From a virus, in the IMG/VR virus record IMGVR_UViG_3300027901_000440, positions 1 through 29,643 of that record: a stretch of 29,643 nt of DNA; one strand, written 5' to 3'. Under the pieces are notes generated by a model. The model worked only from the letters and a program-made list of their open reading frames with translations, searched no databases and had not been told where the DNA came from. A program made the translations under genes and the position numbers. Below are positions 1-29,643 of the stretch, piece after piece (the first letter of the stretch is position 1; each line of letters begins with the position of its first letter).

Positions 1-279
1 ATCGCACTCGGCGCTGGCGCGGACGTAACCAACTCTGTAACCAGCAGGACCACCATCCTAGTCATCGCAGATGCAAATAGCAAGTCCATCAAAGCCAAGA
101 AAGCCAGGTCTATGGGTATCGACCTTATCAGCCCATCTCAGTTTTTCCTGATGTGCGGTAACGTAACAGCATCTAATGGTGACGGGCAAATCAGTCAGGT
201 CAGGATCAAGAAGCCAAAGCCGATCACCAAACCAACTGAGAAGAGGAAGCATTCGTCTGTGCGGCGAATCGAACTATAG
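1..279 (+). CDS. C-terminal end of a BRCT-domain protein (partial)
   Basis: The gene enters from the left edge in frame 1 and stops at TAG 277-279, so only the last 92 residues are visible. The visible part begins near a GADVTNSVTSRTTILV stretch, followed by KAKKARSMGIDLISPSQFF. This is the shape of a BRCT domain: a glycine-rich turn, a strand ending in hydrophobic residues, then a helix of lysines/alanines and the 'G..iisp..F' end. The tail is basic (KKPKPITKPTEKRKH). BRCT domains bind DNA ends or phosphopeptides and occur at the C-terminus of NAD-dependent DNA ligases and of DnaQ-like exonucleases, either of which would suit this replication-rich phage. The domain call is by pattern; which parent protein it belongs to cannot be decided from this window. 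Confidence 0.6.
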   Translation: MALGAGADVTNSVTSRTTILVIADANSKSIKAKKARSMGIDLISPSQFFLMCGNVTASNGDGQISQVRIKKPKPITKPTEKRKHSSVRRIEL

Positions 280-288
280 GAGTAACCC

Positions 289-1305
289 ATGCAGGATCGA
301 AAGCTGTGTTTCAACGACATCTTGCTTACCCCACAATATTCGAAACTAGATTCTCGTACTACACCAGATATCTCTACTACTATAGGAAACATAAAATTAA
401 GCACACCTATCATATCTGCACCAATGGATTCTATCACTGATGAAGAAATGGTTGTGTGTATGGATAAGCTTGGATGTCTTGGTATTCTGTCTAGATATAT
501 CAATATTGATCCAGACGAAGAACTTGGAAGACAAATTCGTAAAATCCAGTCTGCCAAAAATCGTGGTACAACCAATGTTGGATGTGCAATTGGCATAAAG
601 AATGATGACATAACTCTAAGAACCAGATGTTTACTCAAGGCTGGCTGTAATGTCTTATGTATAGATGTTGCACATGGTGATCACGAAAAAATGTATACAG
701 CCATAGATTCAGTACGCAAATTGAAAAATGAATTTGAATTTGTGCTTATGGCTGGTAACGTATGTACACCAGAAGCGACAATTAGATTTGCTCGTCATGG
801 AGTTGATGCAATCAAAGTAGGTATAGGGCCAGGCGCAGTTTGTACCACAAGAATAACAACGGGATTTGGCTGCCCACAAATGTCGGCTATACTAGAATGT
901 GCGTCGGCGGTAAAAGAAATATATCCCCGTGTAGCCATTATCGCCGATGGAGGAATAAGAAATTCTGGCGATATGGTAAAATGCTTATGGGGTGGTGCCA
1001 ATGCTTGTATGATAGGATATTTACTGGCAGGAACAAGTAGTACACCCAAAATAAATGGGCGTATGGTGTATCGTGGTATGAGTTGTAGAATGGCGTCTGG
1101 ACGACCAGACATAGCTCCAGAAGGAATTGAGATCGAAGTCGCGGATCAGGGCCAGACAGAAGAAGTCGTGGGCGAGTATATCAAGGGAATTCGCTCAGGT
1201 TTAGCCATGGGTGGCGCTGAGAATCTTGACCAGTTACGGTCGAACGTGAAACACGTTGTGGTGAGCCAACTATCTCTCAGCGAAACAATGCCAAAGGATA
1301 GTTAG
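289..1305 (+). CDS. IMP dehydrogenase/GMP reductase family enzyme, CBS-less
   Basis: A 338-aa (beta/alpha)8-barrel oxidoreductase of purine metabolism. The catalytic cysteine is C185 in GIGPGAVCTTRITTGFGCPQ, the loop that attacks C2 of IMP/GMP. N-terminal LCFNDILLTPQYS and APMDSIT match the family's first strands, and ADGGIRNSGDMVKCLWGGANACMIG is the phosphate-binding part. The CBS pair of ordinary cellular IMPDH (about 490 aa) is absent, as in GMP reductases and some short IMPDHs. The C-terminus (VVSQLSLSETMPKDS) resembles the IMPDH end 'AGL.ESHPHD', so I favour IMPDH, i.e. IMP to XMP for GTP synthesis, but GMP reductase is possible. The start is preceded by AGGAG. Codons up to about 1130 are markedly more AT-rich than the last 170 bases, suggesting a mosaic gene. 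Confidence 0.85.
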   Translation: MQDRKLCFNDILLTPQYSKLDSRTTPDISTTIGNIKLSTPIISAPMDSITDEEMVVCMDKLGCLGILSRYINIDPDEELGRQIRKIQSAKNRGTTNVGCAIGIKNDDITLRTRCLLKAGCNVLCIDVAHGDHEKMYTAIDSVRKLKNEFEFVLMAGNVCTPEATIRFARHGVDAIKVGIGPGAVCTTRITTGFGCPQMSAILECASAVKEIYPRVAIIADGGIRNSGDMVKCLWGGANACMIGYLLAGTSSTPKINGRMVYRGMSCRMASGRPDIAPEGIEIEVADQGQTEEVVGEYIKGIRSGLAMGGAENLDQLRSNVKHVVVSQLSLSETMPKDS

Positions 1306-1356
1306 TTGATTGATCTGACTGGACGCTAACAACAAAAGCAAATGGAGCAAAACCAA

Positions 1357-1611
1357 ATGAACAAAACAACACTGGAGATTGACGAGGATGGGAATGTTAG
1401 GTGCCTATATACCGACATCATCGATTTGTATTCCATCGGGAAAATTGTCAAAGTGAGCAAGGCGTCTAACGTTGAGTTCAACGAGGCAAAGCAAAGCTGG
1501 GAAGTATTATCTCTCAGCGGAGAAGTCTTGTACACTCATACGAACCGAGAAACAGCAATCGAGTGGGAAATAGAACATTTCAGCCCGACTGGACCATATT
1601 GGGATGGCTAA
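1357..1611 (+). CDS. Small phage protein of unknown function
   Basis: An 84-aa protein I do not recognise. An earlier in-frame ATG lies at 1342, but GGAG at 1344-1347 sits nine bases before the ATG at 1357, so the later start is chosen. It is acidic, begins with an alternating-strand segment (TTLEIDEDGNVRCLY) and reads like a small all-beta protein with a short C-terminal helix (TNRETAIEWEIEHF). The last eight bases overlap the HNH endonuclease that follows. No catalytic motif, signal peptide or membrane segment is visible. Confidence 0.65.
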   Translation: MNKTTLEIDEDGNVRCLYTDIIDLYSIGKIVKVSKASNVEFNEAKQSWEVLSLSGEVLYTHTNRETAIEWEIEHFSPTGPYWDG

Positions 1612-2263
1612 ATATAGCAGAATAACATCAAAGTTACTTGCAGCAAACGAGCATAAATTTTGGAAATCTGTAGATCGAACAGTTGATGGATGCTGGTTAT
1701 GGCCTAAGTCTCTCGACAAAGATGGGTATGGTAGATTTGAATTCGGAACAAACGGAAAGATGTATAGGATAGGGGCTCATAGAGCAGCTTATTTTTTCAC
1801 CACCGGACATCTACCCTCTGATAATGAATTAGTTTGTCATCACTGCGATAATCCGACATGTGTGAATCCAGGACATCTATTTACTGGTGATCTACAAGCC
1901 AATATGGACGACATGAATAATAAAGATAGAGGTAGGTCAAAACTGAAAAAAGCAGATGTCATCCAAATACGACGATTATTGCAATCTGATGCCAAAATAA
2001 CATACGATGAAATAGCAAAGAGATTTGGTGTTAGGAGTCCAACGATCTGCTCCATAGCTAATTACGCCTCTTGGCCAAAGTTAGACGTTGGACCAATACC
2101 CAAAAGATCAAAAATAAATAACGATGATTCTATCAAAATAGTTGAGATGCATCAAGCTGGAATATCAGCAAGGAAAATAGGATTGAAATTCGGTGTATGC
2201 CATCACACAATTGTGGCTATTATAAGAAACAGGAGTTTGTCAGATGGCGAGAGTGACAGTTGA
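1604..2263 (+). CDS. HNH homing endonuclease with C-terminal HTH repeats
   Basis: A 219-aa free-standing endonuclease. Residues about 25-110 carry the phage HNH signature: W-L-W preceding DGYGRF, then AHRAAYFFTTGHLP, HHCDNPTCVNPGHL and TGDLQANMDDM, with the paired histidines and the Asn of a His-Me finger plus two zinc-type cysteines. The C-terminal half holds two helix-turn-helix-like repeats (YDEIAKRFGVRSPTICSIA; SARKIGLKFGVCHHTIVAII) that would read target DNA. It overlaps the upstream gene by 8 nt and the downstream gene by 20 nt, so it is wedged between two small genes without leaving a spacer. It is AT-richer than the following genes, as expected of an inserted element. It is not a close relative of the four paralogous HEGs elsewhere in the window. 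Confidence 0.88.
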   Translation: MAKYSRITSKLLAANEHKFWKSVDRTVDGCWLWPKSLDKDGYGRFEFGTNGKMYRIGAHRAAYFFTTGHLPSDNELVCHHCDNPTCVNPGHLFTGDLQANMDDMNNKDRGRSKLKKADVIQIRRLLQSDAKITYDEIAKRFGVRSPTICSIANYASWPKLDVGPIPKRSKINNDDSIKIVEMHQAGISARKIGLKFGVCHHTIVAIIRNRSLSDGESDS

Positions 2264-2465
2264 CGTAAACGACAAATCGATCGACAAGGCTGTCAGGGAA
2301 GAACTCAAGCGGCTACATCGCAGAGTTAGCACCCTTGAGCTTTCGGTTGCCCGCTGGAAGGGTAAGGTCAGGGATCAACAGAAGCAGGTTGAGACAGCCA
2401 AGAGAATCGTTTCGTTGGCATCTCATATCGCCGATGAATTCGGCGGATCAGAGTGGGACGAATAA
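2244..2465 (+). CDS. Small coiled-coil protein
   Basis: A 73-aa charged protein with an almost continuous helical heptad-like pattern (VREELKRLHRRVSTLELSVARWKGKVRDQQKQVETAKRIV), so probably a short coiled-coil oligomer. GGAG about eight bases upstream, inside the 3' end of the HNH gene, supports the ATG at 2244. Function unknown. Base composition returns to the phage average here, unlike the AT-richer HNH gene it overlaps. Confidence 0.7.
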   Translation: MARVTVDVNDKSIDKAVREELKRLHRRVSTLELSVARWKGKVRDQQKQVETAKRIVSLASHIADEFGGSEWDE

Positions 2466-2668
2466 TGGACGACGATAGAAAAGACAGACTCGACGCGATA
2501 TTTGCGTTGATAAAGGAAGCTGCTGTTAGGAAGTGTTGGCCAGATGAAGATGATTTTTGTCCAATGGAATTTTCTGGTGGTAATTTCGATGATGCTTATC
2601 AAGGCGGCAAGGAAGCTGGAGAAGTGTTGTTCGCTAGACGCCTACAGAAGCTAATCGGGGGGGGGTAA
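2465..2668 (+). CDS. Small acidic phage protein of unknown function
   Basis: A 67-aa protein starting at the ATG that overlaps the previous stop (TAATG), which I prefer over an in-frame GTG at 2453 because of the coupling. It is acidic (DDDRKDRLD, PDEDDF) with a helical C-terminus (GKEAGEVLFARRLQKLIGGG). The last codons are a run of nine G (2657-2665) followed directly by the TAA, so slippage there would change the C-terminus and could read into the next gene. No family recognised. Confidence 0.65.
   Translation: MDDDRKDRLDAIFALIKEAAVRKCWPDEDDFCPMEFSGGNFDDAYQGGKEAGEVLFARRLQKLIGGG
2657..2665. repeat. Homopolymer run of nine G
   Basis: Nine consecutive G residues at the very end of the small acidic gene, directly before its TAA stop. 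Runs this long are unstable in replication and prone to polymerase slippage. A one-base change would remove the stop and alter the junction to the gene starting at 2670. It could equally be a sequencing artefact. Confidence 0.9.
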
Positions 2669-2669
2669 G

Positions 2670-3272
2670 ATGGAAGTATTCAGAGGATGGTACAGAAAAT
2701 CACTAAGTCGTAAAGGGGCTGTGTGGCACCGTGTCTGTCGTATAGATTCGATTCTCGAAGATCATCAGATGGCCTACACAGTTTGTGGGAGACGCATCCC
2801 TACTACCAAATGCGACTTCGACATGAAACCAGATAACGAATGTATGCAGTGTTCAAAGTCTCCAGGAGTCATCGTCGAAACCGGGCGGGGTTTCGTTCCA
2901 GTTGGCGCAAAGTCAATCCTAACAAAAGCTGCGGCGGTCGCCGAACTCAAGCGTCTATTGAAACCACGAACTTACTATCTTAGAATCTGGGGTCACGAAG
3001 GCGTTTGTATCACGGCGAAATGGGAATCAGATGTCAGTGTATCCATATACACAGAAGACGAGATCATAACAAAGAAACGAACAAGGTGTGTAATGACTCT
3101 GGAGCAAATCCAGGCAGACCTGGGTCGATTCAAGTCTGCTATCGATTGTGTCTGTGATGCATCTGATGTCTTGGCAATAGCCGCCAAGCGAAAAAAGAAC
3201 CTCAAAGGTCGTCTGACCAAAGCAGAAAGTCAAGCGTATTTCGAAGAACTCCTACACGAAGCGGAGAAGTAA
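2670..3272 (+). CDS. Conserved-looking phage protein, possible zinc-binding N-terminus
   Basis: A 200-aa protein I cannot assign. The N-terminal third carries cysteines spaced as a possible zinc site (VCGRR, KCDF, ECMQCSKSP). Residues about 75-140 look like a mixed alpha/beta domain (KAAAVAELKRLLKPRTYYLRIWGHEGVCITAKWES), and the C-terminus is basic and helical (AAKRKKNLKGRLTKAESQAYFEELLHEAEK). It starts one base after the previous stop and ends one base before the next start, so it lies in the same run of co-translated small genes. No catalytic motif stands out. Confidence 0.7.
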   Translation: MEVFRGWYRKSLSRKGAVWHRVCRIDSILEDHQMAYTVCGRRIPTTKCDFDMKPDNECMQCSKSPGVIVETGRGFVPVGAKSILTKAAAVAELKRLLKPRTYYLRIWGHEGVCITAKWESDVSVSIYTEDEIITKKRTRCVMTLEQIQADLGRFKSAIDCVCDASDVLAIAAKRKKNLKGRLTKAESQAYFEELLHEAEK

Positions 3273-3273
3273 C

Positions 3274-3480
3274 ATGCGTGGGAAAAAGCAAATCGTCATC
3301 GACATCGACCAAGAAGGTAACTGCTCTATTGACGGAGAAGGATTCATTGGACCTGAATGCGGTCATTTTATTGGCGAGATCGAATCTTCTCTCGGTGTAA
3401 CCGAAACCCAGAAGGACAAACCAGAGTATCGTCAGCGGCGCACAACGTCCAGCCGCAACACTCAGCGGAGTGGGAGATGA
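3274..3480 (+). CDS. DUF2997-like small protein
   Basis: A 68-aa protein whose first 50 residues follow the DUF2997 pattern: a short strand pair (QIVIDIDQEGNCSID), 'GEGFIGPEC' with the conserved glycine and cysteine, a helix (HFIGEIESSLGV), then 'TETQKDKPEY'. DUF2997 proteins are small, of unknown function, and found in cyanobacteria, other bacteria and phages. The C-terminal RQRRTTSSRNTQRSG tail is basic and probably disordered. It is followed by an ATGA overlap with the next gene. The family call rests on pattern recognition. Confidence 0.7.
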   Translation: MRGKKQIVIDIDQEGNCSIDGEGFIGPECGHFIGEIESSLGVTETQKDKPEYRQRRTTSSRNTQRSGR

Positions 3481-3632
3481 CAACCAACAGCGAAGCAATG
3501 TTGATCGCCGTAGCAGGATTTGCCCAGAGTATTGTAACATTGTTGACGTTCGGGTTTTACCGACCTGCGTGGGAATTCGGTGTTGTAGTGTGGTTGATGA
3601 GACGTAAGTTCCCAGATGACGGAGAAGAGTGA
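3477..3632 (+). CDS. Small single-pass membrane protein
   Basis: A 51-aa protein starting at the ATG that overlaps the previous stop (ATGA, 3477-3480) with GGGAG just upstream. A longer in-frame reading from 3357 exists but would overlap the DUF2997 gene throughout. Residues about 8-38 (LIAVAGFAQSIVTLL...EFGVVVWLM) form one or two hydrophobic helices, ending in RRKFPDDGEE, so the C-terminus is probably cytoplasmic. Function unknown; it ends in a TGATG overlap with the next gene. Confidence 0.6.
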   Translation: MTTNSEAMLIAVAGFAQSIVTLLTFGFYRPAWEFGVVVWLMRRKFPDDGEE

Positions 3633-3820
3633 TGGCAAACATTCTAAACCAGTCGGCTACGAAAAAGTTTATCCTGAGAAGATTCAAAGAACTGCGTGCT
3701 GGTCCACCGATGACTCGTGTGTCAAAACAATATTTAGATGAATTAGAAGCGTGGCTAAAAAACAAGATAGTCCAGGATATAAAAAGTCATCCATCGACAG
3801 GGGTAACATTCAAGCCTTAA
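3632..3820 (+). CDS. Small basic protein, possible truncated histone-fold type
   Basis: A 62-aa basic protein. The start is the ATG of the TGATG overlap; a GTG lies one codon earlier. The layout is a short helix (ATKKFILRRFKEL), a loop, 'TRVSKQYLDELEAWLKNKIVQDIKSHP' as one long helix, then 'STGVTFKP'. This resembles the small histone-fold proteins of bacteria and phages, in which a short helix is followed by 'VS...l..L...v..l...a...a...grkTlkp', and this one would end exactly at the KTLKP-like strand. That is inference from pattern only; it may simply be a helical DNA-binding or unknown protein. From about 3640 onward the DNA becomes AT-rich. Confidence 0.6.
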   Translation: MANILNQSATKKFILRRFKELRAGPPMTRVSKQYLDELEAWLKNKIVQDIKSHPSTGVTFKP

Positions 3821-3832
3821 CGGAGAAATAAA

Positions 3833-4129
3833 ATGAATGATGCAGAACTAATTTATACATATGAACAAGCACGCCGCGTAGCGACTAGACTTAAACTAAT
3901 ATTAACAACCGTAGAATCACCAATCGATGGATATAAATATTTTACGATAGGACCAAGGCGGTATGGTACATTGAAGCAAATACAGGAACAATTACAAAAG
4001 CACTATTCAGCTTGTACACAATCGCAATGCCCTATAGTAAAATTTACATCACTCCATGCAGCGATGGCGTTTCTTATTGGATTTGCTGTGTCTTCAAAAC
4101 AACCAATACCTTTTGTTACCGATGCATAG
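3833..4129 (+). CDS. Phage protein of unknown function
   Basis: A 98-aa protein with a GGAG eight to ten bases before its ATG. The sequence (YEQARRVATRLKLILTTVESPIDGYKYFTIGPRRYGTLKQIQEQLQKHY) suggests helix-strand-strand-helix with a C-terminal hydrophobic helix (AAMAFLIGFAVSS). Two cysteines at CTQSQC could bind metal. The DNA is AT-rich like the downstream gene at 4385. Not recognised; no further coding is convincing until 4385. Confidence 0.65.
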   Translation: MNDAELIYTYEQARRVATRLKLILTTVESPIDGYKYFTIGPRRYGTLKQIQEQLQKHYSACTQSQCPIVKFTSLHAAMAFLIGFAVSSKQPIPFVTDA

Positions 4130-4226
4130 TGCTACACGTGGATGATCCAGCGATGCCAATGGCTGTCGGATCATGGCTGGAAGCAACGTACCCATGTGGG
4201 GGCGCAAGTACCCCGACCGGCATTTT

Positions 4227-4296
4227 GCGGCAGTAGCCCAAATGGAAGAGGCAACCCGACAAGGGTAGAGTTGTTGGTTCGAATCCAACCTGCCGC
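4227..4296 (+). tRNA. tRNA-like element with a shortened anticodon arm
   Basis: Acceptor GCGGCAG (4227-4233) pairs perfectly with CTGCCGC (4290-4296). The D arm GCC...GGC (4236-4252) has an 11-nt AATGG-containing loop. The T arm GTTGG/CCAAC (4273-4289) has the canonical loop TTCGAAT. Between the arms there are only 20 nt instead of the usual 23 or so: the anticodon arm folds best as ACCC (4254-4257), loop GACAA, GGGT (4263-4266), i.e. a 4-bp stem with a 5-nt loop. No anticodon can be assigned. It is therefore a degraded tRNA gene, a tRNA-like RNA, or an attachment-site relic. No CCA is encoded. The 4130-4384 interval holding it shows no convincing protein gene. Confidence 0.6.
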
Positions 4297-4384
4297 TTTT
4301 CGAAATGTGCTCGGGCTTTGCACGATTCACTCGCCACCAGTTCCAACCCGCCAGTTTAGTGTGCGTCTATTTTTGGAGAAGAAA

Positions 4385-4657
4385 ATGAAAGTTGTTATAA
4401 ATAAATGTTACGGTGGATTTGGTCTTAGCAAAGAGGCTATGGTATTTATGGGTTTCGAATGGGATGGCTATGGTTATTGCTCAAAATTATCTCGTTCTGA
4501 CCCAAAACTTGTAAAATGTGTAGAACAACTTGGTGCAAAAGCCAATGGTTCTCATGCTAATTTAAAAATAATTGAAATCCCGAACAACATTGATTTTACA
4601 ATTGAAGAATATGATGGAATGGAATGGGTAGCAGAAAAACATCGTACATGGGGATAA
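4385..4657 (+). CDS. Conserved phage protein of the CYGGFG type
   Basis: A 90-aa protein starting at the ATG preceded by TTTTTGGAGAAGAAA. A longer open frame from 4142 runs through the tRNA-like element and is rejected as a start. The N-terminus MKVVINKCYGGFGLSKEA is the hallmark of a small protein family common in phage genomes, normally continuing into a region that reads 'eipnn.dft.eeydG.Ewv.ek.r.w', as here. The function is not known to me. The gene is AT-rich and free-standing, with structured intergenic DNA on both sides. Confidence 0.8.
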   Translation: MKVVINKCYGGFGLSKEAMVFMGFEWDGYGYCSKLSRSDPKLVKCVEQLGAKANGSHANLKIIEIPNNIDFTIEEYDGMEWVAEKHRTWG

Positions 4658-4676
4658 TTAATTAATACACACCATT

Positions 4677-4750
4677 TAGACTTTGGCTGATCCGCTCGGC
4701 ATAAATGCTAAGCCACTAGTCTAGAAAGATAAGACACAGAGCCTAGCGGA
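4677..4750 (+). ncRNA. Candidate structured RNA (hairpin with possible pseudoknot)
   Basis: In the 155-base gap between genes, TAGACT (4677-4682) pairs with AGTCTA (4718-4723). Just inside, TGGCT (4684-4688) pairs with AGCCA (4711-4715), and inside that GCAT/ATGC (4699-4702/4705-4708) can form a small tip. The loop segment TCCGCT (4691-4696) is complementary to AGCGGA (4745-4750) downstream, which would close a pseudoknot. No T-tract follows, so it is not an intrinsic terminator. It may be a leader element of the gene at 4813 or a small RNA. The evidence is base pairing only. Confidence 0.4.
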
Positions 4751-4812
4751 GTAGAAAGAAAATATAGGAATATCGTCTCATGTTATCAAAAAACGACCAT
4801 TAAAGGAGAAAA

Positions 4813-4995
4813 GTGATAAAAAAACAAACTGAAAAACAACGCATTCATAAAATAGTAGTTGGCGCACTTAGAGAAGCAATACGAGCCCACGGTAACATAA
4901 ATAAACTGTTAATTGGCAGTGCCGCAAAAAGAATCACTGGCACGCTACTTGCAAGGAAGGAAAGCGATGAACGATCTACTCCCGACAGTCGTTAG
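4813..4995 (+). CDS. Small basic phage protein of unknown function
   Basis: A 60-aa protein with a GTG start preceded by AAAGGAGAAAA. It is basic (KKQTEKQRIHK) with an amphipathic helix (IVVGALREAIRAHGNINKLLIGSAAKRITGTLLAR). The size and composition fit a small nucleic-acid-binding or regulatory protein, but no family is recognised. Its end overlaps the next gene by 29 bases in another frame. Confidence 0.6.
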   Translation: MIKKQTEKQRIHKIVVGALREAIRAHGNINKLLIGSAAKRITGTLLARKESDERSTPDSR

Positions 4996-5200
4996 ATGTC
5001 GTATCGATGATATCACAGTCAAGGTTTGTCACGGTGAGATACCGGACGTATGCAGACTGCTTCGTTTTGATCCAGTCACGGAATTTGAATTGCCAGACGC
5101 AAAAGCTAGCGATGAGCAATTTCAGGACTGGCTTGATCTCTACCGCCATTCGTCCAAGTGGTTCGGAATGCATCTGTTGGAGGAAGCGAAATGCGATTAG
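4967..5200 (+). CDS. Phage protein of unknown function
   Basis: A 77-aa protein. The frame is open from 4913, but AAGGAAAG directly before the ATG at 4967 decides the start. It is acidic: a strand-rich first half (TVVRCRIDDITVKVCHGEIPDVCRLLRFD) followed by a helical part ending in DLYRHSSKWFGMHLLEEAKCD. It overlaps the peptide deformylase start by 10 bases, implying co-translation. Function not recognised. Confidence 0.65.
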   Translation: MNDLLPTVVRCRIDDITVKVCHGEIPDVCRLLRFDPVTEFELPDAKASDEQFQDWLDLYRHSSKWFGMHLLEEAKCD

Positions 5201-5682
5201 TCTACTACCCAGACCCGAGATTATTGGCCACATGTGTAGAGGCACCAAAACAGTCACAAGACGAGAGGGCTCGGCTCGCGGCGAGAATGTGGAAAATCAT
5301 GCGCAAGAACCGTGGGGTTGGACTAGCTGCGCCCCAAGTAGGTCTCAACATCCGTATGTTTGTCTGGAGCCACGGTGGACAGGATCAGGCAATTTGGAAT
5401 CCCGTGCTGAGTTGTGTCAGCGGTTGCATCGAATCAACAGAAGGATGTCTATCGTTGCCAAAGGTGAACGTAACACTACAGAGGGCAACATCGTCAATCA
5501 TGGCTGGCGAGGGTATCAATGGTAAGCCGCTGAGATTTATTGGAGATGAAAACACAACCAGGATTTGGCAACACGAGATTGACCATCTCGACGGAAAGTT
5601 GATCATCGACAACATGGGACGAGACGACACGCTCGCTAACCGTGATGCGCTGCGCACCCTACTTGGTAACACCGTCGCTTGA
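5191..5682 (+). CDS. def: Peptide deformylase
   Basis: A 163-aa metalloenzyme that removes the N-formyl group from nascent proteins at the ribosome exit. All three family motifs are intact: GVGLAAPQ (42-49), EGCLS with metal ligand C86, and HEIDH with ligands H128 and H132 and catalytic E129. The length matches bacterial/phage deformylases. The ATG at 5191 is preceded by GGAGG and lies inside the end of the previous gene. Phage deformylases are known, for example in marine T4-like phages, where they are thought to keep processing of phage proteins going when host synthesis declines. Normal phage base composition. Confidence 0.95.
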   Translation: MRLVYYPDPRLLATCVEAPKQSQDERARLAARMWKIMRKNRGVGLAAPQVGLNIRMFVWSHGGQDQAIWNPVLSCVSGCIESTEGCLSLPKVNVTLQRATSSIMAGEGINGKPLRFIGDENTTRIWQHEIDHLDGKLIIDNMGRDDTLANRDALRTLLGNTVA

Positions 5683-5755
5683 CAAAATGAAGAAGAAGTG
5701 GCCAAGATGAACTTTTTTCGACTTTTTTCAAAAAACTTGGAGCGCTTTTGCGATT

Positions 5756-5784
5756 TTGGACTCTCTATACTAATAGAATATTAT
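5756..5784 (+). promoter_or_regulatory. Candidate sigma70-type promoter
   Basis: TTGGAC (5756-5761) and TATTAT (5779-5784) are separated by exactly 17 bases. The -10 matches the TATAAT consensus at five of six positions, the -35 at only three of six. It lies in an AT-rich patch with repeated CTTTTTTC/AAAAAACTT stretches (5711-5740). It is followed by about 270 bases without a convincing gene, so it may drive a small RNA or the gene at 6059. Confidence 0.4.
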
Positions 5785-6058
5785 AGTTTTCTTTCGCATC
5801 GGATCGCCAGCGCAACAGGTCATCGAATCGGAGCGATGGTCTTGACTAACCACCGTACAGATGTGCTTGACTATTCTAACAACCCATACATTTCCTCGTC
5901 TAGCGCTGATATTACCAATGATTTACTAATTGGTAGACAGGATGTGATTGGTTCTAACCGAAGCAATTCGACACAGTGCTCCGAATCGAAGATTCCAGTA
6001 GATAGGAATTCAAGAACAGTATAGAAAAAAAACGGCAGTGCGCGCGGAGGGTTCAAAA
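5785..6058 (+). other. Gene-poor interval with hairpins; possible small RNA or leader
   Basis: A weak open frame (5698-6024) crosses this interval, but it has a poor start and a serine/asparagine-rich low-information C-terminus. The DNA contains several hairpins: a perfect 7-bp stem TACCAAT/ATTGGTA (5913-5919 with 5929-5935, 9-nt loop), CATCG/CGATG around 5823-5840, and ATTCC/GGAAT near 5993-6007. Together with the promoter-like sequence just upstream this suggests a transcribed structured RNA or a long leader of the zinc-finger gene at 6059. No canonical tRNA can be folded here. Everything about function is inference. Confidence 0.3.
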
Positions 6059-6316
6059 ATGGAATGTCTGGTCTGCCGTCAAAAAATAAAGCCTGGGGAA
6101 CAAATATTTTGGGGTAATCAGATGATTTATTGTGGCCCCGGAGAACACGATTGCAGCTATTCTGAGGCTGCGTCAGGTCTAGTAGGGGCAGCACACCTGG
6201 GTTGTCTGGAAAATCGCATAGCGGCTGCGAGAGAATTAAATACGGTGGTTTCTGAGCCCGTGGTGGAGTCTGTTGTAACGCGGTCGAATGCCTTGGACGC
6301 TTTTAAGGAGTTGTAA
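6059..6316 (+). CDS. Small zinc-finger-like protein
   Basis: An 85-aa protein starting at the ATG preceded by GCGGAGGG. An in-frame ATG-like start at 6038 has no such site. MECLVCRQKIKPGEQIFWGNQMIYCGPGEHDCSYS.....HLGCLE offers CxxC plus later Cys/His ligands for one or two zinc ions, arranged like a LIM/treble-clef-type finger. The C-terminal half is helical and less conserved in appearance. Function unknown; it may be a regulatory or host-takeover protein. Confidence 0.65.
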   Translation: MECLVCRQKIKPGEQIFWGNQMIYCGPGEHDCSYSEAASGLVGAAHLGCLENRIAAARELNTVVSEPVVESVVTRSNALDAFKEL

Positions 6317-6318
6317 TA

Positions 6319-6522
6319 ATGAAGGGTATTAGGTGGATTGAGAACAATGATACCAAATGGTCATGATATAGTGCTGCTGTATTAGGTAATATGGCGCTGC
6401 ATTGTGAACCAGAAATTAGATATCCTTATCCATATTACAAATACAAAAAATATTTTGCTGGATATCGTGGCGGTGTTTATTATAATGGTCAATTTGTCGA
6501 AATGGAGTTAATAAATACTTGA
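6319..6522 (+). pseudogene. Small protein gene interrupted by an in-frame TGA
   Basis: From ATG 6319 (good GGAG upstream at 6307-6310) the frame reads 15 codons, MKGIRWIENNDTKWS, then TGA at 6364-6366. It continues open in the same frame for a further 51 codons (YSAAVLGNMALHCEPEI...GGVYYNGQFVEMELINT) to TGA 6520-6522. Both halves look like one aromatic-rich small protein of 67 residues, and the stop occupies a position where Trp (TGG) would need a single base change. The rest of the window uses TGA as a normal stop, so recoding is unlikely. I read this as a fresh nonsense mutation, possibly a read-through site. It lies immediately upstream of HEG1. Confidence 0.6.
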
Positions 6523-6547
6523 AGTCTCAAGTTTGGGTTGATATAAA

Positions 6548-7180
6548 ATGCCAAGATTAGTTGATCTTACTGGGAAAAGATTCGGAAGACTTGTTGTTAT
6601 TAAACGAGTTGTTAATAACAAGTGGGGACAATCTAGATGGTTGTGTTTATGCGATTGTGGTAAAAAACCGATTGTTTCCAATACTCATCTTCGAACTGGT
6701 AGCGTACAGAGTTGTGGATGTATGAATATAGAAAAACTTACTAGACACGGAGGGGCCAAAAGGGGCAAACGCCTGAAGATTTATGCGGTATGGGGCGCTA
6801 TGATTCAAAGATGTACGAATCCTAATAATAGGCAGTGGAAAAATTATGGCAATAGAGGGATTACAGTTTGTGAACGATGGATGAAATTTGAAAATTTTCT
6901 TGAAGATATGGGTAAACCTCCTGGACATGGATATTCAATCGAAAGAAAAGATAATAATGGAAATTATTGTAAAGAAAATTGTATTTGGGCAACCAGAAAA
7001 GAACAAAACAGGAATAAGAGAGATAATCATTTAATTACTTTTGGTGGTAAAACACAGTGCTTAACAGACTGGGCCGAAGAAATTGGTATAAAACAAGAAA
7101 CTATTCTAAAACGTTTTAGAATTAGTTGGTCAATAGAAAAAGCTTTAACAACACCAGTCAAAAAACGGAGAAAAAGATGA
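6548..7180 (+). CDS. HEG1: homing-endonuclease-like protein (zinc ribbon + YGgRGI/HNH-like + HTH)
   Basis: A 210-aa member of a phage family usually annotated as HNH/AP2-type endonucleases. The N-terminus is DLTGKRFGRLVVIKR, then a zinc ribbon (CLCDCG...SCGC). The middle reads YAVWGAMIQRCTNPNNRQWKNYGNRGITVCERW...DMGKPPGHGYSIERKDNNGNYCKENCIWAT, the presumed nuclease/DNA-binding core. The C-terminus (CLTDWAEEIGIKQETILKRFRISWSIEKALTTP) is a helix-turn-helix-like targeting module. Three paralogues lie at 11084, 22656 and 27444. The gene is strongly AT-rich and ends in an ATGA overlap with the BrxL-like gene, so the two are translationally coupled. The exact catalytic type is uncertain. Confidence 0.8.
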   Translation: MPRLVDLTGKRFGRLVVIKRVVNNKWGQSRWLCLCDCGKKPIVSNTHLRTGSVQSCGCMNIEKLTRHGGAKRGKRLKIYAVWGAMIQRCTNPNNRQWKNYGNRGITVCERWMKFENFLEDMGKPPGHGYSIERKDNNGNYCKENCIWATRKEQNRNKRDNHLITFGGKTQCLTDWAEEIGIKQETILKRFRISWSIEKALTTPVKKRRKR

Positions 7181-8655
7181 CTGTTACTGAGGGAAAAAAT
7201 AAGGTGTTGGATATATTCCCAGAACGAGGAATAGTCGTTGACAAATCTCTTACTGTTTTGAACGATCAGTGGAAAAAATTACCTTCTTTTGTTGTAGATT
7301 ACTTAATTTCAGAAATGGTTGATCCGGCTGATCCAACTGATGGTATTTCAAAAATTATAGAGTTACTCGATAAGCATGTAATTAATGCAGATCAGAAGGA
7401 TTGGATCAAGAGTGTTATTCGGGAACATGGGTCATATACTCTATTGGGGCGATTGAAACTCAGATATGATGAAAAGATTGATCAATATTGGTGTGATGTT
7501 GAATGTCTGGGTAATCAACACGTAAGAATTGATCCGTTTTTAGTGGCCGAATACGGAGAAAATTTGCTTACCACAGGAGCGTGGGGTGTATTCGAAATCT
7601 CGTATGATGATTCCTTTGTTTTGCGAAATAAACTTTTTCCATTTTTGGTAACTTCTTTTAAGCCAATTCAAATCGTGGGAATAGATATTGATACTTGGAT
7701 ATCTCGCCGAAATAAATTTTCACAAAATGAGTGGTTGGATTTAATGATTACCAGCATAGGTTTTGATCCAACTTGTTTATCAGAAGAAGAAAAATGGTTA
7801 TATATGGTTCGTCTTGTTCCGTTCATAGAAGAAAATGTAAATCTAATAGAATTAGGTGGGTGTATGACGGGGAAGACATTCACTGCGCAAAGTCTAAGCT
7901 CTTATGGTTTCGTAATTTCTGGGAGTCAAACCACAGTAGCGTCTCTCTTCTATGACAAACTTAGGAGACAGCTTGGTCTCGTAGGTGGTAGGGATGTTGT
8001 AATTTTTGATGAATTTGCAGCTACAGGGGTTGCCAATAAATGGTCATCTGGGCAATCTTCTTTGGTTGATCTAATGAAAGATTATATGAATAGCGGGAGG
8101 TTCGGACGAGGTAGTTTTGAATGCGCCTCTGGATGTTCTTTTATGTTTCTAGGAAATATTGATTGTAACATAGAAAAAAGAGAGGTATCTTCGAGATACA
8201 GGAGCTTATTTTCTCCACTTCCACAAATTATTAATAGGGACAGAGCATTTCTAGATCGTCTGCATGGATTTTTGCCAGGTTGGAAAATATCTACAATTAA
8301 AGAGTCAAGTATGGCAAAAACACCAGCATTCATGGCTGACTATCTTAGTGAAATTATGCACAGAATGAGAAATCGTAGTTATTATCATGTTATACAACAA
8401 AATGTGGATTTTGGTAAAATGGGACAAAGAGATCAGAGATCACTTGTTAGAATTGGATCGGGGTTGTTGAAGTTGGTGTTTCCGCACAGGAGTATTGATA
8501 CTATCAAACCAAATGAGTTGAAAACTGTTTTGGATATTGCTGTCGATTTAAGGGGGAGGGTGGTGGATCAATTAGCTATAATTTCTCCTGGTGAATTCAA
8601 GGGTGTTAAATTATCTTACAAAATTAAGGAGAATAATAGTGATACCAATAAATAA
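7177..8655 (+). CDS. BrxL-like AAA+ ATPase (BREX-type), lacking the C-terminal Lon-like domain
   Basis: A 492-aa protein matching the BrxL (Lon-related BREX) family in its N-terminal and AAA+ regions. Walker A is GGCMTGKT (227-234), followed by SSYGFVISGSQTTVASLF and GLVGGRDVVIFDEF (Walker B, D273-F280). Next come LVDLMKDYMNSGRFGRG, SFMFLGNID and the diagnostic FLDRLHGFLPGW (about 358-369), with 'RDQRSLVRIGSGLLKLVFPH' and 'AVDLRGRVVDQL' closer to the end. BrxL is a ring-forming DNA-binding ATPase of BREX phage defence. Full-length BrxL is nearly 700 aa, so the Lon-protease-like C-terminus is missing. The ATG overlaps the HEG1 stop, and AAGGAG near the end serves the methyltransferase. It is AT-rich, foreign to the surrounding genes. 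No other BREX core gene is visible. Confidence 0.85.
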   Translation: MTVTEGKNKVLDIFPERGIVVDKSLTVLNDQWKKLPSFVVDYLISEMVDPADPTDGISKIIELLDKHVINADQKDWIKSVIREHGSYTLLGRLKLRYDEKIDQYWCDVECLGNQHVRIDPFLVAEYGENLLTTGAWGVFEISYDDSFVLRNKLFPFLVTSFKPIQIVGIDIDTWISRRNKFSQNEWLDLMITSIGFDPTCLSEEEKWLYMVRLVPFIEENVNLIELGGCMTGKTFTAQSLSSYGFVISGSQTTVASLFYDKLRRQLGLVGGRDVVIFDEFAATGVANKWSSGQSSLVDLMKDYMNSGRFGRGSFECASGCSFMFLGNIDCNIEKREVSSRYRSLFSPLPQIINRDRAFLDRLHGFLPGWKISTIKESSMAKTPAFMADYLSEIMHRMRNRSYYHVIQQNVDFGKMGQRDQRSLVRIGSGLLKLVFPHRSIDTIKPNELKTVLDIAVDLRGRVVDQLAIISPGEFKGVKLSYKIKENNSDTNK

Positions 8656-9301
8656 AATCTATTGTGCAAACTGCATGGATAGATTTGTAGAATTAGATGA
8701 TGGGAGTGTTGATCTTGTATTAACAGATATTCCTTATGGAGAAGTTAATAGACACTCCAACGGTTTAAGAATGCTAAATAAAAAGGATGCTGACATATTA
8801 GCATTTGACCTATACAAATTTTTAGAACAGATATATCGAATAGCAAGTGGGACTATCATTATTTTTTGTGGTAAAGAGCAGATTAGTTTAATTCATTCAT
8901 TTTTTCATAACAAACAAAGAAATAAATTAGGAACAGTTCGGCAATTAGTCTGGGAAAAAACAAATCCATCTCCAATGAATGGACAACATGTTTTTTTGAG
9001 TGGTATAGAAAATGCTATATGGTTCAAAAAATCTGGTGCAATATTTAATGTTCACTGTCGCAACACGGTTTTCAGGTTTCCAAACGGAAGAAACAAATTG
9101 CATCCTACAGAAAAAAATCATCTTCTCTTACAAGAATTGATAGAGATATGTTCTAAACCAGGAGATTTAGTATTTGATCCATGTTGTGGTAGTGGTGCCC
9201 ATTTATTAGTTGCCAAACAACAAGGTCGTCGGATTATTGGTTTTGAGTTGTCTGAAGCATATGCTAAAATAGCACAACAAAGGCTTCGTAAACAGGAGTA
9301 G
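8639..9301 (+). CDS. DNA methyltransferase (N4/N6 type, beta-class order)
   Basis: A 220-aa SAM-dependent methyltransferase. Start GTG 8639, seven bases after AAGGAG and inside the last codons of the BrxL-like gene; the open frame upstream to 8591 has no such site. The catalytic motif is TDIPYGE (D30, the D/N/S-P-P-Y motif with Ile in place of the first Pro). HPTEKNHLLLQELI and FDPCCGSGAHLLVAKQQGRRIIGFELSEAYAKIAQQRL (motif I, from F179) give the beta-class order with the catalytic motif first. It probably methylates an exocyclic amino group of A or C in a short site. It is coupled to BrxL, implying that the two proteins work together. It is smaller than the BREX methyltransferase PglX (over 1000 aa), so it is not a PglX fragment by size. 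Confidence 0.88.
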   Translation: MIPINKIYCANCMDRFVELDDGSVDLVLTDIPYGEVNRHSNGLRMLNKKDADILAFDLYKFLEQIYRIASGTIIIFCGKEQISLIHSFFHNKQRNKLGTVRQLVWEKTNPSPMNGQHVFLSGIENAIWFKKSGAIFNVHCRNTVFRFPNGRNKLHPTEKNHLLLQELIEICSKPGDLVFDPCCGSGAHLLVAKQQGRRIIGFELSEAYAKIAQQRLRKQE

Positions 9302-9304
9302 CAA

Positions 9305-11071
9305 ATGAGTTTTGTAACCGAACCTGAAGTAGCTTTAATTGGAAAACCAGTATTGGAAATCGACGGAATCATGAGATTTTTGAATGAACATAGGTTAGAT
9401 TGGCCAGAGCTTACGGAGAAGCTCGAATCCATGATGAGTCTTGGAGACGACGACGGAGAGTGGCTCGTTGAATTTGCCGGGCGCATGTGCTACCAAAGTT
9501 GGGCCAAGAAAGGCGAGACCGCAAATGGAAGGTCTCACGAAGACCATATTCGGCATTTGATCGAAATCGGTCACGGAAGCTGTCTTGAACACGCTACATT
9601 TAATTTTGCTATTTGGAATATAAGTCGGAGCCTCAGCCATGAACTAGTTCGTCACCGGATTGCGTCGTATTGTTTAGCTGGCGACACTGTAATATATAGT
9701 TTTAGTGCTAACAAAAGACATCCTGGTAAAAAAAGAACAATAAAACAATTATTTGAATGGTATAATGATCCAAAGAGGGCTAGCAGGATTGGGATGATAA
9801 GAGTAAAGTGTTTTGACGGAGAACAAATTGTTCCCGCTCAGATAAAGAGAATATGCCAGTCCGGTAAAAAGAAACTTATTAAAATAATAACTAAGAATGG
9901 ATATACAATTAGATGCTCAATTCATCACCGTTTTATGATAGATAATAACGAAGGCACTATTGTTTGGGCTCCAGCAGAATCTCTTAAAACCGGTGATCAA
10001 ATAGCGGTTAATGGAGTTAGGGTATACAAAGATAAAAAATGGTTGAATAAAAAATACAACATTGAATGTTTGTCTCAAGAAGAAATTGGTAAAATGTGTG
10101 GGGTATCCAGGCATACAATTAGGTCATGGATAAGAAAGTTGCATTTACAAAAGCCACTCGGGTCATGGACAATCGGAACTGTTCCGTGGAATAAAAATAA
10201 ATCAGGATATATAATTAAGCGTGAATTTACTGATGAAGAAAAATCTGTAATTTCAGCAAGAATGACCGGGGACAAGAACCATAGATGGAAAGGAAATAAT
10301 GCGACACAACATGCTGGTAGAATAAGGGCATACAGATTATTTGAGCAGCAATCTTGTAAAAATTGTGGTAATAAGGATGGCCATCGACATCATATTGATG
10401 GTAACACACTTAACAATAACGAAGATAATATACAGTTTTTATGCAATAGATGCCATAAAATTGAGCATTCTTTCATAGAAGGAAAAATATTAAGAACTAT
10501 TAGATTTGACGAGATTGTTTCAATTGTTGATGATGGTATTGAAATGACATATGATTTAGAAGTTGATCATCCACAACACAATTTTGTAGCAAACGGATTT
10601 ATAACCCATAATTCCCAGCTTAGTCAACGTTACGTGGATTCGTCCAGCGTCGCCTTCATAGTCCCGCCAGCTATACAAGAGTTGGCCAGGACGGACGAAG
10701 AGGCTTATCGGGCGTGGGTCGAGCACTGTGAGCGTTCTCGGCAGCTTTACGAAGAACTGACTGGCAAGCTGTCGGAAATGTACGGAAATATCGATAGTAA
10801 GCTAGAGTGGCGCAAAAAGGCGCGTCAGGCGGCACGGTCGGTATTGTCCAACGCTACTGAGACGAAAATCGTCGTCAGCATGAACGCCAGGGCTGTACGA
10901 CATCTGATCGAGCTTCGGGCTAATCCGGCAGCCGATGTTGAAATTCGTGCTCTTGCTGTCAAGGTCTGCCGAATCCTTCAGGATAAGGCCCCGCTGTTTG
11001 CCCACGGTCTCGGAATTGTGCAACTTTCTGACGGCACCGAGGGTGTAGAATCGGCCTTCAAAAGAGTCTAG
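9305..11071 (+). CDS. thyX: FAD-dependent thymidylate synthase ThyX, intein-containing
   Basis: A 588-aa precursor; after removal of a 314-aa intein the mature enzyme is 274 aa, normal for ThyX. It makes dTMP from dUMP using FAD, NADPH and methylene-tetrahydrofolate. The ThyX signature RHRx7S is formed only after splicing: ...LVRHRIASY joined to SQLSQRYVDSS. Other family parts are FAGRMCYQSW, HGSCLEHATFNFAIWNISR upstream and ARSVLSNATETKIVVSMNARAVRHLIELRA downstream. The start has AGGAG, three bases after the methyltransferase stop. The first 100 or so bases share the AT-rich composition of the cassette before them; from about 9420 and again after 10613 the codons are GC-richer. Confidence 0.95.
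   Translation: MSFVTEPEVALIGKPVLEIDGIMRFLNEHRLDWPELTEKLESMMSLGDDDGEWLVEFAGRMCYQSWAKKGETANGRSHEDHIRHLIEIGHGSCLEHATFNFAIWNISRSLSHELVRHRIASYCLAGDTVIYSFSANKRHPGKKRTIKQLFEWYNDPKRASRIGMIRVKCFDGEQIVPAQIKRICQSGKKKLIKIITKNGYTIRCSIHHRFMIDNNEGTIVWAPAESLKTGDQIAVNGVRVYKDKKWLNKKYNIECLSQEEIGKMCGVSRHTIRSWIRKLHLQKPLGSWTIGTVPWNKNKSGYIIKREFTDEEKSVISARMTGDKNHRWKGNNATQHAGRIRAYRLFEQQSCKNCGNKDGHRHHIDGNTLNNNEDNIQFLCNRCHKIEHSFIEGKILRTIRFDEIVSIVDDGIEMTYDLEVDHPQHNFVANGFITHNSQLSQRYVDSSSVAFIVPPAIQELARTDEEAYRAWVEHCERSRQLYEELTGKLSEMYGNIDSKLEWRKKARQAARSVLSNATETKIVVSMNARAVRHLIELRANPAADVEIRALAVKVCRILQDKAPLFAHGLGIVQLSDGTEGVESAFKRV
9671..10612 (+). mobile_element. Intein with HNH homing endonuclease in ThyX
   Basis: A 314-aa in-frame insertion. 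It starts with C1 (CLAGDTVIYS) and ends in THN followed by Ser+1 of the extein, the residues needed for splicing. Block B is represented by IRCSIHHRFM, and the C-terminal block by MTYDLEVDHPQHNFVANGFITHN. Between them lie a helix-turn-helix (EEIGKMCGVSRHTIRSWIRK), a GDKNHRWKG motif and an HNH nuclease with zinc cysteines (CKNCGNKDGHRHHIDG...NIQFLCNRCH). It splits ThyX inside the RHR...S active-site motif, so the enzyme cannot work unless the intein splices. It is AT-rich compared with the exteins. Confidence 0.93.
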
Positions 11072-11083
11072 GAGTTTATTTTT

Positions 11084-11716
11084 GTGTCAAAAATAGCGAA
11101 TGTTCCTGGACAACGTTTTGGTTTATTAACTATTATCAAACGTGTTGCAAATAATAAATGGGGCAGAGCATGTTGGCTATGTCTTTGTGATTGTGGAAAC
11201 GAAGTAATTAGTAGTAGTGATGACTTAAATAGAGGTGACACAAAAAGTTGTGGATGTACAAGAATTTTACATGGACACAATAGGAGGACAAATAAATCTC
11301 AATCCTATAGGGCGTGGGATAGTATGATCCAACGATGCACCAATTCTAAAAATAAATCTTATCATCGGTACGGAGGTCGTGGTATTACTGTCTGCCAAAG
11401 ATGGATGCAATTTGAATATTTCATTCAAGATATGGGAGAACCACCTACAGATGGATACACACTTGACAAAATCGATAATAATGATAATTACTACAAAGAG
11501 AATTGTCGTTGGGCTACAATGAAAGAACAAGCAAGAAACAGACGAAATAACAAAATGCTAAGTCACAAAGGAACAACCATGTGTTTGACAGCCTGGGCTG
11601 AAAAATTAGGTGTTAGGAAGGATATTCTTTCATGGAGGTTAAATTATGGTTGGTCAACCGAAAAAACCTTGACTACTCCGGTACAAAAATACAAAAAGAA
11701 TCGAACAAAAGATTGA
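11084..11716 (+). CDS. HEG2: homing-endonuclease-like protein, paralogue of HEG1
   Basis: A 210-aa protein beginning with GTG, nine bases after AGGAG at the ThyX stop. Same architecture as HEG1: GQRFGLLTIIKR, zinc ribbon CLCDCG...SCGC, core YRAWDSMIQRCTNSKNKSYHRYGGRGITVCQRW...DMGEPPTDGYTLDKIDNNDNYYKENCRWAT, and C-terminal LTAWAEKLGVRKDILSWRLNYGWSTEKTLTTP. It sits between ThyX and the tyrosine recombinase, is AT-rich, and is directly followed by the GGACGTATAATAAGA element that also precedes HEG3. Both neighbouring genes appear intact here. Confidence 0.8.
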   Translation: MSKIANVPGQRFGLLTIIKRVANNKWGRACWLCLCDCGNEVISSSDDLNRGDTKSCGCTRILHGHNRRTNKSQSYRAWDSMIQRCTNSKNKSYHRYGGRGITVCQRWMQFEYFIQDMGEPPTDGYTLDKIDNNDNYYKENCRWATMKEQARNRRNNKMLSHKGTTMCLTAWAEKLGVRKDILSWRLNYGWSTEKTLTTPVQKYKKNRTKD

Positions 11717-11719
11717 GTT

Positions 11720-11734
11720 GGACGTATAATAAGA
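11720..11734 (+). promoter_or_regulatory. Repeated GGACGTATAATAAGA element, copy 1
   Basis: This 15-bp sequence contains a perfect TATAAT (11725-11730) and recurs exactly at 22640-22654. Upstream similarity extends further: CGAACAAAAG here and CGAAACAAAAG at the other copy, each followed by eight unlike bases. The 'ACA' at a 17-base spacing from TATAAT would be half of a -35 box. It lies just before the tyrosine recombinase (ATG 11748) and could be its promoter, or a shared target/junction sequence of the homing genes, since HEG2 ends three bases upstream. Confidence 0.45.
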
Positions 11735-11747
11735 CGAGAGGATTGCG

Positions 11748-12632
11748 ATGTCTACAGCCATCATAGACGGCTTTGAAACATACATCCGCACTGAGCTTGG
11801 TTTGTCGCAGGAAACGCTTTCAGCGTACACGAGAGATGCACAGGAATTTCTTGATTTTATCGGGGCACAAGAATTGACTGCCCAATCAATCGAAACCTTC
11901 CTTAGCAACCTGCGACACCGTGGATGGAAGTCAACTACGGTGCGTCGTAAGTGTATGTCCGTAAGATGCCTGTGTCATCATCTCATCAGTCTTGGTCTGC
12001 TCGACCCCAACACCCTGAATATGATTGATTCTGTACGTACCAGCAGGAGAACACCAGATGCACTGGAGCCTGAAGCTGTGGATGCTCTTGTGGCCACTAT
12101 GGAAAATCGCGTACCAGTATGCAGAGCCACTAACATTCGCCGCAATGTCGCTATTATCCTGACTCTGTATCACAGCGGTCTTCGAGTGTCTGAGTTGTGT
12201 GGACTCAATATCGAGGATATCAGTATTCCAAGGCGAAAGATACGAGTTAGGGGCAAGGGGTGTCGTGAACGAATGGTTCCTACCACCACAAAATGTGTTG
12301 AGGCGATACGTGCATATCTGGATTCGGAGCGCCGATCCAATACGAAAGCTGTGTTTGTCAAATCCAATGGACAGCGGATAACCCGCCGTGCCGTCAGCGA
12401 TATGCTGATGTCCCTTTCGCGTCGGGCTGGTGTGGAACACACCACAGCCCACATGTTGCGTAGAAGTTGTGCCACATCGCTTATGAACCGTGGTGTAGAT
12501 TTGGATTTAATACAGATTTTATTAGGCCATAGACATCTGTCAACAACACAGACATATTTATCAATAAGTTATGATAGATTGAAACAAATACATAAATCTT
12601 GTCATCCATTTGGAGAAAAATATGAGGTTTAG
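11748..12632 (+). CDS. Tyrosine recombinase (XerC/D-like integrase)
   Basis: A 294-aa site-specific recombinase. N-terminal SAM-like core-binding domain (residues 1-90: YIRTELGLSQETLSAYTRDAQEFLDF), then the catalytic domain with R in HSGLRVSELCGLN, K in IRVRGKGCRERMVP, HxxR in TAHMLRRSC, H in LGHRHLSTTQTYL and the nucleophile tyrosine in YLSIS. All catalytic positions of the R-K-H-R-H-Y set are present. The size and layout are closest to Xer proteins rather than large phage integrases, so dimer resolution, integration or a host-dif-exploiting role are all possible. The last 130 bases (from about 12505) are abruptly AT-rich, and the end overlaps the ClpP-like gene by 11 bases. Confidence 0.93.
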   Translation: MSTAIIDGFETYIRTELGLSQETLSAYTRDAQEFLDFIGAQELTAQSIETFLSNLRHRGWKSTTVRRKCMSVRCLCHHLISLGLLDPNTLNMIDSVRTSRRTPDALEPEAVDALVATMENRVPVCRATNIRRNVAIILTLYHSGLRVSELCGLNIEDISIPRRKIRVRGKGCRERMVPTTTKCVEAIRAYLDSERRSNTKAVFVKSNGQRITRRAVSDMLMSLSRRAGVEHTTAHMLRRSCATSLMNRGVDLDLIQILLGHRHLSTTQTYLSISYDRLKQIHKSCHPFGEKYEV

Positions 12633-13281
12633 TCGCTACACCGAGAAACCGAGAAATGGTTGCGAGCCAGAAACGGAATGCCCCACCGAACCCGAACTAA
12701 CAATGCCGATTCAATTGGGCGAGATAGTCGAAGAGTTTCTAGTAAGAACACGTCGGTTGTTGGTTGTGGGTGAAATCAACGAAATAGCATCTACGCACAT
12801 CTGTAGCTACCTGCAACTATTCTCTTTGCGAAAAGAGCCGGTGTATATGTACATCAACAGTCTGGGTGGATGTCTCGCTTCTGGGTACGCCATTATCGAT
12901 CAAATGCTAGCATGTCGATGCCCTATCCACACGATTGTTCGCGGCCAAGGTCATTCAATGGCTGCGATGATTGCCGCCTTTGGAACCAAGGGATATCGGT
13001 ATGCAACACCCAACTCATCAATGATGCTACACTCAATTATTATCCAGAGTTCCCCAGATTCAATAGAACGGCACGGCCAAATGACAGGATATCTCGAAGA
13101 GGACTACAAAAGGAAGGTCACTGGCCTTGCTAGAAGGATGAATATCACTACGAAGCAATTGCTGCAACTAATGAGCGAAACCAAGTGGATGTCACCAAAA
13201 CAGGCGATAAAAGTCGGTATGATCGACGGCATATGGACTCCACGTATGGAACAGGCGGTCAGCAAAGGATTCGGAAAATGA
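12622..13281 (+). CDS. ClpP-like serine protease, catalytic Asp not recognisable
   Basis: A 219-aa protein of the ClpP/crotonase fold. Start ATG 12622, with GGAG seven bases upstream. Nucleophile S112 in GQGHSMAAMIAAFGTKGYRYA and H137 in NSSMMLHSI match ClpP S/H spacing, and VYMYINSLGGCLASGYAIIDQM is the oligomerisation/substrate strand. Where ClpP has the catalytic Asp ('RD.fMsa.EA..yGliD'), this protein reads ETKWMSPKQAIKVGMID, so the Asp seems replaced. No Clp ATPase gene is near. ClpP-like phage proteins can also serve as prohead proteases, but no capsid gene is visible here. It overlaps the sigma factor start (ATGATG). Confidence 0.88.
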   Translation: MRFSRYTEKPRNGCEPETECPTEPELTMPIQLGEIVEEFLVRTRRLLVVGEINEIASTHICSYLQLFSLRKEPVYMYINSLGGCLASGYAIIDQMLACRCPIHTIVRGQGHSMAAMIAAFGTKGYRYATPNSSMMLHSIIIQSSPDSIERHGQMTGYLEEDYKRKVTGLARRMNITTKQLLQLMSETKWMSPKQAIKVGMIDGIWTPRMEQAVSKGFGK

Positions 13282-13790
13282 TGAAACGACAACGTCGTAT
13301 CACTAAAACATACTTCGATTTGGCTCGTCGTCAGTATGCTCCATTGGTTCATAAGTTGGCTTTTCAAATCGGAGCGAATGATATGCAGATTGAAGAACTA
13401 AAGGCTCAAGCCGAGGAAGAGTTGCTTAGATGTATGATCTGTTACAAGCTGAGTGGGTCGTTCATCACGTTTTTCTACGGTAGACTGGGTGGAATCTTTC
13501 GGCATATGAGGGATGTAGAAAACCGAGCCAGGCGCGTCCAGATCATGTCGCTCGATGCGATGTCCAGCATAGCTGGTCCTAACACAGACACAGATACCCA
13601 CATGCTTATTGAAGAACTAATGGCGTGCCTGACAGATGGGGAACGTGCAGTCATAACCGGGCTGTTCTTTGACGAAAAGACAATAAGGGAAGTGTCTCAA
13701 GACCAAGGCGTTGTCCCCTCTACGATCTGCCGCATCAAGGGCATGGCGATTGACAAGATGAGGCAGAAGTGTGAAATGGAACAGGAATAA
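13278..13790 (+). CDS. Phage RNA polymerase sigma factor (sigma-70 family)
   Basis: A 170-aa protein beginning at ATG 13278 overlapping the ClpP stop. The N-terminal half (YAPLVHKLAFQIGANDMQIEELKAQAEEELLRCMICYKLSGSFITFFYGRLGGIFRHMRD) follows sigma region 2, which binds core polymerase and the -10 element. After a linker, LTDGERAVITGLFFDEKTIREVSQDQGVVPSTICRIKGMAIDKMRQKC is region 4 with its helix-turn-helix. Regions 1 and 3 are missing, as in ECF and other short sigmas. It would redirect host RNA polymerase to phage promoters, possibly including the TATAAT-type elements in this window, though that link is untested. Confidence 0.85.
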   Translation: MMKRQRRITKTYFDLARRQYAPLVHKLAFQIGANDMQIEELKAQAEEELLRCMICYKLSGSFITFFYGRLGGIFRHMRDVENRARRVQIMSLDAMSSIAGPNTDTDTHMLIEELMACLTDGERAVITGLFFDEKTIREVSQDQGVVPSTICRIKGMAIDKMRQKCEMEQE

Positions 13791-13793
13791 GTC

Positions 13794-14120
13794 ATGGCGA
13801 ACGAGAGAGGTTGCAACAAAAAGAAGAGAAAACAGAAAAAGATCGAGCAACTGAAGAGGTTGCTTGGAATTGATTTGTGTGCTTGCGGCGGCGGGAATCA
13901 ATTGCGATGTCATGGGAAGTGTAGAGAAGTCCACACGAATCCCAAGACTGGGAGGGTCGAATGTGGTGAATGCTATCGGATCGATTATTTGGCTGTGAAG
14001 CAGGGTGGCCCCCGGCGTCCGAAACGCACATGGAAGTACGGTCGTCAGAAAGAGGGAAACGAAAACAAACAAACCAAAGATCGGCGTCATGAAAGATGGC
14101 AAAGAGATCGATCAGAGTGA
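13794..14120 (+). CDS. Small basic zinc-ribbon protein
   Basis: A 108-aa protein starting three bases after the sigma factor stop. It is very basic (KKKRKQKKIEQLKRLL; RRPKRTWKYGRQKEG; DRRHERWQRDRSE) with a central cysteine cluster CACGGGNQLRCHGKCREVH...VECGECYRIDY that can bind one or two zinc ions. Probably a nucleic-acid-binding protein; the family is not recognised. It is followed by a 65-base gap (14121-14185) in which I see no convincing promoter or structure. Confidence 0.7.
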   Translation: MANERGCNKKKRKQKKIEQLKRLLGIDLCACGGGNQLRCHGKCREVHTNPKTGRVECGECYRIDYLAVKQGGPRRPKRTWKYGRQKEGNENKQTKDRRHERWQRDRSE

Positions 14121-14185
14121 TCGGTCCACGGTGTATAAACCTTTAACGGGTCTGTTGGTCTCCTGATGAATAGGAAGGTGGAAAA

Positions 14186-14635
14186 ATGAGCAAGTGGTGG
14201 ATCGTTTCGGTATTGTTGGTGGCGCTATCGCTACCTATGATGGGTTGTGCTACGTTTGGTAGCGGCGGCAGGTGGCAGGATAATGTTCCTAGACTAAAGG
14301 CCGATATTAATATGTTCTCCAAGCTGGCGACTCGAATCGCCTTGACCGAGATGAAGATGCCAGCGAAGGATATGGGAGTTGTCAAGGGGTATTTGGTTGC
14401 CCTGCGAGACCTTCTGGCGGTGCCCGGCCAGCCAGACTTTACTGGTGCAAGGCATCTGGTGAGCGTAAAGCTTCCGCAGAAGTATCAAGTCTACGGTTTA
14501 ACAATCATCGACGTGATTGAGAGATATCTCAGATCGGCGGAACTCAATATCACCGAGGACCAGGAGTTGATCGTAGCTCTGGTATCATCGGCTATCGAGG
14601 GCGCACTCGAAGCCGTGGAAGAATTCGCAGGATAA
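14186..14635 (+). CDS. Phage lipoprotein of unknown function
   Basis: A 149-aa protein with a type II signal peptide: MSKWW, a hydrophobic stretch, then LPMMG followed by C21, the expected lipidation site. The mature part is alpha-helical (DINMFSKLATRIALTEMKM; AVGYLVALRDLL-like helices; EDQELIVALVSSAIEGALEAVEEFAG) with no membrane helix. It starts after AGGAAGGTGG. It is the last gene before the strong terminator at 14649, so it closes a transcription unit beginning at or before the recombinase. Possibly an outer-membrane lysis or exclusion lipoprotein; not assigned. Confidence 0.8.
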   Translation: MSKWWIVSVLLVALSLPMMGCATFGSGGRWQDNVPRLKADINMFSKLATRIALTEMKMPAKDMGVVKGYLVALRDLLAVPGQPDFTGARHLVSVKLPQKYQVYGLTIIDVIERYLRSAELNITEDQELIVALVSSAIEGALEAVEEFAG

Positions 14636-14648
14636 GGTAACTAAACTG

Positions 14649-14690
14649 GTGGGGTGACTCTCGGTCGGGGGTCATCCCACTTTCTTTTTT
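14649..14690 (+). terminator. Strong intrinsic terminator
   Basis: GTGGGGTGAC (14649-14658) pairs with GTCATCCCAC (14671-14680) over ten base pairs with one G-T, closing a 12-nt loop. It is followed directly by TTTCTTTTTT (14681-14690). It lies 13 bases after the lipoprotein stop and before the protease ribosome-binding site, so it separates two transcription units. Confidence 0.9.
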
Positions 14691-14707
14691 CGAAGGGAGT
14701 TGGAGTT

Positions 14708-15595
14708 ATGCGTAGGTGGAACGTTTGCTTCGTCTCAATTATGATGTTTTTTTTCTGTGTCGGCATTGTAGCCATGACCCCAGAGGGGAGTGGTGAAAAT
14801 CCTGCACAGGAAACCACAGTGGTCGGAGCAGTAGAGGCAACAGTTGAAAAAACAGCAGAGAAGAAAGTTCTACCACCAGTAGTCGATGAGATCAAACTGA
14901 AACAGAGGGAAATGCGGGACACTGCGGTCCTAATACAAACCCGCCGAGGCAGTGGCTCTGGGACTATTATCGACCGCCTTGAAACAGATATAGATGGATT
15001 ATATGAATACTTGGTTATTACCAACGCCCATGTCACATACGGCAGATTTGTTACCATTTTACGTAGAGTTGATTCGATTACAGGTAAAGTCAAAACAGAA
15101 AGGATTGATACTGGTTGCAGCATCATTGATTTTGACCACACCGACAAAGATTGGTTCCCACATAGAACAACCGTAATTGCCGAAGATATGCAGTATGATT
15201 TTGCACTATTGTCATTCCGTTCGAAACATGAACTCGCTGTTGCTAGGGTCGCAAGTGACGACATGCTTAGTGATGTGCGTGTCTTTGATGAAATCTTCGC
15301 AATGGGTTGCCAGCTAGGTAAAATCCCGTCACCGACCATAGGCATTATATCACAAATCCTTACAGACAATAACGGGGAAAAAGAGTGGGTCATCTATGGA
15401 AACACAGCACAAATCACACCAGGATCAAGTGGTGGTGGATTGTTTAAGAAGTACGACGGTCACTACTATATGATAGGTATTACATTCCGTGCCGCTATTG
15501 CTGGGAACGGCCAAATTATCCCACACCTAGCACACACAATTTCGATTGGAGTCGCAAGAGATTTCATTAATCAGAATGCGGTAACCTGTCCATGA
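14708..15595 (+). CDS. Exported trypsin-like (HtrA-type) serine protease
   Basis: A 295-aa protein starting at ATG 14708 (GGAG six bases upstream); the open frame from 14654 runs through the terminator and is not the start. Residues 1-23 are a signal peptide/anchor (MRRWNVCFVSIMMFFFCVGIVA) containing a T8 run in the DNA. A low-complexity linker of A, V, E, T follows to residue about 55. The S1-type catalytic triad is H108 (LVITNAHV), D164 (MQYDFALLSF) and S241 (TPGSSGGGLF). No PDZ domain is present. It should act in the periplasm or at the membrane. A secreted trypsin-like protease is unusual for a phage; superinfection or envelope roles are speculation. Confidence 0.9.
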   Translation: MRRWNVCFVSIMMFFFCVGIVAMTPEGSGENPAQETTVVGAVEATVEKTAEKKVLPPVVDEIKLKQREMRDTAVLIQTRRGSGSGTIIDRLETDIDGLYEYLVITNAHVTYGRFVTILRRVDSITGKVKTERIDTGCSIIDFDHTDKDWFPHRTTVIAEDMQYDFALLSFRSKHELAVARVASDDMLSDVRVFDEIFAMGCQLGKIPSPTIGIISQILTDNNGEKEWVIYGNTAQITPGSSGGGLFKKYDGHYYMIGITFRAAIAGNGQIIPHLAHTISIGVARDFINQNAVTCP

Positions 15596-16230
15596 GCAAA
15601 GTAGATGAAGCCATCCGGGGGATGCAGGCTTCAGGCTTGCCAAGTGACTACTGGGCTACCACGGATGGGGAGTTCTCAGAGTTAGAAACTAGCCGTCTGG
15701 TTGTGCAACGGAATGGCCAATCGGTTTGGGAACACACGATGTCTGTCATCGATTTAGTCACACCCAAAAACCCCGTTACTTTGTTGTCGGGCTTGTTCCA
15801 CGACTTGGGCAAGTGCTGCGTGCAACCAATGGATGATCTTTCCCTGCCTCGTTTCCCAGGCCATGCCATAGAATCTGCAAACATCGCAGAAGTCAAGCTG
15901 GCTGAGTGGCAAGCATCACCCGATTTAATAGACAGGGTGGTCCGTCTAATTACAATGCACATGTACGACGTTAGCAAAGCTGCCAAAGAAAAAACAATCC
16001 GCAAATTCGTAGCGGAGGTAGGACCAACCAACATCGACAATTGGTTTGCTTTGCGAATTGCCGATTCTCGTTCATATGCTGCTCAACAAAAATATCGCAG
16101 CCACTTCATAGAGCCGTTCAGAACATTGGTCATGTCGTATCTTGCACAACAACCCGGCACAAATCAGCCGACATTTGAAGCTCCCGGTAGGACCGGGAGT
16201 ATGCAAATAAAAGGGAGAGAGGCTTTGTGA
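15592..16230 (+). CDS. HD-domain phosphohydrolase
   Basis: A 212-aa protein, start overlapping the protease stop (ATGA). Metal-binding HD motif: H48 in VWEHTMSVIDLV, H70-D71 in LLSGLFHDLGKCC, then FPGHAIESANIAEVKLAEW with a further His. This is the arrangement of the HD domain attached to bacterial CCA-adding enzymes and related nucleotide phosphohydrolases. The substrate may be a nucleotide or 2',3'-cyclic phosphate; position just before ribonucleotide reductase favours nucleotide metabolism. The last part (EAPGRTGSMQIKGREAL) is a tail encoded over a strong hairpin at 16181-16199. Confidence 0.8.
   Translation: MSKVDEAIRGMQASGLPSDYWATTDGEFSELETSRLVVQRNGQSVWEHTMSVIDLVTPKNPVTLLSGLFHDLGKCCVQPMDDLSLPRFPGHAIESANIAEVKLAEWQASPDLIDRVVRLITMHMYDVSKAAKEKTIRKFVAEVGPTNIDNWFALRIADSRSYAAQQKYRSHFIEPFRTLVMSYLAQQPGTNQPTFEAPGRTGSMQIKGREAL
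16181..16199 (+). other. Perfect 8-bp hairpin before the RNR start
   Basis: CTCCCGGT (16181-16188) and ACCGGGAG (16192-16199) form a perfect stem with a 3-nt loop, inside the end of the HD gene and 28 bases before the RNR start codon. No T-tract follows, so it is not an intrinsic terminator. It may modulate mRNA stability or access to the RNR ribosome-binding site (GGGAGAGAGG, 16213-16222). Confidence 0.6.
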
Positions 16231-18788
16231 GTGTGCCAGTATACAATCCAGAGGGGTTTGCCCTGCAAATTTTCCAGGATAGATACGCTATTCACGCAGA
16301 AGAAACATTTGGACAGGCTTGCGAGCGTGTCGCAAGATCAATCGCTGATGCTGAAATGGGGACAAAACGCGACGAATATTTTGCCAGATTTCTGGAGATT
16401 TTGCAAACCAATCGTTTTTCCCCTGGTGGACGAATATGGCGTGGGGCAGGACGACCAAGAGGGCAGATGTTGAATTGTTTTTGTATACCTGCCGAAGATA
16501 GTCGAGAAGGATGGGGTGATGTTCTGCGTAATGTGACTATTATATCTGGTACAGGTGGTGGTGTTGGTATTAATTTCTGTATGGGACCAAAAACTAAAAT
16601 TTTAACACAGGATTTTAGGTGGATACCGCTTGAACAAGTGTGTATCGGAGATAAAATTATTGGATTCGACGAAGAATACAATAACGCATGTCGTCATTTG
16701 AGACCATCAAATGTACTTTCTGTGGACAAAGTATTTTTGCCTACCTATAAGATAAAAACAGAAAAGGGAGAGATGATCGTTTCATCTACGCACCCGATTT
16801 TGGCAAGAGCGATAAGGAAAAATTATAAACGCAAGGGTTACGGTTTTGGTTGGGTACAAGCACAGCATCTTACCACAAATCATGAATTGGCATATGCTTG
16901 TGATCCGTGGTCAATTGATTTTCGCAATCAACAATTTTGTGCATGGATGGGTGGGATGTTGGATGGAGAGGGATGTTTATCCAGACCATCTTCTACTAAA
17001 GACAGAAAATATAATACGAGACTTAGCATCGGGCAAAACAAAGGACCAGTTTTCGATGAAATTGGTCGTATTTTTGATATTTTGGGTATCAATTACAAAA
17101 TATATAAAAATAGTGGTAATAAATGTCATCAATATGTTATGTCTTCCAAATGGGATTCCATGAAAGTTATAGCTAGCTGTCCTACCATCAGGATGTGGGC
17201 TAATCGTAATAGCATTTGGGATGGTGCGAAAATACATAGCAAAAGTAATAGACACATTAAAATTGATTCAATAGAATACATTGGCCCACAGGAACTTATA
17301 GCGATCAGTACATCTACCCATACATTCATAGGTGATGGATTTTTTCAACATAATTCACGAATACGTCCGAGAGGTACCGCAATCCGTGGTACTGGCGGGG
17401 AAGCAACCGGTGCTGTTAGTTTAATGCGAGTAGTTAATGCTGTATGTAACGAACTTAGAGAAGGGGGTGGTAGACGTGGAGCCCTTTTATTCTGTCTTTA
17501 CTGGAAACATCCTGATTTATTAGAATTTTTAGAGGCTAAATTGGATAAAAAAGAATTAACAAATGCCAACATATCCGTATTAATTGACAATGAATTTCTA
17601 AAGTTGGTCGATGAAGATGGAGAAATTATTTTTAAGTGGCAGGGTGAGGAACGTGGTCACATATCAGCTAAAAAGGTATGGGATAAAATCATACAAAACG
17701 CTTGGGAAGGTGGTGACCCAGGATTTCTGAATGCACAATTAATTAATGACCAAAATACTATAGCCTATACCAAAGGTGGGGAATTTTCAGCTACTAATCC
17801 ATGTGGTGAAATACCACTTGAAGAATTCGGTTGTTGCTGTCTTGGTGCCATTAATCTGCACACACATATAATTGATGGAAAAATTGATTGGGATTTATTG
17901 GAAGAAACTACTGCAATGGGTGTTAGATTTCTTGACAATGTTCTCGATCAAAATAATTACCCATTACCAATTATAGAAGAAACAGCCCAAAAACATCGTC
18001 GGATCGGTCTCGGTGTAATGGGGCTCCACGATATGCTGCTGGAATTGGGTCTGAAATATTCAAGCGAAGAGGCGAGAGAAACAGTAGACAAAGTGATGGA
18101 TTTTGTCAAGAAACAAGCCTACCATGCAAGCATCACTTTAGCGATAGAGAAGGGTCCATTCCATGCATTCGATGTAGATCAGCACATCAAAACAGGATTC
18201 ATAAAAAAGTATCTGCCCCGCAGGCATCATAGACTGATCAGAGAACATGGTATTCGCAATTGTGCTTTGTTGACAATCGCACCCACCGGAACAATATCAA
18301 TCGTGGCAGATTGCTCATCAGGTATTGAGCCGCTATTCCAACCAGTTTACGAGAGGCGATTCAACAAGCACAAAGATATGCACAGGAACGAGGAAAGAGA
18401 CAGGGCTGTCGAGGTGGTTGTACATCCACTGCTAAGGCGGTTCTTGGAAGCCAAAAGATCAGTTAAACACTTCCAGGGTGCCCACGACATAGAACCAGGA
18501 GCACATTTGGCCATGCAGATGGTGTGTCAGAGACATATTGACAATTCTATATCCAAGACAATCAATCTGCCGACAGATTATTCTGTCGATCAATTGTCTC
18601 GGGAGATGAGACAGTATATAGCAGAACTCAAGGGGATCACAGTGTACCGGGATGGTAGCAAGGGCGAATCACCATTGATCCCATTGCCCTTATCAGAAGC
18701 AAAACAACACTTGGGGCAAATGGAAGAGGAAGCGGCGGTCAACGATTGTCCCAGTGGTGTATGTGAGATAACGAAAGGTGGTAGCTAA
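16227..18788 (+). CDS. nrdJ: Class II (B12-dependent) ribonucleotide reductase, intein-containing
   Basis: An 853-aa precursor; 594 aa after removal of a 259-aa intein. It reduces ribonucleotides to deoxyribonucleotides. Visible: RFSPGGRIWRGAG, first redox Cys in MLNCFC, GTGGGVGINF joined after splicing to SRIRPRGTAIRGTGGEATG, the radical loop SATNPCGEIPLEEFGCCCLGAINL (N..C.E), the partner NCALLTIAPTGTISI, and KGITVYRDGSK plus CPSGVC near the C-terminus, typical of NrdJ. There is no ATP-cone and no small-subunit gene nearby, consistent with class II. The GTG start overlaps the HD stop (GTGA) behind GGGAGAGAGG. Sequence from about 16500 to 17990 is AT-rich, well beyond the intein itself. Confidence 0.93.
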   Translation: MSVPVYNPEGFALQIFQDRYAIHAEETFGQACERVARSIADAEMGTKRDEYFARFLEILQTNRFSPGGRIWRGAGRPRGQMLNCFCIPAEDSREGWGDVLRNVTIISGTGGGVGINFCMGPKTKILTQDFRWIPLEQVCIGDKIIGFDEEYNNACRHLRPSNVLSVDKVFLPTYKIKTEKGEMIVSSTHPILARAIRKNYKRKGYGFGWVQAQHLTTNHELAYACDPWSIDFRNQQFCAWMGGMLDGEGCLSRPSSTKDRKYNTRLSIGQNKGPVFDEIGRIFDILGINYKIYKNSGNKCHQYVMSSKWDSMKVIASCPTIRMWANRNSIWDGAKIHSKSNRHIKIDSIEYIGPQELIAISTSTHTFIGDGFFQHNSRIRPRGTAIRGTGGEATGAVSLMRVVNAVCNELREGGGRRGALLFCLYWKHPDLLEFLEAKLDKKELTNANISVLIDNEFLKLVDEDGEIIFKWQGEERGHISAKKVWDKIIQNAWEGGDPGFLNAQLINDQNTIAYTKGGEFSATNPCGEIPLEEFGCCCLGAINLHTHIIDGKIDWDLLEETTAMGVRFLDNVLDQNNYPLPIIEETAQKHRRIGLGVMGLHDMLLELGLKYSSEEARETVDKVMDFVKKQAYHASITLAIEKGPFHAFDVDQHIKTGFIKKYLPRRHHRLIREHGIRNCALLTIAPTGTISIVADCSSGIEPLFQPVYERRFNKHKDMHRNEERDRAVEVVVHPLLRRFLEAKRSVKHFQGAHDIEPGAHLAMQMVCQRHIDNSISKTINLPTDYSVDQLSREMRQYIAELKGITVYRDGSKGESPLIPLPLSEAKQHLGQMEEEAAVNDCPSGVCEITKGGS
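16578..17354 (+). mobile_element. Intein with LAGLIDADG endonuclease in NrdJ
   Basis: A 259-aa in-frame insertion after GGGVGINF, a known hot spot for inteins in ribonucleotide reductases. It begins with C1 (CMGPKTKILTQD) and ends in QHN before Ser+1. Block B is MIVSSTHPILARA. The endonuclease is LAGLIDADG-type, with the motif FCAWMGGMLDGEGCLSR and a following RLSIGQNKGPVFDEIG segment. Only one clear LAGLIDADG helix is seen, so the nuclease may be reduced or act as a dimer. AT-rich like its flanks. Confidence 0.93.
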
Positions 18789-19979
18789 ATGGCTAAAGAG
18801 AAGCCCCAGTTAGACAAACAGACTCAGGAAGTAATTAGGTTTATTCGGCTACATAACCGGGCAGGCGGTACTGGGACACTTCGGGAAGAAGTAGCGAAGG
18901 AACTGGGGGTAACGGTCTGGAAGGCCAGGAAGCTCATTACCCAAGCAGAAACCATTATGGCTGGAATCCCACAGGTTGGCATTGATCCCGGCGATCCGTT
19001 GTTCAGGTCAGAGGTGGCAAGGCGGATCAAGAAGCAGACAACAGCAATCAAAGTTGCAGAACAAATGCATTCGTCTGAAGAAGACGTGAATACTGTTATC
19101 AATGATATGGAAGAACATGGCTATATTATTATGCGTCGTGGTAATACTGTGCAGCTTGGCAAATCAGCCGAACTTCATACAGACAAAATTATCATAGCCA
19201 ATCATTTTCATGATAAGCCAATCTCGTTTGGTGTGGTTGCCGACATGCACCTATGTAGCAAGGCAGAGAGACTAGATGTCATCAATGCAGCATACGATGA
19301 GTTTGCTACTCGCGGGATCAATACTGTGTTGTGTCCTGGCAATTATGTCGATGGTGAATGTCGTTTTAATACACACGAACTCAAAGCACATGGTATTGCC
19401 GATCAATGTCAGTATTGCATTGATCATTGGCCATCTCGATCTGGGATTATTACATATTATGTTGATGGCGATGACCACGAAGGATGGTTCCAGCAGCGAG
19501 AAGGAATTGAGTTTGGTCGCTACATGATGCTCGAAGCAAGAGAGCAGGGTCGTGAAGACCTAGTGTACCTTGGATATATGGAAGCAGATTTTGAACTAAA
19601 GGCACCAAAAGGTTCTGCTATTATCAAGGTAATTCACGCTGGTGGGGGAAGCAGCTATGCGTATAGTTATAGTTCCCAAAAATTAGCAGAGTCCTTTAGC
19701 GGAGGCGAGAAGCCAGCAGTATGTATTATAGGGCACTATCACAAAATGGAGTTCTGTTTCCCCAGGAATATCTACTGTGTTCAGGCTGGTTGTGCTCAGG
19801 ATCAGACGCGATTCATGAGGAAGCAGAAGATCGCAGCCCACGTCGGTTTCTGCATCGTTACACTACAGCAGGACGTTCGGGGGAGTATTACTCGTTTCTC
19901 TCCTGAATTCTTTCCGTTTTGGGACAAGAAATATTACTTAAATCGTGACGGAATAGGTGAAAGACTTCAAAATGGGTAA
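18789..19979 (+). CDS. Calcineurin-like metallophosphoesterase with N-terminal winged-helix region
   Basis: A 396-aa protein starting at the base after the RNR stop. Residues 10-125 are helix-turn-helix-like segments (LREEVAKELGVTVWKARKLI; AIKVAEQMHSSEEDVNTVINDMEEHGYI). Then a metallophosphatase domain: D152-x-H154 (VVADMHL), G184-N-x-x-D188 in place of GDxxD, GDDHE (228-232) in place of GNHE, H283 (VIHAGG) and GHYH (315-318). This set resembles Mre11/SbcD-type nucleases and related DNA phosphoesterases. The fused DNA-binding region suggests a DNA-directed nuclease or phosphatase. It overlaps the HNH gene that follows by 8 bases. Confidence 0.85.
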   Translation: MAKEKPQLDKQTQEVIRFIRLHNRAGGTGTLREEVAKELGVTVWKARKLITQAETIMAGIPQVGIDPGDPLFRSEVARRIKKQTTAIKVAEQMHSSEEDVNTVINDMEEHGYIIMRRGNTVQLGKSAELHTDKIIIANHFHDKPISFGVVADMHLCSKAERLDVINAAYDEFATRGINTVLCPGNYVDGECRFNTHELKAHGIADQCQYCIDHWPSRSGIITYYVDGDDHEGWFQQREGIEFGRYMMLEAREQGREDLVYLGYMEADFELKAPKGSAIIKVIHAGGGSSYAYSYSSQKLAESFSGGEKPAVCIIGHYHKMEFCFPRNIYCVQAGCAQDQTRFMRKQKIAAHVGFCIVTLQQDVRGSITRFSPEFFPFWDKKYYLNRDGIGERLQNG

Positions 19980-20511
19980 AGAACATTGGCTACCTGTTGT
20001 TGGTCACGAGGGATATTATGAGGTATCCGACCATGGACGTGTCAAAAGAATCGCTCCAGGGAAAGGGGCTACTCCAGGCAAAATATTGTCAGGTGGAACC
20101 GACAGAGATGGATACATACTAGTGTCATTGTGGAAGAATAATATACAAACTATGTGCAAGGTCCATCGTCTAGTAGCAATGGCATTCATTGGTATGCCGA
20201 CAGAGCGACAGTCAGAAATCAGGCATTTAGATGGTAATCCTGCGAATAATAATTTATCGAATCTGCAATGGGGCAGCAGCACAGAAAATATTGCCGACAG
20301 AAAAAAACATGGACGATTTATCGGTGCTGTCAACCCATTACGAGGAATTGCTAATCCAGCAAGCAAACTGTCTAATTCTGATGTTATTGAAATTCGTAGC
20401 TTACTTTCTGCGGGAGTAGCACAGAAAGTAATCGCAGACAGATTCAAGGTAAACCAAACTCTTGTAAGTGCAATCAAACGTAATGTGATATGGGGACATA
20501 TCAATGGGTAA
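19972..20511 (+). CDS. NUMOD4-HNH homing endonuclease
   Basis: A 179-aa free-standing endonuclease, taken from ATG 19972 inside the previous gene's end. NUMOD4 motif at the N-terminus (HWLPVVGHEGYYEVSDHGRVKRI), then the HNH core (CKVHRLVAMAFIGMP...IRHLDGNPANNNLSNLQWGSSTENIADRKKHG). The C-terminal helix-turn-helix is KLSNSDVIEIRSLLSAGVAQKVIADRFKVNQTLVSAIKR. It overlaps both neighbours (8 bases each side), a tight insertion between phosphoesterase and nuclease genes. Different subfamily from HEG1-4 and from the HNH gene at 1604, although its HTH resembles the latter's. Confidence 0.92.
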   Translation: MGKEHWLPVVGHEGYYEVSDHGRVKRIAPGKGATPGKILSGGTDRDGYILVSLWKNNIQTMCKVHRLVAMAFIGMPTERQSEIRHLDGNPANNNLSNLQWGSSTENIADRKKHGRFIGAVNPLRGIANPASKLSNSDVIEIRSLLSAGVAQKVIADRFKVNQTLVSAIKRNVIWGHING

Positions 20512-21457
20512 GATAGAACTGACATATGCGTGGTCAGAAAGTCGTGTGAAGTGTCTCCGCGAATGTATGTGGAAATATCATTTGACATATAATGTTGCTT
20601 GGCTTGGTTGGTTACCAAGCGCACCGCAAGAAAAACAGCGGGCGTATATGTTGAAAAATATGACTAACCTACCGATGTTTGTTGGATCAGTTGTCCACGA
20701 TACTATAGAGGAAGTAATTACCATAGCCAGACAAACTGGCGCATGGCGCACGCTGGAACAGGCTCAGTACGATGCAATACAACGACTTCGTAAGGGATGG
20801 AAACAATCAACCGACAAGCGTTGGCAAATGAGCCCCAAAAAGAATGTCAATTTGGCTGAACACTTTTATCATGAAGAAATCTCCAAAGATCAACTCGATA
20901 ATTACAAGCGTAAAGTGTTGGCTTCCCTAAAGGCATTATACGATTGCCCGCTATTTACTATCATTAAAGGACTGAACAAAGATGATTGGCTTACTCTTGA
21001 AGATTTCCAGAAGTTCCAACTTAATACAGGGGAAGAGGTTACCGTAAAAATCGACTGCGGTTTTCGGTACAAGGGAAAGGTGTATCTCCTGGACTGGAAA
21101 ACGGGTCGTGTTAGTGAAAGCGTGATCGATCAACTGGTCACCTATTCTATGTACGCACTGAAGCAGGGATGGGCCAAGAAACCAGAAGACATTGTGATCA
21201 TCCCTGTGTATCTAACAGCATACGCAGATCTTGGAGAACGGGCAACCCCACATCTGGACGTAACCATGCAGCACATGAAGAGACAAGCAGGTATCATTCG
21301 CAGTGAATATCCACTACTAACCGAAGCATTCCAAAACAAAAACAATCCATCATATTTCCGAAGGACCGACAACGAACACGCTTGCACGAGATGTTTTTTC
21401 AGAGACATGTGTGAAAGTTCCAAGACCGAGATTGGAGAAAATGAAACACCGTTTTAG
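20504..21457 (+). CDS. PD-(D/E)XK nuclease, Cas4/RecB-like with Fe-S cysteines
   Basis: A 317-aa nuclease. SESRVKCLRECMWKYHLTY at the N-terminus supplies the first cluster cysteine. FVGSVVHDTIEEV has the catalytic His (GxxxH); VKIDCGFRYKGKVYLLDWKTG has the metal-binding D and D-x-K, and QLVTYSMYAL is the conserved Q-Y helix. ACTRCFFRDMC near the end gives the remaining three cysteines of a 4Fe-4S cluster as in Cas4 and AddB. Phage members of this family process DNA ends during recombination and replication, which fits the nearby RNase H, RecA-like and helicase genes. Not a CRISPR context. Confidence 0.9.
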   Translation: MGKIELTYAWSESRVKCLRECMWKYHLTYNVAWLGWLPSAPQEKQRAYMLKNMTNLPMFVGSVVHDTIEEVITIARQTGAWRTLEQAQYDAIQRLRKGWKQSTDKRWQMSPKKNVNLAEHFYHEEISKDQLDNYKRKVLASLKALYDCPLFTIIKGLNKDDWLTLEDFQKFQLNTGEEVTVKIDCGFRYKGKVYLLDWKTGRVSESVIDQLVTYSMYALKQGWAKKPEDIVIIPVYLTAYADLGERATPHLDVTMQHMKRQAGIIRSEYPLLTEAFQNKNNPSYFRRTDNEHACTRCFFRDMCESSKTEIGENETPF

Positions 21458-21462
21458 GAGGT

Positions 21463-21636
21463 ATGAATATGGATATAACCGAGAATTTAGATAATGGATA
21501 TCAATTTTTTGCTATACCAGGATATCCATCTATCGTAGAATGTGTTTGTGGTCAGCCATTAGACAGAATAGACACGAATGAGGAAATTGTATGTCCAGAA
21601 TGTGGTAACTGTGGTCTACAAGAACCAGTAGTATGA
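21463..21636 (+). CDS. 57-aa zinc-ribbon protein
   Basis: A short gene with an excellent AGGAGG directly before ATG 21463, ending in TGA overlapped by the RNase H start (ATGATG). The protein is MNMDITENLDNGYQFFAIPG followed by two knuckles, ECVCGQ and CPECGNCG, which form a four-cysteine zinc ribbon. Acidic overall. Probably a small regulatory or structural zinc protein; no specific function recognised. Confidence 0.7.
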   Translation: MNMDITENLDNGYQFFAIPGYPSIVECVCGQPLDRIDTNEEIVCPECGNCGLQEPVV

Positions 21637-22082
21637 TGGAAGCAACCTTATATTTTGATGGAGGCATACGTGCAGGAATTTGTGCATATGGATGGTTACT
21701 GGTTGATACCAATAATGAATCTGAAGTCATTGCTTCTGGTAACAGAACTTGCGGCACAGGTACGTCCAACATCGCCGAATATCGTGCGTTGATAGCTGGT
21801 ATACAGGGAAGTCTCAAAGCTGGAGCCGACATACTACATATCATTGGAGACAGCCAGCTTGTTGTTAAGCAGGTTACCAAGGTATTCAAGGTCAACAAGC
21901 CGGAACTCAAGAGACATAGAGATCGTGTACTGGAGTTTTTAGAACAACTAGAAGATTACACGATCAAGTGGGTGCCTCGTAAGGACAACAAACGAGCAGA
22001 CGCCTTGGTAAACGAGGTGTTTGAAAGGAGAAACGGAAAATGTTCCAAGCAAAAACGAAAACAACATCGCAAGGACTTGTAG
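21633..22082 (+). CDS. rnhA: Ribonuclease HI
   Basis: A 149-aa enzyme that cleaves the RNA strand of RNA-DNA hybrids, e.g. Okazaki primers. The four carboxylates are in place: D9 (LYFDGG), E49 (SNIAEYRAL), D73 (IGDSQLV) and D123 (KRADALVNEV). The sequence order and length match bacterial/archaeal-type RNase HI of the short form (like those with YFDGG...GAG..G). The C-terminus is lysine-rich (KCSKQKRKQHRKDL) and overlaps the spanin-like gene by 43 bases in another frame. Confidence 0.93.
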   Translation: MMEATLYFDGGIRAGICAYGWLLVDTNNESEVIASGNRTCGTGTSNIAEYRALIAGIQGSLKAGADILHIIGDSQLVVKQVTKVFKVNKPELKRHRDRVLEFLEQLEDYTIKWVPRKDNKRADALVNEVFERRNGKCSKQKRKQHRKDL

Positions 22083-22432
22083 CGGCAATCCTAGCCCTAC
22101 TCTTTTGCGTCGTGCTAGGGTGTATATCGCCCGAAGTCGTCAAAACGGAAATCCATGGTATCCGTAATGATATGGGACAGCTTGAGAAAGTGGTCGAGCA
22201 AAAGGCCAACAATACGGTCATTGCCGAGCAAGTGGACGAAATCAACAACAAGATCGAGCAGACAACGCAGCTTGTTGAGGAATTGTCCGTCTGGAGAAAA
22301 AGCGTGCAGGCCGTACAGGCAATTAAAGACCAACTAGTTGGAGCTGGGGTAATGGCACTGATCTTTATTGGTGCTGGTTTTTTGTTAATCAGAGCATTTA
22401 TTAAGTTGTTTCGGTGGCTATCCATATGGTAG
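22040..22432 (+). CDS. Candidate unimolecular spanin (lipoprotein with C-terminal membrane helix)
   Basis: A 130-aa protein with AAAGGAG upstream. Residues 1-28 form a lipoprotein signal (QGLVAAILALLFCVVLG followed by C28). The middle is a long coiled coil (GQLEKVVEQKANNTVIAEQVDEINNKIEQTTQLVEELSVWRKSV), and residues about 100-122 (VGAGVMALIFIGAGFLLIRAFI) are a transmembrane helix before a basic end. An N-terminal outer-membrane lipid anchor plus a C-terminal inner-membrane helix is the definition of a u-spanin, which fuses the two membranes at the end of lysis. No endolysin or holin is visible beside it, so this remains a structural inference. It contains one copy of a 27-bp repeat. Confidence 0.65.
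   Translation: MFQAKTKTTSQGLVAAILALLFCVVLGCISPEVVKTEIHGIRNDMGQLEKVVEQKANNTVIAEQVDEINNKIEQTTQLVEELSVWRKSVQAVQAIKDQLVGAGVMALIFIGAGFLLIRAFIKLFRWLSIW
22310..22336 (+). repeat. 27-bp direct repeat, copy 1
   Basis: The 27 bases encoding AVQAIKDQL in the u-spanin candidate are repeated without mismatch at 22509-22535, 199 bases downstream, where they encode the same residues in a different reading frame of the window. The sequences outside the 27 bases differ, pointing to a recent local duplication or gene conversion. Confidence 0.95.
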
Positions 22433-22466
22433 GTGGTCCGAGAAACGTGGTAATCTGCTGACCCTC

Positions 22467-22649
22467 TTGACCTGTGCTGTTCAGAAGGTTGGAAAACATT
22501 TACCGGAAGCCGTACAGGCAATTAAAGACCAACTAAAGGCCAAGGTTTCCAACGGTGGTCCATTTACTGAGAAGGATCGTCAAAATCTTGGACACTTTGC
22601 CAAGAAAAGAGGAACTTTTGCGAAACAAAAGCCACGTTCGGACGTATAA
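22467..22649 (+). pseudogene. Gene fragment or small gene with unclear start
   Basis: Sixty codons from TTG 22467 to TAA 22647-22649, reading TCAVQKVGKHLPEAVQAIKDQLKAKVSNGGPFTEKDRQNLGHFAKKRGTFAKQKPRSDV. The C-terminal part looks coding (basic, helical), but there is no ribosome-binding site and no ATG/GTG in frame. The frame is open further upstream (to about 22390) out of phase with the u-spanin gene. It carries the second copy of the 27-bp repeat. I read it as a remnant of a gene joined or broken by recombination, immediately upstream of HEG3; a TTG-started small protein is the alternative. Confidence 0.4.
22509..22535 (+). repeat. 27-bp direct repeat, copy 2
   Basis: Exact second copy of the repeat at 22310-22336, within the gene fragment before HEG3. 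The pair could mediate slippage deletion of the 199 bases between them, which would fuse the spanin coiled coil to the fragment's C-terminus. Confidence 0.95.
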
Positions 22650-22654
22650 TAAGA
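22640..22654 (+). promoter_or_regulatory. Repeated GGACGTATAATAAGA element, copy 2
   Basis: Identical to 11720-11734, with TATAAT at 22645-22650 and GAAACA 17 bases upstream (22622-22627, three of six -35 matches). HEG3 starts at ATG 22656, so a transcript initiated from this TATAAT would be essentially leaderless for HEG3; no ribosome-binding site precedes that ATG. It may instead be the boundary sequence at which HEG3 inserted. Confidence 0.45.
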
Positions 22655-22655
22655 T

Positions 22656-23261
22656 ATGCCGCCATTAGTTGATCTAACTGGTAGTAGGTTTGGATTACTC
22701 ACCGTTATCTCAAGAGCAAGTAACGGGCGATGTGGCCATGTTCGCTGGATATGCTTATGTGATTGTGGTAATTACAAAATAATCCACGGCAATAACCTTA
22801 AAACTGGGGATACCAATAGTTGTGGATGCCTACACAGAAAAATAGTAATGAGACATGGGAAAAGTAATCGTCCTATTTACATGATATGGGATGCAATGGT
22901 ACAGAGATGTAACAACCCAAATAATGTAAATTATAAAAATTATGGAGGTAGAGGAATTATTATTTGTAATAGGTGGTTAAAATTTGAAAATTTTCTAGCG
23001 GACATGGGAGAACCACCAACAAACAAACATTCGATAGACAGAATCGACAATAATGGCCATTATTGTTCAAAAAATTGTAGATGGGTAACAAAGAAACAAC
23101 AAATGAGAAATACCAGAAGAAATTCCTTAATAACATATAATAATAAGACACAGTGTTTAGCAGCGTGGGCTGAAGAAATGGGAATTAATCAAAACACCAT
23201 ATTTATGCGTCTTAATAGAGGGTGGTCTATTAAAAAGGCATTAACAACAATTGTAACTTGA
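22656..23261 (+). CDS. HEG3: homing-endonuclease-like protein, paralogue of HEG1
   Basis: A 201-aa protein: LVDLTGSRFGLLTVISR, zinc ribbon CLCDCG...SCGC, core YMIWDAMVQRCNNPNNVNYKNYGGRGIIICNRW...DMGEPPTNKHSIDRIDNNGHYCSKNCRWVT, C-terminal LAAWAEEMGINQNTIFMRLNRGWSIKKALTT. AT-rich, sharply bounded on both sides by GC-richer DNA. There is no clear ribosome-binding site at ATG 22656; see the TATAAT element just upstream. It lies between a gene fragment and an FmdB-like gene that carries both a non-ATG start and a frameshift. Confidence 0.8.
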   Translation: MPPLVDLTGSRFGLLTVISRASNGRCGHVRWICLCDCGNYKIIHGNNLKTGDTNSCGCLHRKIVMRHGKSNRPIYMIWDAMVQRCNNPNNVNYKNYGGRGIIICNRWLKFENFLADMGEPPTNKHSIDRIDNNGHYCSKNCRWVTKKQQMRNTRRNSLITYNNKTQCLAAWAEEMGINQNTIFMRLNRGWSIKKALTTIVT

Positions 23262-23278
23262 AAAAAAGGAGGTGTATT

Positions 23279-23621
23279 ATTCCTACTTATGAATACGAAT
23301 GCGAAGGATGTGGCTTTTTTTTTTGAGGCATTCCATGCCATGTCGGCGGAACCGCTCGTAGAATGCCCTGAGTGCCACGAACCAAAGTTGGTCAAGCTGA
23401 TCGGCTGTGGTGCTGCTGTCATCATCAAGGGGACAGAAACGCCGTGTCGTGGCAACAGGGGTGGCGGGACAGCAAAGAAGCAGCGTATGCACCCCAAGAA
23501 AGTGGATAGGCTTGGCGAAGGGAAAAACAAAGGCGAAATGCCTCCCTGGAGAGACGGCCCCGTCAACAAAGACGTATTGAAAAATCCAGAGAAATACATC
23601 ATAGAAGGAAAGGTGGACTGA
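23279..23621 (+). CDS. FmdB-like zinc-ribbon protein, frameshifted at a T10 run
   Basis: Reading from ATT 23279, five bases after GGAGGT, gives (M)PTYEYECEGCGFFF, the classic FmdB start, then hits TGA after ten T residues (23315-23324). Skipping one T (a +1 shift) continues into EAFHAMSAEPLVECPECHEPKLVKLIGCGAAVIIKG...KYIIEGKVD, the rest of the same family, to TGA 23619-23621. The two zinc knuckles are CEGC and CPEC, split across the frames. An ATG at 23289 in the downstream frame has no ribosome-binding site and misses the first knuckle. Either the gene uses ATT initiation plus slippage on T10, or it is broken (ATG to ATT and +1 T), or the base count is a sequencing error. It follows HEG3 by 17 bases. 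Confidence 0.7.
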
Positions 23622-23953
23622 TGGACAAGTCGGAAATTCGCACTGGACAGACCGATGGCAGCGATCGAGAACTGAAGGGTTTGACCAACGAGGGGATAGT
23701 AAATTTTGATTGTGCCGATTGTGGCGAGACCCTGCTGTGCCTACAATTGGCGAGTATCAAAGATGATGCACACACACAGGTCTTGACCAGAGTGGCTGTC
23801 AAGTGTGGATTATGCAATGGTTTTTCTTATGTCAAGCAGGTGCCTGGGCAGTTTTATCCAGGTGCTCCCAGCGACGATATGGCTTTTGACGTATCAGATG
23901 ATGACATTGGTGCTCCAGAGGCCGATGTGCTGTTTAAGGCGTGGAAGAAATGA
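23621..23953 (+). CDS. Phage protein with a CxxC...CxxC zinc site
   Basis: A 110-aa protein starting in a TGATG overlap. Two knuckles, FDCADCGETLLC and VKCGLCNGFSY, separated by a beta-type region (LLCLQLASIKDDAHTQVLTRVAV), form a zinc ribbon. The C-terminal third is acidic (APSDDMAFDVSDDDIGAPEADVLF). Appears to be a conserved phage hypothetical; it overlaps the following gene by ATGA. No function assigned. Confidence 0.7.
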   Translation: MDKSEIRTGQTDGSDRELKGLTNEGIVNFDCADCGETLLCLQLASIKDDAHTQVLTRVAVKCGLCNGFSYVKQVPGQFYPGAPSDDMAFDVSDDDIGAPEADVLFKAWKK

Positions 23954-24261
23954 AGATAATCGTCGTTGACATCAATGGGACACCTCACGAAATAGAGAAA
24001 GGTGTCCAGCCAAATTTCGATGTGTTGGCGCGATGGTCGGGCGAGAGATATCTTGTCCTCGCTTCCAACGACGGTGACTTGTTCAATCCACTGGATATCA
24101 ACGACAACATTCACAAGCGAGACAAAGAACGTGGGGGATTGTTTTGGAAGCTGAGAACATGTAGCCAAGAGTGTTATCAGCAATATATTATCTTCCTACG
24201 AAGCAAGAACAGGACACCGTACCTCTTGGCGCAACGGAGATTCCGCAGTGACTTTCGATGA
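23950..24261 (+). CDS. Phage protein of unknown function
   Basis: A 103-aa protein from the ATG of the ATGA overlap. The N-terminal half is strand-rich (KIIVVDINGTPHEIEKGV; RYLVLASNDGDLFNPLD). The C-terminus is basic and helical with two cysteines (LRTCSQECYQQYIIFLRSKNRTPYLLAQRRFRSDF). It overlaps the next gene by 14 bases. Not recognised. Confidence 0.65.
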   Translation: MKIIVVDINGTPHEIEKGVQPNFDVLARWSGERYLVLASNDGDLFNPLDINDNIHKRDKERGGLFWKLRTCSQECYQQYIIFLRSKNRTPYLLAQRRFRSDFR

Positions 24262-24586
24262 ATTCAAGGCAGACTTTTTGGCATTTTTGGAAGGTTCAAT
24301 TGTGAACCTGGGTCGCAGAACAACCAAAACACGGCAAGCTTTCTTGGATACCGCGAGCGCAAAGTTTGACGCATTCGTGGTTGGAGATATTGCCGAAACA
24401 TCCGAACAGCCGGTCGCCGACAATATGAGCGATCGAGTGTTGTGCATCAAACCAAAGGATCGCAACAAGGCTCTTGACGTTGGTAAGGGTGTTCATGCAA
24501 TGACACCCAGCGAATCCATGAGGGCTGACGAGCAATTGAATCGTTCGCCCTACGGAAACCGCCAGGAGGGATCAGAGAATGAATGA
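24248..24586 (+). CDS. Phage protein of unknown function
   Basis: A 112-aa protein with a GTG start preceded by ACGGAG seven bases upstream. The first 45 residues are helical (TFDEFKADFLAFLEGSIVNLG...TRQAFLDTASAKFDAFV); the rest is polar and probably disordered, rich in N, R, E and S. It ends in an 8-base overlap with the next gene, whose AGGAGGG lies within this gene. No motif identified. Confidence 0.65.
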   Translation: MTFDEFKADFLAFLEGSIVNLGRRTTKTRQAFLDTASAKFDAFVVGDIAETSEQPVADNMSDRVLCIKPKDRNKALDVGKGVHAMTPSESMRADEQLNRSPYGNRQEGSENE

Positions 24587-25004
24587 AACGGTTAATGATA
24601 ATCTGGTATCTTTCATCACAGTTCCGTATACACCCAAGATACGGTTTTTGGTATCGTTGTCCGATGGTCGGACCATAATTCAAGATGATCGATTATCCCA
24701 AAGGCACGCATGGGTAAGACTCGCACAGTGGTTAGAAGCCAACAAAGATATCAACATTACCGGCTTGCGACTCCAGGGGCCAAGAGGAATAGATATCAAG
24801 ATGCCACCGGGTCAAAAGGGATATTTCTTTGGCCAGAAGAAACACGTTGTTTGGGGTGGTCCACAATATGACTACATCGGCGTAGGCTATTATGATGGAA
24901 ATAGGGTTAATGTTGTTTGGTGTAGGCGACCTAAATTCGACCATTCTTTCACCGAGGAAAGAACTACGGAAAGTGCTGGTTTTCTTTTGATACAGAATGA
25001 TTAA
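24579..25004 (+). CDS. Conserved-looking phage protein
   Basis: A 141-aa protein with AGGAGGG upstream. Pattern: IRFLVSLSDGRTIIQDDRL..RHAWVRLAQWLEANKDINITGLRLQGPRGIDIKMPPGQKGYFFGQKKHVV, then YDYIGVGYYDGNRVNVVWCRRP. It reads as a compact alpha/beta protein with a charged short end; the GIDIKMPPGQKGYFFGQK segment looks like the conserved core. No enzymatic motif recognised, and no close family comes to mind. It is followed by a TAATG overlap. Confidence 0.7.
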   Translation: MNETVNDNLVSFITVPYTPKIRFLVSLSDGRTIIQDDRLSQRHAWVRLAQWLEANKDINITGLRLQGPRGIDIKMPPGQKGYFFGQKKHVVWGGPQYDYIGVGYYDGNRVNVVWCRRPKFDHSFTEERTTESAGFLLIQND

Positions 25005-25501
25005 TGGCAGTAAGACACCAACCACAAAGCGAAAAACACCCTTACGCATCCCCAACTACTCCGGGGCTGTTTGTCACTTTCCGCGCATATCTGATTGAGC
25101 TTATCTGTTTGAATGTCAATCCCAAACTTGGCCCACGGTTCTGGTCATCTGATACTGGAAAATATTGGGGACCAAAATTTCGCCGCGAAGTCAAGGGTGT
25201 TGATAATGTGTCTCAGTTATTGAATTTCGACGATATTCTTATGCAAACAGCCCTGATCGAAATTATCAAAGAACGCAACATCAAAGCACTAACATACAAA
25301 AAGACAGTTGATCGTGTTGCGCGATTAGCTCGACAACGACGAGATCGATTAGCACAAAAGCGCATGGAACTAAGCAGGAAACAACAACCAACGGCTATTG
25401 ATGCTAGAAAAAATTCGACCTTTGTAGACACCGGTGAGAAAAACACATTGGCTAAAATCAGAGAAGCTGAGAATGGCTCAAAAGAAACCTCAGGTAGATA
25501 G
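25004..25501 (+). CDS. Basic helical phage protein upstream of recA
   Basis: A 165-aa protein starting in a TAATG overlap and overlapping the RecA-like start by 29 bases. The N-terminal half has 'PGLFVTFRAYLIELICLNVNPKLGPRFWSSDTGKYWGPKFRREVKGV', which looks like a small folded domain. The C-terminal half is a long basic helix (RVARLARQRRDRLAQKRMELSRKQQ) and a polar tail. The genetic coupling to recA suggests a recombination accessory or loader, but no family is recognised. Confidence 0.65.
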   Translation: MAVRHQPQSEKHPYASPTTPGLFVTFRAYLIELICLNVNPKLGPRFWSSDTGKYWGPKFRREVKGVDNVSQLLNFDDILMQTALIEIIKERNIKALTYKKTVDRVARLARQRRDRLAQKRMELSRKQQPTAIDARKNSTFVDTGEKNTLAKIREAENGSKETSGR

Positions 25502-26540
25502 CGAATCTCTAGATGCTTTTTTGACCAGAATACACGGAGAAGGTATCATTGCGCCAGCGGCTAAGGCTCTATCGCCGAGATCAAGAAACGTATTACACAC
25601 CCCTCTGTCTTTGGATATAGCCTTGAGTGGTGGAATACCAGATGGAACCATTTGTCTTATCACCGGTAAACCAAAGGGCGGGAAAACTACTCTGTGCTTA
25701 GAATTGCTTAGGAATGCACAACTACTTGATAGGCCAACATTCTATATCAATATTGAAAGGCGATGCACACCAGAACTATTATCTACAATCCAGGGACTTG
25801 ATCCAGAGAAGTTGCAAGTGATTCCACATCAAATAGACAAGCCACTGACAGCGGAAGATTATCTCAACATCATTGAACGAATTGCAAAAACCCAGAAGAG
25901 AGCCGTGATTGTTGTGGACAGTATTGCAGCGCTAATGACCGAGCAAGAAGAATCGACACTGATTGGTTCTAATAAGGATATGGCCGGACCTGCGAAGTTG
26001 TTATCTTCATTCTTCAGGAGAGCGCAGCAAATCATAGATGCAAATGATGTTATCATTATTTTCATTTCTCAAATGATTAGTAACCGCGAACCCCGTGGGC
26101 CAAAGTACGTAGAGAAAGGTGGCGTTGCAGTCCAGTACGCCTGTTCTGTCTGGCTGAAGATAACCTGGACCCAACAGTGGGAAAGAAACATGGAGACAAA
26201 TGCGCCTGATGGACATGACATGCACATTACGGTACAGTCGTCGGCGATGGGTAGACCACTATTACCGTGCGTTCTTCCATTGCGGTATGGCATTGGAATC
26301 GATGTGGTCAAGGACATTGTAACTACGGCAGAAAATCTGGGATTAATCGAAAAGGCTGGTGCATGGTATTCAATACCTATGTTCGGATACAAAGATAAAA
26401 ACAGTGGTGAAATTATAGCACCAAAATTCCAGGGACTTGCACGGTTATCGAATTTTCTCAAAGGGCACCCAGACAAGCTAAAACAGCTTGAAGCAGAGAT
26501 AAGGGACATTGTGCTTCCGCAGGAGAAGAAAGATGAGTGA
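25473..26540 (+). CDS. RecA/UvsX-like recombinase
   Basis: A 355-aa strand-exchange ATPase. Start ATG 25473, near GAGAAG; the frame is open from 25434 without a better site. N-terminal helix, then TPLSLDIALSGGIPDGTICLITGKPKGGKTT with Walker A at 65-72. Next come TFYINIERRCTPE (catalytic Glu region), RAVIVVDSIAALMT (Walker B), SSFFRRAQQIIDANDVIIIFISQM (ending in Q, the gamma-phosphate sensor position) and VEKGGVAVQYACSVWLKI. The C-terminal part contains an extra domain ending in KKDE. The length and motifs suit phage RecA/UvsX rather than cellular RadA. It should drive recombination-dependent replication and repair. Confidence 0.92.
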   Translation: MAQKKPQVDSESLDAFLTRIHGEGIIAPAAKALSPRSRNVLHTPLSLDIALSGGIPDGTICLITGKPKGGKTTLCLELLRNAQLLDRPTFYINIERRCTPELLSTIQGLDPEKLQVIPHQIDKPLTAEDYLNIIERIAKTQKRAVIVVDSIAALMTEQEESTLIGSNKDMAGPAKLLSSFFRRAQQIIDANDVIIIFISQMISNREPRGPKYVEKGGVAVQYACSVWLKITWTQQWERNMETNAPDGHDMHITVQSSAMGRPLLPCVLPLRYGIGIDVVKDIVTTAENLGLIEKAGAWYSIPMFGYKDKNSGEIIAPKFQGLARLSNFLKGHPDKLKQLEAEIRDIVLPQEKKDE

Positions 26541-27087
26541 TATACGAAAAGGACTAGAATGGCTGCCTTGTCCCCTGACTTTGACAACGAGTGAGGCCGA
26601 TCGGAAATTGTTGATCGAGGCATATCAACACGCTAACGAAACCAGTCCCGATCCTAATACGAAAAATGGTGCCGTTTTAATCGGCAAAGAAGGGGATATA
26701 TTAACATATGGGGTTAATCGTTTCCCGACCGGTGTTGCAGAGACGGAAAGCCGTCTGACAAACAAAGAGACCAAGTATCGGCTGGTCGTTCATGCAGAAA
26801 ACGGAGCGATTTTCAACGCAGCCCGCCATGGAAAGATAGTACATGGTGCCACACTATACTGTCCATTCTATGCATGTTCGGAATGTGCAAAAGCGATCAT
26901 CCAGGGTGGTGTTATTCGGGTGGTTGGTCATGCCCAACTGATGGTACTTGCGTCGGGACATACTACCTGGGTGAAGTCTATTACTGATGCATGGGACGTA
27001 TTACATGAGGCTGGGGTGCAGTGCGACTTGTATGATGGAGTTGTCGGAATCACAACAAGATTCAATGGTCAAGATATCCCGGTGTGA
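26533..27087 (+). CDS. dCMP deaminase-like zinc enzyme
   Basis: A 184-aa cytidine/deoxycytidylate deaminase family protein. HAE motif at 87-89 (VVHAENGAIFNAARHG: zinc His and catalytic Glu). Second ligand pair in CPFYACSECAKAIIQGGVIRVV (C115 and C118; the usual PCxxC has become PFYACSEC). SPDPNTKNGAVLIG is the typical N-terminal strand. The likely reaction is dCMP to dUMP, feeding ThyX, which fits the window's other dNTP genes. Start ATG 26533 overlaps the RecA stop (ATGAGTGA). Substrate not proven; other deaminases of the fold are possible. Confidence 0.88.
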   Translation: MSDIRKGLEWLPCPLTLTTSEADRKLLIEAYQHANETSPDPNTKNGAVLIGKEGDILTYGVNRFPTGVAETESRLTNKETKYRLVVHAENGAIFNAARHGKIVHGATLYCPFYACSECAKAIIQGGVIRVVGHAQLMVLASGHTTWVKSITDAWDVLHEAGVQCDLYDGVVGITTRFNGQDIPV

Positions 27088-27088
27088 C

Positions 27089-27448
27089 ATGGAAGTAAGA
27101 CTACTCAAGGGCGGTACCGCTAAACTACGCCTGAGCAATAAGCGGCTTCGAACCAAAGGGAAATCGAAGTCGCAATTTCAGTATGAAGTGGGGCAGCGAT
27201 TGGTGGCTGAGTACCCACATGACGTTATTTTTGAGGAAGTCCATGTTCCAGGTGATGGATTCATACTCGACTTTTTCATACCATCTATCGGTCTCGTGGT
27301 AGAATGCCATGGACGACAGCATACTGAGCATGTTAAGCATTTTCATAAGACCAAGGTGGATTTTCACAAACAGCAGGATACTGATCAGAGGAAACGAGAT
27401 TTCTGTAAATTAAATGGATTTAGGCTTGTCGAGATTTATGATGAGTGA
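27089..27448 (+). CDS. VSR-fold endonuclease (EDxHD-type)
   Basis: A 119-aa nuclease starting at ATG 27089, one base after the deaminase stop. The core is 'FILDFFIPSIGLVVECHGRQHTEHVKHFHKTKVDFHKQQDTDQRKRDFCKLNGFRLVEIYDE'. The D in LDFFIP and the E/H in VECHGRQH are the metal-binding and general-base residues of Vsr-like/EDxHD enzymes such as the phage homing endonuclease family typified by I-Bth0305I. Preceding QFQYEVGQRLV fits the first helix. It may nick or cut a DNA site as another mobile endonuclease or act in phage repair. It overlaps HEG4's start by 5 bases. Confidence 0.82.
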   Translation: MEVRLLKGGTAKLRLSNKRLRTKGKSKSQFQYEVGQRLVAEYPHDVIFEEVHVPGDGFILDFFIPSIGLVVECHGRQHTEHVKHFHKTKVDFHKQQDTDQRKRDFCKLNGFRLVEIYDE

Positions 27449-28091
27449 AAAACAAATTATTAATCTTATTGGAAAAAGATTCGGTAGATTGATTGTTATT
27501 AAACGAATGCAACAAGATCGATGGAGGAATTATAAATGGTTATGTCAATGTGATTGTGGGAAACAAAAAATAGTCAGAAGTGGTAGTTTGAGAAGTGGTT
27601 ATACACAAAGTTGTGGTTGTTTGCAAAAAGAAAGATGCGCCGTGAGCCACACTCGCCATGGTCATAAGACTAAAGAAAAAACATCCAAAATTTATAGGAT
27701 TTGGGAAGCCATTCTTAGACGATGTAAAAATCCAAATTATCATGAGTATAAATATTATGGTGGTAGGGGGATTAAAGTTTGTGAAAGATGGAAAAAATTT
27801 GAAAATTTTCTCACAGATATGGGGAAACCACCAACTAAAAATCATTCTATAGATAGAATTAATAATGATAAAGATTATTGTTTAGAAAATTGTAGATGGG
27901 CTACTAAAAAAGAACAACAAAGAAATAAAAGGAATAATCATTTAGAGACTTTTAATGAGAAAACTAAATGTATTGCTGAATGGGCTGAAGAATTTGGTAT
28001 TCCAGATGGAACATTAAGAGCAAGATTGAAATATGGTTGGTCAATTGATAGAGCTTTAACAACTCCGGTTAAAGCTAGGGGTAAATTATGA
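27444..28091 (+). CDS. HEG4: homing-endonuclease-like protein, paralogue of HEG1
   Basis: A 215-aa protein from ATG 27444 (a second ATG lies just upstream at 27441). IGKRFGRLIVIKR, zinc ribbon CQCDCG...SCGC, core YRIWEAILRRCKNPNYHEYKYYGGRGIKVCERW...DMGKPPTKNHSIDRINNDKDYCLENCRWAT, and C-terminal IAEWAEEFGIPDGTLRARLKYGWSIDRALTTP. Extremely AT-rich; the AT-rich sequence continues beyond its stop into the first 250 bases of the next gene, which is frameshifted. It overlaps the VSR-fold gene and couples to the next gene by ATGA. Confidence 0.8.
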   Translation, partial: SEKQIINLIGKRFGRLIVIKRMQQDRWRNYKWLCQCDCGKQKIVRSGSLRSGYTQSCGCLQKERCAVSHTRHGHKTKEKTSKIYRIWEAILRRCKNPNYHEYKYYGGRGIKVCERWKKFENFLTDMGKPPTKNHSIDRINNDKDYCLENCRWATKKEQQRNKRNNHLETFNEKTKCIAEWAEEFGIPDGTLRARLKYGWSIDRALTTPVKARGKL

Positions 28092-28506
28092 ATAATCTAA
28101 CAAATAGAACAACGATATATAAAACTCAGTTGGATCAATGGATACAAACTCTTGGATTACCACAATATAAACCATCAAATACAGAAATTGAAATGATTAT
28201 TCAATTAACAAGAGACAAATTGAGAGAGAGATCATCTATAGAGTTATCTGAAGATGCAGTTATGTTAGCACAATATTCTTTTTTTTTTTACAACAGAAAG
28301 CTAATGAATGCCAAACATTTTTGAAATGGTCAAATCAGATAGTTAACCATTTACTTGGTGACGATAAGCCTAAGCTAAATCAATGGGTACGACAGGCTGA
28401 ACTGAGGCTAGAGCGGATACAATATCTTGCTCGTCGGATAGAACTGGTGGGACAGAGCATCAGCGGTTTAGTTCGGGCGAGATACAATGAAGGGAGCAAC
28501 CGATGA
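28088..28506 (+). CDS. Helical phage protein split by a frameshift at a T11 run
   Basis: The ATG at 28088 opens a 78-codon frame (MNNLTNRTTIYKTQLDQWIQTLGLPQYKPSNTEIEMIIQL...ELSEDAVMLAQYSFFF) that leaves the family-like path after a run of 11 T (28279-28289) and stops at 28324. Shifting by -1 at the T run joins it to FLQQKANECQTFLKWSNQIVNHLLGDDKPKLNQWVRQAEL...VRARYNEGSNR, ending at TGA 28504-28506. The two parts make one continuous, mostly helical protein of about 139 residues, whereas the downstream part alone has no ribosome-binding site and only a TTG start at 28321. Either slippage produces the full protein or this is a broken gene. It is immediately downstream of HEG4. Confidence 0.65.
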
Positions 28507-29081
28507 GTCCACTCGAATACATCGAAGAGGGAATCAAAGAAGGTGACTGGGAAAAGGTTTGTGAGGGATATGAACGGCTGACGGGCACTGCCCTGCCTTT
28601 GCCAGTAGATCGACCGGGAGAAGTGCGGAAAGCCCATGAAGCTCTACAGCAAATAGTCACTATCGCTTCCGAGATTCTGCCTGTTGGTGAGACAGTGGTG
28701 CAATGGACCATGGTTGAGCCAGAGAAAAAGAAACGGGGTCGTCCCAAGGGGAGTGGAAAGAAAAAAACCAAGAAGAAAGTTACCATCGAGGAAGATGATC
28801 CGACACTACAATTGGATGACAATGCGAAAACGGCAGTGCAGAAGGAAACTGGTGGCACTCGACTGATTACCAACGAGCCTGATCCAGACGAAGTAGAAAA
28901 GAACAGGGTTAAAGCCGAGAAGGCAAAGAAAAATAAGGTCCAACTGGGTCGCATAGCAGCACGCAAATACAAGGTCAAATGCAACGAATGTGACGGAACG
29001 TTTGAGTCAGACCGCAAATGTGGCGAAATAGGTCAAAAGTGTCCTGCGTGTCTCAAGAAAAAAAAGAGTAGGTTCTCTTAA
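28503..29081 (+). CDS. AT-hook/zinc-ribbon protein
   Basis: A 192-aa protein starting in an ATGA overlap with the gene upstream. N-terminal helical domain (SPLEYIEEGIKEGDWEKVCEGYERLTG...EALQQIVTIASEILP), then a basic AT-hook-like segment (KKKRGRPKGSGKKKTKKK), an acidic stretch and KNRVKAEKAKKNK. The C-terminal zinc ribbon is KCNECDGTFESDRKCGEIGQKCPACLKKKK. The AT-hook binds the minor groove of A/T DNA. The modular structure suggests a DNA-associated phage protein; its exact role is not known to me. It ends in TAATG with the helicase gene. Confidence 0.75.
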   Translation: MSPLEYIEEGIKEGDWEKVCEGYERLTGTALPLPVDRPGEVRKAHEALQQIVTIASEILPVGETVVQWTMVEPEKKKRGRPKGSGKKKTKKKVTIEEDDPTLQLDDNAKTAVQKETGGTRLITNEPDPDEVEKNRVKAEKAKKNKVQLGRIAARKYKVKCNECDGTFESDRKCGEIGQKCPACLKKKKSRFS

Positions 29082-29643
29082 TGGGCGCAAAGGCAAACGC
29101 AATTCTACAAGATGCGGGCATGGAGCGGGCAGTCCTAGCTGGGATCACCACGCACGGTGCCGACTGCTTCTTTGAGGTTGAAGACATTCTTGGTGTCAAG
29201 GACTTCTATTGGCCTTGCAACCAAGAACTATTCAACATCTTGTCTCACTTGGTACACCACGAAGATGCAAAAACATTCGACATCCCCAATATACAAACAG
29301 CGGCCAAAGTGCTAGGACACAACGATTTTGTCAACGGCGGCAAGCACTCTGAATATCTAGATGCTGTTGTCGAAGAGGTGGGCTCATCCAAAAACAATGT
29401 TCGGTCACTTGTTGTCGCCATTTACAAACTATCGTTAGCTCGCCGTGGTTATCTTGCTGCCCAAGCAGTACAGAACAATCTCAGGAAAGTCACTGGCGCA
29501 GAAGATGTAGATACCATCATCGGTCAGATTGAAGAACCGATATTTGAATTCACGAGCCAAATTGTATCTCAGAGTGCCGGTGTGGTCTCTCTGGGACAAA
29601 GATTTAAGCATGTCATGTCTGCGTTGGCCGAAACACCACAAGA
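29081..29643 (+). CDS. DnaB-like replicative helicase, N-terminal part (runs off the window)
   Basis: The frame opens at ATG 29081 (TAATG overlap) and is still open at 29643, giving 187 residues. ERAVLAGITTHGADCFFEVEDILGVKDFYWPCNQELFNILSHL is the DnaB N-terminal helical domain pattern, followed by IPNIQTAAKVLG and a helical linker (SLARRGYLAAQAVQNNLRKV...DTIIGQIEEPIFEF). The sequence ends in FKHVMSALAETPQ, where DnaB proteins begin their RecA-fold ATPase with the 'G...G...LD' strand. The ATPase motifs lie outside the window, so the call rests on the N-terminal domain. Confidence 0.85.
   Translation, partial: MGAKANAILQDAGMERAVLAGITTHGADCFFEVEDILGVKDFYWPCNQELFNILSHLVHHEDAKTFDIPNIQTAAKVLGHNDFVNGGKHSEYLDAVVEEVGSSKNNVRSLVVAIYKLSLARRGYLAAQAVQNNLRKVTGAEDVDTIIGQIEEPIFEFTSQIVSQSAGVVSLGQRFKHVMSALAETPQ

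What the first reader, a model, noticed from the sequence alone, without database searches (positions are those of the whole stretch)
6548..9301. HEG-linked BrxL/methyltransferase pair: a possible minimal BREX-derived module on a phage
Seen: three translationally coupled, AT-rich genes (HEG1, ATGA overlap, BrxL-like AAA+ without Lon-like C-terminus, 17-base overlap, DNA methyltransferase), foreign in composition to the flanking genes. Known: BrxL is a DNA-binding ring ATPase acting with PglX, PglZ, BrxC and others in BREX defence; no such partners are visible here. Inference: the pair could be a stand-alone two-gene system that marks DNA with the methyltransferase and acts on unmarked competitor DNA through the BrxL-like motor, or it could antagonise host BREX/restriction. 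Delivery behind a homing-type endonuclease would let it spread between phages.
Basis: partly seen in the sequence, partly recalled or inferred. Interest (0 to 1): 0.8.

Follow-up and report, generated by a model that had tools for sequence, protein, structure and literature searches.

The report
Phage core gene resembling BREX BrxL
A ring-shaped DNA-binding motor known from a bacterial anti-phage defence system (BREX BrxL) turns out to be a standard, fixed-position gene in a lineage of large uncultivated phages; in this phage it sits between a homing endonuclease and a methyltransferase because that stretch was swapped in from a relative, not because the three form a defence kit.

Summary
The genes and overlaps are real. 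The 492-aa protein is a BrxL-family protein: TIGR02688 408 bits (cutoff 329), both Pfam BrxL domains, predicted fold Z 39.7 to solved BrxL. It has no C-terminal domain. It is not half of a mobile two-gene module. In IMG/VR I found 30 phage contigs (up to about 180 kb) with this BrxL (43-71% identity). In the main lineage it lies at a fixed place between a small Cys-rich gene and ThyX; all 13 sampled contigs of 60 kb or more carrying this lineage's DnaB have it. Phage BrxLs form one clade apart from cellular BREX BrxLs. PglZ and BrxC were not found; DnaB, primase and PolIII are present elsewhere. The window's MTase neighbours no other BrxL; HEGs flank only some. Flanking genes place this phage with one relative (85-93%), BrxL with another group: a diverged allele replaced the resident one between about 6268 and 9303, explaining the foreign composition. 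Against a pure 'no link' reading: a different (D12) adenine MTase lies downstream of BrxL in five divergent relatives, and large main-lineage genomes carry a core MTase far away. Best reading: a BREX-independent, MCM-like ring ATPase used in the phage's own DNA metabolism; function inferred.

The parts
6059..6316 (+). Small Cys-rich (zinc-ribbon-like) protein, 85 aa; directly or nearly directly upstream of BrxL in most main-lineage relatives; candidate true operon partner of BrxL
   Evidence: no Pfam match
6548..7180 (+). Freestanding homing-type HNH endonuclease (HEG1), one of several similar copies in the window
   Evidence: PHROG 374 1e-72; paralogues at 11084, 22656, 27414
7177..8655 (+). 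BrxL-family AAA+ ATPase, 492 aa: BrxL_N plus BrxL_ATPase, no C-terminal domain
7864..7890 (+). Walker A region of BrxL (residues 230-238, MTGKTFTAQ)
   Evidence: K233/T234 invariant in the phage alignment
8005..8016 (+). Walker B region (FDEF, residues 277-280); E279 matches E280 of Acinetobacter BrxL
   Evidence: invariant in 28 other phage BrxLs
8639..9301 (+). Orphan beta-class N6/N4 DNA methyltransferase, 220 aa, motif IV TDIPY, motif I FDPCCGSG
   Evidence: PF01555 92 bits; motifs
6268..9303 (.). Xenologous block: flanks 82-88% DNA identity to L033, BrxL inside only 64%; L033 has neither HEG nor MTase here
   Evidence: trees
9305..11071 (+). ThyX with intein: conserved downstream neighbour of BrxL
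   Evidence: PF02511 and Intein_splicing

Best explanation
The gene is the local copy of a phage-specific, C-terminal-domain-less BrxL subfamily that is a core gene of a lineage of large tailed phages. Shown by computation: family membership, lack of the C-terminal domain, intact ATPase residues, fixed synteny, no detectable PglZ or BrxC, and replacement of this phage's copy by a diverged allele from the same lineage, flanked by an HEG and an unrelated MTase. Inferred: as in solved BrxL, ATP drives the N-terminal (HTH plus OB) and AAA+ domains to form a ring on double-stranded DNA. Without the C-terminal domain that joins two rings tail to tail in BREX BrxL, it should work as a single ring. 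The phage most likely uses it as an MCM-like DNA-loaded motor in its own replication, recombination or restart, in addition to its own DnaB replisome. The MTase is cargo in a variable slot between BrxL and ThyX; HEG cutting plus recombination probably drove the allele swap.
For: BrxL; matches solved BrxL 12-470 at 4.6e-92; model Z 39.7 over 453 residues to 8EMH, then MCM helicases at Z about 16 over residues ~67-480. Core gene: present in the Def/Cys-rich/ThyX/Xer/ClpP context in all 16 of the 18 Xer-bearing contigs that reach far enough; all 13 contigs of 60 kb or more with the lineage's DnaB also carry BrxL (contig names). Phage clade 100/99 against 17 cellular BrxLs; phage 465-492 aa (one contig-edge copy shorter), cellular 619-723 aa. 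Walker B Glu invariant in 28/28 others. PglZ 0/9, BrxC 0/14 records. DnaB in 9 of 9 records (8 above cutoff), primase and PolIII alpha in G001. Allele replacement: window-L033 85-93% in most flanking proteins but 67% in BrxL; AU p=0.0004 against the flank grouping in the BrxL tree and p=1e-15 for the converse; breakpoints.
Against: No experiment shows activity for any phage BrxL, and helicase activity was not demonstrated for Acinetobacter BrxL (PMC10164562). Two pore residues tested there (R104, K287) are not conserved in phage copies, so DNA contacts may differ. A full DnaB replisome makes an extra ring motor non-obvious. Recurrent adenine MTases near BrxL or elsewhere in the genomes fit a modification-linked role. 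The phages are uncultivated and hosts unknown.
Confidence: 0.5

Rival explanations
1. BREX-like phage weapon: a phage adenine MTase marks phage DNA as self and the BrxL ring blocks or processes unmarked DNA (host chromosome or competitor phage).
For: A D12 MTase lies 7-1876 bp downstream of BrxL in all five divergent relatives; the 11 large main-lineage records tested plus G412 carry a core MTase with motif IV DPPD/DIPD; the window adds a third type beside BrxL.
Against: The MTase types are different and mostly not adjacent in the main lineage; the five adjacent D12 cases are one clade, so about two independent linkages; orphan MTases are common in large phages (own knowledge) and no base rate was measured here. 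BrxC and PglZ, needed for both methylation and restriction in BREX (PMC13326643), were not found; BrxL is dispensable for BREX methylation.
Confidence: 0.22
2. Counter-defence: the phage BrxL is a decoy or dominant-negative of host BrxL, or competes for its DNA or loader.
For: It retains the ring-forming N-terminal and AAA+ domains but lacks the C-terminal domain that joins rings (PMC10164562).
Against: ATPase residues are under strict conservation, unusual for a decoy; only about 35% identity to cellular BrxL; present in essentially every sampled member, whereas anti-defence genes are usually patchy.
Confidence: 0.13
3. The first reader's mobile HEG-BrxL-MTase module that spreads between phages as a unit.
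For: Foreign composition and sharp block boundaries; BrxL alleles of the window's clade have a full HEG directly upstream more often (4/6 against 2/14, Fisher p 0.04, not corrected for kinship).
Against: BrxL is at the same place with or without HEG; the window's MTase type is next to no other BrxL, and none of 19 loci of its relatives holds a BrxL.
Confidence: 0.05

Closest known systems
BrxL of type I BREX (TIGR02688/TIGR02653; Acinetobacter BrxL, PDB 8EMC/8EMH)
   Same: N-terminal HTH/OB region and MCM-type AAA+ domain align over residues 12-470; Walker A and B, subunit-interface L134 and most R265 positions kept
   Different: No C-terminal Lon-like or nuclease domain; no pglZ or brxC found; phage core gene; separate clade; pore residues R104 and K287 not conserved
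BrxL of type 4 BREX
   Different: Type 4 lies in a phosphorothioation BREX operon; none was sampled here, so closeness by tree is untested
MCM replicative helicases
   Same: Predicted fold matches OB plus AAA+ of MCM at Z about 16
   Different: Low identity (9-14%); the phages encode a DnaB-type replicative helicase
Phage orphan N6/N4 methyltransferases (e.g. phage ENP2309, Klebsiella phage KB2)
   Same: 43-67% identity for the nearest, same TDIPY motif in the IMG/VR relatives
   Different: Neighbourhoods of the IMG/VR relatives hold no BrxL

Membership tests
BrxL protein family | Profile match above curated cutoff | tested here: met
   TIGR02688 408.3 bits against cutoff 329.3; PF13337 328 and PF20442 88 bits
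BrxL protein family | Fold of N-terminal plus AAA+ domains | tested here: met
   Z 39.7, 453 residues to 8EMH (model mean pLDDT 79.6; poor at 251-270 and 310-315)
BrxL protein family | Walker A Lys and Walker B Glu | tested here: met
   K233 and E279 invariant
Type I BREX BrxL (long form) | C-terminal Lon-like or nuclease domain | tested here: not met
   ends at residue 492; long BrxL profiles matched only to about 470-480
BREX system | PglZ present | tested here: not met
   0 of 9 related records; some records are fragments; the window itself is a fragment
BREX system | BrxC present | tested here: not met
   0 of 14 related records
BREX system | PglX-type methyltransferase | tested here: inconclusive
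   The MTase beside BrxL is 220 aa and matches PF01555 and type II/orphan models, not PglX; PglX was not searched for in whole relatives
Replicative helicase of the phage | Sole hexameric replicative helicase | tested here: not met
   DnaB_C in 9 of 9 records, 8 above cutoff; primase and PolIII alpha in G001
Beta-class DNA methyltransferase | Order motif IV, TRD, motif I; intact motifs | tested here: met
   TDIPY near N-terminus, FDPCCGSG near C-terminus, conserved in relatives
BrxL of type 4 BREX | Groups with type 4 BrxL in a tree | not tested
   No type 4 BrxL was recovered; all sampled cellular copies were 619-723 aa

The most novel reading that the evidence does not exclude
A phage-encoded, BREX-independent self/non-self system in which a phage adenine methyltransferase marks phage DNA and an autonomous BrxL ring acts on unmarked DNA, making the BrxL step of BREX work without BrxC or PglZ.
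Probability: 0.17. Interest if true: 0.88.

Novelty: new variant of a known kind. Interest (0 to 1): 0.6.

Why it matters
BrxL is known as a component of an anti-phage defence, and how it acts is unresolved. A BrxL that large phages themselves carry as a core gene without detectable BREX partners gives a naturally minimal form (ring domains only) on which its autonomous DNA activity can be tested, and raises the question whether BREX recruited BrxL from, or shares it with, a phage DNA-metabolism enzyme. No paper in the searched open library reported phage-encoded BrxL, which is not proof of absence.

Tried and rejected
First structure job with 14 near-identical sequences gave a poor AAA+ core (mean pLDDT 61.8); repeated with 27. 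Tried to sample short cellular (type 4) BrxLs with PDLC02505 in 398 genomes: all hits were long forms except the phage-bearing MAG contig, so type 4 placement is untested. BrxL-like hits among 50,697 phage records are few and 30-35% identical: copies resembling bacterial BREX BrxL, or two divergent faecal scaffolds: no isolate of this lineage. Considered degeneration of the window copy because of its long branch (0.51): rejected, only 4 private changes at otherwise invariant columns and catalytic residues intact. Considered the PF13578 proteins downstream of BrxL in L032, L036, L071, L078, L088 as DNA MTases: the family is mostly small-molecule methyltransferases (own knowledge), so not counted. 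No base rate of MTases in comparable large phages was measured.

Full report
What is there. The finding's anatomy is correct. HEG1 (6548-7180) overlaps the 492-aa ORF (7177-8655) by ATGA, which overlaps a GTG-started MTase (8639-9301) by 17 bases, with AAGGAG just upstream. The block is 35.5% GC against 43.8% for the rest.

Family. Against solved proteins only BrxL (8EMC, 8EMH) matches, over residues 12-470. The predicted fold matches BrxL at Z 39.7 over 453 residues, then MCM helicases at about Z 16 including the OB region. It stops before the C-terminal domain.

A core phage gene. Sequence scans found 30 other IMG/VR contigs with this BrxL, 43-71% identical, GC 27-61%. In the main lineage the order Def, small Cys-rich protein, BrxL, ThyX, Xer, ClpP, sigma-like is fixed (labels). 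A marker test that does not use BrxL: of 18 contigs carrying the lineage's Xer, all 16 reaching far enough have BrxL in place. All 13 contigs of at least 60 kb carrying the lineage's DnaB also appear in the BrxL list. Phage BrxLs form one clade (100/99) apart from 17 cellular BrxLs, all of which are longer; the annotated plasmid ones sit next to pglZ or one gene away. PglZ and BrxC were not found in the related records, and DnaB, primase and split PolIII alpha are encoded elsewhere, so BrxL is neither part of a BREX operon nor the sole replicative helicase.

Why it looks foreign. Flanking proteins put the window next to L033 (85-93%; 100/99), but its BrxL is 67% to L033 and groups with L027, L029, L030, L031 and L040 (99/94). 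Each data set rejects the other's grouping (AU p 0.0004 and 1e-15). DNA identity to L033 drops after 6267 and resumes at 9304, the ThyX start; L033 lacks HEG and MTase there. L033's BrxL has native GC3 0.62, the window's 0.29. So a diverged allele replaced the resident one. HEG homing with co-conversion is a plausible driver; the HEG association is weak (Fisher p 0.04, not corrected for kinship).

The methyltransferase. It is an intact beta-class enzyme with TDIPY. No relative of it lies beside any other BrxL, and none of 19 loci of its relatives holds BrxL. The BrxL-ThyX gap is a variable slot, 1 to about 2000 bp. However, in the five most divergent relatives a D12 adenine MTase lies 7-1876 bp downstream, and the 11 large main-lineage records plus G412 have a core MTase far from BrxL. 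These are at most two independent linkages and no base rate was measured, so I treat a BrxL-MTase functional link as open, not shown.

Mechanism. Shown for Acinetobacter BrxL (PMC10164562): ATP-dependent ring assembly on dsDNA by N-terminal and AAA+ domains, with the C-terminal domain joining two rings. Here the first two are conserved with catalytic residues invariant, the third is absent; two tested pore residues differ. Inference: a single-ring, DNA-loaded motor used in phage DNA metabolism. Rivals: MTase-guided action on non-self DNA, or interference with host BREX. PMC12839542 reports type 4 BREX BrxL with the same short architecture, so the short form as such is not new; what appears new is its status as a phage core gene without detected BREX partners.

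Noticed in passing
window 1324-1581: 98.5% identical to L033 while neighbouring DNA is 76-85%, directly beside an HNH gene (1604-2263) that L033 lacks: looks like a homing co-conversion tract.
   Followed up: partly
window 9671-10610 and about 16600-17360: ThyX and the ribonucleotide reductase both appear to carry inteins; several relatives have intein-free or differently inserted copies.
   Followed up: no
G001 9895-10644 and orthologues in 11 other records (loci L133-L144): Core beta-class MTase with unusual motif IV DPPD or DIPD instead of DPPY.
   Followed up: partly
L032 2165-2728, L036 8451-9029, L071 2128-2685, L078 9631-10179, L088 9688-10224: A PF13578-type methyltransferase-fold protein recurs in the slot downstream of BrxL (Pfam match for L032 and L036; the others by BLAST).
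   Followed up: partly
window 6059-6316: Small Cys-rich protein conserved just upstream of BrxL across the main lineage; HEGs insert between the two.
   Followed up: partly
G001 88514-90361 and 98629-100974: DNA polymerase III alpha is split into two genes about 8 kb apart.
   Followed up: no
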